DNA from: an uncultured Dechloromonas sp.
GTDB lineage: Bacteria; Pseudomonadota; Gammaproteobacteria; Burkholderiales; Rhodocyclaceae
DNA length: 64,000 nucleotides
Assembly (NCBI RefSeq): GCF_945957265.1
Contig: NZ_CAMFKO010000014.1
Span: forward strand, 1-64,000
Direction: 5' to 3'
The translations under genes were made by a program, and so were the position numbers. The notes under the pieces were generated by a model, which saw only the letters and a program-made list of their open reading frames with translations, ran no database searches and was not told the origin of the DNA. Positions 1-64,000 of this stretch are shown here, piece by piece (position 1 is the stretch's first letter; each line of letters starts with the position of its first letter).

Positions 1-672
1 CGACAGAATTTGGAGGCTTTGTCTGAGATTCGGGACAATGCGGTGCATTTTGCAAACAAGGACCTGGCATTTGCGAAGGCATTCCATGAAATTAGCTCGG
101 CGACCGTGGCAAATTTCGTGCAGGCCGCACGTATCTGGTTCGGTGATGACCTATCCGGACAGCGCATGTTTTTAATGCCATTAGCTTTCGTCTCAGGCGT
201 GAACACGGTGCCTGGTCTCTGCATGAATGGAGAGGAGCGTCATCTGGCGAAGTATCTTGAAGCAATCAAAGCTAGCGATTCTGGCCACGATGGTGACTTT
301 TCTGTAGCATTGACCGTTGAAGTTGCCCTGAAGCGAACCAAGGAGGGGGCAAGTAACGTCTTCAGCGTCTCGAACCATCCATCAGCATTACCGATACGAC
401 TGGATGAGGCTGATATACGTGAGACTTACCCTTGGGAGTACAAAAACCTGACCCAGCGTCTCCGCTTGAGGTATGAAAACTTCAAGGTAAACGGTCAATA
501 CCACCAAATTCGTAAGGCACTTGAGGGCGATAGTCGTTTCTGTAGGGAACGACTACTTGACCCACTCAAGCCGGATGGCACAAAGAAAAAGTTCTACAAC
601 TCCAACATATTGCGTGAATTTGACCCTCATTACGTGAGGCGGAAACAGCCTGCGAATCCAGAAACGGCCTAA
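1..672 (+). CDS. DUF3644-like protein, C-terminal part (5' end outside window)
   Basis: The reading frame is open from the first base of the window (codons for R-Q-N precede the first possible start, a TTG at 10), so this is the C-terminal part of a longer protein; 220 residues are seen from that TTG. The segment LSEIRDNAVHF followed by a long helix and WFGDDLS and LMPLAF resembles, from memory, the DUF3644 family, whose function is not established. The C-terminal third is basic (KKKFYNSN, HYVRRK). The gene has clearly lower G+C and different codon use from the rest of the window, which suggests horizontally acquired DNA. A hairpin follows about 20 bases downstream. The family assignment is moderate; a biochemical role cannot be given. 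Confidence 0.5.
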   Translation, partial: RQNLEALSEIRDNAVHFANKDLAFAKAFHEISSATVANFVQAARIWFGDDLSGQRMFLMPLAFVSGVNTVPGLCMNGEERHLAKYLEAIKASDSGHDGDFSVALTVEVALKRTKEGASNVFSVSNHPSALPIRLDEADIRETYPWEYKNLTQRLRLRYENFKVNGQYHQIRKALEGDSRFCRERLLDPLKPDGTKKKFYNSNILREFDPHYVRRKQPANPETA

Positions 673-692
673 GGCCTGAAGGCAAAAAGCAA

Positions 693-720
693 GAAGCCCA
701 TGTCGCTAAACATGGGCTTC
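693..720. terminator. Hairpin after the DUF3644-like gene
   Basis: A perfect 10-bp stem (GAAGCCCATG at 693-702, CATGGGCTTC at 711-720) encloses an 8-base loop. On the minus strand it is followed by TTGCTTTTTGCC, so it resembles an intrinsic terminator for leftward transcription. On the plus strand there is no T run, so termination of the DUF3644-like gene would be weaker. Confidence 0.55.
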
Positions 721-921
721 GTAAATCTTGAACCTTGGCGCTCACGGCCAAGGTGAACGGTTCATTACCGTTGGGGTGCTACTTGGTCATCTTGTCGAAC
801 TGCGGCGGATTTTCAGTCATGCTGCCTCCAATCGCGTTGTTCCTGAAGGGCCTGACCAACTGCCCGTCAGGCTTCGATTCCAGATTACTCCTCCGAGCAA
901 AAAAGTCTACTAGCGGAACGG
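721..921. other. Gene-free stretch
   Basis: With the hairpins on either side, about 300 bases between the first gene and the next one hold no convincing gene. On the minus strand a 13-codon ORF (820 down to 779, MTENPPQFDKMTK) is preceded by GGAGG, but its frame stays open far upstream through a hairpin, so it may be chance or the tail of a decayed gene. Confidence 0.4.
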
Positions 922-947
922 AAAAACGGCCCGCCAATTGGCGAGCC
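922..947 (-). terminator. Terminator of the BAX-inhibitor-type gene
   Basis: Read on the minus strand, GGCTCGCC - AATT - GGCGGGCC forms an 8-bp stem (one G-T pair) with a tetraloop, followed by GTTTTT. It lies 30 bases past the stop codon of the leftward gene ending at 977, as expected of a rho-independent terminator. Confidence 0.75.
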
Positions 948-976
948 GCGGTGACACCTGTTTGCGGCGAACTTGG

Positions 977-1651
977 TTAGTCGTTGCTGGAGAATCCGAG
1001 CAGTTGCAGCACCGACAGGAAGAGGTTCAGCACGTTCAGGTACATGCTGACTGCGGCCATCACATAGTTGTCCTCTTCCCCCCGCACCAGACGGCTGGTG
1101 TCGTACAGGATGAAACCTGAGAACAGGAGCGCGGCGACAGCCGATACGCCAGCCTGCATGGCCGGGACAAACATCGCAGCAATGCTGGCCAGAATGACGA
1201 CAATCAAGCCAGCGACCAGGAAGCCGCCCATGCGGGAGAAATCCTTGCCGGTTTTATGGACGTAAGCCGTCAGGGCCAAGGTGACCGCGGTAGTTATCAC
1301 GGCCGCGGTTAGCACCGTGCCGCTGCCACCAGGCATGTTGATGTAGTGGGTCAGCGTCGGGCCGATACCCATACCGCTCAGGGCGGTAAAGGTGAGCATG
1401 GCCGGAACGGCTGCCGCCGTATTCCGTTTCTTGTGCAGGTAGAACAGCGGCACTAGGCCAAGCAGGGTAAATACGATACCGGCCAGCGGGCCAAAACCGA
1501 CCAGCATGCTGATACCAGCGCCGACGCCGGCAACAGCCGTTGAAAGAGCGAGCAGTTGGTAGGTATTGCGAATGACACGGTTGGTGTCGGGCGCCGCAAA
1601 CGTGCCATATTCGGTTCTGCTCAGGTCGATAACACGTGCTTCAGTGCGCAT
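977..1651 (-). CDS. BAX inhibitor-1/YccA family membrane protein
   Basis: The 224-residue protein has a short polar N-terminus (to about residue 25) and then roughly seven hydrophobic segments (around 30-55, 57-72, 80-100, 108-128, 140-160, 165-185, 200-220). This matches the size and topology of bacterial BAX-inhibitor-1 proteins such as E. coli YccA, which binds the FtsH membrane protease; YbhL-type members are proposed ion channels. The motif GFILYDTSRL near 175-185 is the family's conserved end with the functional aspartate, followed by a NYVMAAVSMYLNVLNLF helix typical of the family. A GGAGGAG Shine-Dalgarno lies about 10 bases before the ATG. It is a single-gene unit ending in a clear terminator. 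The choice between the YccA and YbhL subgroups is not resolved. Confidence 0.9.
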   Translation of the reverse strand: MRTEARVIDLSRTEYGTFAAPDTNRVIRNTYQLLALSTAVAGVGAGISMLVGFGPLAGIVFTLLGLVPLFYLHKKRNTAAAVPAMLTFTALSGMGIGPTLTHYINMPGGSGTVLTAAVITTAVTLALTAYVHKTGKDFSRMGGFLVAGLIVVILASIAAMFVPAMQAGVSAVAALLFSGFILYDTSRLVRGEEDNYVMAAVSMYLNVLNLFLSVLQLLGFSSND

Positions 1652-2078
1652 GGTGGATAACTCCTCCAGTGGTTGGTGATGTCACTGTAAGTCGTAGCGT
1701 GTTACCAAAAAATCAATCCACTGCTGAGCCTTGATTCGAAAAAACCGAACCTATGTAACTTGTTGGTGAGTTTTTGCAGGATGCTGACCCCAAAGGGAAC
1801 CTTCATCCATTGGCCGGGGTGGAGAACGTGATTCTTGTGGGAAACAGGTCGAAATCTCCCTGTTTTCTAAGGCAATATTTTTTGGACACCTTATGCTTTA
1901 TTTTTTACCGATAGGACAGGTTATGTTTTATCGGCATAGAGGGGACTCGCCGCAGAGCCTGATGTTTCGGACAGGTTATGCCTTATTTTCCGGTCACCTT
2001 ACGGCTAACGGCACACATTGACCGCCGCCGAAGCATTCGTATAGTGCTTGAGGATTGACCCGGACGAATGGAGACAAC
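1652..2078. other. Gene-poor stretch of about 430 bases
   Basis: No supportable gene is seen between the BAX-inhibitor-type gene and the aldehyde dehydrogenase. The left part presumably holds the leftward promoter. The right part (1884-1990) is AT-rich and contains three related direct repeats, listed separately. Confidence 0.6.
1884..1990. repeat. Three degenerate direct repeats, insertion-sequence-end-like
   Basis: GGACACCTTATGCTTTATTT (from 1884), GGACAGGTTATGTTTTAT (from 1914) and GGACAGGTTATGCCTTATTT (from 1969) share the pattern GGACAnnTTATGnnTTAT. Offsets are 30 and 55 bases. Several spaced copies of a terminal motif are characteristic of ends of some insertion sequences such as the IS21 family, but no transposase is nearby. 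I therefore read it as a possible element remnant or protein-binding array, which is inference. Confidence 0.45.
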
Positions 2079-3512
2079 ATGCACAAGCACGATCAGCTGT
2101 ATATCGATGGCCACTGGGTGAGCCCCGCGTCGCCCCGGCGTATCGAGGTCGTCAATCCGTACACCGAGCAGGTTATCGGGCATGTCCCCGATGCCGACAA
2201 TGCCGACGCGGACAGCGCGGTCGCGGCGGCGCGGCGGGCCTTTCCGGCGTGGTCGGCGACATCGCTCGACGAGCGGGTTGCGTTGCTGAAACGCTGCCAC
2301 GAAATCTTCGCCGCGAAGCGCGATGCCTTCACCGCCACCCTAGTGTCGGAAGTGGGCATGCCGGCCAAGCTCGCCCGGCGCATCCAGGTCGGCCTGCCGA
2401 TGCAGCAGTTCGGCATCTTCGCCGATCTGCTGCCGACAGCCCTGGCGGAAAGGCAGATCGGCCATTCGCGGGTGCTGCGCGAGCCAATCGGGGTCGTCGC
2501 CTGCATCACGCCATGGAATTACCCCTTGCACCAGATCGTCGCCAAGGTGGTGCCGGCAATCGCGGCCGGATGCACTGTGGTCTTGAAACCTTCCGAAGTG
2601 GCCCCCCTGAATGCTTTCCTGCTCGCCGAGCTGTTCGCCGAGGCGGGCTTTCCGCCCGGGGTCTTCAACCTGGTGACGGGTTATGGCGCATCCGTCGGTC
2701 AGCGGCTGGTGTCGCATCCGGATGTCGACATGGTTTCCTTCACGGGGTCGACGACGGCCGGTCGTGCCATCGGCAAGGCGGCCAGCGACTCGGTCAAGCG
2801 CGTCGCCCTTGAGCTCGGCGGCAAATCGGCCGCCGTCGTGCTCGACGATGCCGACCTGCCGATGGCGGTGCGGGCGACCGTGAGTTCCTGCTTCCTCAAT
2901 TCCGGCCAGACCTGCACGGCGCTGACCCGCCTGGTGGTTCCGCAGGGCCGCTACGAGGAGGCCGCCCGTCTGGCGGTCGAGGCGGCGGAGCGCTTCACGC
3001 TGGGCGATCCGAACGACGATGCGACGCGGATGGGGCCATTGGTCTCACGGGCGCAGCGGGAGCGGGTGCATGCGCTGATCCGCCAGGGCATCGCGTCGGG
3101 GGCCGAATTGCTCCTCGGCGGCGTTGCGGGGGCGTCGCTTCCGGCGAGCGGCTACTTCTGCGTGCCGACGGTTTTCGGGCGCGTGGCACCGGGCAGCGTG
3201 CTCGATCAGGAGGAGATATTCGGGCCTGTACTGTCCATCCTCACTTATCCGGACGGCGACGACGATGCCGCGCTGGCCATCGCCAACGGCACGATCTACG
3301 GCCTGGCCGGCGCGGTCTGGTCGCAAAGTCCGGCGCGGGCGGCCGGCGTCGCCGGGAAGATGCGTGCCGGGCAGGTCGATATCAATGGGGCGGCCTTCAA
3401 TATCCAGGCCCCGTTCGGCGGTTTTCGGCAGTCCGGCAACGGACGCGAGATGGGCATTTACGGCATCGAGGAGTTTACCGAGCTCAAGGCGATCCAGATG
3501 CCGGCAGCCTGA
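2079..3512 (+). CDS. Aldehyde dehydrogenase family protein, NAD(P)-dependent
   Basis: This 477-residue protein has the length and all landmarks of the ALDH superfamily: the ITPWNYPL segment near residue 150, the FTGSTTAGR Rossmann turn near 225, the general-base Glu245 in LELGGKSA, the catalytic nucleophile Cys279 in SGQTCTA, and EEIFGPVLS near 380 for cofactor binding. It oxidises an aldehyde to the acid; the substrate cannot be read from sequence. An in-frame TTG exists 24 bases upstream, but ATG 2079 is preceded by GGAGA and starts the conserved YIDGHWV strand, so it is preferred. The gene stands alone, convergent with the LysR gene downstream. Confidence 0.93.
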   Translation: MHKHDQLYIDGHWVSPASPRRIEVVNPYTEQVIGHVPDADNADADSAVAAARRAFPAWSATSLDERVALLKRCHEIFAAKRDAFTATLVSEVGMPAKLARRIQVGLPMQQFGIFADLLPTALAERQIGHSRVLREPIGVVACITPWNYPLHQIVAKVVPAIAAGCTVVLKPSEVAPLNAFLLAELFAEAGFPPGVFNLVTGYGASVGQRLVSHPDVDMVSFTGSTTAGRAIGKAASDSVKRVALELGGKSAAVVLDDADLPMAVRATVSSCFLNSGQTCTALTRLVVPQGRYEEAARLAVEAAERFTLGDPNDDATRMGPLVSRAQRERVHALIRQGIASGAELLLGGVAGASLPASGYFCVPTVFGRVAPGSVLDQEEIFGPVLSILTYPDGDDDAALAIANGTIYGLAGAVWSQSPARAAGVAGKMRAGQVDINGAAFNIQAPFGGFRQSGNGREMGIYGIEEFTELKAIQMPAA

Positions 3513-3576
3513 TCCTTGGCCTGTTGATCGTCGCTCCGAATGCCGGCGGGCGGAGGCGGTTTTCTTCTCGCCTGCC

Positions 3577-4476
3577 TCAGGAAAGCGCCGCGTGTTCCAG
3601 CAACTCGTCGATGAAGGCCCGGGCCGGCAGGGAGAGCACCTTGCGCCGGAGGTGCACGATGGACCACGGCTGTTGCAGCGGGAAGCCGGCGACGTCGAGG
3701 ATGTGCAGGCCTTCCTGTTCCGGGTTGTCGCCGACCACGTGGCGGGAGAGGATGGCCAGGCCCATGCCGCTGGCGACCAGGTCGCGGATGGCTTCGTTGC
3801 TGCCCAGCGACAGCTTGACGTTCAGGGCGTGCCCGGTTTTGGCCAGGTGGCGGTCGACGGCTCGGCGCGTACCGGAGCCGGCTTCGCGCATCAGGAAGGG
3901 GTAAGGCGTCAGCTCGGCCAGGCCCAGTGGCCCGGCGGGGAGCGTATAGCTGGCCGGGGCGACGACGACGAGAGGATTGTCGAGGAAGGGCGTGGCGACC
4001 ACGTCGAGCTCCTCGGGCGGGAAGGACATGATGTAGAGGTCGTCTTCGTTGGCGCGCAGGCGTTCGACGATGCGGGCGCGGTTGGCGACCTCGAGTTCGA
4101 TGTCGATGTCCGGATAGCGCTGGCAGAAGGCGCCGAGCATGCGCGGCAGGAAATACTTGGCGGTGGTGACCAGGGCGACGCGCAGGCGCCCCTTCTTCAA
4201 GCCTTTCAGCGCGCCAATGGCCGATTCGAAGCGGCTCCAGCTGTCGTCCAGTTCGCGGGCCGTCTGCAGCAGCTCCTGCCCGGCGGCAGTGAGCTGGATG
4301 TCGCGCCCGCTTTGTTCGAACAGCGGCAGGCCGACCTGGTCGGCGATCTGCCGGATCTGGATGGAGACGGCCGGTTGCGTCAGGTGCAGGGCTTCGGCGG
4401 CACGCGAGAAGCTGCCGTAGCGGGCGACCGTGGCGAAGGTTTCCAGCTGGCGAAAGGTCAGGTGTCGGCGCGACAT
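3577..4476 (-). CDS. LysR-type regulator, CbbR-like, next to sbtA
   Basis: The 299-residue protein has a winged helix-turn-helix at residues 5-65 (RQLETFATVARYGSFSRAAE, LTQPAVSIQIRQ) and a LysR effector-binding domain from about 95. Its overall sequence (LTAAGQELLQTAREL, GRLRVALVTTAKYFLPRMLGAF, REAGSGTRRAVDR) resembles CbbR/CysB-like regulators of CO2 fixation and carbon acquisition. It is transcribed divergently from the sbtA-sbtB pair, with 96 bases between the starts, so it is very probably that pair's regulator; LysR proteins usually bind between divergent genes and respond to a metabolite. The effector is unknown. No Calvin-cycle gene is visible in this window. Confidence 0.88.
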   Translation of the reverse strand: MSRRHLTFRQLETFATVARYGSFSRAAEALHLTQPAVSIQIRQIADQVGLPLFEQSGRDIQLTAAGQELLQTARELDDSWSRFESAIGALKGLKKGRLRVALVTTAKYFLPRMLGAFCQRYPDIDIELEVANRARIVERLRANEDDLYIMSFPPEELDVVATPFLDNPLVVVAPASYTLPAGPLGLAELTPYPFLMREAGSGTRRAVDRHLAKTGHALNVKLSLGSNEAIRDLVASGMGLAILSRHVVGDNPEQEGLHILDVAGFPLQQPWSIVHLRRKVLSLPARAFIDELLEHAALS

Positions 4477-4572
4477 ATAAGTTTTTATAAATGGCTGTGG
4501 CGATAAAGTTTAATTGGATTTAATGGATTCGGGATGGGATAGTTCGCGCCGTTTCGATGCCCGGTGAGCGCC
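4477..4572. promoter_or_regulatory. AT-rich divergent control region of the LysR gene and sbtA
   Basis: This intergenic stretch is much richer in A+T than its surroundings. It contains TATAAGTTTTTATAAAT, an imperfect palindrome right at the LysR start, and TTATAAATGGCTGTGGCGATAA, which fits the TNA-N7-8-TNA style of LysR/CbbR half-sites; it also carries GTTTAATTGGATTTAAT. It is the natural place for the LysR protein to act on both genes. The exact operator and start sites are inferred. Confidence 0.5.
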
Positions 4573-5514
4573 ATGCCTTTTGAACCCGTGATCCTCTTTT
4601 TCCTGCTCGGCGTACTCGCCGGGCTGGCGCGTTCCGATCTCAAGATACCGGCGGTGCTCTACGAATCCCTGAGCATCTTCCTGTTGCTCGCCATCGGCCT
4701 CAAGGGCGGCGTCGAGCTGGCCCGCCAGTCGCTGTCCGAACTGCTGCTGCCGGCCCTGGTCGTCGTCGCCATCGGCGCCTTGCTGCCCCTGATCGCCTTT
4801 CCCGTGCTGCAACGCCTGGGCCGGCTGTCGCGCGCCGACGCCGCATCGGTGGCGGCGCATTACGGCTCGGTCAGCGTCGTCACCTTCGCCGTCGGCGCCG
4901 CCTACCTGTCCAACAGGGGGCAGGACTACGAGGGCTACATGGTGGTCTTCCTGGTGCTGCTTGAATTCCCGGCGCTGATGATCGGTGTCTGGCTGGCCAA
5001 GCGCGGCCAGGGCGGGTCGAACATGGGCAAGGTCCTGCACGAGGTGTTCGCCGGCAAGAGCATCGTGCTGCTGGTTGGCGGCCTGCTCATCGGCTGGATG
5101 GCGGGCGCGGACGGCCTGAAGCCGCTCGACAACGTGTTTTTCGACCTGTTCAAGGGGCTGCTGGCCATCTTCCTGCTCGAAATGGGGTTGGTTGCGGCTG
5201 GCCGGATTGGCGACCTCAAGCGGGCCGGCGCCTTCCTGCTCGGTTTCGCCGTCGCCATGCCGCTGTTCGCCGGCGCCCTCGGCGCGCTGACCGCCAGCCT
5301 GATCGGCTTGAGCGTCGGCGGTGCCGCGCTGCTCGCCACGCTGTACGCTAGCGCCTCCTACATCGCGGCGCCGGCCGCCATGCGCATCGCCGTGCCCGAG
5401 GCCAACCCGGCCCTGTCCATCGGCGCGGCGCTGGGCATTACCTTCCCGTTCAACCTGGTGATCGGGATTCCGACCTATTACTGGCTGGCGAGCCGGCTTG
5501 AAGGAGTGGTGTGA
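4573..5514 (+). CDS. sbtA: SbtA-type sodium-dependent bicarbonate transporter
   Basis: The 313-residue protein is almost entirely hydrophobic, with about ten membrane segments in two inverted halves joined by a short cytoplasmic stretch (AKRGQGGSNMGKVLHEVFAG near 140-160). It matches the SbtA family that imports bicarbonate with sodium in cyanobacteria and many proteobacteria; proteobacterial members are shorter than the roughly 370-residue cyanobacterial ones. Conserved small-residue helices (AIGLKGGVELA, AAHYGSVSVVTFAVG, LEMGLVAAGRIGDLKRAG) support this. An in-frame GTG lies 9 bases upstream; the ATG is preferred because GGTGAG precedes it. It overlaps the P-II-like sbtB gene, its expected partner. 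Confidence 0.87.
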   Translation: MPFEPVILFFLLGVLAGLARSDLKIPAVLYESLSIFLLLAIGLKGGVELARQSLSELLLPALVVVAIGALLPLIAFPVLQRLGRLSRADAASVAAHYGSVSVVTFAVGAAYLSNRGQDYEGYMVVFLVLLEFPALMIGVWLAKRGQGGSNMGKVLHEVFAGKSIVLLVGGLLIGWMAGADGLKPLDNVFFDLFKGLLAIFLLEMGLVAAGRIGDLKRAGAFLLGFAVAMPLFAGALGALTASLIGLSVGGAALLATLYASASYIAAPAAMRIAVPEANPALSIGAALGITFPFNLVIGIPTYYWLASRLEGVV

Positions 5515-5822
5515 TGGCCGCGAGCTATACCCGACGAACCCTGCTGACGGTGGTCTGCGAATCGTCCATCGAGGCCCGTGTGGTGGCCGACGCCAAACGC
5601 CTCGGCGCCCACGGCTACACCGCCGGCGAGGCGCGCGGCGGCGGCCAGCACGGCGAGCGGGACGGCGGCTGGCCGATGAGCGGCAACGTGCGCATCGACA
5701 TCCTGTGCGAAGCCGCGGTAGCCGACGCCATCGCGGCACACCTGCAGAAAACCTACTTCGCCGCCTACGCGATGGTCTGCTACCTGAGCGATGTGTCGGT
5801 GCTGCGCTCGGACAAGTTCTGA
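5514..5822 (+). CDS. sbtB: SbtB-like P-II family regulator
   Basis: This 102-residue protein begins RRTLLTVVCESSIEARVVADAKRLGA and continues with a glycine-rich T-loop (GEARGGGQHGERDGG, about 38-52) and NVRIDILCEAAVADAIAAHLQK, the ferredoxin-like fold of P-II proteins. SbtB is the P-II-like partner that binds adenyl nucleotides including cAMP and controls SbtA in cyanobacteria. Its start ATG overlaps the sbtA stop, and AGGAG is well placed 7 bases upstream; a GTG one codon earlier is a less likely start. The C-terminus lacks the redox CGPxGC extension of some SbtB proteins. Co-translation with sbtA supports the assignment. Confidence 0.85.
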   Translation: MAASYTRRTLLTVVCESSIEARVVADAKRLGAHGYTAGEARGGGQHGERDGGWPMSGNVRIDILCEAAVADAIAAHLQKTYFAAYAMVCYLSDVSVLRSDKF

Positions 5823-5841
5823 CGCGCCGCGGCTTGCCGCA

Positions 5842-6474
5842 TCAGCCGAGCAGCTTGCGCTGATTGAGGTATTTTTCCAGGATTTCCAGTCGCGCCAGCG
5901 GGTCGTCGAGTTCGAGCAGTTTCTGCTTGGCGAGGTTCTGGATGGGCAGCACTTCGGTGATCCGGTAGCCCACCCATTCGGCGCTGTCGAAACGGTGCGG
6001 TTCGGGGATGCGTTCCGGGCCGAGATCGCCGACGATGCGCTGGAGGAGCGGCAGCAGGCGTTCGCGCTCCTGCGGCAGCGGGGTCGGCGGCAATTCCGCG
6101 AGCAGTTCGACCGTGCCTTCGAGCAGGTTGTTGGCGCCGACGCGCGTTTCGATGATGCGAAAGCGCCGGCCGCCGAGGGCGTCGATCATCAGGATGCCGA
6201 GCTGCTCCATTTCCCAGCGGGCGACGGTGGCCAAGGTGCCGACGGGGTGGGGGACGGCGGCCGTGCCGACCTCGCCGCCCTTGTCGATGAGGCAGATGCC
6301 GAACGGCGTGTCGTCCTTCATGCAGGCGGCGGCCATGTCGAGGTAGCGCTGCTCGAAGATCTTGAGTGGCTGCAGGCCGCCGGGAAAGAGCACGGTGTTG
6401 AGCGGGAAGAGCGGGATGCTCAGGGTCTCGACCGAGGTGCCGCCGGGCGAGCGGACGAAATCGAACCAGCCCAT
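5842..6474 (-). CDS. LON peptidase substrate-binding domain protein
   Basis: The 210-residue protein consists of the N-terminal substrate-recognition domain of Lon protease (IPLFPLNTVLFPGGLQPLKIFEQRY at about 20-45, GRRFRI near 103) without the ATPase or protease domains. Such stand-alone proteins are common in proteobacteria; their role is not established, though substrate or adaptor binding is usually supposed. It starts one base after the stop of ubiX on the same strand and is the last gene of a leftward group, ending 19 bases from the convergent sbtB stop with no obvious terminator between them. Confidence 0.85.
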   Translation of the reverse strand: MGWFDFVRSPGGTSVETLSIPLFPLNTVLFPGGLQPLKIFEQRYLDMAAACMKDDTPFGICLIDKGGEVGTAAVPHPVGTLATVARWEMEQLGILMIDALGGRRFRIIETRVGANNLLEGTVELLAELPPTPLPQERERLLPLLQRIVGDLGPERIPEPHRFDSAEWVGYRITEVLPIQNLAKQKLLELDDPLARLEILEKYLNQRKLLG

Positions 6475-6475
6475 G

Positions 6476-7087
6476 TCAGCGCGCCTCGCCCCAGCGCTGC
6501 ATCAGGGTGTGCGGCACGGCAACCTGGTCGAGGACGCGGGCGACGACGAAATCGACGATGTCCTGCACGCTTTGCGGATGCTGGTAGAAGCCGGGGCTGG
6601 GCGGCAGGATGACGGCGCCGGCCCGGCTCAGGCGCAGCATGTTTTCGAGGTGGATGGCCGAGAACGGCGTTTCGCGCGGCACCAGTACCAGCTTGCGGCC
6701 TTCCTTGAGCACCACGTCGGCGGCGCGCTCGATCAGGTTGTCGGCCAGGCCCTGGGCGATGGCGGCCAGCGTGCCCATGCTGCACGGGCAGACGATCATC
6801 GCGTCCGGCGGATTGGAGCCGGAGGCGACCGGCGCGAACCACTCCTCGCGGCCGTAGACGGCCAGCCGGTCGGGGTCGGCGCCGGGCAGGCGGGCGAGCA
6901 GGGCGGCCTTGGCTTCGGCCGGGCGCGACGGCAGCTCGACATCCATTTCCTGCTTGGCGACGACCTGGGCGGCCTGCGAGTAGAGAAGCTGGACCCGGCA
7001 GCCGGCCGCCAGCAGGCAGTCGAGCAGGCGCAGGCCGTAGGGCATGCCGGAAGCGCCGGTCAGCGCGAGGCAGATGGTCTTAGGCAT
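6476..7087 (-). CDS. ubiX: UbiX flavin prenyltransferase
   Basis: UbiX joins a dimethylallyl group to FMN to make prenyl-FMN, the cofactor of the UbiD decarboxylases, including the one in ubiquinone synthesis. The 203-residue length is typical. The N-terminal [15 protein letters not shown] is the FMN-binding signature. [26 protein letters not shown] (about 100-125) and [19 protein letters not shown] (about 138-157) are the other conserved blocks. Its start overlaps the end of the Gx-type transporter gene by 8 bases, so the two are probably cotranscribed. No ubiD is in the window. Confidence 0.95.
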
Positions 7088-7646
7088 CGGCAGAGTCCGA
7101 AGGAGGGGGTTCAGCCAGCAGTTTAGCCGCGATCAGGCCGTTGATGGTGCCGAAGACGAGTGCCGCGCCGGCGAACACCGGGGTGAGCAGGAAGACGCCG
7201 TCGTGCGGGATCAGCCAGGCCCGGGCGAGCAGCAGCTGGCCGCCGATGTGGGCGAAGGCGGCGAGGATGGACAGGCTGACCGGGCCGAACCAGCGGGCCG
7301 GCAGGTGGCGGGTGAGGCCCAGCGTGAGCAGGCTGAGCGTGGTGCCGGTCAGCGACAGGAAGAAGCCGGGGGCGAGGAAGTAGCCGAGCAGCAGGCTGCC
7401 GGCCAGCACGCGCAGGGCGCTGACCCAGACGGCGGTACCCCAGCCGTAGCGGGCGAGCACGACCAGGGTGACGATATTGGCCAGCCCCGGCTTGACGCCG
7501 GGCAGCGGCGAGGGAATCGCGGCATCGACCAGCGACAGGCCGACGGCGGCGGTGGCCAGCCAGGCGACGCGGCGGTCCTCCTCGGTGACGGCGAGCCGAA
7601 TCACCCCGGGGGCGTCAGCCTCCCGCTCAGTAGCTGATCGAGTCAT
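7080..7646 (-). CDS. Gx transporter family membrane protein
   Basis: The 188-residue protein has a polar N-terminus followed by five or six hydrophobic helices. The segment [21 protein letters not shown] with its PG-x-x-GLAN motif marks the family once labelled 'heptaprenyl diphosphate synthase component I' and now called Gx transporters, related to small S-component-like permeases. The transported compound is unknown. The gene overlaps the NusG-domain-II gene upstream (its ATG lies inside that gene's last codons) and ubiX downstream. The same pairing with a NusG-II protein is seen in many bacteria. A GTG near residue 15 (start of VIRLAV) is an alternative start. Confidence 0.78.
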
Positions 7647-8004
7647 AAATCCTGGTCCGTCCGGCGATTTGCACGCTGACGCGATTGGGGGCGCAGATGG
7701 CGATTTCGCCGGGGCGCATCAGCCAGCCCTGCCTGACGCAATACTGGCGCGGCCCGGGGTCGGAAACGACGCGGGCGCGGCCGGGTTCGACGGCGACCAG
7801 CGTGGTGCCGAGCGGGCCGCTGACGGCGAACTCCTTGCGTGCCTTGAGATCGACTTCGGCGAAGACCCTGCCTTCCTGGCGGATGATGGCCCGGTCGGCC
7901 ATGCCGCCCTGCCAGAAAACCGGGATGCTGGCGCCGACCAGCGCGGCGCTGCCGAGCATGACCAGCCAGTCGCCGGGCCGGATCAGGGCCAGCCAGGGTT
8001 TCAT
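7627..8004 (-). CDS. NusG domain II-containing membrane-anchored protein
   Basis: The 125-residue protein has one N-terminal membrane helix (WLVMLGSAALVGASIPVFW, about 13-31) and then a small beta-rich domain (RVFAEVDLKARKEFAVSG, RVVSDPGPRQYCVRQGW, MRPGEIAICAPNRVSVQI) like the second domain of NusG found in stand-alone exported proteins. The conserved C-x-x-x-GW and IxICxPN-like parts are visible. Its function is unknown. It forms an overlapping pair with the Gx transporter gene, and in other bacteria such pairs occur near flavin- or quinone-related functions, which fits ubiX here. Confidence 0.75.
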   Translation of the reverse strand: MKPWLALIRPGDWLVMLGSAALVGASIPVFWQGGMADRAIIRQEGRVFAEVDLKARKEFAVSGPLGTTLVAVEPGRARVVSDPGPRQYCVRQGWLMRPGEIAICAPNRVSVQIAGRTRIYDSISY

Positions 8005-8083
8005 GTCCGGGCTGCTGGCCGGTCACGCCGGTTCGCGGGGATGCGGGGCGTGCCGACCATGGCGGAATCAGCGCGAGTGACGA

Positions 8084-8929
8084 CTAATTGCCGGCCAGCG
8101 TGCGATGGCGGACCAGCACGCGGACGCGGTCGGCGAATTCGCGGGCCAGCCATTCGGCGATGTAGACCGAGCGGTGCTGGCCGCCGGTGCAGCCGATGGC
8201 CACCGTCAGGTAGTTGCGGTTGTCGCGGATGAAGCAGGGCAGCCAGGTGGCGACGAAGCGGTGGATGTCCTCGCGCATCAGGGCGACCTCGGCCTGGTTT
8301 TCGAGGAAGTCGATGACCGGCCGGTCGCGCCCGGTGAGCGGGCGCAGGTCGGGGTCGTAGTGCGGGTTGGGCAGGCAGCGCACGTCGAAGACGAAATCGG
8401 CGTCGAGCGGTATGCCGTGCTTGAAGCCGAAAGACTCGAACATCAGGGTCAGGCCCAGGCCGGGGGCGGCCTCGATGAACTGGCGGACCCACTCGCGCAG
8501 CCCGTTGGCCTTCATGCCGCTGGTGTCGATGCGGTGGCCGAGGCCGGAAATCGGCTCGAGCAGCTCGCGCTCGGCGCGGATGGCCTCGATCAGCGTCTGG
8601 TCGGCGGTGGCCAGCGGATGGCGGCGGCGCGATTCCGAATAGCGCTTGAGCAGCGTTTCCTCGGTCGAATGCAGGAACAGGAAGGTGACGTTGATGCCGC
8701 CGGACTTCAGTTTCTCGAGCTTTTCCGGCAGCAGGTCGATGCCGTGGGCGGCCCGCGCGTCGATGGCGACGGCGACCTTGTGGATGCCATCCTCCTGCAG
8801 CATGCGGGCGAGCACGGTCAGCATCACCACCGGCAGGTTGTCGACGCAGTAGTAGCCCGAATCTTCCAGCAGGTTCAGGGCGACCGACTTGCCTGAACCG
8901 GACAGGCCGCTAATGAGAATGAGTTCCAT
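8084..8929 (-). CDS. rapZ: RapZ nucleotide-binding protein / RNase adapter
   Basis: The 281-residue protein starts [18 protein letters not shown] with a Walker A at residues 8-15, followed by GYYCVDNLP and the C-terminal [18 protein letters not shown] signature. In E. coli RapZ binds small RNAs and guides RNase E to control glucosamine-6-phosphate synthase; in beta-proteobacteria the regulatory circuit is not well defined. The open frame extends 36 codons further upstream, but the conserved N-terminus begins at ATG 8929. Unlike the frequent hprK-rapZ or rpoN-region arrangement, no PTS gene is adjacent here. Confidence 0.94.
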
Positions 8930-9090
8930 GGACGGGAGCATAATCAAGGCGGCGCGCGGCAGCAACCCACGGCATAATATCGGGTCGGCAATCCGGTTGT
9001 TTGGCCCGGCATGCGAGGCATTCCGGCGGCGAAGCAATTCCGGGCATGCTGCCGAAATCGCCGGCCCAAAGATAAAAGCAGGAGACTTCC

Positions 9091-10263
9091 ATGCCCCCGA
9101 CCCTACCGCTGCTCAAGCTTCCCTTCCTGTCCGAGCTGACGGCCCTGCGCCGCGACATCCACGCCCATCCCGAGCTGGCTTTCGACGAGCATCGGACGGC
9201 CGACATCGTCGCCCGCGAACTGGAGCGCTACGGGCTGGAGGTGCATCGCGGCATCGCCAAGACCGGCGTCGTCGGCGTGCTGCGCGCCGGGACCTCGTCA
9301 CGCATGATCGGCCTGCGCGCCGACATGGATGCCCTGCCGCTGGCCGAGCTGAACGAATTCCCGCACCACTCTAGGCACCAGGGGAAGATGCACGCCTGCG
9401 GTCACGACGGGCACACCGCCATGCTGCTCGGTGCCGCCCGCCACCTGGCCGGCAACCCGGATTTCGACGGCATCGCCGTGTTCATCTTCCAGCCGGCCGA
9501 GGAGTCGGAGGGCGGTGCGGCGGTGATGATCGAGGACGGCCTGTTCGAGCGCTTCCCGGTCGAGGCCGTGTTCGGGCTGCACAACTGGCCGGGCATCCCG
9601 GTCGGCGAGATGATGGCCATGCCGGGGCCGGTGATGGCCGGCACCTGCGCCTTCGAGATCATCGTGCGCGGCCATGGCTGCCACGCCGCCATGCCGCACC
9701 AGGGCGTCGATTCCATCGTCGCCGGGGCGCAGCTGGTGCAGGCCCTGCAGACGGTGACCAGCCGGACGCTACATCCCTGCGAATCGGCCGTGGTCAGCGT
9801 CACCCAATTCCATGGCGGCGAGGCGTGGAACATCATCCCGGAAGAGGTGGTGCTGCGCGGCACGATCCGCAGCTTCAAGCCGGAAATCCAGGAAACCGTC
9901 GAACGGGCCATCGAGCGCCTGTGCAGTGGCATCGCGGCGGCCAACGGGGCGCAGATCAGCGTCGTCTTCGATCATCGCTACCCGCCGACGGTGAACAGCG
10001 CGGCCGAGGCGAAATTCTGCCAGCAGGTTGCGGCCGAGGTGTTCGGCGCCGACAAGGTGCTGACCGACATCCTGCCGTCGATGGGCGCCGAGGATTTCGC
10101 CTACATGCTCAACGAGAAGCCCGGCTGCTACGTCTGGCTGGGCAACGGGCCGGGCACCGGCGGCTGCACGCTGCACAACCCGCATTACGATTTCAACGAC
10201 GAACTGCTGACCCTCGGCGCCAGCTACTGGGTGCACCTCGTCCGCCGCTGGCTGGCGGCCTAG
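9091..10263 (+). CDS. M20 family metallo-amidohydrolase (hippurate hydrolase/aminoacylase-like)
   Basis: The 390-residue protein has the M20D architecture: a two-part metal-binding catalytic domain and an inserted dimerisation domain (about 185-300). Seen motifs are [19 protein letters not shown] near 20, [28 protein letters not shown] near 104-120 with metal ligands Cys and His, and [20 protein letters not shown]. It should hydrolyse N-acyl amino acids or similar amides; the substrate is not determinable. A good AGGAGA lies before the ATG. It is a single gene, divergent from rapZ and convergent with the metallo-hydrolase gene, with 7 bases between the stops. Confidence 0.92.
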
Positions 10264-10270
10264 GACCGTA

Positions 10271-11185
10271 CTAGCCGGCGACGAACATCCCGTCCTCCAG
10301 CCGCAGGGCGTTGACCAGCAGCAATTCGCGCTCGACCTTGGCGACCAGGGCGTCCGGCGTCATGTCCAGGAAGCGGGCATTGACGTCGACGGCGAAGGGC
10401 AGGCCGAGAATGAAGTCGGCGAACTGTTCGCGCGGAATGCTGCGCCTTTCCAGCATGGCGAAGGAGACGCTGACCTTGATGGCATGCCAGGCCAGCTGCT
10501 CGATATTGTTCTCGAACTGGGTAATGCGCCGGAAAGCGCGCTCGAAGGCCTCGTCGATGGTGGCGAAGGGGCGCCCGTGGCCGGGAATGACCGTGTCGAT
10601 CGGCAGGCGGGAGAGCATTTCCAGCGTCTGCCGGGTGTGGAGCAGGCCGTCGGCCTCGCCGAGCAGTTCGGGAAAGATCACGCCGAAGCCGTTTTCCCAC
10701 AGCGCGTCGCCGGAGATCAGGATGCGCTTTTCCGGGCAGTAATAGGCCAGCGCCTCCATGTCGTGGCCGGGTACGGCCAGCGCCTGCCAGTTCAGCCCGC
10801 CCATGTCGATCTCGGCGCCGGCGCTGATCAGGCTGTCGTGCTGGAAGCGGGCGTTCTGCTGGCCGAGCGGGGAGAGCAGCAGGGCGTCCACATCCCAGTC
10901 GGCGATGGCCGCGTGCAGGCCGGCGGGAACGATGATCTCGCAGGCGTAGGCCGCCTTCAGCGCGGCATTGCCGCCGATGTGGTCGGAGTGCGAGTGGGTG
11001 TTGACCAGGCGCGCCAGTTGCCGGCCGGCCAGGGCGTGACCGACCAGGTTGACCGTCTGTTCGGCATGGGTGACGTAGCCGCTGTCGACCAGCGTCGCCC
11101 GTTCGCCTTCGAAAAACAGGATGTTGTTGGCCGACAGCCAGCCGCGCTCGAGAACGAGCAGGCTGTCGGGGAGGACGGGACTCAT
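10271..11185 (-). CDS. MBL-fold metallo-hydrolase
   Basis: The 304-residue protein has the metallo-beta-lactamase fold motif NTHSHSDHIGGNAAL (about 92-106) and later metal ligands in VPGHDMEALAYY and VIPGHGRPF. This is a two-zinc hydrolase of glyoxalase II or lactonase-like type; the substrate is unknown. The frame extends upstream, but ATG 11185 overlaps the stop of the preceding 59-codon gene (ATGA), so it is the natural start. It is the last gene of the long leftward run that begins with the liu promoter. Confidence 0.85.
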   Translation of the reverse strand: MSPVLPDSLLVLERGWLSANNILFFEGERATLVDSGYVTHAEQTVNLVGHALAGRQLARLVNTHSHSDHIGGNAALKAAYACEIIVPAGLHAAIADWDVDALLLSPLGQQNARFQHDSLISAGAEIDMGGLNWQALAVPGHDMEALAYYCPEKRILISGDALWENGFGVIFPELLGEADGLLHTRQTLEMLSRLPIDTVIPGHGRPFATIDEAFERAFRRITQFENNIEQLAWHAIKVSVSFAMLERRSIPREQFADFILGLPFAVDVNARFLDMTPDALVAKVERELLLVNALRLEDGMFVAG

Positions 11186-11361
11186 GTCGGGGAGTCCGGG
11201 TCGCCGGCGGGTATCTGCGTTTCCCGCGAGACGGGAACGATTTCGATGGCGACGTCGGGGCCGCCCAGCGGGGGGCGGCCGCAGCCCATGCAGACGCCGG
11301 ATTCGGGGTCGGACATGCAGACGCCGACGCATTGGTAGAGGTCTTCGTATTGTTCAGTCAT
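11182..11361 (-). CDS. Small DUF1289-like four-cysteine protein (59 aa)
   Basis: This short ORF lies between two genes and overlaps both by four bases (ATGA at each end), which strongly supports translation. The 59-residue product carries C-x3-C-x8-C-x2-C (CVGVCMSDPESGVCMGCGR, residues 11-29), the same spacing as in the DUF1289 protein encoded just upstream. Four cysteines at this spacing suggest a small zinc- or iron-binding module, which is inference. Its C-terminal half is proline-rich and unremarkable. It probably arose as a diverged tandem copy of the neighbour. Confidence 0.75.
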   Translation of the reverse strand: MTEQYEDLYQCVGVCMSDPESGVCMGCGRPPLGGPDVAIEIVPVSRETQIPAGDPDSPT

Positions 11362-11558
11362 GGTTGTTTGCTGTTCGTGCCTGTCTCATTTTCCATGCGG
11401 CGGCGGGCGACGGCGGCGAGGATATGGACGCGCGCCGCATCGTCGCTGCGCGACCAGACGGTGATTTCGTCTATGGTGCGGAAGCAGCCGAGGCACAGGC
11501 CGCTGGCGGCATCCATCTTGCAGATGTTGATGCAGGGGGATTGGATCGTTGGACTCAT
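11358..11558 (-). CDS. DUF1289 domain protein
   Basis: The 66-residue protein (from MSPTIQSP) has CINICKMDAASGLCLGC, the C-x3-C-x8-C-x2-C pattern of DUF1289, followed by FRTIDEITVWS, the usual continuation of the family. DUF1289 proteins are widespread in proteobacteria, and their function is not established; the cysteines suggest metal binding. A GTG start at 11585 directly after the previous stop would add 9 residues. The stop overlaps the ATG of the next small gene. Confidence 0.85.
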   Translation of the reverse strand: MSPTIQSPCINICKMDAASGLCLGCFRTIDEITVWSRSDDAARVHILAAVARRRMENETGTNSKQP

Positions 11559-11585
11559 GGCAGCGGTCGATTGATGCTTCCGCAC

Positions 11586-12575
11586 TCAGATGAGCATGAA
11601 GCGGTGTTCCTGGTCGCGCACCATCTCGACGGCTTCGAGGGCCTCGTCGCGACTGATCCGGGCCAGCATGGCGAGATGTAGACGGCGGTCGCGGGCGGTC
11701 AGTTCCGGGAAGTTCAGCGTATGGACGCCGACCTCGCCGGCCGAGTCGTCGCGGACGATGCCCAGGCGGTCGACGGTGATCGTCACCGGCGTCAGGTGCA
11801 GGGCCGGCTCGGGCGCCTGCAGGTAGTCGGCCAGCGCGGCGATCAGGTGGCCCGGCATCAGGGCTTCGTTGTTCTCGCGCAGCCGGCCGTCGAGTTCGGC
11901 CAGGTGGCGGGTATGGACCTGGTATTCGCGGCCGCCGGTGTGGCCGCGCAGGACGGTCAGGTGGGCGCGCTCGACCGAAACGTCGGCGCGCAGCCCTTCC
12001 CGTTCCTGGCGCAAGGCGTCGAGGTGCGCATGAAACGTGTGCAGCAGGCTTTCGAAGGCCTTGCAGCGCAGGCCGTGCAGGGTGGTCTCGAGCTGGCAGC
12101 TCGGTTCGATCAGCGTCTGGCCGGAGAAATAGAGAACCAGCTGCGGCACGTCGTTGCGGATGACCTCGCCCTGCTGCTCCATGCCCAGCTGCTTCTTCTG
12201 CTGGCGGCGCGCCGCGAACATGGCGTAGAAATGGTCGCTTTCCCAACTGCACGGCTCGGCCAGGAAGTCGCGCACCGCCTGGCTGCGGCCGAGCATCTGG
12301 TCGATGTCGTCGGCCGTGGCGAACAGCGAATGGACCAGCGGGTCGTTGGCGAAGGCGTGGCGGTTGATGTCCAGCGGCCCCGGCAGGGCGGCGACCAGCC
12401 CGTCGCAATAGCCGAGGGCATGCCGGACCGGGCCGCCGAGGTGTTTTTCGAAACCCGGGGCGTGGCGGAGCAGCGGATCGACCATGTCGGTAATCCGCGT
12501 CAGCGCCTGCTCGACGCTCCGCTCGAGCGGCGGCGAGGGCTTGAGGAAATCGGCGACGGCGGAGAGAAGGCTCAC
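11586..12575 (-). CDS. Conserved hypothetical protein, about 329 aa
   Basis: I do not recognise a named domain. The protein is soluble, without signal peptide or membrane helix, and rich in His, Leu and Arg. It has an N-terminal helical part ([27 protein letters not shown]), a central part with [22 protein letters not shown] and a helix likely to be coiled (about 195-245), then a C-terminal beta-rich part ([39 protein letters not shown]). The GTG at 12575 overlaps the liuE stop (GTGA); an in-frame ATG lies 24 bases further upstream. The position between liuE and the DUF1289 genes suggests cotranscription with the liu operon, but not necessarily a role in leucine breakdown. Confidence 0.7.
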
Positions 12576-13486
12576 TCGGTTCCGGGCATGCTGGCGCAAA
12601 GGGCCCGGCCGGCCTTGGCGCCGTTCGGGCGGTTGATGGCGGTGGAAATCCAGTCGCCGATGAGCGCCAGTTTAGCCAGATCGATGCCGGTTTCAATGCC
12701 CAGCCCGTCGAGCAGGTAGATCACGTCCTCGGTGGCGACGTTGCCCGAGGCGCCCTTGGCGTAGGGGCAGCCGCCAAGGCCGGCGACCGAGGCGTCGAAG
12801 ATGGCCATGCCCGCCTGCAGCGAGGCGTGGATGTTGGCGATGGCCATGCCGTAGGTGTCGTGATAGTGGCCGGCGAGGCGTTCGATGGGAACGACCCTGG
12901 CGCAGGCTTCGATCATGCGCCGGACCGAGGCCGGGTTACCGACGCCGATGGTGTCGCCGAGCGACACTTCGTAGCAGCCCATGTCGAACAGGGTTTTCGC
13001 CACGCTGGCGACCTGTTCCGGGGCGATGGAACCCTCGTAGGGGCAGCCGACGACGCAGGAAACGTAGCCGCGGACCGGGATTTCCAGCGCCGAGGCGGCC
13101 GAAACGACGGGTTCGAAGCGTTTCAGGCTCTCGGCGATGCTGCAATTGATGTTTTTTCGCGAAAAACTCTCCGACGCGGCGCCGAAGATGGCCACTTCGT
13201 CGGCGCAGGCCTGAACCGCCCCGTCGAAGCCTTGCAGGTTGGGCGTCAGGGCGGTGTAGACGGTCTGCGGATGGCGCTTGATGCCCTGCAGCACGGCCGT
13301 GTTGTCGCCCATCTGCGGTACCCACTTGGGCGACACGAAGGAGGTGGCTTCGATGACGCGCACGCCGGCGTCGGCCAGGCGTTCGATCAGTTCGATCTTG
13401 ATCGCGGTGGGGACGACCTGCTTTTCGTTCTGCAGGCCGTCACGCGGGCCGACTTCGACGATTTTGACGCGGGAGGGTAGGGTCAT
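12572..13486 (-). CDS. liuE: Hydroxymethylglutaryl-CoA lyase
   Basis: This enzyme (LiuE/MvaB/HMGCL) splits 3-hydroxy-3-methylglutaryl-CoA into acetoacetate and acetyl-CoA, the last specific step of leucine degradation. The 304-residue protein has the family's N-terminal [16 protein letters not shown] (substrate and metal binding), the central [13 protein letters not shown] and the active-site loop [17 protein letters not shown] near 255-271 with the catalytic cysteine. The TIM-barrel metal site H-x-H appears as [10 protein letters not shown]. It lies in the same leftward run as liuA-D, completing the pathway, with the conserved hypothetical gene overlapping its stop. Confidence 0.95.
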
Positions 13487-13501
13487 GGTGGGCTATCCGT
13501 A

Positions 13502-14140
13502 TCAGCGGGAGGCGGCCGCGCCGATCGCGACGATCAGCAGCAAGGGAACGGCCACGAGGATGAGCACGCCGTCGGCGGCGAGCGTGATGGGGGTGAGCAG
13601 CAGCTTGCCGGCCTTCGAGGCGGCCTTGGCGCCGGCGGTTTTCTCGGCGGAGATGTTGATCGTGTAGGTCTTGCGCAGTTTTTGCGCGGCGGCGGTGGCC
13701 TGGATGCCGTTGGCCGCATAGCGCGTGCCGTTCAGGGTCCCGTTGTAGCTCAGCTCGCCCGAGGGCAGCGCCTTGAAGCCGGCGGCCATGGCCTTTTCCT
13801 GCTGTTCCGGCGATGCGTTCTTGCCGAGGCGCAGGAAATAGCCGCCGGCAATGCGCTGGTTGGCATCGACCGAGAAGGCGTGGAAGCTGACATCCACCGC
13901 GTCGCGCAGGTCGGGCTGGAGGAGCAGCTTGATCGCCGGCGGCGCGTCGAACAGGTAGTGATAATCCTGGCCGAGGACGGCGAGCGTCTTGCCGTCGGCG
14001 GACACGAGCACCGAGTCCACGGTTTCCGTGTAGGTCTCGCGGTCGCCGCCCGACATCACGGCCGCGGTGATGCAGCCCATGGACATCGGGATGGCGGCCG
14101 CGCCGCCGAGGAGGATCAGTGCCCTGCGCGTGGTGTTCAT
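13502..14140 (-). CDS. Putative lipoprotein with C-terminal membrane helix
   Basis: The 212-residue protein starts MNTTRRALILLGGAAAIPMSMGCITAAVMSGG; the MSMGC stretch is a plausible lipobox with Cys23. It ends in a long hydrophobic stretch (GVLILVAVPLLLIVAIGAAA). The middle (DSVLVSADGKTLAVLGQDYHYLFDAPPAIKLLL) recalls E. coli YidX-type lipoproteins of unknown function; this is a weak resemblance from memory. It lies between the acyl-CoA ligase and liuE genes on the same strand, 15 bases from liuE. A role in the pathway is not evident. Confidence 0.65.
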   Translation of the reverse strand: MNTTRRALILLGGAAAIPMSMGCITAAVMSGGDRETYTETVDSVLVSADGKTLAVLGQDYHYLFDAPPAIKLLLQPDLRDAVDVSFHAFSVDANQRIAGGYFLRLGKNASPEQQEKAMAAGFKALPSGELSYNGTLNGTRYAANGIQATAAAQKLRKTYTINISAEKTAGAKAASKAGKLLLTPITLAADGVLILVAVPLLLIVAIGAAASR

Positions 14141-14210
14141 GGCGATGAGACTCGTCCGGATGAGATGGACGTCATTCTATGCCGCGCAATTGACGCCGGG
14201 GAGGCCGCGC

Positions 14211-15902
14211 TCAGGCATGCTTCGCCTCCTCGAGCTTGAGTTCGTCCTTCATCGCCTGGCGGATCATGAACTTCTGGATCTTGCCGGTGATGGTCATCGG
14301 GAAGCTGTCGACGAAACGCAGGTAGCGCGGCACCTTGTAGTGCGCGATCTGGCCCTGGCAGAAATCGCGGATGTCCTGCTCGCCGCAGCTCTGCCCGGCC
14401 TTGAGGATGATCCATGCGCAGAGTTCCTCGCCGTACTTGGGGTCGGGCACGCCGACCACCTGCACGTCCTGGATTTTCGGGTGGCGGTAGAGGAATTCCT
14501 CGATTTCGCGCGGGTAGATGTTCTCGCCGCCGCGGATCACCATGTCCTTGAGGCGGCCGACGATGTTGCAGTAGCCGGCGTCGTCGATCACCGCCAGGTC
14601 GCCGGTGTGCATCCAGCCGGCGCGGTCGATGGCCTCGGCGGTCTTGGCTTCGTCGCCCCAGTAGCCGAGCATGACCGAATAGCCGCGGGTGAGCAGCTCG
14701 CCGGGCTGGCCGCGCGGCACGATGCGGCCGTCGGTATCGACGATCTTGACCTCGACGTGCGGCTGCACGCGGCCGACGGTGGATACCCGGCGGTCGAGCG
14801 GATCGTCGGTCGAGCTCTGGAAGGAGACCGGCGAGGTCTCGGTCATGCCGTAGGCGATGGTGACCTGTTCCATGTGCATTTCGCCGATCACCCGCTTCAT
14901 GACCTCGACCGGGCACGGGCTGCCGGCCATGATGCCGGTGCGCAGGCTGGACAGGTCGAAGGCGCGGAAATCCGGGTGGTCGAGGGCGGCGATGAACATG
15001 GTCGGCACGCCGTGCAGCGCGGTGCACCGCTCCTCGGCGACCGCCTGCAGCGTGGACAGCGGGTCGAAGCCTTCGGCCGGGATGACCATCGCCGCACCGT
15101 GGGTCAGCGCGGCGAGGTTGCCGAGCACCATGCCGAAGCAGTGGTAGAAGGGCACCGGGATGCACAGTCGGTCTTCCGGCGTCAGGCGCATCGCCTCGCC
15201 GATGAAGAAACCGTTGTTCAGCACGTTGTGGTGGGTCAGCGTGGCACCCTTCGGGGCGCCGGTGGTGCCGGAGGTGAACTGGATGTTGATGGCGTCGTCG
15301 AACTGCAGTTGCTGCCCGATGGCGGCCAGGTCGTTCAGTTCGGCGCGGCTGGCCGGGTGCGCCAGTTCGCTGAAATTGAGCATGCCCGGCGTGCGTTCGT
15401 CGCCGAGGCGGACGACCCATTGCAGTTGCGGCAGGCGTTCGCTCTTCAGCTGGCCGGGCACGCTGCCGGCCAGTTCCGGCGCCAGGTCCCGGACCATGGC
15501 GAGGTAGTCGCTGCTCTTGAAGCTGGGCGCCAGGATCAGCGCCTTGCAGCCGACCTTGTTCAACGCGTATTCCAGTTCGGCGCGCCGGTAGGCCGGATTG
15601 ATGTTGACCTGGACCAGCCCGGCCTTGGCCGTGGCGAACTGGGTGAGCACCCATTCGAGGTTGTTCTGCGACCAGATGCCGACCCGGTCGCCGGGTTGCA
15701 GGCCGAGGCGGCGCAGGCCGCAGGCGACGTTGTCGACGGCTTCCTGGAGCTGGCCGTAGCTCATCCGCAGGTTTTGATGGCGGACGACCAGCGCCGGGCG
15801 GTCGGCATGGCGCCGGCAGATGGCGTCGAAATGATCGCCGATGGTCTGGCCGATCAGCGGCTTGTCGCTCGCCCCGTGGACGTAGCTGGGCTGTTCTTGC
15901 AT
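14211..15902 (-). CDS. AMP-forming acyl-CoA synthetase
   Basis: The 563-residue protein belongs to the ANL superfamily and activates a carboxylic acid with ATP and CoA. Motifs are [18 protein letters not shown] (about 195-212, P-loop-like A3), YGMTETSP (A5), GWMHTGDLA (A7) and [20 protein letters not shown] (A8 hinge), with the catalytic lysine in TGKIQKF near the end. The overall type is that of short/medium-chain fatty acyl-CoA ligases. Within a liu cluster a branched short-chain acid such as isovalerate, or acetoacetate, is a reasonable substrate, but that is inference. The ATG at 15902 follows GGAGGAG and begins the recognisable N-terminus; the frame runs on upstream only as an antisense shadow. 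Confidence 0.92.
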
Positions 15903-15979
15903 GGGTGTCTCCTCCAACTCTCTTGCGGAGTGGTGTGCTTGCAGCAATGAAAACCCCCGGCGCATGCCGGGGTAAGGGA

Positions 15980-17980
15980 TCAGTTGGCCGCTTCGAACTC
16001 GACCAGCGGCGCGCCGTCGCTGACCTGCTCGCCGGCGGCGTAGCAGAAGGCTTTGACCACGCCGGCGGCGGGGGCGGTGATGGTGTGCTCCATCTTCATC
16101 GCTTCGAGGATGAGCAGCGGCGTGCCTTTTTCCACCTTCTGGCCAAGCTGGGCGAGCAGGGCGACGACCTTGCCGGGCATCGGCGCGGTCAGCCCGCCGC
16201 CGTGGCTGTCGCCGGCATCGACGCGATGCAGCGGGTCGTCGCGGAGCAGCAAGTAGGTGCTGCCCTGGAGGAAGACGCTGCGCTTGTCGTCGACGGCAAC
16301 CACCGAAGCCATCAGCCGGCGGTCGTCGAGTTCGACGGCGAAACGGTCGCCGTCGAGCTTCTTGCCGCGGGCGACGGTGGTCTGGCCGTTGACGGTGATC
16401 TGCCACTGATCGCCCTGGTAGCGGACCTGGGCATCGACCAGGGCCTCACCATCGCGGAAGCTGATGGTGCGCGCCGACGACAGGTTCATCCGCCAGCCGT
16501 CGCGGGCATGCCACGGCGACCACGGATCGCCGCTGGCCTTGGCGGTTTGCTTGGCTTTATGTTGCTCCCACAGCAGTTCGCCGACCGTGGCGACGAGCAG
16601 CGCATCGCGCGGCACCGGCTGGGCTTCGGGGAAGAGGAAATCCTTCTGGCGTTCGATCAGGCCGGTGTCGAGGTCGGCGCCGGCGAAGGCCGGGCAGGCG
16701 ACGAGACGTGACAGGAAGTCGATGTTGGTGGTCAGGCCGGCCACCTGGTAGTCGGCCAGCGCCTTGCGCATGCGGGCCAGCGCGCCGTCGCGGGTTTCGT
16801 CCCAGACGATGAGCTTGGCGATCATCGGGTCGTACCAGGGGGTGATCTCGTCGCCTTCCTCGACGCCGGTATCGACGCGCACGTTGATCGACTCGGCCGG
16901 CGGGGCGAGGCGGACCAGCTTGCCGGTGGCGGGCAGGAAGCCCTTGTTGGCGTCCTCGGCGTAAATGCGCGCTTCCAGCGCATGGCCGCGGATGGCCAGC
17001 TGGTCCTGGCGCAGCGGCAGCGGCTGGCCGGCGGCGACGCGCAGCTGCCATTCGACCAGGTCCTGGCCGGTGATCATTTCGGTGACCGGGTGCTCGACCT
17101 GCAGGCGGGTGTTCATCTCCATGAAGTAGAAAGTGCCGTCCTGCATGGCGATGAACTCGACCGTGCCGGCGCCGACATAGCCGACCGCCTTGGCTGCGGC
17201 AACGGCGGCTTCGCCCATCTGGCGGCGGCGTTCCTCCGGCATGCCGGGGGCGGGCGCCTCTTCCAGCACCTTCTGGTGGCGGCGCTGCACCGAGCAGTCG
17301 CGCTCGAACAGGTAGACGCAATTGCCCAGCGTGTCGGCGAAAACCTGGATCTCGACGTGGCGCGGCTTGGTGATGTATTTCTCGATCAGCACGTGGTCGT
17401 CGCCGAAGCTGGAAATCGCCTCGCGCTTGCACGAAGCGAGGGCGTCGGGGAAATCCTCGCTCTTCTCGACCAGGCGCATGCCCTTGCCGCCACCGCCGGC
17501 GGCGGCCTTGATCAGCACCGGGTAGCCGATGGCGTCGGCTTCCTTGTGCAGCAGTTCCGGCGTCTGGTCGTCGCCGTGGTAGCCCGGCGTCAGCGGCACG
17601 GCGGCCTTGCCCATCAGCTTTTTGGCTTCCGACTTCGAACCCATGGCATGGATCGCCGAGGCCGGCGGGCCGATGAAGGTGATGCCGTTGGCGGCCAGCG
17701 CCTCGGCGAACTCCTCGTTCTCGGACAGGAAGCCGTAGCCCGGATGCACGGCCTGGGCGCCGGTGCGCTTGCAGGCGTCGATGATCTTGTCCGCAACGAG
17801 ATAGGACTCGCGGGCGGCCGCCGGACCGAGCAGCACGGCCTCGTCGGCCAGCCGCACGTGGCGGGCGTTGGCATCGGCCTCGGAATAAACGGCGACGGTG
17901 CGGATGCCCATGCGGCGGGCGGTCTTGATGACCCGGCAAGCAATCTCGCCACGGTTGGCAATCAGGATTTTTGTGAACAT
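15980..17980 (-). CDS. liuD: Methylcrotonyl-CoA carboxylase, biotin-carrying alpha subunit
   Basis: The 666-residue protein has a biotin carboxylase domain ([36 protein letters not shown] near 163, [25 protein letters not shown] near 290), a linker beta-barrel domain, and a C-terminal biotinyl domain with the biotinylation site EAMKMEH near 632. Paired with liuB it carboxylates 3-methylcrotonyl-CoA with bicarbonate and ATP. Propionyl-CoA and geranyl-CoA carboxylase alpha subunits are close relatives; the liuA-B-C-E neighbourhood decides for methylcrotonyl-CoA. It starts 4 bases after the liuC stop. The bicarbonate demand of this enzyme makes the carbonic anhydrase fusion in the same run notable. 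Confidence 0.93.
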
Positions 17981-17983
17981 GCT

Positions 17984-18772
17984 TTATTCCCCAATCCAGT
18001 TGGCTTGGCGTTTGTCGAGAAAGGCGGAAATGCCTTCGCGGGCTTCCGGTGTGGCGCGCAGGTGGGCGATGCGGTGGGCGGTTTCCTCGACCAGCGTGTC
18101 GTTGATCGGCTGGTTGCCGACCGCGCGGATCAGGTCCTTGGCCGCTGCCTGGGCGAGCGGGCCGCCCTGCAGCAGGCTGGCGACGATTTCCTGCACCTTG
18201 GCGTCCAGCGCTTCCGGCTCGACGGTTTCATGGACGAGGCCGATTTCGCGGGCGCGGACGGCGTCGATGCGCTCGGCCGACTGGAAGTAGCGGTAGGCCT
18301 GGCGGGCGCCGATGGCGCGCAGCACGTAGGGCGAAATGGCCGACGGGATGATGCCGAATTTGACCTCGGACGTGGCGAACACCGCCCTGGTCGATGCGAC
18401 GGCGATGTCGCAGGCCGACGCCAGCCCCATGCCGCCGCCCAGCGCGGCGCCCTGGACGCGGGCGATGGTCGGCTTGTTCATCTCGGCGATGGTGCGCAGC
18501 ATGTGGGCTAGCGCGCGGGCGTCGCTGAGGTTGTCGTCGAGGCCGTTGTTGGCGGCGCGCTTCATCCAGTTCAGGTCGGCGCCGGCCGAGAAGCTCTTGC
18601 CGCGGCCGGCGAGGACGACGACGCGGACGTCCTGGTCATCGTCGAGGGCCATGCAGGCGGCGGTCAGTTCGGCGATCAGGGTTTCGTCGAAGGCGTTGTG
18701 GAGGTCGGGGCGGTTCATCCAGATCGTGGCGACCGGGCCGTTGAGTTGTATTTCCAGCGTGGTGAAGGGCAT
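17984..18772 (-). CDS. liuC: Methylglutaconyl-CoA hydratase (enoyl-CoA hydratase family)
   Basis: The 262-residue protein is a crotonase-fold hydratase that should add water to 3-methylglutaconyl-CoA to give HMG-CoA. The oxyanion-hole motifs are GKSFSAGADLNWMKRAA (about 62-78) and GAALGGGMGLASACDIAVAS (about 105-124), followed by ATSEVKFGIIPSAISPYVL. The frame extends upstream, but ATG 18772 starts the family N-terminus and follows GGAGACAAA. It sits between liuB and liuD. Other hydratases have the same fold, so the assignment to LiuC relies on context. Confidence 0.9.
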   Translation of the reverse strand: MPFTTLEIQLNGPVATIWMNRPDLHNAFDETLIAELTAACMALDDDQDVRVVVLAGRGKSFSAGADLNWMKRAANNGLDDNLSDARALAHMLRTIAEMNKPTIARVQGAALGGGMGLASACDIAVASTRAVFATSEVKFGIIPSAISPYVLRAIGARQAYRYFQSAERIDAVRAREIGLVHETVEPEALDAKVQEIVASLLQGGPLAQAAAKDLIRAVGNQPINDTLVEETAHRIAHLRATPEAREGISAFLDKRQANWIGE

Positions 18773-18834
18773 TTTTTGTTTGTCTCCTGCGTTATCTGTT
18801 TGTTTTAGCGTGAGGTTCTGCTCTTGCGGGACGT

Positions 18835-18883
18835 CTTGCTTTCTTTTGGCGAAGCAAGAAAAAGTACGCCCGCCCTCAAGGCG
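18835..18883. repeat. Intergenic hairpin element between liuB and liuC
   Basis: Two stems lie side by side: CTTGCTT (18835-18841) with AAGCAAG (18852-18858), and CGCC (18871) with GGCG (18880). The sequence GCTTTCTTTTGGCGAAGCAAG resembles short intergenic elements that recur in beta-proteobacterial genomes, by memory. It may modulate transcript stability between the two genes. Confidence 0.4.
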
Positions 18884-18929
18884 GAAAGCAACGTCTGCAG
18901 ACTTGAAGCACGCATTTCCAGCACCACCA

Positions 18930-20537
18930 TCACATCCGGAAAATACCGAACTTGGTGTCTTCCGCCGGCGCATTCATCGAGGCCGACAGCCCCAGTCCGA
19001 GCACGCGGCGAGTGTCGGCCGGATCGATGATCCCGTCGTCCCACAGCCGCGCCGAGGCGTAATACGGATGCCCCTGCGTCTCGTACTGCTCGCGGATCGG
19101 CGTCTTGAATGCCGTTTCCTCTTCCGCCGACCATGAACCCCCCTTGGCTTCGATGCCATCGCGCTTGACGGTAGCCAGCACCCCGGCCGCCTGTTCCCCG
19201 CCCATCACCGAGATGCGGGCGTTCGGCCACATCCACAGGAAGCGCGGCGAGTAAGCGCGGCCGCACATGCCGTAGTTGCCGGCGCCGAACGAACCGCCGA
19301 TGACGACGGTGAATTTCGGCACTTTGGCGGTGGCGACGGCGGTGACCATCTTGGCGCCGTCGCGGGCGATGCCGCCGTTTTCGTACTTGCGGCCGACCAT
19401 GAAGCCGGTGATGTTCTGCAGGAAGACGAGCGGAATGCCGCGCTGGGCGCACAGTTCGATGAAGTGGGCACCCTTCAGCGCCGATTCCGAGAACAGGATG
19501 CCGTTGTTGGCGACGATGCCGACCGGGTAGCCCCAGATGCGGGCAAAGCCGCAGACCAGCGTGGTGCCGTAGCGTGCCTTGAATTCGTCGAAATCGGAGT
19601 CGTCGACGATGCGGGCGATGATTTCGCGCACGTCGAAGGGCTTCTTGGAATCGGTCGGGATGACGCCGTACAGCTCCTGCGTCGGGTAGCGCGGTTCGAG
19701 CGGCGGGGTCAGGGTGACCGGCGGCGCTTTCTTCCAGTTCAGGTCCTTGACGATGCGGCGGGCGATGGCCAGCGCGTGGGCGTCGTTCTCGGCCAGGTGG
19801 TCGACGACGCCGGAGATGCGGGTGTGCACGTCGGCGCCGCCGAGGTCTTCGGCCGAGACGACTTCACCGGTCGCCGCCTTCACCAGCGGCGGACCGCCGA
19901 GGAAGATGGTACCCTGGTTCTTGACGATGATGGACTCGTCGCACATGGCCGGCACGTAGGCGCCGCCGGCGGTGCATGATCCGAGGACGGCGGCGATCTG
20001 CGGAATGCCTTGCGCCGACAGGTTGGCCTGGTTGAAGAAGATGCGCCCGAAGTGCTCCTTGTCCGGGAAAACCTCGTCCTGCATGGGCAGGAAGGCGCCG
20101 CCGGAATCGACCAGGTAGACGCAGGGCAGGCGGTTTTCCAGGGCGATTTCCTGGGCGCGCAGGTGCTTCTTGACGGTCAGGGGGTAGTAGGTGCCGCCCT
20201 TCACGGTGGCATCGTTGGCGACGATCATGCACTCGACCCCCTCGACGCGGCCGATGCCGGCGATCACCGAGGCCGCCGGCACGTCGCCGCCGTACATGCC
20301 GTAGGCGGCGAACTGGCCGATCTCGAGGAAGGGCGTGCCGGGGTCGAGCAGGCCGTTGACCCGTTCGCGCGGCAATAGCTTGCCGCGCGCCAGGTGCTTC
20401 TGGCGCGCCGCTTCCGGTCCGCCGAGGGCGATCTTGTCGACTTTTTCATGGAGGTCGGCAACAACCGTTTCCATGGCTGCCGCATTGGCCTGGAAATCGG
20501 CCGAGCGCGGATTGAGCTGGGTTTTCAGGGTGGTCAT
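18930..20537 (-). CDS. liuB: Methylcrotonyl-CoA carboxylase beta (carboxyltransferase) subunit
   Basis: The 535-residue protein is an acyl-CoA carboxyltransferase with the two crotonase-like halves. The N-half includes [43 protein letters not shown] and [17 protein letters not shown]; the C-half includes [27 protein letters not shown] and [18 protein letters not shown], which are characteristic of methylcrotonyl-CoA rather than propionyl-CoA carboxylase beta chains. It transfers carboxyl from biotin on LiuD to 3-methylcrotonyl-CoA. It is in the run with liuC and liuD, separated from liuC by a 157-base gap with a hairpin element. Confidence 0.95.
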
Positions 20538-20547
20538 GTCTCGTCCT

Positions 20548-20627
20548 AGTTGCTAGTTATTAGTTGTTGGTTACTGGTTGTTAGCGGTTGGGCGTGTGGT
20601 TTTGCTAGCGGCTAACGACTAGCAACT
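20548..20627. repeat. Intergenic CTAG-rich inverted repeat, copy 1
   Basis: AGTTGCTAGT (20548-20557) is exactly complementary to ACTAGCAACT (20618-20627). The arms extend with TTAG/CTAA matches. The sequence between is a quasi-repetitive run of TTAGTTGTTGG-like units. A related, tighter hairpin occurs at 27657-27703, so this is a small family of intergenic elements. It separates the LOG gene from liuB. Confidence 0.7.
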
Positions 20628-20639
20628 TACAACCGCTTG

Positions 20640-21239
20640 TCATAACTCGCTGCTGCCTTTCAGCCATTTGCTCACCGGTTCGGCCCGGTAGGCTTCCATC
20701 TGCGCCAGCAGCGATTCGATATCGGTGTCGGCCAGCGCCATCGCCCGGTTCTGCGGCCGCAAAAAACCTTCCTCGACGGCCTTGTCGAACATCGCCAGCA
20801 GCGGGTCGTAGAAACCATTCACGTTGAGCAGGCCCATCGGCTTGGCGTGGAAGCCGAGCTGGCCCCAGGTCAGGACTTCGCAGAACTCCTCGAAGGTGCC
20901 GAAGCCGCCGGGCAGGGCGACGAAGCCGTCGGACAGCTCGGCCATGCGCGCCTTGCGGGTGTGCATCGAATCGACCACCTCGATCCGCGTCAGCGTCCGG
21001 TGATCGACGGAACGTCCGGCGACTTCCTTGCCCATCAAGGCTTCCGGGATGATGCCGATGACCGTGCCGCCGGCCTCCAGGCAGGCATCGGCGACGGCGC
21101 CCATGAGGCCGATGTTGCCGGCGCCATAGACCAGTTCGATGCCGCGCGCGGCGAGCAGGCGGCCGAGCTTTTCGGCCTCGGTCCGGTAGATCGGGTTGCC
21201 GCCGGCGTTGGCGCCGCAGAAGACGCAGAGTCGTTGCAT
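20640..21239 (-). CDS. LOG family protein (nucleoside 5'-monophosphate phosphoribohydrolase)
   Basis: The 199-residue protein has the TIGR00730/LOG signature: GANAGGNPIY near the N-terminus, VYGAGNIGLMGAVADACLEAGG (about 38-59), SMHTRKARM, and the catalytic PGGFGTFEEFCEVLTWGQLG (about 109-128) with the conserved E. LOG enzymes release ribose 5-phosphate from nucleotides, including cytokinin nucleotides in plants; in bacteria the physiological substrate is often unclear. It overlaps nothing but is one base from the isomerase gene upstream, so it is cotranscribed with it. It has no evident link to leucine degradation. Confidence 0.9.
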   Translation of the reverse strand: MQRLCVFCGANAGGNPIYRTEAEKLGRLLAARGIELVYGAGNIGLMGAVADACLEAGGTVIGIIPEALMGKEVAGRSVDHRTLTRIEVVDSMHTRKARMAELSDGFVALPGGFGTFEEFCEVLTWGQLGFHAKPMGLLNVNGFYDPLLAMFDKAVEEGFLRPQNRAMALADTDIESLLAQMEAYRAEPVSKWLKGSSEL

Positions 21240-21240
21240 G

Positions 21241-21858
21241 TCAGAAACCGCCGGTTTCCAGCCAGTGTTCGATCTGCGCCAGGCGGTCGGCGCCGAAGAA
21301 GGCCTCGCCGTCGACGATCACGTGCGGCGAACCGAAGACGCCGGCGGCCAGCGCCTTGTCGCACTCGTCCTTGAGCCGGGCCTTGATCTCGGGCGCCTGC
21401 AGCGCGGCGGCCAGCTGCTCGCGGTTAATACCCAGCCCGGCGGCAATGTCGAGCACGGTGTCGGGCGACGAGATGTCCAGATCGTCCACGAAAAAGCCGC
21501 GATACACGGCATGGGCGAACTGCCGGGCCAGCGCGCAATCCTGGCCGTGCAGCCAGTAGTAGGCACGGGCGGCGTTCTGGGTCGGCAGCGGGAAGCGGCT
21601 CGGCGGGTTGTACGGGATGCCCATGTGCCGCGCCGAACGGTGGAAATCATTGAACATGTAGGTGCCCTTGGCCGACACCCCGTCGGCCGGCGGGCGCGAG
21701 CCGGTGGCCTGGAAGATGACGCCGAGCAGCACCGGGTGCCAGCGCACCTTGCGGCCATGTCTGGCTGCCACGGCGTCGATCTTCTCGCTCAGCAGGTAGC
21801 CGTAGGGGCTGGAAAAATCGAACCAGAAGTCGATCGGGCTCTTGTCGCTATCGCTCAT
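21241..21858 (-). CDS. 2-Hydroxychromene-2-carboxylate isomerase family protein (DsbA-like fold)
   Basis: The 205-residue protein belongs to the kappa-class glutathione transferase/HCCA isomerase family: IDFWFDFSSPYGYLLSEKIDAVA at the start with the active serine in SSPYGY, PLPTQNAARAYYW in the middle and AAGVFGSPHVIVDGEAFFG near 170-188. Named members isomerise hydroxychromene carboxylate in naphthalene degradation; many homologues act on other substrates or have unknown roles. There is no other aromatic pathway gene here, so the exact reaction is open. It follows the acyl-CoA dehydrogenase gene by 73 bases on the same strand. Confidence 0.88.
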   Translation of the reverse strand: MSDSDKSPIDFWFDFSSPYGYLLSEKIDAVAARHGRKVRWHPVLLGVIFQATGSRPPADGVSAKGTYMFNDFHRSARHMGIPYNPPSRFPLPTQNAARAYYWLHGQDCALARQFAHAVYRGFFVDDLDISSPDTVLDIAAGLGINREQLAAALQAPEIKARLKDECDKALAAGVFGSPHVIVDGEAFFGADRLAQIEHWLETGGF

Positions 21859-21931
21859 CTCTTGTCTCCTTCTCTGTTGGCGGCGGTCGCCGGAATTTCT
21901 TGGGTGTTCCGGTCGACCGCCAGGTTGGGGC

Positions 21932-23068
21932 TTACTCGCTGGCGATGCTGCGCCCGATGACCAGGCGCTGGATGTCGTTGGCGCCTTCGTAGATCTGCGA
22001 AATGCGCACGTCGCGGTAGATGCGCTCGACCGGGAAGTCGCTGGTGTAGCCGACGCCGCCGTGGATCTGGATGGCGTCGGAAGCGATCTTCTCGGCGGCT
22101 TCCGAGGCGAACATCTTGGCCATCGAGGCTTCCTTCAGGCAGGGCTTGCCGGCATCCTTGAGCTGGGCGGCGCGCCACACCATCAGACGGGCGGCGTCGA
22201 GCAGCGTGTTCATGTCGGCCAGGCGGAAATTGACCGCCTGGTGCTCGATGATGGGCACGCCGAAGGTGACGCGCTCCTTGGCGTAGCGAACGGCGGCCTC
22301 GAAGGCGGCGCGGGCCATGCCGATGCTCTGGGCGGCGATGCCGATGCGCCCGGCTTCGAGGTTGGAGAGGGCGATCTTGTAGCCTTCGCCTTCCTTGCCG
22401 AGCAGTGCGGAGGCCGGCACGCGGCAGTTCTCGAGGATGATCTGCACGGTGTCGGACGCGTGCTGGCCCATCTTGTCCTCGGTGCGGCCGACGATGAAGC
22501 CCGGCGTCGCGGTCGGGATCAGGAAGCAGGAAATGCCCTTCTTTCCGGCCGCCTTGTCGGTCACCGCGAAGACGATGGCCATGTGGGCGTGCTTGCCGGT
22601 GGTGATGAACTGCTTGACGCCGTTGAGCACGAAGGAATCGCCGTCGCGGTCGGCGCGGGTGGTGATCGCCGACGCGTCGGAGCCGGTATGCGGCTCGGTC
22701 AGGCAGAAGCAGCCGAGCTTCTCGCCGCGGGCCAGCGGCTTCAGCCATTCTTCCTTCTGCGCATCGGTGCCGTATTTCTGCGTGATGCCGCAGGCCAGCG
22801 AGTTCTGCACCGAGACGATGGTTGAGGTGGCGCCGTCGCCGGCGGCGATTTCTTCCAGGGTCAGCACCAGCGACATGTAGTCCATGCCGGCGCCGTCCCA
22901 TTCTTCCGGCACGCACATGCCCATGGCGCCGAGTTCGCCGAGTTCCTTCAGGGCTTCGGCCGGGAAGGTGTGGTGCTTGTCCCATTCGGCGGCGAAGGGG
23001 GCGAGGCGCTCCTGCGCGAAGGCGCGCATCGAGTCGCGGATCATTTCTTGTTCTTGCGTGAGGATCAT
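21932..23068 (-). CDS. Acyl-CoA dehydrogenase
   Basis: The 378-residue protein is a typical FAD-dependent acyl-CoA dehydrogenase: CFCLTEPHTGSDASAITT (about 125-142) for FAD and substrate binding, QFITTGKHAHMAIVFAV, and IQIHGGVGYTSDFPVERIYRDVRISQIYEGANDIQRLVI (about 335-373), which contains the position of the catalytic glutamate (YEGANDIQR). The type resembles short/branched-chain or butyryl-CoA dehydrogenases and differs from the LiuA copy at 26458. It delivers electrons to electron-transfer flavoprotein. GGAGAG precedes the ATG, which overlaps the stop of the EamA transporter gene (ATGA). The substrate is uncertain; 2-methylbutyryl- or isobutyryl-CoA would suit the context. Confidence 0.93.
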   Translation of the reverse strand: MILTQEQEMIRDSMRAFAQERLAPFAAEWDKHHTFPAEALKELGELGAMGMCVPEEWDGAGMDYMSLVLTLEEIAAGDGATSTIVSVQNSLACGITQKYGTDAQKEEWLKPLARGEKLGCFCLTEPHTGSDASAITTRADRDGDSFVLNGVKQFITTGKHAHMAIVFAVTDKAAGKKGISCFLIPTATPGFIVGRTEDKMGQHASDTVQIILENCRVPASALLGKEGEGYKIALSNLEAGRIGIAAQSIGMARAAFEAAVRYAKERVTFGVPIIEHQAVNFRLADMNTLLDAARLMVWRAAQLKDAGKPCLKEASMAKMFASEAAEKIASDAIQIHGGVGYTSDFPVERIYRDVRISQIYEGANDIQRLVIGRSIASE

Positions 23069-23970
23069 GCTGTTCTCTCCGAAAAATGTGTAGTCAGCCA
23101 GACGCCGGCGATGACCAGCAGGCCGCCGCCGAGGACGGCCAGGCCGAGCCGCTCGTCGAGCAGGACGGCGGCCTGCAGCACGGCAAAGACCGGGACCAGG
23201 TTGACGAATACCGAGGCCTTGGCTGCACCGATGCGGCGCACGCCGTCGGCGAACCAGGTGAAGGCGAGCGCCGTGCCGCCGATGGCCAGGAAAACCACGC
23301 TGGCCCACACCCGCCACGACCAGGCGGCGAGGTCGGTGCCGCCCTGCAGCCAGGCGGTGACGCCGAGCAGCAGCGCGCCGATCAGGCTGGCGTAAAGCGT
23401 TGCCGCCAGCGGCGACAGGGACTTGGTGGCCTGCCGGCCGATGAAGGTGTAGGCCGTCCAGCACAGCGCGCAGCCGAGGATCAGCCATTCGCCGATGCCG
23501 ACCGAGCCGTGCAGCAGGGCCAGCGGGTTGCCGTGGCCGATCACGGTCAGGCAGCCCAGGCAGGCGATGGCGATGCCGGCCAGCTTGAGCGGCGTCATCC
23601 GTTCCTGGCCGAGGAACCAGGCGCCGAGGGCGACCAGTACCGGGTTCAGGGCGACGACCAGCGCGCCCTGGCCGGCGGTGATGTGCTTCAGGCCGTAAAA
23701 GAAGCACAGGGCGTAGATGAAGATGCCGGTCATGGCCAGCCCGGTCACCACCCCCCATTCGCGACCGGTGCGCGGGCGCGGGATGCGCCCTTCGGTGGCC
23801 AGCGCGAAGCCGGCCAGCGCCAGTCCGGCGAGCAGGAAGCGGATGGCCGGGGCGGCCAGCGGCGCAGTGAGTTCCTGCGCCACGATCCGTCCCGCGATCC
23901 AGGTTCCACCCCACATGAACATGGTGCCGATCAGCTTGAGATAGGTGATTGAGCCGGCCTGCTGCGGCAC
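23065..23970 (-). CDS. EamA/DMT superfamily transporter
   Basis: The 301-residue protein has ten hydrophobic helices in two EamA repeats (about 10-140 and 155-290). Family features are the FMWGGTWIAGRIVAQ first helix, AGQGALVVALNPVLVALGAWFLGQERMT at the end of repeat one, and AKASVFVNLVPVFAVLQAAVLLDERLG at the end of repeat two. Such proteins export amino acids or other metabolites; the substrate is not known. It begins one base after the thiolase stop and overlaps the acyl-CoA dehydrogenase start by four bases, so it is translated with both. Confidence 0.9.
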   Translation of the reverse strand: MPQQAGSITYLKLIGTMFMWGGTWIAGRIVAQELTAPLAAPAIRFLLAGLALAGFALATEGRIPRPRTGREWGVVTGLAMTGIFIYALCFFYGLKHITAGQGALVVALNPVLVALGAWFLGQERMTPLKLAGIAIACLGCLTVIGHGNPLALLHGSVGIGEWLILGCALCWTAYTFIGRQATKSLSPLAATLYASLIGALLLGVTAWLQGGTDLAAWSWRVWASVVFLAIGGTALAFTWFADGVRRIGAAKASVFVNLVPVFAVLQAAVLLDERLGLAVLGGGLLVIAGVWLTTHFSERTA

Positions 23971-25161
23971 TTACATCATTTCCACAGCCAGGGCCGTGGC
24001 TTCGCCGCCGCCGATGCACAGCGAGGCGATGCCGCGCTTGCCGCCGCGCGCCTTGAGGGCGCCGAGCAGGGTGACCAGGATGCGCGCGCCGGAAGCGCCG
24101 ATCGGGTGGCCCAGCGCGCAGGCGCCGCCATTGACGTTGACCTTGGCCGGGTCGAGCTTCATGTCGTGGATGCCGGCCATCGTGACGACGGCGAAGGCTT
24201 CGTTGATTTCCCACAGGTCGACGCTGTCGGCGGTCCATCCGGCCTTGGCCAGCATCTTCTGCATGGCGCCGACCGGCGCGGTCGGGAACAGGGCCGGGGT
24301 GTTGGCGTTGGTGGTGTGGCCGACGATCCTGGCGATCGGCTTGAGGCCCAGTTCGGCAGCCTTCGAGGCGCGCATCAGGACCAGCGCGGCGGCGCCGTCG
24401 GAGATCGACGAGGAGTTGGCGGCGGTCACCGTGCCGTCCTTCTTGAAGGCCGGCTTGAGGGTCGGGATCTTGTCCACATTGACGGCGAACGGGCCTTCGT
24501 CCTTGTCGACCACGACATCGCCCTTGCGGCCGGCGACGGTGACCGGGGCGATTTCCCAGGCAAAGGCGCCGTTGTTGGAGGCTTCGATGGCGCGGTTGGT
24601 CGAGCGGATGGCGTAGGCGTCCTGGTCTTCGCGGGTGAAGCCGTAGCTGCCGGCGCAGTCTTCGGCGAAGGTGCCCATCAGGCGGCCCCTGGTTTCCTTG
24701 GAGTAGGCATCTTCCAGGCCGTCGAAGAACATGTGGTCGAGCATCTGGCCGTGGCCGAGGCGATAGCCGCCGCGTGCCTTGGGCAGCAGGTAGGGGGCGT
24801 TGGTCATCGACTCCATGCCGCCGACCACGGTGATCGCCGAGGAGCCGGCGAGGAGGCCGTCGTGGCCGATCATGGTCGCCTTCATGCCGGAGCCGCAGAC
24901 CTTACTGACCATGGCGCAGCCGGCGGAGAGCGGCAGGCCAGCGAGCAGGGATGCCTGGCGCACCGGGGCCTGGCCGAGACCGGCCGGCAGCACGCAGCCC
25001 ATCAGCACTTCCTCGACCAGCGCGGCATCGATGCCGGCACGCTCGACGGCGGCCTTGATCGCCGCGGCGCCGAGCTGCGGCGCGGTGAGGCCGGCGAAGG
25101 CGCCCTGGAATGCACCCATCGGGGTGCGGACGGCGGAAACGATAACGATCGGGTCATTCAT
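23971..25161 (-). CDS. Acetyl-CoA acetyltransferase (thiolase II)
   Basis: The 396-residue protein has the nucleophilic cysteine in SKVCGSGMKAT near residue 90, the EINEAFAVV motif near 348, and the C-terminal NVNGGACALGHPIGASGAR and CIGGGEATALAVE containing the catalytic His and second Cys. It can split acetoacetyl-CoA to two acetyl-CoA, finishing leucine breakdown after LiuE, or condense acetyl-CoA for polyhydroxybutyrate synthesis, which is relevant given phaC at 31467. The frame continues upstream of ATG 25161, but the family N-terminus (DPIVIVSAVRTPMGAF) fixes the start, and GGAGAGATCAGC is a suitable ribosome site. Confidence 0.95.
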   Translation of the reverse strand: MNDPIVIVSAVRTPMGAFQGAFAGLTAPQLGAAAIKAAVERAGIDAALVEEVLMGCVLPAGLGQAPVRQASLLAGLPLSAGCAMVSKVCGSGMKATMIGHDGLLAGSSAITVVGGMESMTNAPYLLPKARGGYRLGHGQMLDHMFFDGLEDAYSKETRGRLMGTFAEDCAGSYGFTREDQDAYAIRSTNRAIEASNNGAFAWEIAPVTVAGRKGDVVVDKDEGPFAVNVDKIPTLKPAFKKDGTVTAANSSSISDGAAALVLMRASKAAELGLKPIARIVGHTTNANTPALFPTAPVGAMQKMLAKAGWTADSVDLWEINEAFAVVTMAGIHDMKLDPAKVNVNGGACALGHPIGASGARILVTLLGALKARGGKRGIASLCIGGGEATALAVEMM

Positions 25162-25199
25162 GCTGATCTCTCCTTGACGGTTTTTATGAATAAATCGGT

Positions 25200-26348
25200 T
25201 CAGGCCTCGAGTGCCTTCAATGCGGCGTCGTAGCGTACGGGCAGGTCTTCCGGGCAGTCGACGGTGATGCCGAGGTCGTGCATCAGGCCGTCCTTCAGGC
25301 CGTAGATCCAGCCGTGGATGGTGAGGTCCTGGCCGCGCGCCCAGGCGTCCTTGACGACCGGGGTGTTGACCACGCTGACCACCTGCTCCAGCACGTTCAG
25401 TTCGCACAGGCGGGCATGGCGCTGTGCCACCGGCAGGCTGTCGACCTGCGCCAGGTGCTTGTTATGGACTTGCTGCACGTTGTCCAGCCAGAAATCGACG
25501 ATGCCGACGCGCGCCTTGTTCAACGCGGCGAGCACGCCGCCGCAGCCGTAGTGGCCGACGACCGTGATGTGCTTGACCTTGAGCACGTCGACGGCGTACT
25601 GGATCACCGACAGGCAGTTGAGGTCGGTGTGCAGCACGAGGTTGGCGACGTTGCGATGGACGAAGACCTCGCCCGGCAGCAGGCCGACGATTTCGTTGGC
25701 CGGCACGCGCGAATCGGAACAGCCGATCCACAGCAGCTCCGGTGTCTGGATCTTGGCCAGCCGGTTGAAGTAGTCGGCGTCGACTTCCTGCATCTTGCGC
25801 GCCCAGGCGCGGTTGAAGTCGAACAGGTGCGACAGGTTCTCGCTGCGCACTTCTTCTTCCGACCAGTTTTCCAGATCGAGGGTCAGGAACATCGTGCCTT
25901 CGACCGGCGTCTGGTAGTAAGCCGGCGCTTCGGTGAAACCCAGCTCGCGGTAGAGCTTCACCGCCATGCGCATGTTGGGCAGGGTGTCGAGCATCAGCTT
26001 CTTGTAGCCGATTTCCTTGGCCGCCTTGATCGCAGCCATGGCCAGCGCGGCGCCGACGCCCTGGCCGCGCGCTTCCGGATCGACGTAGAGGCGCTTCATC
26101 TCGCACAGGCCGTCACTGTCCTGCAACGGGCGCACCCCGACGCAGCCAACCGGCCGGCCGTCGATTTCGGCAAAGAACAGGCGGCCCTGAGGCGGCGCAT
26201 AGGCGCCGGGCAGGGAGGCCATTTCCTGGTCGAAATTCTGGTACGACAGGTCGACGCCCAGCCAGCCCGCGTAGTTGCGGAAATACTGGCGAACCTGCTC
26301 CAGGGCTTCGCTGTCGTCGGCAGAGAGGGTGCGTAAGGTGATGGTCAT
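25200..26348 (-). CDS. GNAT acetyltransferase - beta-carbonic anhydrase fusion
   Basis: One 382-residue frame joins two domains. Residues 1-158 are a GNAT N-acetyltransferase (CEMKRLYVDPEARGQGVGAALAMAAIKAA at about 82-110, the acetyl-CoA pyrophosphate loop R/Q-x-x-G-x-G/A). Residues about 168-382 are a Can-type beta-carbonic anhydrase with zinc and catalytic residues Cys210, Asp212, Arg214 (CSDSRVP), His266 and Cys269 (VGHYGCGGVL), all present, so the enzyme looks active. It interconverts CO2 and bicarbonate. The acetyl acceptor is unknown. It lies between liuA and the thiolase gene, where bicarbonate supply to the biotin carboxylase would be useful, which is inference. Confidence 0.92.
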   Translation of the reverse strand: MTITLRTLSADDSEALEQVRQYFRNYAGWLGVDLSYQNFDQEMASLPGAYAPPQGRLFFAEIDGRPVGCVGVRPLQDSDGLCEMKRLYVDPEARGQGVGAALAMAAIKAAKEIGYKKLMLDTLPNMRMAVKLYRELGFTEAPAYYQTPVEGTMFLTLDLENWSEEEVRSENLSHLFDFNRAWARKMQEVDADYFNRLAKIQTPELLWIGCSDSRVPANEIVGLLPGEVFVHRNVANLVLHTDLNCLSVIQYAVDVLKVKHITVVGHYGCGGVLAALNKARVGIVDFWLDNVQQVHNKHLAQVDSLPVAQRHARLCELNVLEQVVSVVNTPVVKDAWARGQDLTIHGWIYGLKDGLMHDLGITVDCPEDLPVRYDAALKALEA

Positions 26349-26457
26349 GGGGTGGGGCTCCGGGTAGCGACGGCGGCAGGTGGTGCCGCCGTTCGTTGGA
26401 CGTGAGGCGCGCGGATTGCGCGGACGACCTATTCTACCCGTGCCGAAAATTATGGAT

Positions 26458-27630
26458 TCAGCGTGTCTCCGCCATCAGTTCGCGACCGATCAGCATGCGG
26501 CGGATCTCGCTGGTGCCGGCGCCGATCTCGTACAGCTTGGCGTCGCGCCACAGGCGGCCGGTGGCGTATTCGTTGGTGTAGCCGACACCGCCCAGGGTCT
26601 GGATCGCCTCGCCGGCCATCCAGGTCGCCTTTTCCGCCGAGTAGAGAATGGCGCCGGCGGCGTCCTTGCGCAGCGTGCGGGCGTGGTCGGCGGTGTCGCA
26701 GGCGCGGCCCAGCGCATAGACGTAGGCACGGTTGGCCATCCAGGTCGAATACATGTCGGCGACCTTGCCCTGCATCAGCTGGAATTCGCCGATCGCCTGG
26801 CCGAACTGCTTGCGCTCGTGCAGGTAGGGCACGACGATGTCCATGCAGGCGGCCATGATGCCGAGCGGGCCGCCGCAAAGCACGGCACGCTCATAGTCGA
26901 GGCCGGACATCAGCACCTTGGTGCCGTTGCCGACGCCGCCCAGCACGTTCTCTTCCGGCACTTCGCAGTCGTCGAAGAACAGCGGGAAGGTGTTCGAGCC
27001 GCGCATGCCCAGCTTGTCGAGGTGGGTGCCGTGGGTGAAACCCTTCATGCCCTTCTCGACGATGAAGGCGGTCATGCCCTTGGCGCCGGCCTCGGGATCG
27101 GTCTTGGCGTAGACGACCAGGGTGTCGGCATCGCCGCCGTTGGTGATCCACATCTTGGCGCCGTTCAGGACGTAGCGGTCGCCCTTCTTCTCGGCCTTGA
27201 GCTTCATCGACACGACGTCGGAACCGGCGTTCGGCTCGGACATGGCGAGGGCGCCGACGTGATCGCCGGAGATCAGCTTGGGCAGGTATTTGTCTTTCTG
27301 CGCCGCGCTGCCGTTGCGGCGGATCTGGTTGACGCACAGGTTGGAGTGGGCGCCGTAGGACAGGCCGACCGAGGCCGAGGCGCGCGAGATTTCCTCGAGT
27401 GCGACGATGTGGGCGAGGTAGCCCATGTTGGTGCCGCCGTATTCCTCGCCGGCGGTCATGCCGAGCAGGCCCATGTCGCCGAACTTCTTCCACAGGTCGG
27501 CGGGGAATTCGTTGACCCGGTCGATCTCCGCGGCGCGCGGCGCGATCTCGGCGTCGGCAAAGGCCTTCACCGCGTCGCGCAGCAGGTTGATGTCTTCGCC
27601 GAGGGCGAAATCGAGGCTGGGAATGTTCAT
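26458..27630 (-). CDS. liuA: Isovaleryl-CoA dehydrogenase
   Basis: The 390-residue protein is an acyl-CoA dehydrogenase closest to the isovaleryl-CoA group: [28 protein letters not shown] (about 92-120), [44 protein letters not shown] and the central [22 protein letters not shown], where the glutamate of the LDYERAV helix is the catalytic base position special to isovaleryl-CoA dehydrogenase. It oxidises isovaleryl-CoA to 3-methylcrotonyl-CoA, the first committed step feeding LiuBD. It is the second gene from the liu promoter. The gap to the fusion gene downstream is 109 bases. Confidence 0.96.
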
Positions 27631-27656
27631 GTTTGTCTCCGGTTAGTTATTAGTTG

Positions 27657-27703
27657 CTAGTCATTAGTCGTCAGCTTGCTGGTAACTAGCGACTAATGAC
27701 TAG
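27657..27703. repeat. Intergenic CTAG-rich inverted repeat, copy 2
   Basis: CTAGTCATTAGTCG (27657-27670) is exactly complementary to CGACTAATGACTAG (27690-27703), a 14-bp stem with a 19-base loop, flanked by further CTAGT/TAGTTA units out to about 27640 and 27711. It lies between liuA and the thioesterase gene, both leftward, and resembles the element at 20548-20627. It may act as a transcript-processing or attenuation hairpin; no T run follows on either strand. Confidence 0.75.
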
Positions 27704-27706
27704 TGA

Positions 27707-28156
27707 CTAGCGTTTCTCTTCCTTGCCGTGCATCACCATGATGGTCTGCTGCATCAGCGCGCACAAGGTTTCCTTGCCTTCCTTCACCGCGAACACTTCG
27801 GCTTGCGTGACGACCAGCGTGCGGCCCGGGCGCACCACCTTGCCGCGGGCGATCAGCTTCTCGCCGTCGGCCGGGGCGACCAGGTTCATCTTGTATTCCA
27901 CGGTGAGCACCGATGCCGAGGCGGAAACCAGCGTCATCGCCGCGTAGCCGGCCGCCGAGTCGGCGATCATGCCGACCACGCCGCCATGCACGAAGCCGTG
28001 CTGCTGCTCGACACCCGACCAGTGCGGCAGGTGGATTTCCGTGCGTCCGGGCTCGACCAGCGGCAGCGTGGCCCGGATCAGGTCCATGGCGTGCTGCTTG
28101 GCGAAGCTGGCGCGGACGCGGTCGGCGAAAGCGGGGTCGTGGGCGTGCAAGCTCAT
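27707..28156 (-). CDS. PaaI-type hotdog thioesterase
   Basis: The 149-residue protein (from MSLHAHDP) has a single hotdog fold with the PaaI/YbgC-like motif QQHGFVHGGVVGMIADSAAGYAAMTL near 50-75, including the catalytic aspartate region, and VLTVEYKMNLVAPADGEKLIARGKVVRPGRTL. It should hydrolyse an acyl-CoA thioester and may relieve trapped CoA in the pathway. A TTG four codons upstream could be read as a start, but ATG 28156 is preceded by GGAGA at 6 bases. It is the first gene behind the liu promoter. Confidence 0.88.
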   Translation of the reverse strand: MSLHAHDPAFADRVRASFAKQHAMDLIRATLPLVEPGRTEIHLPHWSGVEQQHGFVHGGVVGMIADSAAGYAAMTLVSASASVLTVEYKMNLVAPADGEKLIARGKVVRPGRTLVVTQAEVFAVKEGKETLCALMQQTIMVMHGKEEKR

Positions 28157-28187
28157 GCGGGTCTCCAAAACGGGTTGGCGTAGGGTG

Positions 28188-28215
28188 ATTGTATTGACGT
28201 TTACGTTAACGTCAA
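28188..28215 (-). promoter_or_regulatory. liu operon promoter with LiuR-type operator in the spacer
   Basis: On the minus strand TTGACG (28215-28210) and TACAAT (28193-28188) are separated by 16 bases, a good sigma-70-type promoter. The spacer and the -35 form a near-perfect palindrome: the plus strand reads TTTACGTTAACGTCAA at 28200-28215, preceded by TTGACG, so two ACGT-centred half-sites are visible. This matches the ACGT-rich palindrome known for the MerR-family regulator LiuR, whose gene is at 29916. MerR proteins typically bind between -35 and -10. The distance from the -10 to the first ATG is about 32 bases. Confidence 0.82.
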
Positions 28216-28326
28216 CTGCCGCATGAAATTATCTGCACCCGACAGTTTCGCGTCAGGATTTATGGAATAGACTGAGCCCTGCGGCATCGCGCCGCCTTTA
28301 ACCAACCGCTCACGAGGAGAATCCAA

Positions 28327-28353
28327 ATGGCCAAGAAGAAAAAGAAGAAGTAA
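28327..28353 (+). CDS. Poly-lysine mini-ORF (8 codons)
   Basis: ATG at 28327 is preceded by GAGGAG at 7 bases and reads Met-Ala-Lys6 to a TAA; a strong terminator begins 20 bases later. The upstream region has a possible -10 (TAGACT near 28270). The arrangement of a good ribosome site, a short ORF and a terminator looks like a real small transcription unit, either encoding the peptide or acting as a translated regulatory RNA. It lies in the gap opposite the liu promoter. Nothing is known to me about such a peptide. Confidence 0.45.
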   Translation: MAKKKKKK

Positions 28354-28372
28354 TCGCTGTATCGTGTTCGAC

Positions 28373-28400
28373 AAAAAAGCAGGCGCAAGTCTGCTTTTTT
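28373..28400. terminator. Intrinsic terminator after the poly-lysine mini-ORF
   Basis: AAAAAAGCAG (28373-28382) pairs with CTGCTTTTTT (28391-28400) around an 8-base loop; the run of T at 28395-28400 fits termination on the plus strand, and the A run gives the same on the minus strand. It stands directly before the ABC protein gene, whose own transcript must therefore begin after it or arise by readthrough. Confidence 0.85.
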
Positions 28401-28423
28401 CATTTCTGCTTCAAAATCCGTTT

Positions 28424-29905
28424 ATGTCCGCCCATTCCTCATTCCAGCGCCGGGATTTCCTGCGCTTCCTGCTCGGCCCCTCTTTCGCGGCCATGCTCTT
28501 CCTGGTCATGGTGCAGGAACTGTTCGGGGCCGGGACGACCTGGCTGGTCATCCGGGTGGCGCGGGACATCACCGAAGCCCATGTGACGGCCGGCGATTTC
28601 GTCTGGATCGTCGTCACCCAGACCTTTTCCTACCTGGCCGGCGCGGCCAGCTGGATTTACGCCGAACGCACCGGCTTTACCGCCTTCGGCAAGTACCTGC
28701 TGCATTTCGCCCGCAGCAACCGCTTCCGGACGGCCCTGCTCGGCGATGCCCAGGCCCGCGAGAGCACCGAGCCTTTCCTGACCAACGAAAGCTTCCGGGT
28801 CTGCTTCGACCTGATGTACGACCTGCAGTTCTACCTGCGCCTCTTCTTCAACATCGTCTTCAATGCCGCCGTCCTCGGCATGGAAATCGACGGCGGGCTG
28901 CCGCTCGCCTACGTCCTCGCCTTCGCCTTGCTGGTCGTCCTGCAATGGACCCTGCGCAAGCCGCTGGCCGCCGCCTACCTGCACAACCAGCGGATGACCA
29001 ACCGCATGATGGCGCGCACCTACAACGCCTGGGACAACATCTTTTCCGGCAATCGCTACAACTTCCGGCTGTGGCATGGCGACCTGCGCGACCGGCTGGG
29101 GGCGGCCTTGAGCGCCCAGGTCCGGGCCATCCTGGCGCGCGAGGGGTGGAGCGCGATCAGCGGCATCATCGCGCTGATCATCGTCCTCGCCGCCACCGCC
29201 TGGGTCGCCGTCCACGAATCCGGCAACGTCGCCTTGCTGATCGCCCTGGCCGCCACCTTGCCCCGGCAGATTGAGATGACCCTCGACATGCACCAGCTGA
29301 CCGCCGGCATGACCGACCTGCTCGCCATCTGGACGCGCATCAAGGGCATTTGCGAACACATGCAACCGGCCGGCGACGAGCGCATCGACGAACGCATCGC
29401 TTTCGACCGCCTCGTCCTCAAGGTCGGCGACCGGGAAAAAAACTGCGGCAGCCTGGCCGAGGCGCTCCAGGCGGTGCTCGCCGAGCCGACCGGGCTGGTC
29501 TCCGTGCGCGGCGGCAACGGGGCGGGGAAGTCGACCCTGCTCGTCGCGCTGAAGGCGTGCTTCGCCGGCCGGGCCTATTACTGGCCGGCCCACGATCGCC
29601 TGAACTTCCGTTTCAACACAGGGGGCGGCGCGCCGATGCCGGAAATCGATCCGGACGACGAAGCCGAGGAGCCGGAAGCGTTCAGCGCCGAGGAAGCGGC
29701 GCAGGAAAAAACCGGCTATTCCTCAGGCGAGCGCCAGCTGCAGGTGCTGCGCGAAATCGTGGCGGAGACGGCGCAAGCGATCTACCTGCTCGACGAATGG
29801 GATGCCAACCTGGATGCCGGCAACCGACAGGCGGCGCGGGAACTGGTCGGGCAACTGGCGGCGCGGGCCCGCGTCGTCGAAATCTCGCACCGCGACGCCC
29901 GCTAG
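28424..29905 (+). CDS. ABC protein with fused membrane and ATPase domains
   Basis: The 493-residue protein has about five membrane helices in the first 300 residues (a type-I exporter-like membrane domain) and then a compact ATPase: Walker A GGNGAGKSTL near 363-371, a signature loop YSSGERQLQ near 433, Walker B IYLLDEWDANLD near 452 and the switch histidine in EISHRD. The region between Walker A and signature is short and carries an acidic insert (PEIDPDDEAEEPEAF), unlike standard exporters. It could export a peptide or siderophore-like compound, but no substrate gene is near. The start lacks a clear ribosome site; an in-frame GTG at 28364 overlaps the terminator and is unlikely. Confidence 0.82.
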   Translation: MSAHSSFQRRDFLRFLLGPSFAAMLFLVMVQELFGAGTTWLVIRVARDITEAHVTAGDFVWIVVTQTFSYLAGAASWIYAERTGFTAFGKYLLHFARSNRFRTALLGDAQARESTEPFLTNESFRVCFDLMYDLQFYLRLFFNIVFNAAVLGMEIDGGLPLAYVLAFALLVVLQWTLRKPLAAAYLHNQRMTNRMMARTYNAWDNIFSGNRYNFRLWHGDLRDRLGAALSAQVRAILAREGWSAISGIIALIIVLAATAWVAVHESGNVALLIALAATLPRQIEMTLDMHQLTAGMTDLLAIWTRIKGICEHMQPAGDERIDERIAFDRLVLKVGDREKNCGSLAEALQAVLAEPTGLVSVRGGNGAGKSTLLVALKACFAGRAYYWPAHDRLNFRFNTGGGAPMPEIDPDDEAEEPEAFSAEEAAQEKTGYSSGERQLQVLREIVAETAQAIYLLDEWDANLDAGNRQAARELVGQLAARARVVEISHRDAR

Positions 29906-29915
29906 GCGCGACGGC

Positions 29916-30308
29916 TCACTTTGCGCCGCGGCGCGTCAATTCGTCCTGGCACAGCGTTTCGAACTGGGCGATCTCGCCGAGCATGGCTTCGATGTCCTCG
30001 CGCTGCTGCTGCAGCGCCGCCCGCCGTCTATCCATGATGCGCAGGCATTCGAGCAGTTGCGGCGTCTCGTCCTCGGTCGACGCGTACATGCCGATCAGGT
30101 CCTTGATCTCGGCCAGCGACAAGCCGAGGCGCTTGCCGCGCAGGGCCATCTTCAGCCGGGCCCGGTCGCGGCGGGTGAATACGCGCTTGTTGCCTTCGCG
30201 CTGCGGCGCCAGGATGCCCTGGTCTTCCCAGAAGCGGATCGTGCGCGGCGTGATGTCGAACTCGCGGGCGAGGTCGGAAATCGCGAAGGTGGGGCCAGCC
30301 TGGCTCAT
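29916..30308 (-). CDS. liuR: MerR-family regulator LiuR
   Basis: The 130-residue protein has a MerR helix-turn-helix (FAISDLAREFDITPRTIRFWEDQGIL, about 8-33; KRVFTRRDRARLKMALRGKRLGLSLAEIKDLI) and a C-terminal coiled dimer helix. This compact form without an effector domain of any size is that of LiuR, the regulator of leucine and isovalerate degradation. An ACGT palindrome of its type is found in the liu promoter at 28188-28215. CAGGAGA precedes the ATG. It is convergent with the ABC gene, 10 bases apart, and divergent from the metallo-hydrolase gene. Confidence 0.9.
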   Translation of the reverse strand: MSQAGPTFAISDLAREFDITPRTIRFWEDQGILAPQREGNKRVFTRRDRARLKMALRGKRLGLSLAEIKDLIGMYASTEDETPQLLECLRIMDRRRAALQQQREDIEAMLGEIAQFETLCQDELTRRGAK

Positions 30309-30407
30309 TTTGTCTCCTGTTGGAGCGGCAGAGTAAAACAGATGCGGGGGCTTTTTTCAATCCGCCACCGTATGGTAAGTTGCCGTTTCACCAGACAAGA
30401 GCACATC

Positions 30408-31433
30408 ATGGCCCTGCATTTTCCCCACGCCCATCCGCCGGCCGCCGGCGAACTGACCGAAGTCGCGTCCGGTGTCTTCTGGCTGCGCATGCCGCTGCCC
30501 TTCCAGCTCGATCACATCAACCTCTGGCTGCTGCGCGACGGCGACGGCTGGGTCATCGTCGATACCGGCTTTCCCGAAGACCACGTCCGCGCAACCTGGT
30601 CGCTGATCCTCGACCGGCTGGACGGGCCGGTGAACAAGCTGATCGTCACCCATTTCCACCCCGATCATCTCGGCCTGGCCAGCTGGCTGATGGAAAAAAC
30701 CGGCGCGCCGCTGTGGATGAGCACGGGCGAATTCCTGACCGCCCACGTCGTCTGGAACGAAGTGGGCGGCCACGGCGCCCGCTTCATGGTCGAACAGTTC
30801 CGCCAGCACGGGCTGGATGCCGAGCACCTGGCCAAGTTCGAGAAGCGCGGTTCCGGGTATCGCAAGGCGGTCCCGGCCCTGCCGGATTATTACAATCGGC
30901 TGATGGCGGGCGATTCGGTCGTCATCGACGGCCGCAACTGGCAGCTCGTGATCGGCCACGGCCACGCGCCGGAACATGTGGCGCTTTACTGCGCCGAACT
31001 CGGCGTGTTAATTTCCGGAGACATGCTTTTGCCGAGAATTTCCACCAATATCAGCGTATTTGCGGCAACACCGGAAGCGGATGCGCTGCGCTGGTACCTG
31101 GAGTCGCTGGATGTGATGGCGCGGGAGATTCCGGCAGAAACGCTCGTGCTGCCTTCGCACGGGCTTCCCTTCACGGGGGTGCAGGAGAGGGTAGGGGATT
31201 TGCATGCGCACCACGAGGAGCGACTGCGGGCCTTGGAGACAAGCTGTGAACAAGCGCCAAAGAGCGCAGCCGAATTGCTGGAAACGTTGTTCAACCGGCA
31301 ACTCGATACACACCAAACCATGTTCGCGATGGGCGAGGCGATCGCTCATCTGAACTACCTTGAACAAGCTGGTCGGTTGTCGCGTCAATGCGATGCCGAA
31401 GGGGTGATTCGCTATACGCGGACGGGACACTGA
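30408..31433 (+). CDS. MBL-fold metallo-hydrolase upstream of phaC
   Basis: The 341-residue protein has the two-metal motif VTHFHPDHLGLASWLM near residue 80, IGHGHAPEHVALYC near 183-196, SGDMLLPRIS and LPSHGLPFTG near 246-255. It is larger than glyoxalase II, with a C-terminal helical extension (ETLFNRQLDTHQTMFAMGEAIAHLNYLEQAG). It may be a thioesterase-like or lactonase-like hydrolase; the substrate is unknown. ATG 30408 starts the recognisable N-terminus. The stop lies 33 bases before phaC, so the two may be cotranscribed. Confidence 0.85.
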   Translation: MALHFPHAHPPAAGELTEVASGVFWLRMPLPFQLDHINLWLLRDGDGWVIVDTGFPEDHVRATWSLILDRLDGPVNKLIVTHFHPDHLGLASWLMEKTGAPLWMSTGEFLTAHVVWNEVGGHGARFMVEQFRQHGLDAEHLAKFEKRGSGYRKAVPALPDYYNRLMAGDSVVIDGRNWQLVIGHGHAPEHVALYCAELGVLISGDMLLPRISTNISVFAATPEADALRWYLESLDVMAREIPAETLVLPSHGLPFTGVQERVGDLHAHHEERLRALETSCEQAPKSAAELLETLFNRQLDTHQTMFAMGEAIAHLNYLEQAGRLSRQCDAEGVIRYTRTGH

Positions 31434-31466
31434 GCCGCCGCGCACTGACAGAGAGGGAGTTTGAAG

Positions 31467-33302
31467 ATGTCGCAGCAAACCGAAAACCAGGGCATGAATT
31501 TGCCCAATCCGGCCGAAATGGCCAAGACCTACGCCGAAGTCGCCCAGCGCGCCTCCCGCGTGATCACCCAGTTCATGGAAAAGAAAGCCAAGGACGGCGT
31601 CGATGCGCCGGCCGACGAACTGGGCGTGGCCAAGGCCTTCATGGACCTGTCGGCCCGCCTGATGGCCAATCCGTACAAGATGGCCCAGACCCAGATGAAC
31701 ATGATGTGGGACTACTTCTCGCTGTGGCAGGGTTCCATGATGAAGATGATGGGCATGCCCGGCGCTGCCCCGATCGCCGCCCCGAAGAAGGGCGACAATC
31801 GCTTCAAGGACGAAGACTGGGAGCAGCATTTCCTGTTCGATTTCGTCAAGCAGTCCTACCTCATCGCCGCCCGTCACATCCATGACACCGTGGCCGGCAC
31901 GGAAGGCCTGGACGAGGCGACCCAAACCAAGGTCAACTTCTTCACCCGCCAGTACATCGACGCCCTGTCGCCGTCCAACTTCGCACTGACCAACCCGGAA
32001 GTCTTCCGCGAAACCGTCAAGTCGCACGGCCAGAACCTGATCAAGGGCCTGAACAACCTGCTGCACGACGTCGAAGCCGGCGACGGCCAGCTGCGCATCC
32101 GCATGACCGACACCTCGGCCTTCGAAATGGGCAAGAACGTCGCCACGACGCCGGGCAAGGTGATCTTCCAGAACGACCTGTTCCAGCTCATCCAGTACGA
32201 TCCGAAGACCCCGGACCAGTACAAGAAGCCCTTCCTGATCGTGCCGCCGTGGATCAACAAGTACTACATCCTCGACCTGCGCGAGAAGAATTCGATGGTC
32301 AACTGGGCGACCAGCCAGGGCCACACCACCTTCATCATGTCCTGGATCAACCCGGACGAGAAGCTGGCCCAGAAATCCTTCGAGAACTACCTGCTCGAAG
32401 GCTCGCTGGAAGCCATCAACCAGGTCTGCGCCCACACCGGCGAGGACAGCGTCAACCTGGCCGGCTACTGCCTGGGCGGCACGCTGACCATGACCACGCT
32501 GGCCTACATGGCCGCCAAGAAGGACAAGCGCGCCAACTCCGGCACCTTCTTCACGACCATGCTCGATTTCTCCGAGCCGGGCGAACTGGGTGTCTTCCTC
32601 GATGAAGGCGCCGTCGCCGGCCTGGAAAAGAAGATGGCCGAACGCGGCTTCCTCGAAGGTTCGGAAATGGCCGGCACCTTCAACATGCTGCGCGCCAACG
32701 ACCTGATCTGGTCTTTCGTGGTCAACAACTACCTGATGGGCAAGGACCCGTTCCCGTTCGACCTGCTCTACTGGAACTCCGACTCGACCCGCATGCCGGC
32801 CGCGATGCACAGCTTCTACCTGCGCAACATGTACCTCGGCAACCTGCTCAAGGAACCGGGCGGCATCACGCTGGGCGGCGTCAAGATCGACATCAGCAAG
32901 GTCAAGACCCCGTGCTACTTCATTTCCACGATCGAAGACCACATCGCCCCGTGGAAGAGCACCTACATGGGTGCCCGTCTGCCCTCCGGCCCGACCAAGT
33001 TCGTGCTCGGTGGCTCCGGCCACATCGCCGGCATCGTCAATCCGCCGGTCGCCAACAAGTACGGTTTCTGGACCAATGACGCCACCGACGGCGACCTGCC
33101 GGAAAGCCCGGAAGACTTCCTGGCCGGCGCCACGCAGAACGCCGGTTCGTGGTGGACGCACTGGGATCAGTGGGTGACCGGCCTGTCGGGCGGCTCCGCC
33201 AAGGTCAAGGCACGCCAGCCGGCCGACGGCAAGCTGAAGGTTATCGAAGACGCCCCGGGCGCCTACGTCAAATTCCGCCTGGACGCCCAGAAGAAGAACT
33301 GA
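31467..33302 (+). CDS. phaC: Class I poly(3-hydroxyalkanoate) polymerase
   Basis: PhaC polymerises 3-hydroxyacyl-CoA into the storage polyester on the granule surface. The 611-residue protein fits class I: an N-terminal domain, the lipase-like box GYCLGGT with nucleophile Cys335, DDP-equivalent region in the alpha/beta domain (SDSTRMPAAMHSFYLRNMYLGN) and His519 in GGSGHIAGIVNPP. PWINKYYILDLREKNS and WATSQGHTTFIMSWINPDE are typical. GGGAG before the ATG at 31467; a TTG two codons earlier is not used. No phaA/phaB/phasin genes follow; the thiolase at 23971 could serve. A strong terminator follows. Confidence 0.96.
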   Translation: MSQQTENQGMNLPNPAEMAKTYAEVAQRASRVITQFMEKKAKDGVDAPADELGVAKAFMDLSARLMANPYKMAQTQMNMMWDYFSLWQGSMMKMMGMPGAAPIAAPKKGDNRFKDEDWEQHFLFDFVKQSYLIAARHIHDTVAGTEGLDEATQTKVNFFTRQYIDALSPSNFALTNPEVFRETVKSHGQNLIKGLNNLLHDVEAGDGQLRIRMTDTSAFEMGKNVATTPGKVIFQNDLFQLIQYDPKTPDQYKKPFLIVPPWINKYYILDLREKNSMVNWATSQGHTTFIMSWINPDEKLAQKSFENYLLEGSLEAINQVCAHTGEDSVNLAGYCLGGTLTMTTLAYMAAKKDKRANSGTFFTTMLDFSEPGELGVFLDEGAVAGLEKKMAERGFLEGSEMAGTFNMLRANDLIWSFVVNNYLMGKDPFPFDLLYWNSDSTRMPAAMHSFYLRNMYLGNLLKEPGGITLGGVKIDISKVKTPCYFISTIEDHIAPWKSTYMGARLPSGPTKFVLGGSGHIAGIVNPPVANKYGFWTNDATDGDLPESPEDFLAGATQNAGSWWTHWDQWVTGLSGGSAKVKARQPADGKLKVIEDAPGAYVKFRLDAQKKN

Positions 33303-33326
33303 TCGCCAGGGCGATTCGATCTCAAG

Positions 33327-33355
33327 AACGGGAGGCTGCGGCCTCCCGTTTTTTT
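33327..33355 (+). terminator. phaC terminator
   Basis: AACGGGAGGC (33327-33336) pairs perfectly with GCCTCCCGTT (33341-33350) around a TGCG tetraloop, followed by a run of T to 33355. This is a textbook rho-independent terminator 24 bases after the phaC stop. Confidence 0.95.
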
Positions 33356-33409
33356 CGAACTTCCGTTTGCGCGCTTGTCCAACGTGCACAGCAAGCAAGG
33401 AGGTGTGCC

Positions 33410-33769
33410 ATGTTGATGAGCGAATTGCCCGTGGTCTCGGTTCATATTCCGATGGAACTGCGTGCCTTGGCGGGGGGGCACGACGAGGTGATGGCCAGCG
33501 GCGAAACGGTGGGCGACGTGTTGCATGCCGTGGGGCATACCTACCCCGATTTCGCCGCGCGGGTTCTCTGCGGCGACGGGCGGCTGGCGGAAGGCCTGAG
33601 CATCTGCCTGGGCGGCTGTACGCAGCCCAAGGAGCTGTCTTCGCCGGTCGGCCAGGAGGAGGTGCTCAGTATCGTCGCCACCGGTGTGATGGCCTGTGCG
33701 GTACCGGCGCGAGAGCGGGAGCCGCAAGCGGAAGCGCCGGCCGAGGCGCTGATTTCCATCGGCGACTGA
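33410..33769 (+). CDS. MoaD/ThiS-like beta-grasp protein without terminal Gly-Gly
   Basis: The 119-residue protein begins VVSVHIPMELRALAGGHDEVMASGETVGDVLHAVGHTYPDF, the ubiquitin-like beta-grasp pattern of MoaD-type sulfur carriers, and ends the fold with GQEEVLSIVATGVMA. True MoaD/ThiS proteins end in Gly-Gly, the activated end; here the chain continues with an acidic tail (PAREREPQAEAPAEALISIGD) and no Gly-Gly, so it is probably not a sulfur carrier in the classical sense. Three cysteines occur in LCGDGRLAEGLSICLGGC. AAGGAGG is ideally placed. It follows the phaC terminator and has its own transcript, presumably. Confidence 0.72.
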   Translation: MLMSELPVVSVHIPMELRALAGGHDEVMASGETVGDVLHAVGHTYPDFAARVLCGDGRLAEGLSICLGGCTQPKELSSPVGQEEVLSIVATGVMACAVPAREREPQAEAPAEALISIGD

Positions 33770-33814
33770 GCCGCCGGGAGCGGGCCGGACGACCGGCCCG
33801 CGGGCTGTGCAGGT

Positions 33815-34268
33815 TTAGCTGCTGGCCAGCGGCAGGCGCGGCAGCTTGGGCCACTCGACGGCGTCGAGCATGTTCTTGACGATCAGCCCAAGTTCGGTGT
33901 CGCCGGTGATTTCCAGTTCGCGGTTGAAGAACAGGGTATCCGGGTCTTCCTGGCGGGCCAGCAATTGCAGATAGGCCGACAAATTGGCGGCAAAGGCCAG
34001 GTCGGGCTCGCGTTCGGGGCGAAAGACCGGCCGGAACAGGCCGTGGCGGTAGGTGTAGGACGCTTCGCCGCCGGTATCCAGAACGCGGACGCGGAACAGC
34101 TTGTCCTCGAGCAGGGCCAGTTCGCTTTCCGGGAGGAGCTTCATTTTCAGCGCGGTGTTGAGCACGCCGACCAGGGCCAGCGCATGCGGCCATTGCGGCA
34201 GCTTGTGGCCGAGGCTGGCGACGAAGGCGGGCAGCTTGAATTTGGGAATGGTGAAATTGCCGTTCATG
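33815..34268 (-). CDS. ubiT: UbiT, SCP2-domain lipid-binding protein of anaerobic ubiquinone synthesis
   Basis: UbiT has a sterol carrier protein 2-like domain that binds ubiquinone intermediates and is needed, with UbiU and UbiV, to make ubiquinone without oxygen. The 150-residue protein has ALVGVLNTALKMKLLPESELALLEDKLFRVRVLD and ELEITGDTELGLIVKNMLDAVEWPKLP, the SCP2-type fold with the conserved glycine and aspartate. An ATG two codons upstream (34274) overlaps the ubiV stop region; 34268 has the better spaced GGGAG. It follows ubiV on the same strand. Confidence 0.88.
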
Positions 34269-34269
34269 G

Positions 34270-35172
34270 TCATGCTCCCAGGGTAGCGAGGGCTTGCGTG
34301 TGGTGCTGGCGGATGCCGGCATCGCCGAACCAGTAACCGTCGACCAGGCCGCTTTCGCTCCAGTTCCGGCTGTCGGCCGCTGCCGGCTCGCCGCGCCGGG
34401 CGGCGTCGAAGGCGGCGATGATTTCGTCGATGTGCTGCTTCTGCGGGCTGATGCGGACGGCGTCGATGCCCATGGCCAGCATGTCGGGAATCTCGTGCAG
34501 CAGGTTGTAGCTCTGCGCCGACATGGTCTGGATGCCGTTGATGGTCAGGAAATCCTGCCCCTCGCGGGTTTTCAGCGTCAGGCCCTCGGCGTGGTCGAGG
34601 CACTTGAACTGGCAGTCGTCCTTGTTCAGGTTGTAATGGCGGGCGGTGAAGCAGCGCGCCGAGAAGGCCAGCGGGATCTTGCCGAAAACGAAGACCTCGG
34701 TTTCGATGCCGGCCGGGCGGCTGCGGTGCAGCGTGTCGATCAGCGTGCGCGTCGCTTCCAGCGGCGGCACCCAGCGCTTCAGGCCGAAGCGGGCGAAGGT
34801 GGCCAGCGCCGATTCGTTGTAGATGTTCAGGTGCGGCCCGGCGACGAAATCGCGGCCGGCCACCAGGTTGACCGCGCCGAGGTCGTTGGCCTCGACCTTG
34901 CAGCCGGCCTCGTCGATCAGCCGGCGCAGGGCCTTGAGGTCGCTTTCCGATTCGAGCAGGGCCTGGGCGGAGACGACGACTTCCTTGCCGGCGTCGGTCA
35001 GGTCGCGGGCCAGGCCGATCCAGTCGGCGGTGCGCAGCTGCTGGCGGCGCGAGCAGACGACTTCGCCGACGTAAACAATGTCGAGGGCGGGGTTCTGCGC
35101 CATCGCGGCGTAGAACTCCATGACTTCGGCCTTGGGCCAGAAGTAGAGCAGGGGTCCGAGCGAAAGTTTCAT
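34270..35172 (-). CDS. ubiV: UbiV, 4Fe-4S subunit of the oxygen-independent ubiquinone hydroxylase
   Basis: UbiV belongs to peptidase family U32 and forms a heterodimer with UbiU; each carries a 4Fe-4S cluster and together they hydroxylate ubiquinone intermediates without oxygen, prephenate being the oxygen donor in E. coli. The 300-residue protein has cysteines placed as in the family: [10 protein letters not shown] near 40, and [21 protein letters not shown] near 178-198 (three cysteines). The frame runs upstream as a shadow; ATG 35172 begins [12 protein letters not shown]. It lies 11 bases after ubiU and leads into ubiT. Confidence 0.93.
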
Positions 35173-35183
35173 GCGTGTTCTCG

Positions 35184-36191
35184 TTAGCGCCACGGCCGGT
35201 TGTAGGCGCCGAGCGTGGCCTGGCTGCCTTCGGAAACCTTGGCCAGTTCGGCCTGCCAGGCCGGTTTGACGTGGAAGCGTTCGGCGCTGTCGCGGGCCGC
35301 GTCGAGGGCGGCGCGCAGCGTGCGGGTGACCTGGGCGACGTAGGTCGGGCTGCGCTGGCGGCCTTCGACCTTGATCGCCTTGACGCCGATCTTGATGATG
35401 TCCGGCAGCAGTTCCAGCACGTTCAGGCTGGTCGGCTCTTCCAGCGCGTAATAGGTCTCGCCCTGCACCTCGAAGCGGCCCTTGCACAGGGTCGGGTAGC
35501 CGGCCGGCTCGTCGTCGCCGAAGCGGTCGATGAGGATGCCGTTGAGCCGCGTTTCCATGGCGCCCGGCTTCTTGTCCCACTTGACGTACTTGGCCGGCGA
35601 GCAGGCGCCGACGGTGTTCGGCGATTCGCCGCAGGCGTAGGACGACAGCCAGCAACGGCCCTCGTTCATGACGCACAGGCTGCCGAAGCCGAAGACCTCG
35701 ATCTCGACCGTGGTGTGCTTGATCACGTGCTCGACCTGGGCCAGCGTCAGCACCCGGGGCAGCACGGCGCGGCGGATGTCGAATTCGCGCTGGCAGAAGT
35801 TGATCGCCTCGTAGCTGGTGGCCGAGCCCTGGACCGACAGGTGCAGGCGTTGCTGCGGATGCTTGTTGCGGGCGTAGTCGAGCAGGCCGATGTCGGCCAG
35901 GATGATGGCGTCCACGCCCTGGTCGACGGCGCCATCGACGGCCTTGTGCCAGTCGGCGATGCGGCCGGCCTGCGGGAAAGTGTTGATGGCCATCAGCACT
36001 TCGCGCCCCTTGGCATGGGCGTAGCGGATGCCCTCGGCCATGGTCTTGGCGTCGAAGTTCAGGCCGGCGAAATTGCGGGCGTTGGTATCGTTCTTGTAGC
36101 CGAGATAGACGGTGTCGGCGCCGTTGTCGACGGCTGCCTTGAGGGCGGGGAGGCTGCCGGCGGGGCAGACGAGATCGGGCAGGGAGCTCAT
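35184..36191 (-). CDS. ubiU: UbiU, 4Fe-4S partner of UbiV (peptidase U32 family)
   Basis: The 335-residue protein starts [35 protein letters not shown], the U32 signature, and has the cluster-binding cysteines in [34 protein letters not shown] (about 168-202) and PTLCKGRF. It is the first gene of ubiUVT. ATG 36191 follows GGAGTCCGCCC. The promoter region carries an FNR-type site exactly where a class II activator should bind (see that entry), so expression is probably induced under low oxygen. Confidence 0.95.
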
Positions 36192-36219
36192 GGGCGGACT
36201 CCTGAATATCAAGCGCCGG

Positions 36220-36260
36220 AGTATAGCCACACCATTTTGCGCGCCATTGATCCTCGTCAA
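36220..36260 (-). promoter_or_regulatory. FNR/ANR-type class II promoter of ubiUVT
   Basis: TTGATCCTCGTCAA at 36247-36260 matches the FNR consensus TTGAT-N4-ATCAA with a single mismatch. On the minus strand a -10 hexamer TATACT lies at 36225-36220. If transcription starts about 7 bases past it (near 36213), the centre of the FNR site is at about -41, the position of class II FNR-dependent promoters. FNR control of anaerobic ubiquinone genes is known in E. coli, so this fits the biology of ubiUVT. Confidence 0.78.
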
Positions 36261-36307
36261 ACACATGGGCGATGCGAGGGTCAGAATCAAAACGGAGGAT
36301 ACGTAAA

Positions 36308-38053
36308 ATGTGCGCGCAATCTCGCCAGGCAGTTCATGCGGACCCGGAGGCTCTTCCGGAGCCGGCCGCGCGACCGGGGTTGGCGGGAGGGGTGCTGCTG
36401 CTGATCCTGGTTCTGGTCTTGCCGAGCGTGCACCTCCTGCTCGAATATTCGCGCCTCTCGGGCAGCGTGGCGAGCGAGGCCAATGCCCAGGCCGAGCTGG
36501 CATCCCGTTTTGCGGCGCAGGCGCCGGATGCCTGGCGCTGGGCGCCGGGAGAGATGCTCGACGCACTGGCCGGGCGCATCTATCCCGAGCACCGGACGGT
36601 GCTGGAGGATGCCTCCGGTTCGACCGTCGCGACGCTGAGCGATCCGCCTTCCTGGCCGAGCGTGTCGGGCAGCGCGGCGATCCGGCTGGATCAGCGCGTC
36701 GTTGGCGTGCTCAAGGTCGAGAGCAGCTTGCGCGGCGAAATCGGCGATACCTTGCTCGCTTCGTCGATCAGCGCCCTGGTCGCCTTGCTCGTTCTGCTGC
36801 CGCTCTACAACCGGCACTGGGCCAGCCTGCGCCGGGCCAACGCGGCATTGGCGCGGAGCGAGGCGCGCTTTCGCGACCTGGCGACGCTTTCGTCCGACTG
36901 GCTGTGGGAGCAGGATGCCGAGCTGCGCTTCCGCGACATGTCGTCCGGATTGATCCGGGCGGGCATGAGCACCCGCAGTACCGAGGGCAAGCGACGCTGG
37001 GAGCTGCCGATCCTGCTCGATGAGGCGGACTGGGCGGCGCACAAGGCCGTATTGGCGGCGCGCCGGCCATTTTCCGATTTCGAGTATCCGATCCGTGGCG
37101 ACGACGGGCGCCTGCACTGGTACTCGGTATCCGGCAATCCCATTTTTGACGCGACGGGATGTTTCGTCGGCTATCGCGGAACGGGGCGGGAGATCACCCG
37201 CGCCAAGGCCGCGGAGGCGGCGTTGCGCGAGCATGGCGAGCATCTGCAGGCCTTGGTCGATAGCCGTACGGCCGACCTCCTGCGTGCCAAGGAGGTGGCC
37301 GAGTCGGCCAACCGGGCGAAAGCGGAATTCCTGTCGAACATGTCGCACGAACTCCGGACCCCGATGCATGGCATCCTTTCGTGTGCCCGCCTGGGGGCCG
37401 ACAGGGTGGGCAAAGTCGACGACGAACGCCTGGGCGGATATTTCCAGCTGATTCAGGATAGCGGCAAGCGCCTGCTGGTGCTGCTCAACGATCTGCTCGA
37501 TCTTTCCGGGCTGGAGGCCGGCAGGCTGCTGGCACAGCCGGTCGCGCTCGATCTCGCCGAGCTGGTGCGCCGTGTGGCGCGCGAACTGCACGCGCTGTTC
37601 GAACTGCGCGGACAGCGGATAGTCTTTTCCTGCACGGGTGACACATGGATGCACGGCGATCCCGAGCGCCTGGCCCAGGTTGTCCGCAACCTGCTTGCGA
37701 ATGCCGGGAAGTTTTCGCCGCAGGGAAGCGTCGTGTCCGTCCACCTCCGGCCGGACAGCATGTCGTTGGCCGGCGAGACGGTGGCGGCCCTGAGCCTGGT
37801 CGTCGAGGATCGCGGGGCAGGCATCCCGGCGGACGAACTGGAGCGCATCTTCGACAATTTCGCGCAAAGCTCGACGACGAACAGCGGGGCCGGCGGTTCC
37901 GGCTTGGGACTGGCGTTGTGTCGGGAAATTATTCGCCTGCATTGCGGTATGATCTATGCGCAGAATCGCCAGGATGGCGGGGCCTGCTTCACCGTGCAGC
38001 TACCCGTTCGGCATCCGGCCCCTGGCGCAGGAGAGAGACTGAGCAATGGATAA
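36308..38053 (+). CDS. PAS-domain sensor histidine kinase
   Basis: The 581-residue protein has an N-terminal membrane helix ([20 protein letters not shown], about 28-47), a periplasmic part to about 150, a second membrane helix ([19 protein letters not shown]), a PAS sensor domain (about 190-310), a coiled linker, a dimerisation domain with phospho-acceptor His347 in [15 protein letters not shown], and an ATPase domain with N-box [23 protein letters not shown] and [12 protein letters not shown]. It senses an unknown signal. The gene starts behind GGAGG and overlaps by 8 bases the response regulator gene that follows, its probable partner. Confidence 0.93.
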
Positions 38054-38936
38054 GGAACGTGTCCTCGTTGTAGATGATGAACAATTGAACCTGTTCATCA
38101 TCGAGGAGTTTCTCGAACAGGAAGACATCGAGCTCGAGATGCACAGCAATCCGTTGGATGCCTGGTCGAGCCTGAGCGCTCCCGAGAGCAATTTTTCGCT
38201 GGTGGTGCTCGACCGCATGATGCCGGAGCTCGATGGCATGGAATTGCTCCGCCGGATGAAGCGCGAAGCGCGTTTCGCCGACGTGCCGGTCATCATGCAG
38301 ACGGCGGCCTCGTCGCCCGATCAGGTGCGCGAAGGGCTCGAAGCGGGCGCTTACTACTACCTGACCAAGCCCTATGAGCCGGAAGCGCTGATCTCCATTG
38401 TCCGGGCCGCGCTGGAGGATCGCCGCGGCCGCCGCCAGCTGCGCAGTCGTGCGGCCCGCCTGGAGGAAGCGCAGGCGCTGATCCGGACTGTCGAGTACAG
38501 CTTTGTGACGCTCGAGGACATTGCCTCGCTGGTTCCGGTGCTGGCCGATATGTGTCCGGTTCCGGACGTCGTCGCGCCTGGCCTGTCCGACCTGATGGTC
38601 AATGCCGTGGAGCACGGCAACCTGGGCGTGACCTACCAGGAAAAGTCCCTGCTCAAGTGGGAAGGCGACTGGGAGGGGGAAATCCAGCGTCGCCTGGCCT
38701 TGCCGCAGTTCCAGGGGCGTTTTGCCACGGTGCGGGTTGAGCGCGATGCCCAGAGCCTGACGTTTACGATTACCGACCAGGGGGGCGGTTTCGTCTGGGA
38801 TAAATTCCTGAGCTTCGATCCCGACCGGGCTTTCGATCCCAATGGTCGCGGCATCGCGATGGCCAGGATGATGAGTTTTTCGTCGCTGGAGTACCAGGGC
38901 AAGGGCAACGTGGTGGTTGCCCGGGTCACGCGCTGA
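38046..38936 (+). CDS. Response regulator with C-terminal GHKL (RsbW-like) ATPase domain
   Basis: The 296-residue protein has a receiver domain (VLVVDDEQ at the start, phosphorylation site Asp56 in LVVLDRMMPELDG, Lys108 in YYLTKPY) and then, from about 150, an ATPase domain of the anti-sigma/serine-kinase type: N-box GLSDLMVNAVEHGNLGV, G1 DQGGGF and RGIAMARMM. No DNA-binding domain is present, so output must go through the ATPase domain, perhaps phosphorylating or binding a partner as RsbW/SpoIIAB do, or acting as a phosphatase module partner. It overlaps the histidine kinase gene by 8 bases. Confidence 0.9.
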   Translation: MDKERVLVVDDEQLNLFIIEEFLEQEDIELEMHSNPLDAWSSLSAPESNFSLVVLDRMMPELDGMELLRRMKREARFADVPVIMQTAASSPDQVREGLEAGAYYYLTKPYEPEALISIVRAALEDRRGRRQLRSRAARLEEAQALIRTVEYSFVTLEDIASLVPVLADMCPVPDVVAPGLSDLMVNAVEHGNLGVTYQEKSLLKWEGDWEGEIQRRLALPQFQGRFATVRVERDAQSLTFTITDQGGGFVWDKFLSFDPDRAFDPNGRGIAMARMMSFSSLEYQGKGNVVVARVTR

Positions 38937-38942
38937 GTTTGC

Positions 38943-39941
38943 TCAGCGGGTGACGAAGGTCGGCTTGAAACCGAGCGCGGCGCGGATTTTGTCGGCGACC
39001 TTTTCGGCGTCTCCGCGGCTGGCGTAGGGGCCCAGGTGCAGGCGGTGAATGCCGCCGGCCGGATTGATCCGCATCGGCTCGACCAGCCAGTCCAGTTCGC
39101 GTGTCAGGTGGTTCTTCAGGTTTTCGGCATTGTCGGCGCTGGAAAAGGCGCCGAGTTGCAGATAAATCCCCTTGACCATGCCGGTGTCGCCGCTCATCCC
39201 GGCCATCGCGGCAGTTTGCACCGGCTTCTCCTCGAGCGCCATGCGGCGGGCGAGTTGGGCGATGTCGTCGCTCTCGCCGGTGCTCGGGCGGGGCGGCGGC
39301 GTGACCTGGGCATAGGTCGTCCCGCCCGTTTCGCCCGGAATGATCGCCTCGACCTCGACCTGGCCGCTGCCGCCGTTGATCAGCCCGAGCTTGTAGGCGG
39401 CGGTGTAGGAGAGGTCGATGACCCGGTCGGCGTGGAAGGGGCCGCGGTCGGTGATGCGCACGACGACCGACTTGCCGGTCTGGGCGTTGGTCACCCGGGC
39501 ATAGGAGGGCAAGGCCAGCGTGGTGTGGGCGGCGGTCATGGCGAACATGTCGTAGGGCTCGCCGATGGAGGTTTTCTGGCCGTGGAACTTCTTGCCGTAC
39601 CAGCTGGCGATGCCCCGCGCCTTGTACGGCTTGAGCGCGGTATTGGGAACGTATTCCTTGCCGAGGACGACATAGGGCTTGGTCGCCGGCTTGTGCAGCG
39701 GCTCCCATTTGGGTTCGGCGTCCGGGATGTCTTCCAGGCCATCGGGAATCTCGTCGGCCGGGCCGTCGTCCTTGTAGAAGCCGCCGCCCCGCTTGAGCAC
39801 GGCGGTCGGCTTCTTCGTCGGGGTCGGCGTCTTCGCCGTCGGCGCCCTGGGGCTTTCGGCGCCCGGCTCGCGAACGGGGGCGGGGCCGCCGCAGGCCGCG
39901 ACGAGCAGCGCAGCGGCGAGCGGCGCGAGCAGGGACTTCAT
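38943..39941 (-). CDS. rlpA: RlpA, septal lytic transglycosylase lipoprotein
   Basis: The 332-residue protein has a lipoprotein signal (LLVAACGG, Cys17), a proline/threonine/lysine-rich linker, the double-psi beta-barrel RlpA domain (GIASWYGKKFHGQKTSIGEPYDMFAMTAAHTTLALPS at about 109-146, DRGPFHADRVIDLSY), and a C-terminal SPOR domain (VKGIYLQLGAFSSADNAENL to the end) that binds denuded septal peptidoglycan. The catalytic Glu and His of the barrel are recognisable as GEPYDMF and AHTTLPLPS-like. It is the last gene of the cell-shape operon, its start overlapping the rodA stop by four bases. Confidence 0.94.
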   Translation of the reverse strand: MKSLLAPLAAALLVAACGGPAPVREPGAESPRAPTAKTPTPTKKPTAVLKRGGGFYKDDGPADEIPDGLEDIPDAEPKWEPLHKPATKPYVVLGKEYVPNTALKPYKARGIASWYGKKFHGQKTSIGEPYDMFAMTAAHTTLALPSYARVTNAQTGKSVVVRITDRGPFHADRVIDLSYTAAYKLGLINGGSGQVEVEAIIPGETGGTTYAQVTPPPRPSTGESDDIAQLARRMALEEKPVQTAAMAGMSGDTGMVKGIYLQLGAFSSADNAENLKNHLTRELDWLVEPMRINPAGGIHRLHLGPYASRGDAEKVADKIRAALGFKPTFVTR

Positions 39942-41050
39942 TTCTTGACCAGCATCCGGTGCGTGTGAATCGACATCAGCATGCCGATGCCCAGGAACAG
40001 GGTGACCAGCGCCGTGCCGCCATAGCTCATGAAGGGCAGCGGGACGCCGACGACGGGCAGGATGCCGCTGACCATGCCCATGTTGATGAAGGCGTAGGTA
40101 AAGAAGCCGAGGGTGATGGCACCGGCCAGCAGGCGGGAAAACGTGGTCGGCGCAGCCGAGGCGATCATCAGGCCGCGGCCGATGAGCAGGGTATACAGAA
40201 AGACCAGCGTGGCGTTGCCGAGCAGGCCCCATTCCTCGGAATAGACGGCGAAGATGAAGTCGGTGTGCTTTTCCGGAATGAATTCGAGGTGGGTCTGCGT
40301 GCCGTTCAGGAAGCCTTTGCCGACGGCACCGCCCGAGCCGATGGCGATCGTCGCCTGGATGATGTGGTAGCCGGAGCCGAGCGGGTCGGTGGTCGGGTCG
40401 ATCAGGGTCAGGATGCGCTTCTGCTGGTAGTCGTGCAGCATGTTCCAGAGCACGGGGGCGGCGGCCCCGGCCGCGGCAATGAGGCCGACGATGATCTTCC
40501 ACGGCAGGCCGGCGAAGAAAATCACATAGAAGCCGGCGGCACCGATCAGCAGGGCGGTGCCGAGGTCGGGCTGCTTGGCGACCAGGCCGAAGGGCACGAT
40601 GAGCAGGAGGGCGGCGACGCCGTAGTGCTTGAGCTTGAGGGTTGCCTCGTACTTGTGGAAATACCAGGCCAGCATCAGCGGCATGGCGATCTTCATGATT
40701 TCCGACGGCTGGACGCGCGTGAAGCCGATGGACAGCCAGCGCCGGGCGCCGTTCACCTTGATGCCGAAAAGGAAGACGGCCACCAGCAGGACGATGCCGA
40801 CGATGTAGAGCGGGATCGCGAAGCTCATCAGTTTTTGCGGCGGAACGCGGGAGATGACCCACATGACGACGAGCGCGACCCCCATGTTGGCGGCCTGCGA
40901 CATCATGCGGTGCGTGCTGTCGTAGGTGGCGGAATACACCGTGCCCAGGCCAACCGCCATGATGGCGGCGGTGATCAGCAGCAGGGGGAAGTCGATATGG
41001 GCGATGGCGTTGGCCCAGGCCCGGCGCAAGGTTCCGGCGATGTCCATCAT
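39938..41050 (-). CDS. rodA: RodA peptidoglycan glycosyltransferase
   Basis: RodA is the SEDS-family glycosyltransferase of the elongation complex, working with the transpeptidase PBP2. The 370-residue protein has about ten membrane segments and the family motifs GARRWLSIGFTRVQPSEIMKIAMPL (about 124-148), KQPDLGTALLI with the catalytic aspartate near 180, and SGGAVGKGFLNGTQTHLEFIPEKHTDFIFAVYSEEWG (about 254-290). It overlaps mrdA (start ATG 41050 over its stop TGA) and is followed by rlpA. A second ATG follows immediately at 41047. Confidence 0.96.
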   Translation of the reverse strand: MMDIAGTLRRAWANAIAHIDFPLLLITAAIMAVGLGTVYSATYDSTHRMMSQAANMGVALVVMWVISRVPPQKLMSFAIPLYIVGIVLLVAVFLFGIKVNGARRWLSIGFTRVQPSEIMKIAMPLMLAWYFHKYEATLKLKHYGVAALLLIVPFGLVAKQPDLGTALLIGAAGFYVIFFAGLPWKIIVGLIAAAGAAAPVLWNMLHDYQQKRILTLIDPTTDPLGSGYHIIQATIAIGSGGAVGKGFLNGTQTHLEFIPEKHTDFIFAVYSEEWGLLGNATLVFLYTLLIGRGLMIASAAPTTFSRLLAGAITLGFFTYAFINMGMVSGILPVVGVPLPFMSYGGTALVTLFLGIGMLMSIHTHRMLVKK

Positions 41051-42957
41051 TCGTCGTGCTCCTCCTCGATGGCGTCGCTGTCTTCCCTGGCGGCGCCGGC
41101 CGGCAGTTTGCCGAGCAGGTAGTAGTCGAGCACCATGCGGGCGATCGGCGCCGCCGACTGGGCGCCGAAGCCGCCGTTCTCGACCAGCACGGCGAGGGCG
41201 ATCTTCGGGTTTTCGACCGGGGCGTAGGCAATGAACAAGGCGTGGTCGCGCAGGTTCTTCTTGATCGAGGATTCCTTGTACTGGGCGCCTTTCAGCGAGA
41301 AGACCTGGGCCGTGCCGGTCTTGCCGCCGACACTGTAGGGGACGCCGGCGAAGGCTCGCGCGCCGGTGCCTTCCTTGTTCACGCCGATCATGGCGCGGTG
41401 GATGACTTCCAGGTTCTTCTGCTTCCACTCGAGGTCGCGCAGGGGCTTGGGCTCGACCGGCCGTTTGTCGCCGCTCTTGGTGTCGACGATGTTTTGGACC
41501 AGGTGGGGGCGGAACATCACGCCGTTGTTGGCCAGGGTGGCCACCGCCTGCGCCAGCTGGATCGGCGTGTAGGCGTTATATCCCTGGCCGATGCCGATGG
41601 AAATGGTTTCCCCGGCATACCACTTCTGCTGTTCCGGCTTCTTGAAGCGCTGCTTCTTCCATTCCTGCGAGGGCAGCACACCCTTCGACTCGCCGGCATC
41701 GTCCTTGCCGAGGTCGATCCCGGTGCGCTGGCCGAGGCCGAGGCTGCCCATGAACTTGGCGATGTTGTCTATCCCCATGTCGTTGGCCAGCATGTAGTAG
41801 TAGGTGTCGCAGGAGTGGACGATGGACTTGTACATGTCCACGCTGCCGTGGCCGCCCTTCTTGTCGTCGCGGAAGGTATGGTTGCCGAAGGTGAAGAAGC
41901 CGGGGTCGCTGATCGCCTGCTGCGCCGTGCGTTTGCCCATCTCCAGCGCGGCCAGGGCCATGAAGGGCTTGAACGTGGAGCCCGGCGGGTAGGCGCCGTT
42001 GATGGTGCGGTTGACCATCGGTTTGTCCGGATGGTCGTTCAGTTCCTTCCAGTTTTCCGGCGTGATGCCATCGACGAAAAGATTGGGGTCGTAGGTCGGC
42101 GTGGATACCAGCGCCAGGACGCCGCCGGTGGTCGGATCGATGGCGACCAGGGCGCCTTTGCGGTCGCCGAAGGCCTTTTCGGTTATTTCCTGCAGCTTGA
42201 TGTCCAGCGTCAGCTGCAGGTTGTTGCCCGACACCGGGGGAATGCGTTTCAGGCTGCGCAGGGCGCGGCCGCCGGCATCGATTTCGACCTGCTCGTAACC
42301 GGTTTCGCCGTGCAGCTCGAACTCGTAATGCTGCTCCAGTCCGGTCTTGCCGATATGGTCGGTGCCCTTGTAGTTGGCCTGCTTCTCGGCTTCCTCGATC
42401 CATTTCAGGTCGCGCTCGGTGATCCGGCCGATATAGCCGATGGCATGCGAGGCCACGCTGCCCAGCGGGTACTGGCGGAAGAGGCGGGCTTTGACCTCGA
42501 CGCCGGGGAAGCGATAGCGGTGGGCCGAGAACTTGGCGACTTCGGCATCGCTCAGGCGGGTGCGGATGGGGATGGATTCGAAGTTCTTGGCTTCGTCCAT
42601 CAGCCGCTTGAAGCGCTTGCGGTCCTTGGGCTGGATATCGATCACTTCGGCCAGCGCATCGATGGTTTGCTCAAGGCTTCCCGCCTGCGACGGCGTGATT
42701 TCCAGGGTGAAGGCGGAATAGTTGTGGGCCAGCACCACGCCGTTGCGGTCGGTGATGACGCCCCGGTTGGGGACGATGGGGATCAGCGCAATCCGGTTGT
42801 CTTCGGCGCGGGTCTGGTAGAAATCGTGCTGGATCACCTGCAGCCAGACGAAACGGGCGATCAGGATGCCAAAACAGACAAGGACGAAGACCGCGGCGAA
42901 GCCGAGGCGGAATCGGAAGCGGTCGAGATCGGCTTCCGGATTGTTGAAGTCACCCAC
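41047..42957 (-). CDS. mrdA: Penicillin-binding protein 2 (cell elongation)
   Basis: This transpeptidase crosslinks side-wall peptidoglycan together with RodA. From the GTG start (VGDFNNPEADLDRFRFRL) it is 636 residues with one N-terminal membrane helix (GFAAVFVLVCFGILIARFVW), a pedestal domain with the RVNIPPxR-like region, and the penicillin-binding domain: active serine in GAYPPGSTFKPFMAL, SCDTYYYMLAND-type SxN region, and VGGKTGTAQV near the end. GAGG is upstream of the GTG, which follows the mreD stop by 10 bases. The acidic C-terminal tail (EDSDAIEEEHDE) is not part of the fold. Confidence 0.95.
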   Translation of the reverse strand: MGDFNNPEADLDRFRFRLGFAAVFVLVCFGILIARFVWLQVIQHDFYQTRAEDNRIALIPIVPNRGVITDRNGVVLAHNYSAFTLEITPSQAGSLEQTIDALAEVIDIQPKDRKRFKRLMDEAKNFESIPIRTRLSDAEVAKFSAHRYRFPGVEVKARLFRQYPLGSVASHAIGYIGRITERDLKWIEEAEKQANYKGTDHIGKTGLEQHYEFELHGETGYEQVEIDAGGRALRSLKRIPPVSGNNLQLTLDIKLQEITEKAFGDRKGALVAIDPTTGGVLALVSTPTYDPNLFVDGITPENWKELNDHPDKPMVNRTINGAYPPGSTFKPFMALAALEMGKRTAQQAISDPGFFTFGNHTFRDDKKGGHGSVDMYKSIVHSCDTYYYMLANDMGIDNIAKFMGSLGLGQRTGIDLGKDDAGESKGVLPSQEWKKQRFKKPEQQKWYAGETISIGIGQGYNAYTPIQLAQAVATLANNGVMFRPHLVQNIVDTKSGDKRPVEPKPLRDLEWKQKNLEVIHRAMIGVNKEGTGARAFAGVPYSVGGKTGTAQVFSLKGAQYKESSIKKNLRDHALFIAYAPVENPKIALAVLVENGGFGAQSAAPIARMVLDYYLLGKLPAGAAREDSDAIEEEHDE

Positions 42958-42967
42958 GCGGTCGCCC

Positions 42968-43489
42968 TCAGATCGGACGGTTGGGGTCCTGCTCGACCGG
43001 ACGGTATTGCGGCAGGAGCAGGATAAAGGTGGCCGGAATCCACAGCAGGGTCGCCACGAAGGGGCCGACAAAATATCCCCAGCCCGGGAAATCGGCGCCG
43101 ACCGCCAGGCGCATCAAGGCCTGGATGATCTGCGTGCCGATGAGCAGCGGCATGATCTGCAGCGCCTGCTGGGCAAGCGGGAACCACAGGATGCGCCGGG
43201 ACAGCGACGAGGCGGTGTAGGCGAGCATCACGTAGGCGAAGCAGTGCTGGCCGAGGACCGCGCCGTCGGCCACGTCCATCAGCAGGCCGAGAACGAAGCC
43301 CCAGCCCATGCCGACCCGGCGGAATTCGCGCACGCTCCAGAAGCACAGGACCAGCGCCACCCAGTCCGGCATGCCGGGCCAGTGCGCGGTCGGCAGGAAA
43401 TTGAGCACGGCGGCGGCAATCAGGCTCAGGAAGATGAACCACGGGCGAACCGGCAGCAGGATGCGCGATGAGGAAAAGGTCGGTTGCAT
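42968..43489 (-). CDS. mreD: MreD rod-shape membrane protein
   Basis: The 173-residue protein has five or six hydrophobic helices and the family's GFVLGLLMDVADGAVLGQHCFAYVMLAY segment (about 63-90), where the glycine-aspartate pattern is conserved. MreD links MreC, PBP2 and RodA in the elongasome membrane complex. Its start coincides with the mreC stop (one-base overlap at 43489), and mrdA follows 10 bases after its stop. Confidence 0.94.
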   Translation of the reverse strand: MQPTFSSSRILLPVRPWFIFLSLIAAAVLNFLPTAHWPGMPDWVALVLCFWSVREFRRVGMGWGFVLGLLMDVADGAVLGQHCFAYVMLAYTASSLSRRILWFPLAQQALQIMPLLIGTQIIQALMRLAVGADFPGWGYFVGPFVATLLWIPATFILLLPQYRPVEQDPNRPI

Positions 43490-44415
43490 CAGTTCTTGGC
43501 CATCCGTTTTTTCTTGACCCGCTGGCCGTCGTTGGCCGCGGCCCGGCTGGCGCTTTCCGGCGGACGCTCCGGCCTGGCCTGGCGCTGCGCGAGGATCATC
43601 ACTTCGCCGAAGTTCTCGACGCCGGCGATCGGCACGCAGAAGATGCGGGCGAATGAATAGGCGCTGTCGCGCTCAATGTTGACCACCTTGGCGACCGGGA
43701 ATCCGGGGAGATAGATGTCATCGAGGCCCGACGTGACCAGCAGGTCGCCGACCTGGATGTCGGCGTTGGCCGGCATGTAGCGCAGTTCGAGCTGGCCGTT
43801 GCCGAGGCCGAAGACCACGGAACGCTGGCCGGTACGCACGACCTGCACCGGCACCACCTGGTCCTTGTCGGTAATCAGCGTGATTTCGGCGGAGAAGGGG
43901 AAGACGCGGGTCACCTGGCCGACGACGCCGGCTTCGTCGATGGCCGGAAGGCCGGCAGCGATGCCGGCCTGCTGCCCCTTGTCGACGATCACCTTGCGCG
44001 AGAAGGGGTCGCGGGCGGTGTACATGATCTGGGCGACCTGGCCATTGGCCTTTTCGCGTTCCTTGACCTCGAGCAGCTTGCGCAGGCGGGTGTTTTCCGC
44101 CTCCAGTTGCGCCACGCGCTGCAGGTCGGGCGCGGTGGTCAGCTTGGCGTGCTTGAGCTCATCGTTCTCGAGCTGCAGGGAGCGCATGCCCTGCAGGTAC
44201 TGCCCGGCATAGTCGACCAGGCTGCCCGGCGTCTGGGCAACGCGCTGAACCGGGTCGACAACCAGCGCAATGCTCTGGCGCAGCAGTTCGAGGCTCTGGA
44301 AACGCAGGTCGAACACGAAGATCGCCAGCGAAACGGCGATGTAGAAAGTCAGAAGGGCCAGCGGTGCTGGCCCTCGCTTGAAGAACGGTGGTGGCGCGTG
44401 ATCGATGCCGGCCAT
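43489..44415 (-). CDS. mreC: MreC rod-shape periplasmic protein
   Basis: MreC has one membrane helix (LALLTFYIAVSLAIFVFDL, about 17-35), a coiled segment (SLQLENDELKHAKLTTAPDLQRVAQLEAENTRLRKLLEVKE, about 75-115) and a periplasmic double beta-barrel domain (ARDPFSRKVIVDKGQQAGIAAGLPAI, VGQVTRVFPFSAEITLITDKD, LRYMPANADIQVGDLLVTSGLDDIYLPGFPVAKV). It activates PBP2/RodA. The 308-residue length is usual. A basic tail (VKKKRMAKN) follows the barrel. It starts 30 bases after mreB. Confidence 0.95.
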   Translation of the reverse strand: MAGIDHAPPPFFKRGPAPLALLTFYIAVSLAIFVFDLRFQSLELLRQSIALVVDPVQRVAQTPGSLVDYAGQYLQGMRSLQLENDELKHAKLTTAPDLQRVAQLEAENTRLRKLLEVKEREKANGQVAQIMYTARDPFSRKVIVDKGQQAGIAAGLPAIDEAGVVGQVTRVFPFSAEITLITDKDQVVPVQVVRTGQRSVVFGLGNGQLELRYMPANADIQVGDLLVTSGLDDIYLPGFPVAKVVNIERDSAYSFARIFCVPIAGVENFGEVMILAQRQARPERPPESASRAAANDGQRVKKKRMAKN

Positions 44416-44445
44416 CGCTCAGTCCTGCCTGGCTGAAATCAAGAC

Positions 44446-45489
<1,044 letters not shown>

Positions 45490-45593
45490 CTATAGCTCCG
45501 CGTTGGGGGGGTGCGGTAGGGAAAACTTTTATGATACCTTATAACGCTTTCCATTTTAAGACTTTGTGCACTGCAAAAAAGTCTTTGGCACCC

Positions 45594-45881
45594 ATGTCGC
45601 TCACATTAGAACAGGTTAAGCGCATCGCCCATTTGGCTCGTATCGAGACCAGCGATGCCGAGGCACTTTCCACGCAGGGCCATCTCAACGGCATCTTCCA
45701 GTTGATCGAGCAGATGCAGGCGGTCGATACCGCCGGCATCGAGCCGATGGCGCATGCCCAGGACCTCGCCCAGCGCCTGCGCGACGACGCGGTGAGCGAA
45801 GCCGACCGGCGTGCCGCCTACCAGGCCGTCGCCCCGGAAACCGAAGCCGGCCTCTATCTCGTGCCCAAGGTGATCGAATGA
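45594..45881 (+). CDS. gatC: Aspartyl/glutamyl-tRNA amidotransferase subunit C
   Basis: GatC stabilises the GatA-GatB complex that converts Glu-tRNA(Gln) and/or Asp-tRNA(Asn) to the amidated forms. The 95-residue protein ([24 protein letters not shown]) matches the family's length and start and ends [10 protein letters not shown]-like ([10 protein letters not shown]). The frame runs 21 codons further upstream, but the ATG at 45594 is the family start. Its stop overlaps the gatA ATG by four bases. The genome therefore uses the indirect route to at least one of these tRNAs. Confidence 0.95.
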
Positions 45882-47335
45882 TCCACGCCAGCCTGAAGGA
45901 ACTGTCGCAGGCCCTGGCCGCGAAGCAGATTTCCAGCGTCGAACTGTCCACGCTGTTTCTCGACCGCATCGAGCGCCTGAACCCGGACATCAACGCCTTC
46001 GTCACCGTCGACCGCGAGAAAAGCCTGGCCATGGCGCGCGCCGCCGATGCCCGCATCGCCGCCGGCACGGCCGGTCCGCTGACCGGCATCCCGGTCGCCC
46101 AGAAGGACATCTTCTGCGCCGAAGGCTGGACGACGACCTGCGGCTCGAAGATGCTGGCCAATTTCGTGTCGCCCTACGACGCGACGGTGATCCGCAAGAT
46201 GCACGCCGAAGCCGGCATGGTGTCGCTGGGCAAGACCAACATGGACGAATTCGCCATGGGCTCGTCCAACGAAACCTCGTACTTCGGTCCGGTGAAGAAC
46301 CCGTGGGACCGCGCCCGTGTGCCGGGCGGCTCGTCCGGCGGTTCGGCGGCGGCCGTGGCGGCCCGCCTGGCGCCGGCGGCGACCGGCACCGATACCGGCG
46401 GTTCTATCCGCCAGCCGGCCGCGCTGTGCAACCTGACCGGCCTGAAGCCGACCTACGGCGTGGTCTCGCGCTACGGCATGATCGCCTTCGCCTCGTCGCT
46501 CGACCAGGGCGGCCCGATGGCGGCCAGCGCCGAGGATTGCGCACTGCTGCTCAACACCATGGTCGGCTTCGACGAACGCGACTCGACTTCGCTGGATCGT
46601 CCGGCCGAAGACTATGCCCGCGATCTGGATAAGCCGCTGGCCGGCCTGCGCATCGGCCTGCCCAGGGAATTCTTCGGCGAAGGCTGCGATGCCGAGGTGA
46701 TGGCCGCCGTGCGCGCCGCCATCGCCGAGTACGAGAAGCTCGGCGCTACCTGCGTCGAGGTCTCGCTGCCCAATTCGCACCTGTCGGTGCCGGCCTACTA
46801 CGTCATCGCCCCGGCCGAGGCCAGCTCCAACCTGAGCCGCTTCGACGGCGTGCGCTACGGCTATCGTGCCCCGGAATACGGCAACCTCGACGACATGTAC
46901 ATGAAGAGCCGCGCCCAGGGCTTCGGCGCCGAGGTCAAGCGGCGCATCCTGATCGGCACCTACGTGCTGTCGCATGGTTACTACGACGCCTACTACCTGC
47001 AGGCCCAGCGCATCCGCCGCTTGATCGCCAACGATTTCGTCGAGGCCTTCAAGCAGTGCGACGTGATCATGGGGCCGACCTCGCCGTCGACCGCCTTCAA
47101 GCTCGGCGAAAAGGCCGCCGATCCGGTGCAGATGTACCTGTCGGACATCTACACCATCGCCGTGAACCTGGCCGGCTTGCCCGGCATGTCGATTCCCTGC
47201 GGCTTTGCCGGCGGCCTGCCGGTCGGCCTGCAGCTGATCGGCAACTACTTCGCCGAAGGGCAGTTGCTGAACGTGGCCCATCGCTACCAGCAGGCAACCG
47301 ACTGGCACGCCCGGCGGCCGGAAGCGATCGCCTGA
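45878..47335 (+). CDS. gatA: Aspartyl/glutamyl-tRNA amidotransferase subunit A
   Basis: GatA is the amidase that releases ammonia from glutamine. The 485-residue protein has the amidase signature with the Ser-cisSer-Lys triad: PVAQKDIFC (lysine near 75), [33 protein letters not shown] (about 148-180, both serines), and [30 protein letters not shown]. The C-terminal part ([30 protein letters not shown]) is complete. It overlaps gatC by four bases and the lipoprotein gene downstream by one (TGATG). Confidence 0.97.
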
Positions 47336-47874
47336 TGCGTCGCTGGCTGGCCCCGCTGGCCGTCGCGCTGCTGCTTGCCGGTTGCGCGACGCCGCCACCG
47401 GAGAGCGAGCAAGCGCCGGAACCCGCCGTGGGCAAGCCGCCGAGCAGTCGCCCGGCCCGCCCGCCCGGTCTGTCGGCCGAAGCCCAGCGCGCACTGGCAC
47501 GCCGCGGCATCAAGCAGCACGACACCTCGCCGGTCAGCGTCACGTCGCGTTGCTCGCATGTCGATGAAATCGGCACGGCGACCAGGCTGAACCTGCAGGT
47601 CGATGACGGCGACGTGCGCGATTTCCAGGCCAGCGTGGCGATCAAGGGGCGCGGAACCTGCCGTTTCGCACTGCCCGATTTCCGCCAGGAAAGCGCAACG
47701 CCGCAGGTTCTGCTGCGCCATGCCAGGAACAGCGCGTGTACCGTTCGCATGTGGCGCGAACAGGGTGAAAAAATCACCATCGCCTTCACCGGCTGCCACA
47801 AGTCGTGCGAAGGCAAGGCATTCGATTATTTGTGGCCGATACTCGTCGAGTCGAAAACCGGCCAATGTTCGTGA
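47335..47874 (+). CDS. Putative lipoprotein between gatA and gatB
   Basis: The 179-residue protein has a lipoprotein signal peptide ([12 protein letters not shown], Cys16) and a proline-rich tether. The mature part begins near [22 protein letters not shown] and contains cysteines at several places ([34 protein letters not shown]) that could form disulfides. I do not recognise the family. Its ATG overlaps the gatA stop (TGATG), and gatB follows 13 bases after it, so it is cotranslated with the amidotransferase. Nothing in it suggests a role in tRNA amidation. Confidence 0.75.
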
Positions 47875-47887
47875 AACGGATGAAGCT

Positions 47888-49342
47888 ATGAATCAGTGGG
47901 AAGTCGTCATCGGTATCGAAACGCACGCGCAACTGGCGACGGTTTCGAAGATTTTCTCGGGTGCCTCGACGGCCTTCGGCGCCGAGCCGAATACCCAGGC
48001 CTGCGCGGTCGACCTGGCCCTGCCGGGCGTCCTGCCCGTGCTCAACAGGAAGGCCGTCGATTGCGCCATCCGCTTCGGCCTCGCCATCGGTGCCGACGTC
48101 GCGCCGAAATCGGTTTTCGCCCGCAAGAACTACTTCTACCCCGACCTGCCCAAGGGCTACCAGATCAGCCAGATGGACCTGCCGGTCGTCGTCGGCGGCA
48201 GCCTGACCCTGCAGGTCGGCAGCGGCGACAAGGCCTACGAGAAGGTCGTCCGCCTGACCCGCGCCCATCTCGAGGAGGATGCCGGCAAGTCGCTGCACGA
48301 GGATTTCCACGGCAAGTCCGGCATCGACCTGAACCGGGCCGGCACGCCGCTGCTGGAGATCGTCTCCGAGCCCGACATGCGCTCGTCCGACGAAGCGGTG
48401 GCCTACGCCAAGGTGCTGCACGGCCTGGTGCGCTGGATCGGCATCTGCGACGGCAACATGCAGGAAGGCTCCTTCCGTTGCGACGCCAACGTCTCGGTGC
48501 GCCCGAAGGGGCAGGTCGAGTTCGGCACCCGCCGCGAAATCAAGAACCTGAACTCCTTCCGTTTCCTCAAGGAAGCCATCGACTTCGAAGTCCAGTGGCA
48601 GATCAACGAGATCGAGGAAGGCCGCAAGATCCAGCAGGCGACCGTGCTGTTCGACCCGGATAGCGGCGAAACCCGCATGATGCGGAGCAAGGAAGATGCG
48701 CACGACTACCGCTACTTCCCCGATCCCGACCTGCTGCCGCTGGTCATCGGTGCCGAGTGGGTCGCTCGGGTCAAGGGCGAACTGCCCGAGCTGCCGGGCC
48801 AGAAGCGCGAGCGTTTCATGACCGGCCTCGGCCTGTCGGCCTACGATGCCGGCACCCTGACCGCCAGCCAGGAAATCGCCGCCTATTTCGAGGCCACGGT
48901 TGCCGTCGCCGGCGCGAACAACGCCAAACCGTGCGCCAACTGGGTCATGGTCGATCTCGCCGCCCGCCTGAACAAGGAAGGCAAGGAGATCGCCGAAGCG
49001 CCGGTCAGCGCGCCGCAACTCGGCGGCCTGATCCAGCGCATCGCCGACAACACCATTTCCAACAACATCGCCAAGAAGGTATTCGAGGCGCTGTGGAACG
49101 GCGAAGGGGCGACGGCCGACGAGGTCATCGACAAGCAGGGCCTGAAGCAGATTACCGACAGCGGTGCCATCGAGGCGCTGGTCGACGAGGTGCTCGCCGC
49201 CAATGCCGCCAACGTCGCCGAATTCAAGGCCGGCAAGGAAAAGGCCTTCAATGCGCTGGTCGGTCAGGTGATGAAGGCGGCCAAGGGCAAGGCCAACCCG
49301 CAGCAGGTCAACGACCTGCTGAAGCAGAAGCTGGCCGGCTGA
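47888..49342 (+). CDS. gatB: Aspartyl/glutamyl-tRNA amidotransferase subunit B
   Basis: GatB activates the tRNA-bound carboxylate by phosphorylation and binds the tRNA. The 484-residue protein starts [24 protein letters not shown] and has [18 protein letters not shown] (about 79-97), the conserved [11 protein letters not shown] and [22 protein letters not shown], and a C-terminal YqeY-like tRNA-binding tail. The frame opens upstream in the lipoprotein gene, but ATG 47888 is the family start. Its stop TGA is immediately followed by the stop of the convergent gene (no gap). Confidence 0.97.
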
Positions 49343-49972
49343 TCAGCGCAGCGGCGCGGCCGGCGAGCGGCGGGTCAGTTCGAAGTAGCGCTTGCGGTCG
49401 GCGTCGTACTTGGCCTTGATGGTGTCGAACTCCTTCTTCTTGAGTTCGACCAGTTCCTGCTGCAGCCTGATTTCGTGGTCGATGGCGCGCAAATCCTTGT
49501 CCAGCTCGGGCGGCATCGTCTTTTTCTTGTAGAACTCGGCTTCGTCGGCCAGTTTGCTGCGCTTTTTCTGGGCGGTCGCGATGCGTTCGTTGGTCGTCTG
49601 GATGGTGACATTCACGTCGGCCTCGGCCTTTTTCTGGGCGAGGTCGATGTCTTCCGGCGTCGAGTAGGTATCCAATAATGCCTGGTCGCGCCGTCGTTGC
49701 TCGCGCCCGGCGTCTTCCATCTGCTTGCGCCGCTTGTTTTCCAGGATCTGCTCGGCTTTTTGTTCGGGAGTCAGCGGGGCGCCGACCTCCTTGACGACAT
49801 TGCCGGCGCTGTCCAGAACCCGGTAGGCGCGTCCGCGGCATTGCTCGGGCAGGGTGTCCCCGCAGACGCGGCGGCCGCTGGCGGGGTCTTGGCAGCAATA
49901 GAATTCGCCTCCGGCCTGGGCCGTGGAGGCCAGGAGCAGGGCGAGAAGCGGAAGGATTGCGGTCTTACGCAT
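49343..49972 (-). CDS. Exported coiled-coil protein downstream of pyrE
   Basis: The 209-residue protein has a signal peptide ([22 protein letters not shown]), then a small cysteine-bearing part ([41 protein letters not shown]) resembling the DUF4124-type domain of beta- and gamma-proteobacteria, and a long charged helix from about 70 to the end that is likely a coiled coil ([46 protein letters not shown]). Function unknown. It overlaps the end of pyrE by 8 bases and is probably cotranscribed with it. Its stop abuts the gatB stop. Confidence 0.75.
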
Positions 49973-50606
49973 CGACCCCGTACTGCTCGCGGTAACGGGC
50001 GACGGCTGCCTGGTGGGCAGAAAATTCGGCGTGTTCGGCCAGGAAGGCCATCAAATCCTTCAGCCCGGCAACGGCGACGACGGGGATGCCGTAATCGCGC
50101 TGCACTTCCTGCACGGCCGAGAGTTCGCCCTGGCCGCGCTCCTGGCGGTCGAGCGCGATCAGCACGCCGGCCGGGGTGGCGCCTGCCGCGCGGATCAGTT
50201 CGACCGATTCGCGCACCGAGGTGCCGGCCGAAATCACGTCGTCCACGATCAGGACGCGGCCTTGCAGCGGGGCGCCGACAATGTTGCCGCCTTCGCCGTG
50301 GTCCTTGGCTTCCTTGCGGTTGTAGGCAAAGGGGAAGTTGCGGCCGCGCTGGGCGAGCGCCATGGCGATCGTGGCGACCAGCGGGATGCCCTTGTAGGCC
50401 GGGCCGAACAGCATGTCGAACTGGACGCCGCCGGCTTCGGCGGCTTTGGCGTAGAATTCGGCGAGTCGACCGAGCGAGTTGCCGTCGTTGAACAGTCCGG
50501 CATTGAAAAAGTAGGGCGACATGCGCCCCGCCTTGGTCTTGAATTCGCCAAAGCGCAGCACTTGGCAAGCGAGCGCGAATTCGATGAAGTCCTGACGAAA
50601 ATCCAT
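49965..50606 (-). CDS. pyrE: Orotate phosphoribosyltransferase
   Basis: PyrE makes orotidine 5'-monophosphate from orotate and PRPP in pyrimidine synthesis. The 213-residue protein has [20 protein letters not shown] near 23-42, the flexible loop [20 protein letters not shown] (about 100-119) with the catalytic lysines, and the PRPP-binding [21 protein letters not shown] (about 122-142). It is divergent from xthA, a pairing found in many beta-proteobacteria, with 48 bases between the starts. Confidence 0.96.
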
Positions 50607-50654
50607 GGTTTCCTAATTACAAACGACCCAAAAATACGGCCTAGTCTAAGCACA

Positions 50655-51434
50655 ATGTTACGCATCATATCCCTGAACCTCAATGGTATCCGCTCGGCGT
50701 GGAGTAAAAATGTACTGCCCTGGGCGGCAGCTCAAAAAGCCGATGTCATCTGTCTGCAGGAATTGAAGGCTCAGCACCCGGACCTGACGAGCGAAATGCG
50801 GGCACCCGACGGCATGCATGCCTACTACCATTGCGCCGAGAAAAAGGGTTACAGCGGCGTCGGCATCTGGAGCCGGCGCGAGCCGGATCGTGTCGTCGAG
50901 GGCTTCGACGGCGGCGAATTCGATGCCGAGGGGCGCTATATCCGGGCGGATTTCGGCAATCTGTCGGTGATTTCGCTTTACCTGCCATCCGGCTCGTCGT
51001 CACCGGAGCGCCAGGAGGCAAAATTCCGTTTTCTCGACGTGTTTTTCCCGCACATGCAGGCATTGCGCGCCGAGGGGCGCGAGATCGTTCTGTGCGGGGA
51101 CTGGAACATCGCGCACAAGGAAATCGACCTGAAAAACTGGAAGTCGAACCAGAAGAACTCGGGCTTCCTGCCCGAGGAGCGGGCCTGGTTGAGCAAGGTC
51201 TTCGACGAACAGGGCTGGGTCGATGTCTATCGCCGCCTGTATCCCGATACCACCGGCGAGGCGTATACGTGGTGGAGCAATCGCGGGCAGGCCTGGGCCA
51301 AGAACGTCGGCTGGCGGATCGATTACCAGATCGCCACGCCAGGGATCGCGGCGACCGCCGTCGAGACCGGTGTTTACAAGGCCGAGCGATTTTCCGACCA
51401 CGCGCCGCTGATTGTCGATTACGACTTCAAATAA
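50655..51434 (+). CDS. xthA: Exodeoxyribonuclease III
   Basis: XthA is an AP endonuclease and 3'-repair exonuclease in base excision repair. The 259-residue protein begins MLRIISLNLNGIRSAWSKNVLPW (metal-binding Asn), followed by DVICLQELKAQ (Glu), GVGIWSRREPD, CGDWNIAHKEIDLKNWKSN (catalytic Asp-x-Asn), TWWSNRGQAWAKNVGWRIDYQIATP and SDHAPLIVDY (Asp-His) at the end. It belongs to the ExoA subgroup by sequence style. The ATG at 50655 is the family start; no strong ribosome site is seen. Confidence 0.95.
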   Translation: MLRIISLNLNGIRSAWSKNVLPWAAAQKADVICLQELKAQHPDLTSEMRAPDGMHAYYHCAEKKGYSGVGIWSRREPDRVVEGFDGGEFDAEGRYIRADFGNLSVISLYLPSGSSSPERQEAKFRFLDVFFPHMQALRAEGREIVLCGDWNIAHKEIDLKNWKSNQKNSGFLPEERAWLSKVFDEQGWVDVYRRLYPDTTGEAYTWWSNRGQAWAKNVGWRIDYQIATPGIAATAVETGVYKAERFSDHAPLIVDYDFK

Positions 51435-51517
51435 GCATCCCGTATGAATTGATTTCGTCACGAGCAAGGGATACCCTTGAACCGTACTGATTAACCGACT
51501 CACAACGAGGTAGAAAA

Positions 51518-51832
51518 ATGTCTGAACAACTGTCCGTAGCCAACAAGGAAAAACTGGTTTCCGACCTGAAGGTTGTCATTTCCGATACCGAAGAGCTGCT
51601 GCGCGCCACCGCCGGTGCCGCCGGCGAGAAGGTTGGCGAACTGCGCGAGCGTCTGGGCGTCCGTCTGCGCGACGCCAAGGAACGCGTGCTTGACCTGGAG
51701 GCCGCCGTTGTCGACAAGACCAAGGCTGCAGCGCGTGCAACCGACGATTTCGTCCACGAGCAACCGTGGAAGGCAGTAGGCGTTGCCGCTGCCCTGGGTT
51801 TGGCCCTGGGCGTCCTGATCGGCCGTCGCTAA
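51518..51832 (+). CDS. DUF883/YqjD-ElaB family membrane-anchored protein
   Basis: The 104-residue protein has a long amphipathic helix (KLVSDLKVVISDTEELLRATAGAAGEKVGELRERLGVRLRDAKERVLD, about 12-60) and a C-terminal membrane anchor (WKAVGVAAALGLALGVLIGRR) ending in the G-x-L-I-G-R-R motif typical of YqjD/ElaB, which bind ribosomes at the membrane in stationary phase in E. coli. It heads a small rightward membrane set (yqjD-yqjE-yqjK-like) with 4 bases to the next gene. GAGG precedes the ATG. Confidence 0.9.
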   Translation: MSEQLSVANKEKLVSDLKVVISDTEELLRATAGAAGEKVGELRERLGVRLRDAKERVLDLEAAVVDKTKAAARATDDFVHEQPWKAVGVAAALGLALGVLIGRR

Positions 51833-51836
51833 GCGA

Positions 51837-52244
51837 ATGACGCAATTCGCGGGGGGTGAAGAAGGCCGCGAAGGCCTTTTCACCTCCTTGAAAAATCTCG
51901 TCGCGACGCTGCTCGCGATCGGGAAGACGCGTGCCGAACTGCTGGTCACCGAGCTTGAGGAGGAGAAATTCCGCCTCATGTCGCTGTGGGCGAAGGCTAT
52001 CGGTGCGGCATTCCTGCTCGCGCTGGGCGTCGTGATGTTCGTCTGCTGCATCGCCCTGGCTTTCTGGGAGCAGCGTGTCGTCGTCTTCGGCATCTTCGCC
52101 GTGCTGTTTGTCGGCAGCGGCTTCCTGCTGGTCCGATCCCTCCAGCGCCAGGCGAGCCAGCCGAGCAAGATGTTCAAGGCCAGCCTGTCGGAGCTCGAGG
52201 CCGACATGGCTCAGTTGCGTCGTTACCGCGACCGCCCGGAATGA
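51837..52244 (+). CDS. YqjE-like phage-holin-superfamily membrane protein
   Basis: The 135-residue protein has an N-terminal amphipathic stretch (LKNLVATLLAIGKTRAELLVTELEEEKFRL), two membrane helices (AKAIGAAFLLALGVVMFVCCIALAF and VVVFGIFAVLFVGSGFLLV) and a C-terminal charged helix. It matches the YqjE/holin-superfamily III type often following DUF883 genes. Function unknown. It overlaps the next gene by four bases (ATGA). Confidence 0.85.
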   Translation: MTQFAGGEEGREGLFTSLKNLVATLLAIGKTRAELLVTELEEEKFRLMSLWAKAIGAAFLLALGVVMFVCCIALAFWEQRVVVFGIFAVLFVGSGFLLVRSLQRQASQPSKMFKASLSELEADMAQLRRYRDRPE

Positions 52245-52534
52245 ATCCCAAGCTGCTCGAACTGGCGACCCGCCATGGCGCGCTGCAGGTACGCATCGCC
52301 GAGCAACGCCGCCAGCTGGCGCGCCATGCGGCACCGCTGGAGGCGGCGCTGGCCAAGGGGGATGCCGTTCTCGACGGGGTGGATTGGCTCAAGCACCATC
52401 CGGCCGCGGTGGGCGCGGCCGTTGCCGCGGTCGCTGTCGCTCGTCCGAAAAGGGCGTGGCGCTGGGCCCGCCAGGGTTTTTTCCTGTGGCGCGGCTGGCA
52501 GGCCGTCAAGAGTCGCCTGGCGGGAGTGCGCTGA
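52241..52534 (+). CDS. YqjK-like small protein
   Basis: The 97-residue protein starts MNPKLLELATRHGALQVRIAEQRRQLARHAAPLEAALAKGDAVLDGVDWL, a charged helix, and continues with a short hydrophobic segment (AAVGAAVAAVAVARPKRAWRWARQGFFLWRGW), like the YqjK proteins encoded with YqjD and YqjE in enterobacteria. Its function is not known. It overlaps the upstream gene by four bases and is two bases from the next one. Confidence 0.75.
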   Translation: MNPKLLELATRHGALQVRIAEQRRQLARHAAPLEAALAKGDAVLDGVDWLKHHPAAVGAAVAAVAVARPKRAWRWARQGFFLWRGWQAVKSRLAGVR

Positions 52535-52536
52535 GC

Positions 52537-52842
52537 ATGGCGGTCGGCGGCAAGGAAGCCGCGCTACCGGGCTGGTGGCGCCAGATCGTTTCGTCGCAGC
52601 GGCGCGAGGCGAGTCGCATCCTGGCCGAATTGATGGAAACGCGCGGCATCATGCCCTTGCTGATGAAGGCGCGTAACGGGCAATCCTGGGATGCGGCCGA
52701 AAAGGCCCAGCTGCTGGCCCACCTGCGCCGCATGGCGCATCTGTCGCCTTACCTGATTGCCTTGTTGCTGCCCGGCTCGGTGCTGTTTTTGCCGATCTAC
52801 GCCTGGTGGCTGGACCGGCGCCGCCTCAGGCGGGGCGACTAG
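52537..52842 (+). CDS. Small membrane protein after the yqjDEK-like set
   Basis: The 101-residue protein has a charged N-terminal half and a single hydrophobic helix with LSPYLIALLLPGSVLFLPIYAWWLDRRR. I note a loose resemblance to LETM1-like bacterial proteins (HLRRMAHLSPYLIALLLPGSV), but this is unproven. It starts two bases after the YqjK-like stop and its end overlaps by 17 bases the convergent ampG gene. Confidence 0.65.
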   Translation: MAVGGKEAALPGWWRQIVSSQRREASRILAELMETRGIMPLLMKARNGQSWDAAEKAQLLAHLRRMAHLSPYLIALLLPGSVLFLPIYAWWLDRRRLRRGD

Positions 52843-54097
52843 CCTCTGTCGCCGTTGCGTTCCACGGCGCCACTTTCAACAGCAGCACCATGCCCGGCAC
52901 GGCCAGGGCGGAACACAGCCAGAAGAAATTCAGCCAGCCCAGTTGTTCGACCAGCCAGCCGGCCGAGGCGTTGATGAAGGTGCGCGGCACGGCGGCCAGG
53001 CTGGTGAACAACGCCATCTGCGTGGCCGTATAGGCCGGATGCGTGGCGCGGGCGATGAAGGCGACGAAGGCCGCGGTGCCCAGGCCGACACCGAGGGCCT
53101 CGAGGCCGATGACGAAGGCCAGCGCGACGCGCTCGCTGGCGCCGATGCTGTCGTAGTGCCCCTGTGCGGCCAGCCAGGCGAAGCCGAAAATCGACACCAG
53201 CTGGACCACGCCGAACAGCCAGAGCGCCCGGTTGATGCCCAGTCTGACCATCCACAGGCCGCCGAGTAGGGCGCCGACGACAGCCGGCCACAAGCCGGCG
53301 TGCTTGGCGATCAGGCCGATGTCGGTCTTGGTGAAGCCCATGTCGAGGTAGAACGGGGTGGCCAGGGCGGTGCACAGGCTGTCGCCGAGCTTGTACAGGA
53401 AGATGAAGCCGAGGACCAGGACGGCGCCGCGCCAGCCTTGGCGTCCCATGAATTCGCGGAAGGGCTCGGTGACCGCTTGGCGCAGGGTCTTCGGCGCGCC
53501 CTTGACCTGGGGCTCGCTGACCAGCCAGGCCATGGCCATGCCGGGCAGCATGAAGGCGCCGGTGATCCAGAACACCTCGTTCCACGGCAGGCGGTCGGCC
53601 AGGATCAGCGACAGCGAGCCGGGAATCAGGCCGGCGATGCGGTAGGCGTTCACATGCACGGCGTTGCCGAGGCCGAGTTCGTTGTCGCTCAGGATTTCGC
53701 GGCGGAAGGCGTCGACGGCGATGTCCTGGGTGGCGGAGAGCAGCGAGAGCAGCGTCGCCAGCCACAGGATGGGCCAGATGTTTTCCTTCGGATCGAAGCC
53801 GCCGAGCGAGCCGATGGCGACCAGCAGGCCGATCTGGGTGAGCAGCATCCAGCCGCGCCGGCGGCCGAAGCCGGGAATGGCGTAGCGGTCGAGCAGCGGC
53901 GCCCAGATGAATTTCCAGGTGTAGGGAAACTGGATCAGCGCGAAGAAGCCGATGGTCTTGAGGTCGACGCCCTCGCTGCGCAGCCAGGCCGGCAGCAGGT
54001 TGAGCAGCAGGTAGAGCGGCAGGCCCGACGAGAACCCGGTGAAGATGCAGATCAGCATCTTCCGGGTGAGCAGGGCCGCGAGCCAGGCCGGCATCAA
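52826..54097 (-). CDS. ampG: AmpG-type muropeptide permease
   Basis: AmpG imports anhydromuropeptides from the periplasm for cell-wall recycling. The 423-residue protein is an MFS permease with about 12 helices and the AmpG signature region LICIFTGFSSGLPLYLLLNLLPAWLRSEGVDLKTIGFFALIQFPYTWKFIWAPLLDRY near the start, followed by GRRRGWMLLTQ and ATQDIAVDAFRREIL. It overlaps the metW stop by four bases, as the genes metX-metW-ampG form one leftward run seen in many beta-proteobacteria. Its product would feed beta-lactam sensing as well as recycling. Confidence 0.93.
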   Translation of the reverse strand: MMPAWLAALLTRKMLICIFTGFSSGLPLYLLLNLLPAWLRSEGVDLKTIGFFALIQFPYTWKFIWAPLLDRYAIPGFGRRRGWMLLTQIGLLVAIGSLGGFDPKENIWPILWLATLLSLLSATQDIAVDAFRREILSDNELGLGNAVHVNAYRIAGLIPGSLSLILADRLPWNEVFWITGAFMLPGMAMAWLVSEPQVKGAPKTLRQAVTEPFREFMGRQGWRGAVLVLGFIFLYKLGDSLCTALATPFYLDMGFTKTDIGLIAKHAGLWPAVVGALLGGLWMVRLGINRALWLFGVVQLVSIFGFAWLAAQGHYDSIGASERVALAFVIGLEALGVGLGTAAFVAFIARATHPAYTATQMALFTSLAAVPRTFINASAGWLVEQLGWLNFFWLCSALAVPGMVLLLKVAPWNATATEASRPA

Positions 54098-54705
54098 CGC
54101 TGCTGGGTCAGGCGATAGACCGCCAAACTGCCGAGGAAATTCAGTTCCCGCTCGTCATCGTTCCCGACCTTGTTGCCGCTTTCGTCGAGGACGTGCCGTT
54201 CGCGGATGATCAGGCCCATCCGCGCGCACAGCGCCTCGAAATCGAGCAGCGTGAAGAAGCGGACGTTGGGCGAGTCGTACCACTGGTAGGGTAGATCTTC
54301 CGACACCGGCATGCGGCCGTCGAGCACCGAGCGCAGGTTCTTCCAGTAGGCGAAGTTGGGGAAGGAGATCACCGCCTCGCGGCCGACGCGCAGCATTTCG
54401 CGCAGGACACCCTCGGTGTGGCGCACCGTCTGCAGCGTGCGCGACAGCACGACGTGGTCGAAGGACTGGTCGGTGAACTCGTCGAGGCCCTTTTCCAGGT
54501 TGCCCTGCAGCACGTTGATGCCGTTCTTGATGGCGGCCAGGATGTTGGCGTCGTCGATCTCGACGCCGACGCCGCGCACGCCGCGCGTGTCGATCAGGTG
54601 CTTCAACAGCGTGCCGTCGCCGCAGCCAAGGTCGAGGACGCGGTGGCCGGGCTCGATCCAGGCGGAAATGATGTCGAAATCGGGGCGTCCCAGCGTGTGC
54701 GTCAT
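54094..54705 (-). CDS. metW: MetW methyltransferase-fold protein
   Basis: MetW has a SAM-dependent methyltransferase fold and works with MetX in methionine synthesis in many bacteria. The 203-residue protein has the SAM motif [17 protein letters not shown] (about 21-37) and [28 protein letters not shown], and the family tail NEFGNLFGxxAVYRL-like ([13 protein letters not shown]). Its start overlaps the metX stop by four bases. Confidence 0.95.
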
Positions 54706-55832
54706 AGCTTGATGTTCCGCAGGTAGGCAGCGACGACGCCGTGATAATGGGCGTCGTCCATCAGGAAGGAATCGTGGCCGAAGTTGAGGTCGATTTCGGC
54801 GTACGACACGTTGCGGTTGTTGGCGAGCAGTGCGGCGACGATTTCCTTCGAGCGGGCCGGCGTGAAGCGCCAGTCGGTGGTGAACGAGGCGATCAGGAAG
54901 CCGGTGTCCGGGTGGCTGCGGGCCATGGCCTTGGTCAGGTCGCCGCCGTCGAGACGGGCCGGGTCGAAGTAATCGAGCGCCTTGGTCATCAGCAGGTAGG
55001 TGTTGGCGTCGAAATAGCCGGCGAACTTGTCGCCCTGGTAGCGCAGGTAGGACTCGACCTCGAACTCGACGTCGAAATCGAAGCCGAAGGAGCCGTTGCG
55101 CAGCTCGCGACCGAATTTCTCGCCCATCTGGTCGTCGGACAGGTAGGTGATGTGGCCGAGCATGCGCGCCAGGCGCAGGCCGCGCACCGGGCGGGTGTTG
55201 TGTTCGTAGTAGTTGCCGCCGTGGAAGTCGGGGTCGGTCAGGATGGCCTGGCGGGCGACGTCGTTGAAGGCGATGTTCTGCGCCGACAGCTTGGGGGCCG
55301 AGGCGATGATGATGGCGTGGCGGACGCGTTCCGGCTGGCTGATCGTCCACCGCATGGCCTGCATGCCGCCGAGGCTGCCGCCGATGACCGCTGCCCAGGC
55401 GTCGATGCCGAGCAGGTCGGCCAGCCGGGCCTGGGCTTCGACCCAGTCGCTGACGGCGACGATGGGGAAGTCGGCGCCCCACGGCTTGCCGGTGGCCGGG
55501 TTGATCGACGACGGGCCGGTCGAGCCGTGGCAGCCGCCGGGGTTGTTCAGGCCGACGATGAAGTAACGGTCGGTGTCGAGCGGCCGGCCGGGGCCGATGA
55601 TGTTGTCCCACCAGCCGATGTTGTTCGGGGCGTCGGCGTAGTGGCCGGCGACGTGATGGTGGCCGGACAGCGCGTGGCAGACGAGAATGGCGTTCGACTT
55701 GGCGGCGTTGAGCGTGCCGTAGGTCTCGTAGACCAGATCGTAGGCCGGCAGAACCCCGCCGCTGCGCAGCTGGAGCGGCTGGTCGAAGTGGGCGCGTTGC
55801 GAAGTGACGACGCCGACGGATTGTCCTGGCAT
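54702..55832 (-). CDS. metX: Homoserine O-acyltransferase MetX
   Basis: MetX acylates homoserine with acetyl-CoA or, in many beta-proteobacteria with MetW, succinyl-CoA. The 376-residue alpha/beta-hydrolase has [17 protein letters not shown] near 26-42, the LSGHHHVAG region, the nucleophilic Ser153 in [12 protein letters not shown], and late DSFLMDD...HY motifs with the catalytic Asp and His. Which acyl donor is used cannot be read with certainty. It is preceded by a promoter, a SAM-II riboswitch and a terminator (separate entries), which give end-product control by S-adenosylmethionine. Confidence 0.93.
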
Positions 55833-55841
55833 GCTGTTCCT

Positions 55842-55882
55842 GAAAACAAAAAACCCAGTTGGCCGAAAAACGCGAACTGGGT
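55842..55882 (-). terminator. Terminator in the metX leader
   Basis: ACCCAGTT (minus 55882-55875) pairs with AACTGGGT (minus 55860-55853) around a loop, followed on the minus strand by TTTTTTGTTTT. It sits between the riboswitch and the metX ATG at 55832, so it can act as the expression platform; part of its left arm directly follows the riboswitch. Confidence 0.8.
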
Positions 55883-55887
55883 GGTTC

Positions 55888-55940
55888 CCGTTTTAGCTGT
55901 ATTTATAAGCGCCCGCAATCAGAGCTCAAATCGGCGCGGC
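55888..55940 (-). ncRNA. SAM-II (SAM-alpha) riboswitch upstream of metX
   Basis: Read on the minus strand, the leader contains GCGCC-GATTTGAGCTCTGATTGCG-GGCGC: the P1 stem (55937-55933 with 55913-55909), then TTATAAATACAGCTAAAACG. This lines up base for base, stem by stem, with the known SAM-II aptamer: stem, U-rich loop, then ATAAATnnAGCTAAAA and GGG. It lies between a good promoter and a terminator in front of metX, a regular target of SAM-II in alpha-proteobacteria. Binding of S-adenosylmethionine is expected to reduce metX expression. Confidence 0.85.
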
Positions 55941-55964
55941 CGAACTTGCATTCGACGTTCATGG

Positions 55965-55993
55965 ACGATACCGGCGGCGCATCGAAATGTCAA
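55965..55993 (-). promoter_or_regulatory. metX promoter
   Basis: On the minus strand TTGACA (55993-55988) and TATCGT (55970-55965) are separated by 17 bases. The start site would fall near 55958, about 20 bases before the riboswitch, which fits the leader layout. Confidence 0.8.
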
Positions 55994-56074
55994 TGAAACG
56001 AGGCGCTTAAGCCGTTTCGGGTGGGCAAGTTTTGTTAGAATTCCCGGCTCGAACCCTTGGAAAGAATCTGGCCC

Positions 56075-56680
56075 ATGTTGGATCAACGAAGGCATCAGCG
56101 CATTCGCTTTGGTACGCCGCAGACGATCAGTATCGGTTTCGGCGGGCAGGTCGGCGCGGGGGTGATCGAGAATCTCTCGCTGTCGGGATTGATGCTGCGG
56201 ACGCCGATGCCGCTCGAGATTTCCCACAACATCGGCTGCGAGTTCAGCGTCTTCGATTCGCCGGTGATCGACGTTCCGGCCGTCGTCGTCAGCCGCGTCT
56301 GCGACCTGTACGGGGTGCGCTTCCAGCAGGGGCCGATCAGCCAGATCGTGATCGAGGACGCGATCAACGCGGCGCTGGCCAGCGGCAAGGCCTCCATCCT
56401 GTCCGTCCACGAACTGGGCGGGCGCAAGACGATGCGGATTACCGGCGGCTTGTCGGCCGTCCTGCGCAGCGATTTCATGCATGCCCTGACGCGCATGGGC
56501 GTCGATGAAATCGACCTCGAGGGCGTGACCGCGGTGGAGCAGGCGGGCCTGGCGCTGTGCCTGGTCGCCACCAAGCGGCACGGCGCGACGATCGGTACGC
56601 AATCCGCCTGCTTTGCCGAGGCCTGGGCACAAGCGCTGGCGGCGCCGGGCAGTATAGAACGACTGGACATCGACGGGTGA
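56075..56680 (+). CDS. PilZ - STAS domain protein
   Basis: The 201-residue protein has an N-terminal PilZ domain with the c-di-GMP motif: RRHQRIRFG near the start and NLSLSG near 34-39 (the R-x-x-x-R and D/N-x-S-x-x-G pattern), and a C-terminal STAS-like domain (about 110-200: LHELGG-type start, ITGGLSAVLRSDFMHALTRMGVDEIDLEGVTAVEQAGLALCLV). Both would make it a c-di-GMP-responsive partner-binding protein. The stop overlaps the start of the TonB receptor gene, so the two are cotranslated. The ATG at 56075 is preferred over a TTG 18 bases upstream. Confidence 0.82.
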   Translation: MLDQRRHQRIRFGTPQTISIGFGGQVGAGVIENLSLSGLMLRTPMPLEISHNIGCEFSVFDSPVIDVPAVVVSRVCDLYGVRFQQGPISQIVIEDAINAALASGKASILSVHELGGRKTMRITGGLSAVLRSDFMHALTRMGVDEIDLEGVTAVEQAGLALCLVATKRHGATIGTQSACFAEAWAQALAAPGSIERLDIDG

Positions 56681-58749
56681 ACGAAGCCTGGAGGGGCCGG
56701 GCGCTGGCCGCCTGGGCGACTTTGGCCTGGGGCGGCAGCGCCCTGGCCGCGGACGAGGGCGCCTATTTCAGCGATTTTCCGGTGGTCGCCTCGGTCAGCC
56801 GGCTGCCGCAGCGTCTGGCCGACGCGCCGACCGCGGTAACGGTCATCGACCAGGCGATGATCAAGGCCTCCGGGGCGCGCAGCCTGAACGACGTGTTCCG
56901 GCTGGTGCCGGGCTTCCAGACGCATCCGCACAGTACCGAGCCGGCACGGGTCAGCTACCACGGCCTGAGCGACGAGGATTACTCGCCGCGCGTGCAGGTG
57001 CTGATCGACGGCCGTTCGATGTATTCCCCCTTGTTCGGCAGCGGCGTCAATTGGGCGACCCTGCCGGTGGCGCTGGAGGATATCGAGCGCATCGAGGTCG
57101 TGCGCGGGACCAACAGCGTGTCGTATGGCAGCAATGCCTTCCTCGGCGTGATCAACATCATCACCATCGATCCGGCGCTGACGCGGGGATTTTCGGTATC
57201 GGCCAGCCGCGGCAGCCAGAATGTCCGCGATTACGGCCTGCGGGCGGGAGGACGGATCGGCGAGGTGGGGGATTTCCGCTTCACCTATCGCCACCAGAAT
57301 GACGACGCGCTGGCCAACCGGGGGGACTGGATCGACGATTACGCTTCGCGCCTGTTCGATGTCAGGGCCGATCTCGCCATCGACGAAACCAACACCCTGC
57401 AGTTGAATGCCGGGCGTTCCGAGGCAGTGACCGGTGTCGGCCGCCTGAACAGCGGAAAGTTCTTCGGTCAGTCCACCAATCCGATCCGCGGCATGCGCCA
57501 GAGCGATACCTATGCCCAGATCGCCTGGCGCCATGTCGTGTCCTCGAGCGCCGACTTCCAGTTGCGCTACGCCTATGTCGCCGACCGCTCGGACGACGCC
57601 TTCAATATCGTCGTTCCCTTCGTTCCGCCGCAGACGTATCGCATCAACCAGAGCGGCGACGAGGGCACTCGCCATGAGCTGGAATTCCTCCACAGCCTGC
57701 AACTGGCGGGCGTCGGAAGGCTGGCCTGGGGGGCAAGCTGGCGGGAGGACGCCGTGCGCTCCGAATGGACCTTGCCGGGCCAGGGCAGCGTGCATCGGGA
57801 TACGGCCCGGCTGTTCGGCAACTGGGAGGCCAGGCCGGCCGCCTGGCTGACCACCAACCTCGGCCTGGCCGGCGAGAATGATTCGCTGGCCGGTTTTCTC
57901 TGGTCGCCGCGGGCCAGCACCAATTTTCACCTGAGCCCCGAGAATACCGTGCGTATCGGCTATTCGCGAGCCTACCGCACAGGCAGCATCTACGACTATC
58001 GGGCCGACTATCGGCTGCGGGTCCAGAATGCGGGCGTTGTCGTGCTCGACCGCTACCTGTTCGCGGCAGATCGATCCTTGAAGCCCGAGGCGATGGATAC
58101 GTGGGAGATCGGTTATCTGGGCGACTGGCGCTCCTGGCGGGCCAGCCTCGATGTCCGGCTGTTCGATGAAACGATCAGGAATCGCCACTACACCATCGAC
58201 CGCAACGCCAACAGCGATCTGGTCCCGTCGCTGACCACCCCGATTCAGGATGTGCGCATACACGGCGTCGAATACCAGTTCAAATGGCAGCCCTTCGAGC
58301 CGACACGCCTGGTCCTGAACCAGGCTTTCGCGAAGTTGGACGCCGACTATCTGGGATCGGCATTGGCCTATCCCAACGGAACGCTCAGCCAGGCGAACGC
58401 CAACGGCAACATCGAGGCCTTGACCGAGCGTTCCATGCCGCGTCGGGCCACTTCCCTGCTGTGGATGCAGAACCTGCCTCATGGCCTCCAGTTTTCCCTG
58501 GCCGGGTATTGGCAGGACAAGATGAAATGGTCGTCCAACTCGTGGTCGGCCAAATATCGCCGCTTCGATGGGCGGCTGGCCTATCCGTTCCGGATGGGCG
58601 GGGTCAATGCCGAGATCGCCTACGTCGTCCAGTCGATCAACGGCGCGCACGGCGAATACAAGACCTACGACGGATCGGGCAGGGACCCGGACGGCACCGG
58701 GCGGATCGTCGACCGCCGCCAGTGGATCAGCCTGCGCCTCGATTTCTGA
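56677..58749 (+). CDS. TonB-dependent outer-membrane receptor
   Basis: From the GTG at 56677 the protein has 690 residues: a signal peptide (ALAAWATLAWGGSALAADEGA), a plug domain (about 40-165: TAVTVIDQAMIKASGARSLNDVFRLVPGF, VLIDGRSMYSPLFGSG, IERIEVVRGTNSVSYGSNAFLGVINIIT) and a beta-barrel to a C-terminal phenylalanine (LRLDF). It imports an unknown substrate; the plug resembles those of small-molecule or vitamin receptors. No signalling extension is present. It overlaps the PilZ-STAS gene by four bases, which is unusual for a receptor gene. Confidence 0.92.
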   Translation: MNEAWRGRALAAWATLAWGGSALAADEGAYFSDFPVVASVSRLPQRLADAPTAVTVIDQAMIKASGARSLNDVFRLVPGFQTHPHSTEPARVSYHGLSDEDYSPRVQVLIDGRSMYSPLFGSGVNWATLPVALEDIERIEVVRGTNSVSYGSNAFLGVINIITIDPALTRGFSVSASRGSQNVRDYGLRAGGRIGEVGDFRFTYRHQNDDALANRGDWIDDYASRLFDVRADLAIDETNTLQLNAGRSEAVTGVGRLNSGKFFGQSTNPIRGMRQSDTYAQIAWRHVVSSSADFQLRYAYVADRSDDAFNIVVPFVPPQTYRINQSGDEGTRHELEFLHSLQLAGVGRLAWGASWREDAVRSEWTLPGQGSVHRDTARLFGNWEARPAAWLTTNLGLAGENDSLAGFLWSPRASTNFHLSPENTVRIGYSRAYRTGSIYDYRADYRLRVQNAGVVVLDRYLFAADRSLKPEAMDTWEIGYLGDWRSWRASLDVRLFDETIRNRHYTIDRNANSDLVPSLTTPIQDVRIHGVEYQFKWQPFEPTRLVLNQAFAKLDADYLGSALAYPNGTLSQANANGNIEALTERSMPRRATSLLWMQNLPHGLQFSLAGYWQDKMKWSSNSWSAKYRRFDGRLAYPFRMGGVNAEIAYVVQSINGAHGEYKTYDGSGRDPDGTGRIVDRRQWISLRLDF

Positions 58750-58776
58750 GCGGCCGCGGCGGCCGGGACCTCGCCA

Positions 58777-60867
58777 TCACGCGGAGCGCATGACCGCGCC
58801 CTCGAACCAGACGTCGAAGGGCTCGTTGGGGGCGATGGCCTTGCCCTGCGCGTAGTCGATTCCCAGGTCGCGCAACTGTTCCAGCGTTTCCAGATCGTCG
58901 ATGTCTTCGGCGATCGAGCGAATGTGCTGGTCGGCGGTGATTTCCTGCACCGCCCGCAGGAGGGCGGTGGACGCACGGCTGCCGCCCAGGTCGCGGGTCA
59001 GGCTGCGGCTGAGCTTGACGTAGCCGGGGTAGATGCTGCGCAGGTGGCTGAAGGAGGACAGACCGCCGCCGAAATCCTCAAGACCGATCTGGCAGCGCAG
59101 GCTCTTCATCTGGCGGGAGAACTCGATGGCCTGGCTGGTCTGATGGGTCAGGATGTCTTCGGAGAACACGAAGCACAGTCGATCTCCGGACAGGTTGTGG
59201 GTGGTCAGGCTATGCGCGATGTAATCGACGGTTTCGCGGCTGCTGATCGAGCCGCGGGACAGGGGCACCAGGCAGTACAGCGAGCGCTGCTGCAGCCTCG
59301 CCCGCGCCAGGGCGGCGACGGCGCAGTCGATCAGGCGGCGGTCGATGGCCGGGGCCAGATCGTAGCGTTCGGCGGCGTCGATCAGCGCGGCCAGTGTCAC
59401 CGGGGGTTGCCCCGGCTCGTTGAGGCGAGCGGTCAGCGCAACGGTGTGGCCGCCGGTCGAAACCTGCAGCGAACGCAGGGGGATGGCCTCGACCAGCAGG
59501 CGATCCTCGGACAGGGCAATGGCGATCCGGCTGGCCCAGTTGCTGTTTTCCTGGCGCCTGTCCTGCGTCTGGGCAACCTCCTGTTCGCACACACGGTTGC
59601 GGCCGCTTTCCTTGGCGCGATGGCAGGCGGCGTCGCCGGCAGCGAGGATTTCGTTGATGTTCCTGACCTTGCGGGTGACCGTCGTGACGCCGATACTGGC
59701 CCCGATGGCGAAGACCTTGTCCTGCCAGATGAAGCGATAGGCGGAAGCCAGCCCGCAGAGGTCCTCGGCGACCTGGCGCGCCCGGGCGCCCGTGCAGTTG
59801 GCGAGGATGATGCTGAATTCGTCGCCGCCGAGCCGGGCGAGCGTATCGTCCTCGCGCAGGCGGCCCTGGAAGAGCAGGGCAATCTGGCGCAGCAGTTCGT
59901 CGCCGGCGAGATAGCCGCAGGTGTCGTTGACCTGCTTGAAGCGGTCGAGGTCGGCGAAGATGACGGTGAATTCCTCGTCGCCCGCCTGGACGCTGGCCAG
60001 CGCCTTTTCCAGACGATGTTCGAATTCGCGCCGGTTGAGCAGGCCGGTCAAGGCGTCGTGGCGGGCCTGGAAGGCGAGCTGGGCGGTTGCTTCCTCGATA
60101 CGCGCCTGCATCGAGAGGTGGACCTCCTCGATGCGCGAGGCCATCTGGTTGAAGCCGTTTTCGAGGACGCCGAGTTCGCCGCTGGAGGTCGTGGGCACCC
60201 GCGTTTCCAGCTTGCCCGACGACATGCCGGCGACGGCCTGGACCAGGCGCATGACCGGGCGGGCCAGGTTGTCGGCCATGGCGATGGCGAGCGCTGCCAG
60301 CACCAGCATGCCGAAGAGGACGATCATCAGGCCGCGCATGACCAGTTCCCGCTGCTTGTTGGCCAGTTCGCTCTTGTCCAGTTCGACGAAAATGTAGCCG
60401 ATGATCTCCGGGGTCGAGGATTTTTCGGCGTTTGACGGCGGGTCGAAGAACAGGTCGGTATCGGTGGTCGAGCGCTTGACCGGGGCGCCGAAGGCGATCC
60501 AGTGGTCGGTTTCGGCAACCAGCCGGGGTTCGCTCAGCGCATTGCGGAGCTCCTCGGCCGACAGGGATACCCGCCCGCTGACCGCGATGGTCCGGCCTTT
60601 CTGGTTGACCACCACGGCGGCCTTGACCCCCGACTCCTGGACGGTGGCCTGGGCCAGCCCGTGCAGGCTCTCGACCTGCCCGGCAATGATCCCGTATTCG
60701 CTGATCGGCGCCAGGTAGCGGACGGTGGCCAGCCCCTTGAGGCGAAGCTCGCCCTCGAGGGTATGGATGCCGCTCAGGGTGAAATAGGCGACCAGTGCGA
60801 TGGCGATTAGCGCACTGGGGAGCAGGGTCAGGAATAGCAGTCGATGGCGCAGGGTCAGATGGTTCAT
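58777..60867 (-). CDS. HAMP - GGDEF - degenerate EAL membrane protein
   Basis: The 696-residue protein has two membrane helices (about 10-30 and 175-195) flanking a periplasmic sensor part, a HAMP region, a GGDEF domain with an intact GGDEF at residues 347-351 (RLGGDEFSIILANC), and a C-terminal EAL-like domain. In that domain the EAL is EAI (460-462), DDFGTG is EDFGGG, and the KxD motif is VKLSRS, so phosphodiesterase activity is unlikely. It should make c-di-GMP under control of a periplasmic input. It overlaps by four bases the gene of a periplasmic binding protein, probably its ligand sensor. Confidence 0.92.
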   Translation of the reverse strand: MNHLTLRHRLLFLTLLPSALIAIALVAYFTLSGIHTLEGELRLKGLATVRYLAPISEYGIIAGQVESLHGLAQATVQESGVKAAVVVNQKGRTIAVSGRVSLSAEELRNALSEPRLVAETDHWIAFGAPVKRSTTDTDLFFDPPSNAEKSSTPEIIGYIFVELDKSELANKQRELVMRGLMIVLFGMLVLAALAIAMADNLARPVMRLVQAVAGMSSGKLETRVPTTSSGELGVLENGFNQMASRIEEVHLSMQARIEEATAQLAFQARHDALTGLLNRREFEHRLEKALASVQAGDEEFTVIFADLDRFKQVNDTCGYLAGDELLRQIALLFQGRLREDDTLARLGGDEFSIILANCTGARARQVAEDLCGLASAYRFIWQDKVFAIGASIGVTTVTRKVRNINEILAAGDAACHRAKESGRNRVCEQEVAQTQDRRQENSNWASRIAIALSEDRLLVEAIPLRSLQVSTGGHTVALTARLNEPGQPPVTLAALIDAAERYDLAPAIDRRLIDCAVAALARARLQQRSLYCLVPLSRGSISSRETVDYIAHSLTTHNLSGDRLCFVFSEDILTHQTSQAIEFSRQMKSLRCQIGLEDFGGGLSSFSHLRSIYPGYVKLSRSLTRDLGGSRASTALLRAVQEITADQHIRSIAEDIDDLETLEQLRDLGIDYAQGKAIAPNEPFDVWFEGAVMRSA

Positions 60868-61760
60868 CGCGACTCCCTGTCGGCGTTCATGGCGCGTCGG
60901 ATGGCAGCTTCGTCGGGGATTTTCAGGCCGAGTGACTGCGCGACGTTGGAATTGATGGCAATGGCGAACTGCTGCGGTCCGCTCGGCGGCGGAAGGCTGC
61001 TTCCATGGGCGAGGATCATGTCCGCCGTCTGGCGCGCAATCTGCGTCGGCGTGGTGTGCAGGGCGGCCAGCGCGCCGGCGGTGACGAAGGCGGGCGAGTA
61101 GCCGATCACGGGACGCTGCTGGCGGAAGGCGGTAATCAGGATGGCCTTGATGTTGTTGCGCCGATAGATGGTGTTATCCGGTATGGCAACCAGGGCGGCG
61201 GAACGTTCCAGGACCGAATTGAGCGCCGGGAGCAGAGCCCGGTCGGTATCGGCATCTTCGACATCGAGGCTGAGCCCGGCGTTGACGAAGGCCTGCCGGA
61301 ACTGGGGCAGCAGCGCGCGGCTTTCGGTGCTGACCAGCATGCCGAAGCGCTTCTGGTCCGGGAACAGGTGGCGCAGGAAAGCCGCCTGGCGGCTTGCCGG
61401 CTGATCGAGGTAGATCGCGGTGATGCGGCCGGGCCGGCGATTTTCAGCGAGGATGCGGTCGTAGCTTTGACGCGGCAGCAGGGTAGCGATGATCGGCGGG
61501 CTGTCGCCGCGACTCAGCGCCTTGCGCAGGGCGTCGCTGCCGGCGGTCACCACCAGGTCGGCCGGGGGGGGATGGCCGCCGTCGGCCTGGGTCGTCGAAT
61601 GAATGTTCCAGCTGGAGCCGCTCAGGACATCTTCGAGTACGCTGGCGAACTCGCCATAGGCACCGCCGCTCTCGCTGAGAATGAGCGCAATGCTGCCAGC
61701 CCAGGCCGGGGTGGCCAGGGAAAGCAGGAAAAAGAGGAAAAATGACGCCAGCGTGCGCAT
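60864..61760 (-). CDS. Periplasmic substrate-binding protein (ABC_sub_bind family)
   Basis: The 298-residue protein has a signal peptide (MRTLASFFLFFLLSLATPAWAGS) and a two-lobed binding fold with SIALILSESGGAYGEFASVLEDVL, VVTAGSDALRKALSRGDSPPIIATLLPRQSYD, RITAIYLDQPASRQAAFLRHLFPDQKRFGML and RRNNIKAILITAFRQQRPVIGYSPAFVTAGALAALHTT, like the ABC_sub_bind family (PF04392). No permease or ATPase is encoded nearby; the gene overlaps the GGDEF gene (ATGA), so a sensing role is likely. The ATG at 61760 begins the signal peptide; an in-frame start 51 bases upstream is less suitable. Confidence 0.85.
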   Translation of the reverse strand: MRTLASFFLFFLLSLATPAWAGSIALILSESGGAYGEFASVLEDVLSGSSWNIHSTTQADGGHPPPADLVVTAGSDALRKALSRGDSPPIIATLLPRQSYDRILAENRRPGRITAIYLDQPASRQAAFLRHLFPDQKRFGMLVSTESRALLPQFRQAFVNAGLSLDVEDADTDRALLPALNSVLERSAALVAIPDNTIYRRNNIKAILITAFRQQRPVIGYSPAFVTAGALAALHTTPTQIARQTADMILAHGSSLPPPSGPQQFAIAINSNVAQSLGLKIPDEAAIRRAMNADRESR

Positions 61761-61812
61761 TTGCAAAATATCGCATGCCCGGTATGCCAAAGCAATGACG
61801 GATTGGGGCAAA

Positions 61813-62403
61813 TCAGCGACTATTTAACAGTTCGCCAATTTGTTTCGTTATGTCGGTGACGGGCGTCGAGAAGGCGAATTTCTTGATGAACTCGCCATTG
61901 GGGCCGAGCAGGATCATGCCGGCCGAGTGATCGACGGCGTAGCGGCCGGGATCGGCGCCGGGTTCGCGGACCTTGGCGTAGCGGATCTTGAAGTTGTCGG
62001 CGGCGCGGCGAACCAGGGCGGGCGAGCCGGTCAGGCCGAGAATGCGCGGATCGAAAAACTCGGTGTAGGTCTTCAGGACCTGGCCGGTATCGCGTTCCGG
62101 GTCGACGGAGATGAAAATGGCCTGGAAGCGGTCGGCGTTCTTGCCCAACTGTTTCAGGATTTCGGCCATCTCGACCAGGGTGGTCGGGCAGACGTCGGGG
62201 CAATAGGTGTAGCCGAACGAGATGAGTTGGAAGCGGCCGCGAAAGTCTTCGCTGGAAACGCCGCGGCCGTTCGGGTCCTGCAGCAGGTAGCGCGGGTTGA
62301 TGCCGGCGTTTTCCCCGCGCAGCAGTTCCAGGCTGTGGCTGGCCTGGGCGGCGGCCGGGCCGGTGACCAGCAGCGCCAGGCAAAGGATGCCCAGGCGGAT
62401 CAT
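61813..62403 (-). CDS. SCO1/SenC family copper chaperone
   Basis: The 196-residue protein has a signal peptide (MIRLGILCLALLVTGPAAAQA) and a thioredoxin-like fold with copper site CPDVC (SFGYTYCPDVCPTTLVEMAEILKQLG) and the later ligand VDHSAGM, followed by FIKKFAFSTPVTDITKQIGELL. SCO proteins deliver copper to cytochrome oxidase or act in redox signalling. It overlaps the next small gene by four bases. No oxidase subunit gene lies in the window. Confidence 0.93.
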   Translation of the reverse strand: MIRLGILCLALLVTGPAAAQASHSLELLRGENAGINPRYLLQDPNGRGVSSEDFRGRFQLISFGYTYCPDVCPTTLVEMAEILKQLGKNADRFQAIFISVDPERDTGQVLKTYTEFFDPRILGLTGSPALVRRAADNFKIRYAKVREPGADPGRYAVDHSAGMILLGPNGEFIKKFAFSTPVTDITKQIGELLNSR

Positions 62404-62738
62404 TGGGCCTTCGGAAAGGCGGCCTGCAGGCGTTTCTCGCCGGCCGCGATGCGGCTGGCCAGCGTGGCGCCGTCCGGGCACGGGGTCTTGCCCTTGCCTT
62501 GCTCGAGATAGGCGGCATTGGTGGCGTTTTCGAAGGCCTCGCCGATGTCGCGCGTCTTGGGCGCGGCGGTGACGATGGCGTTGCGGGCGCGGCTGACCAG
62601 GGCCGGCTGCTGGCAGGCGAGGGCGATGCCGTTGAGCTGGCCGAGTTCGGCAACGGCGGCCGGGCCTTCGTCGGCGGCATGCGCCGGGATGCACAGGGCG
62701 GCCATGGACAGGAACAGCAGCGGGGCAGCGATCTTCAT
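62400..62738 (-). CDS. Small exported protein upstream of the SCO gene
   Basis: The 112-residue protein (from MKIAAPLLFL) has a signal peptide ending at AHA and a helical mature part with two cysteines (GIALACQQPALVSRARNAIV, GKTPCPDGATLA). Function unknown; the two cysteines could form a disulfide. It overlaps the SCO gene by four bases and so is cotranslated with it, suggesting a link with copper handling or respiration, which is inference. Confidence 0.78.
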   Translation of the reverse strand: MKIAAPLLFLSMAALCIPAHAADEGPAAVAELGQLNGIALACQQPALVSRARNAIVTAAPKTRDIGEAFENATNAAYLEQGKGKTPCPDGATLASRIAAGEKRLQAAFPKAQ

Positions 62739-62795
62739 CGGGTATCTCCTCAAGTCTGGCCGCCGATTATAGGCGCTCAGCCGAGGCCGGCCTTT

Positions 62796-63587
62796 TCACA
62801 GATCAAAAATGTCGAGCAGGGCGGGCAGGCCTTCGCTGATGGCGACCGGGCCGGGGGTCAGGATGACGGCCGACTTGATTTCGTGCATCCGGCCGTCGCG
62901 AACCGCCGGGACGTTTTCCCAACCGGGGCGGGCGGCCACGCGTTCGGGGCGAAAATGCTTGCCGCACCACGATCCGATGATGATGTCCGGGGCCGCGGCG
63001 ATGACCTGTTCCGCTGTCGGCCGGCGATCCTTGGCCAGCGGGGAGCGGGACTGTTCGGCGAAGACGTCCTCGCCGCCGGCGATCTCGATCAGCTCGGAGG
63101 CCCAGCGGATGCCGCTGATCAGCGGTTCGTCCCATTCCTCGAAATAGACGCGCGGCTTGCGCCCGGTCCGCGCCAGGCGCTCGGCGGCGATGCGCCGCGT
63201 CTTCCCGATCTCGGCCTCCAGTTCGGCGACGATGGCCAGCGCCCTGGCCTCGGCGCCGAGCAGGCGGCCGACGGTCTCGATCATCGCCAGGATGTCGTCG
63301 ACGCTGCGCATGTTGAGGGCGTAGACCGGCACGCCGGCCTTGATCAGGTCGCGCGAGATCTCGCTCTGCAGGTCGGAGAAGGTAAGCACCAGGTCGGGCC
63401 GGGTGGCGAGAATCTTCTCGATGTCGCCGCTGGTGAAGGCGAAGACCTTGGGCTTTTCCTTGCGCGCCTCGGGCGGCCGGACGGTGTAGCCGGAGATGCC
63501 GACGATGCGCTCCTGCTCGCCGAGGGCGTAGAGCACCTCGACGGTTTCGGTGGTCAGGCAGACGATGCGTTGGGGCAGGCGGGGCAT
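62796..63587 (-). CDS. Cobalamin-type substrate-binding protein, no signal peptide
   Basis: The 263-residue protein is of the BtuF/periplasmic-binding-protein III type: RIVCLTTETVEVLYALGEQERIVGISGYTVRPPEARKEKPKV, DIEKILATRPDLVLTFSDLQSEISRDLIKAG and the long linking helix (about 95-135), then WASELIEIAGGEDVFAEQSRSPLAKDRRPTAEQVIAAAPDIIIGSWCG. Unlike BtuF it lacks a signal peptide, starting directly with the first strand at MPRLPQRIVC. Either it is cytoplasmic, or the true start and signal lie upstream and were lost. It follows the next gene by 6 bases on the same strand, which is a second binding protein. Confidence 0.85.
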   Translation of the reverse strand: MPRLPQRIVCLTTETVEVLYALGEQERIVGISGYTVRPPEARKEKPKVFAFTSGDIEKILATRPDLVLTFSDLQSEISRDLIKAGVPVYALNMRSVDDILAMIETVGRLLGAEARALAIVAELEAEIGKTRRIAAERLARTGRKPRVYFEEWDEPLISGIRWASELIEIAGGEDVFAEQSRSPLAKDRRPTAEQVIAAAPDIIIGSWCGKHFRPERVAARPGWENVPAVRDGRMHEIKSAVILTPGPVAISEGLPALLDIFDL

Positions 63588-63593
63588 GGTTTT

Positions 63594-64000
63594 TTACTTG
63601 GCGGGACGATGGCTTCTTGCGACATCGAGATGCGCGCAAAGTTTCTCGGCGCCGTCGAGAATGCGCGGCGTATGGCGCTGCATGATGTCGGGGTTGATAT
63701 GGAACAGGTTGTTGCGCTTGACGGCGGTCAGCTTGGTCCATTTGTCCCAGTCGTTCAGCCATTCCGGCTTCGAATCGCCCATGCCGGTGGCGACGATGGC
63801 TTCCGGGTCGGCTTCGAGCACCGCCTCGACGCTGACGGTCGGCGCCATCTTGCCGAGGTGGCCGAAGACGTTTTCCCCGCCGCACAGCCTGATCGCATCG
63901 CTGATGATCTGCGGGCCGCCGACGGTCATCAGCGGGGCTTTCCAGATCTGGTAGAAAACGCGCACCTTGGGCTTGGCCGCATTGGCCTTGCGCAGGCTTT
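63594..64000 (-). CDS. BtuF-like binding protein, C-terminal part (5' end outside window)
   Basis: The frame is open to the right edge of the window. Residues such as VRVFYQIWKAPLMTVGGPQIISDAIRLCGGENVFGHLGKMAPTVSVEAVLEADPEAIVATG are the second lobe of a cobalamin- or siderophore-type periplasmic binding protein, and TAVKRNNLFHINPDIMQRHTPRILDGAEKLCAHLD is its end. The upstream codons (SLRKANAAKPK before it) belong to the linking helix. It is probably the true BtuF of a transporter whose other genes lie outside the window. Confidence 0.85.
   Translation of the reverse strand, partial: SLRKANAAKPKVRVFYQIWKAPLMTVGGPQIISDAIRLCGGENVFGHLGKMAPTVSVEAVLEADPEAIVATGMGDSKPEWLNDWDKWTKLTAVKRNNLFHINPDIMQRHTPRILDGAEKLCAHLDVARSHRPAK

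Follow-up and report, generated by a model that had tools for sequence, protein, structure and literature searches.

A probable SAM-II-type riboswitch ahead of metX-metW in an uncultured Dechloromonas, with a predicted antiterminator in its ligand-binding strand

The first SAM-II paper (Corbino et al. 2005, PMC1273637) already included a beta-proteobacterium, Bordetella bronchiseptica, among the organisms with this RNA, and it described promoters near P1, putative intrinsic terminators past P2, and a P2 helix exceptionally well supported by covariation. SAM-II elements with terminators in beta-proteobacteria were published from 2005 to 2007; the class is stated to be most common in alpha-, beta- and gamma-proteobacteria (PMC2704228), and the majority of its switches are called transcriptional (PMC6061858). 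A later study of Sinorhizobium SAM-II switches stated that the effects of the class on gene expression had not yet been studied before that work (PMC9373788). The preliminary description of the present locus held SAM-II to be mainly alpha-proteobacterial and often translational, and it drew its interest from finding a beta-proteobacterial member with a terminator. This reason for interest is not supported in view of what PMC1273637 and PMC6061858 state. Because the SAM-II kind is already known in beta-proteobacteria, the element in the window (the whole stretch of 64,000 nt that was analysed) is an ordinary member. A search for literature on the SAM-II riboswitch that names Rhodocyclales found none.

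With SAM-II as modelled by RF00521 and described in PMC1273637, the window element shares P1, the L1 motif GAUUUG, the UUGC/GCUAAA core, an upstream promoter, a downstream terminator and the association with methionine genes. It differs in its RF00521 score (23.6 bits versus 36), in a weak P2a, and in an extra 5' hairpin, here termed P0.

Another close system is the 'metXZ' element of Leyn et al. (2014, PMC4239095), reported in beta-proteobacteria and located before metXW in 30 of 35 genomes. Like the window element, it precedes metXW or metZ and has a possible pseudoknot and a terminator; its regions 1-6, compared by description only, fit P1, P2 and AUAAAU as they are worded there. The two are very probably the same element. 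However, Leyn et al. scanned their genomes with Rfam models and still called 'metXZ' new; in the available text it is not identified as SAM-II, and each genome is said to have one copy. In their speculation, the GC-rich regions 3 and 4 influence the terminator, whereas the pairing statistics presented below point to the aptamer 3' strand.

SAM-V has the same H-type pseudoknot, a closely similar binding core and a short P2a, but it is reported as translational (PMC6061858), while the window element has a terminator downstream. The metZ SAM-II switch of Sinorhizobium meliloti (PMC9373788) shares with the proposal made here a predicted end of transcription when SAM is bound. It is alpha-proteobacterial, and an antiterminator of the kind proposed here was not found in the available text of that paper. 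Likewise, the accessible parts of the SAM-II and 'metXZ' literature yielded no published description of the P0 hairpin, of a weak P2a or of the proposed antiterminator.

The metX leader and the class of its aptamer

On the minus strand, the leader contains, in order, a promoter, P0, the aptamer core and an intrinsic terminator, followed by metX-metW (Table 1). The layout given in the preliminary description (promoter, SAM-II aptamer, terminator, metX-metW) is therefore supported, and the letters it quoted for P1, followed by ATAAAT and AGCTAAAA, are those present. The metW ATG and the end of metX overlap by 4 nt. The closest MetX relatives found are Dechloromonas and Azonexus records, with 97% identity over the full length and 99% over partial sequences.

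Table 1. Features of the metX-metW leader and operon (positions in the window)
Feature	Position	Strand	Details
Promoter	55965..55993	-	-35 TTGACA 55993-55988; spacer 17 nt; -10 TATCGT 55970-55965
P0, extra 5' hairpin	55939..55956	-	GTCGAAT-GCAA-GTTCGGC, in the promoter/aptamer gap; -6.4 kcal/mol
SAM-II-type aptamer core	55892..55937	-	RF00521 match 55947-55876
Aptamer P1	55937-55933 / 55913-55909	-	strands GCGCC / GGCGC
Aptamer L1	55932-55926	-	GATTTGA
Aptamer P2 core	55918-55915 / 55897-55892	-	TTGC with GCTAAA
Antiterminator (predicted)	55867..55894	-	AAAACGGGAAC 55894-55884 with GTTCGCGTTTT 55877-55867; from pairing statistics
Intrinsic terminator	55843..55882	-	stem 55882-55875/55860-55853 (ACCCAGTT/AACTGGGT); loop 55874-55861; T-rich tail 55852-55843; stem with loop (55882-55853) -14.7 kcal/mol
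metX, homoserine O-succinyltransferase	54702..55832	-	start codon at 55832; NF047916 667 bits, cut-off 560
metW	54094..54705	-	TIGR02081 249 bits, cut-off 189.5

The promoter named in the preliminary description, TTGACA-17-TATCGT, was confirmed, and it is the sole promoter-like site within 55400-56300 (shuffle mean 0.0); judging from its position, transcription would start at about 55958. For comparison, the metX leaders were divided into an Azonexaceae type, to which the window belongs, and 18 'other' leaders (L054, L055, L058, L059, L062, L064, L066-L069, L072, L073 and L075-L080). Leaders were assigned by MetX identity and organism names, with the upstream sequences already known; L054 is labelled Azonexaceae, yet stands among the others. 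At least 9 of the 12 promoter consensus letters are present in all 56 Azonexaceae-type leaders with enough upstream sequence, the window included, and in 11 of the 18 others.

A default Rfam scan of the whole window lists no match. On the 251-nt leader stretch, RF00521 run as an E-value scan aligns end to end with 23.6 bits (E 0.0017), and RF01726 reaches 16.9 bits (E 0.74). The RF00521 (SAM-II) gathering cut-off is 36 bits, so that a default scan misses a SAM-II-type element with this score, and formal membership of the Rfam family does not extend to the window. This cut-off is a reporting threshold and not a structural feature, and the claim made here is one of homology and like working, not of an Rfam entry. 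The covariance search proposed in the preliminary description was thus negative in its default form and positive as an E-value scan, as well as in relatives of the window.

The core GAUUUG, UUGC and GCUAAA is intact in the window. In an alignment of 34 of 75 leaders, chosen for lower redundancy, most of L1, UUGC, the P1 3' strand and GCUAA are invariant, and the remaining core columns, among them the third A of GCUAAA, are conserved to at least 90%. The ligand contacts of SAM-V are named in PMC6061858, where SAM-II binding is called virtually identical and the two cores almost perfectly superimposable; by our own matching of positions, the conserved core letters would include the SAM-contact positions of SAM-V. 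The element also stands before methionine and SAM genes, namely metX-metW in the window and metX, metZ, metK and metH in relatives of the order (names from 10 of 20 downstream proteins examined; metH falls below its family cut-off because the reading frame ends at the locus edge). The window element is best described as SAM-II-like, with SAM as its probable ligand.

Helices, distribution and the P0 hairpin

The first alignment (34 of the 75 leaders) contains almost no covariation, its sequences being too conserved. From it alone a covariance model, R1, was built with P1 as the sole helix, and its matches gave an order-wide set of 117 rows (113 distinct) from 100 loci, L106 being left out. In the distinct rows, 99.6% of the P1 cells are paired and four of the five pairs show changes on both sides (0/500 shuffles), although these counts lean towards P1 because the alignment was fitted to the P1 of R1. 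A separate permutation test of P1 agreed (0/200).

The P2 core letters are near-invariant and complementary in more than one register; since they hardly vary, no covariation evidence comes from the P2 core. In the register examined, an additional P2 pair is absent from 17 of 33 rows, among them that of the window. As for P2a, the distal extension of P2, this helix is reported as 5 bp in 60% of SAM-II RNAs and as 2 bp in the crystallised metX one (PMC6061858), and the window could form a 3-pair CUC/GGG helix. Among 158 parsable aptamers (of 171 distinct), the mean value of their own pairing is -2.34 versus -2.30 for permuted partners (165/500), so that P2a is not supported as a covarying helix in the beta-proteobacterial set; in a positive control of 18 alpha-type sequences, a similar test gave -8.27 versus -7.22 (1/500).

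Of 80 homologous metX loci, 74 have the motif ahead of the gene, which makes 75 of 81 leaders with the window. The six leaders that lack it are L003, which begins inside the aptamer, L042, L063, L070, L071 and L074. RF00521 was run on 16 of the 80 loci and, at E <= 0.5, matched 12 of them, two above the cut-off (L076 with 45.7 bits and L069 with 44 bits; MetX identity 71% and 74%, respectively), with no match in L007, L016, L058 and L059. It also matched nine of 20 further loci of the order, and four of these exceed the cut-off: L103, with 45.2 bits, L088, L090 and L122.

R1 recovers the element of the window itself. In 300 genomes sampled from the order, R1 matches at E <= 0.01 in 229, while RF00521 does so in 142 and exceeds its cut-off in 51. 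In 299 genomes of the phylum, R1 finds 26 places in genomes outside the class; RF00521 matches overlap 21 of these, and in 17 cases the RF00521 score is above its cut-off (overlaps counted by hand from the two match lists). The five without overlap are one of two places in G315 and those in G551, G323, G316 and G305. In the reverse test, RF00521 has a match in 49 genomes outside the class; R1 agrees on the location in 20 of them and misses 29. By these match lists, the two models describe related RNAs that are far from equal, and many alpha-type members lie beyond R1.

These results bear on the possibility that the element is a separate RNA, the 'metXZ element', with a SAM-II fold and another ligand or a different way of binding SAM. 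Such an explanation would fit the window score below the RF00521 cut-off, the P2a without covariation support, the gap between 51 and 229 genomes of the order, the 29 genomes that R1 misses, and the new name given by Leyn et al. (PMC4239095) after their use of Rfam models. Against it, the core letters are kept, 21 of the 26 R1 places outside the class coincide with RF00521 matches, and relatives within the order exceed the RF00521 cut-off, and we consider a separate RNA unlikely. The SAM-II identity claimed in the preliminary description is instead supported, as SAM-II type, by the core letters, their conservation, the P1 covariation and the overlap of R1 with RF00521.

The P0 hairpin distinguishes the Azonexaceae-type leaders. 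Their P0 arms covary (49 distinct; mean duplex -9.95 versus -7.03 when permuted, z -10.5, 0/500), whereas arms at the P0 position of the 18 other leaders do not (66/500 permutations). The distance from the end of the -10 box to P1 is 22-27 nt in the Azonexaceae type (27 nt in the window) and 8-12 nt in 17 of the 18 others, the longer gap being occupied by P0; the sharpness of this contrast is partly chosen, since the grouping followed sight of the upstream sequences. As to what P0 does, stacking on P1 and protection of the 5' end are guesses.

Terminator, antiterminator and direction of control

The terminator claimed in the preliminary description was also found. Its stem ends 20 nt upstream of the metX ATG and is followed by a T-rich tail, and a hairpin with a T-rich tail occurs between aptamer and metX in 75/75 leaders, the window included, versus 44/375 mononucleotide shuffles. 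A simple terminator scanner found none in the window leader; it allows loops of 3-8 nt, and the loop here has 14.

With the terminator included, the promoter and terminator motifs, the aptamer core, the gene order, the conservation and the P1 covariation can all be read from the DNA of the window and its relatives. A chance resemblance without function would conform to the unremarkable fold energy of the leader (z -1.29) and to the lack of an Rfam match at the default threshold; the presence of the element before metX in 74 of 80 loci, the covariation of P1 and the terminator hairpin in every one of the 75 leaders make it extremely improbable.

The reading preferred here, with a probability of about 0.8, is that the element belongs to a beta-proteobacterial kind of SAM-II-type riboswitch and serves as a transcriptional OFF switch for metX-metW. 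In the proposed mechanism, P0 and P1 would fold first. When SAM is scarce, the aptamer 3' strand AAAACGGGAAC would pair with the downstream GTTCGCGTTTT, which takes in the last part of the terminator 5' arm, and with this antiterminator formed the polymerase would pass. When SAM is bound, GCUAAA and its neighbours would be held in the P2 pseudoknot and the antiterminator could not form; CCCAGUU would then pair with AACUGGG, and transcription would end before metX. The direction of control in this model is predicted, as is the antiterminator itself; its basis is that the aptamer tail contains the P2 3' strand, which should make the antiterminator and ligand-bound P2 mutually exclusive.

In the window, the predicted antiterminator comprises 10 pairs with one G.G mismatch (-10.1 kcal/mol). 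The terminator, at -14.7 kcal/mol, is more stable, and switching must therefore be kinetic. When the leader of the window is folded step by step from 55958, the antiterminator appears at 92-96 nt and the terminator once 106 nt are reached. When the RNA is truncated just short of the terminator 3' arm, the aptamer tail is the main pairing partner of the 5' arm and of the first nucleotides of the loop, with an expected 6.41 pairs on average (75 leaders, many of them near-identical) and 7.96 in the window. The P1 3' strand (GCGGGC) was considered as another antiterminator strand; a duplex with GUUCGC is possible at -9.1 kcal/mol, and this candidate was rejected with 0.98 expected pairs versus 6.41 for the tail. 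L007 is an exception, in which the P1 3' strand is preferred over the tail (4.66 versus 3.18).

A wider set was used for the pairing statistics. It leaves out 8 of the 117 rows that lack GCTAA, as well as rows of five loci that repeat the metX set, and 21 of 179 leaders have no terminator within reach. Over 132 distinct platforms, the aptamer tail pairs with the terminator 5' side at a mean of -11.62 kcal/mol, versus -7.58 with shuffled partners (0/100) and -10.72 with partners swapped among leaders (0/300). Swapping within the Azonexaceae type alone or within the other metX leaders alone is not significant (66/300 and 55/300, respectively); what drives the swap result is the remainder of the order (83 platforms, 0/300), together with differences between groups. 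The partner sequences themselves vary, with GTCCGC pairing with GCGAGGAC in L055 and GTTTTAGC with GCTAAAGC in L088 and L090.

In a comparison of equal 8-nt pieces, the aptamer tail pairs more strongly with the first part of the terminator loop than with shuffled pieces (0/200), and modestly more strongly than with the last part of the loop (-5.58 versus -4.63; stronger in 78, weaker in 42 and equal in 5 of 125 platforms). The sole large difference is that of the Azonexaceae type (-6.48 versus -3.84), and the 18 other metX leaders show none (-5.14 versus -5.16).

The terminator might instead be a constant attenuator, while SAM would exert its main effect on translation or on RNA stability, a model put forward for Sinorhizobium metA. 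For this gene, PMC9373788 validates a terminator past the SAM-II aptamer for which no SAM response was predicted, and the greater stability of the window terminator over the antiterminator points the same way. However, about 45-50 nt, which include the terminator, separate the end of the aptamer 3' strand from the Shine-Dalgarno-like AGGA of metX, and in the wider set the terminator 5' side complements the aptamer tail beyond shuffled and swapped partners; a constant attenuator is thus judged quite improbable, even more so than a separate RNA.

Beyond the OFF switch, a more far-reaching proposal, which we hold with slightly less than even confidence, is that most of the order carries a distinct SAM-II subtype, under-called by standard annotation, named separately as metXZ and devoid of a firm P2a. 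The ligand-binding 3' strand (GCUAAA and the next nucleotides) would be the antiterminator partner, and the Azonexaceae would have gained a 5' hairpin next to P1. If this is true, the ligand pocket and the switch would be one and the same strand. The genome counts of R1 and of RF00521 above its cut-off point to an annotation gap in the order, and the 'metXZ element' becomes linked to a class with known ligand and structure; furthermore, a concrete predicted antiterminator, open to mutation, is offered for the SAM-II class.

Further copies and side observations

The genome of the window contains a second SAM-II-like copy (L082:1563-1501, minus strand; G000:C24:14747-14809; R1 36 bits). It occupies the spacer between metK, which begins 49 nt further on, and a divergent lpxL/htrB-like gene (named by eye); no terminator lies within reach, and Rfam gave no match at E <= 0.5. 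In this genome as a whole, RF00521 has no match at E <= 0.001 and a single one at E <= 0.01 (E 0.0064), listed without its position.

In 15 of 100 loci (L095, L105, L111, L112, L125, L147, L151, L156, L159, L165, L169, L173, L176, L177 and L181), one SAM-II-like match is followed by another on the same strand, several of the second ones being partial or weak, with E up to 0.0026. The second match carries ACAACTTGC in 14 of the 15, as does the metK copy. Tandem SAM-II pairs are described in PMC9481103, which counts 44 of them; in some, the first member has a terminator and the second controls the ribosome site. In L133 and L141, an insertion between P1 and GCTAAA splits the aptamer, and R1 therefore reports two partial matches.

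Other RNAs were met in the same loci. Upstream of the metX leader of L069, a c-di-GMP-I-GGC match (L069:1052-1133, minus strand) scores 50.9 bits with a cut-off of 59. In L136, RF02424, a Burkholderia candidate sRNA, matches with 203.9 bits (L136:1466-1638, minus strand) on the strand opposite a SAM-II-like match that R1 scores at 34.6 bits and RF00521 does not find; in this one locus, RF02424 may be the wrong strand of a SAM-II-like leader or a real antisense RNA. Finally, an unexpected target appears in L150, where a SAM-II-like aptamer (L150:1361-1301, minus strand) lies 62 nt before a gene for threonine ammonia-lyase (ilvA).
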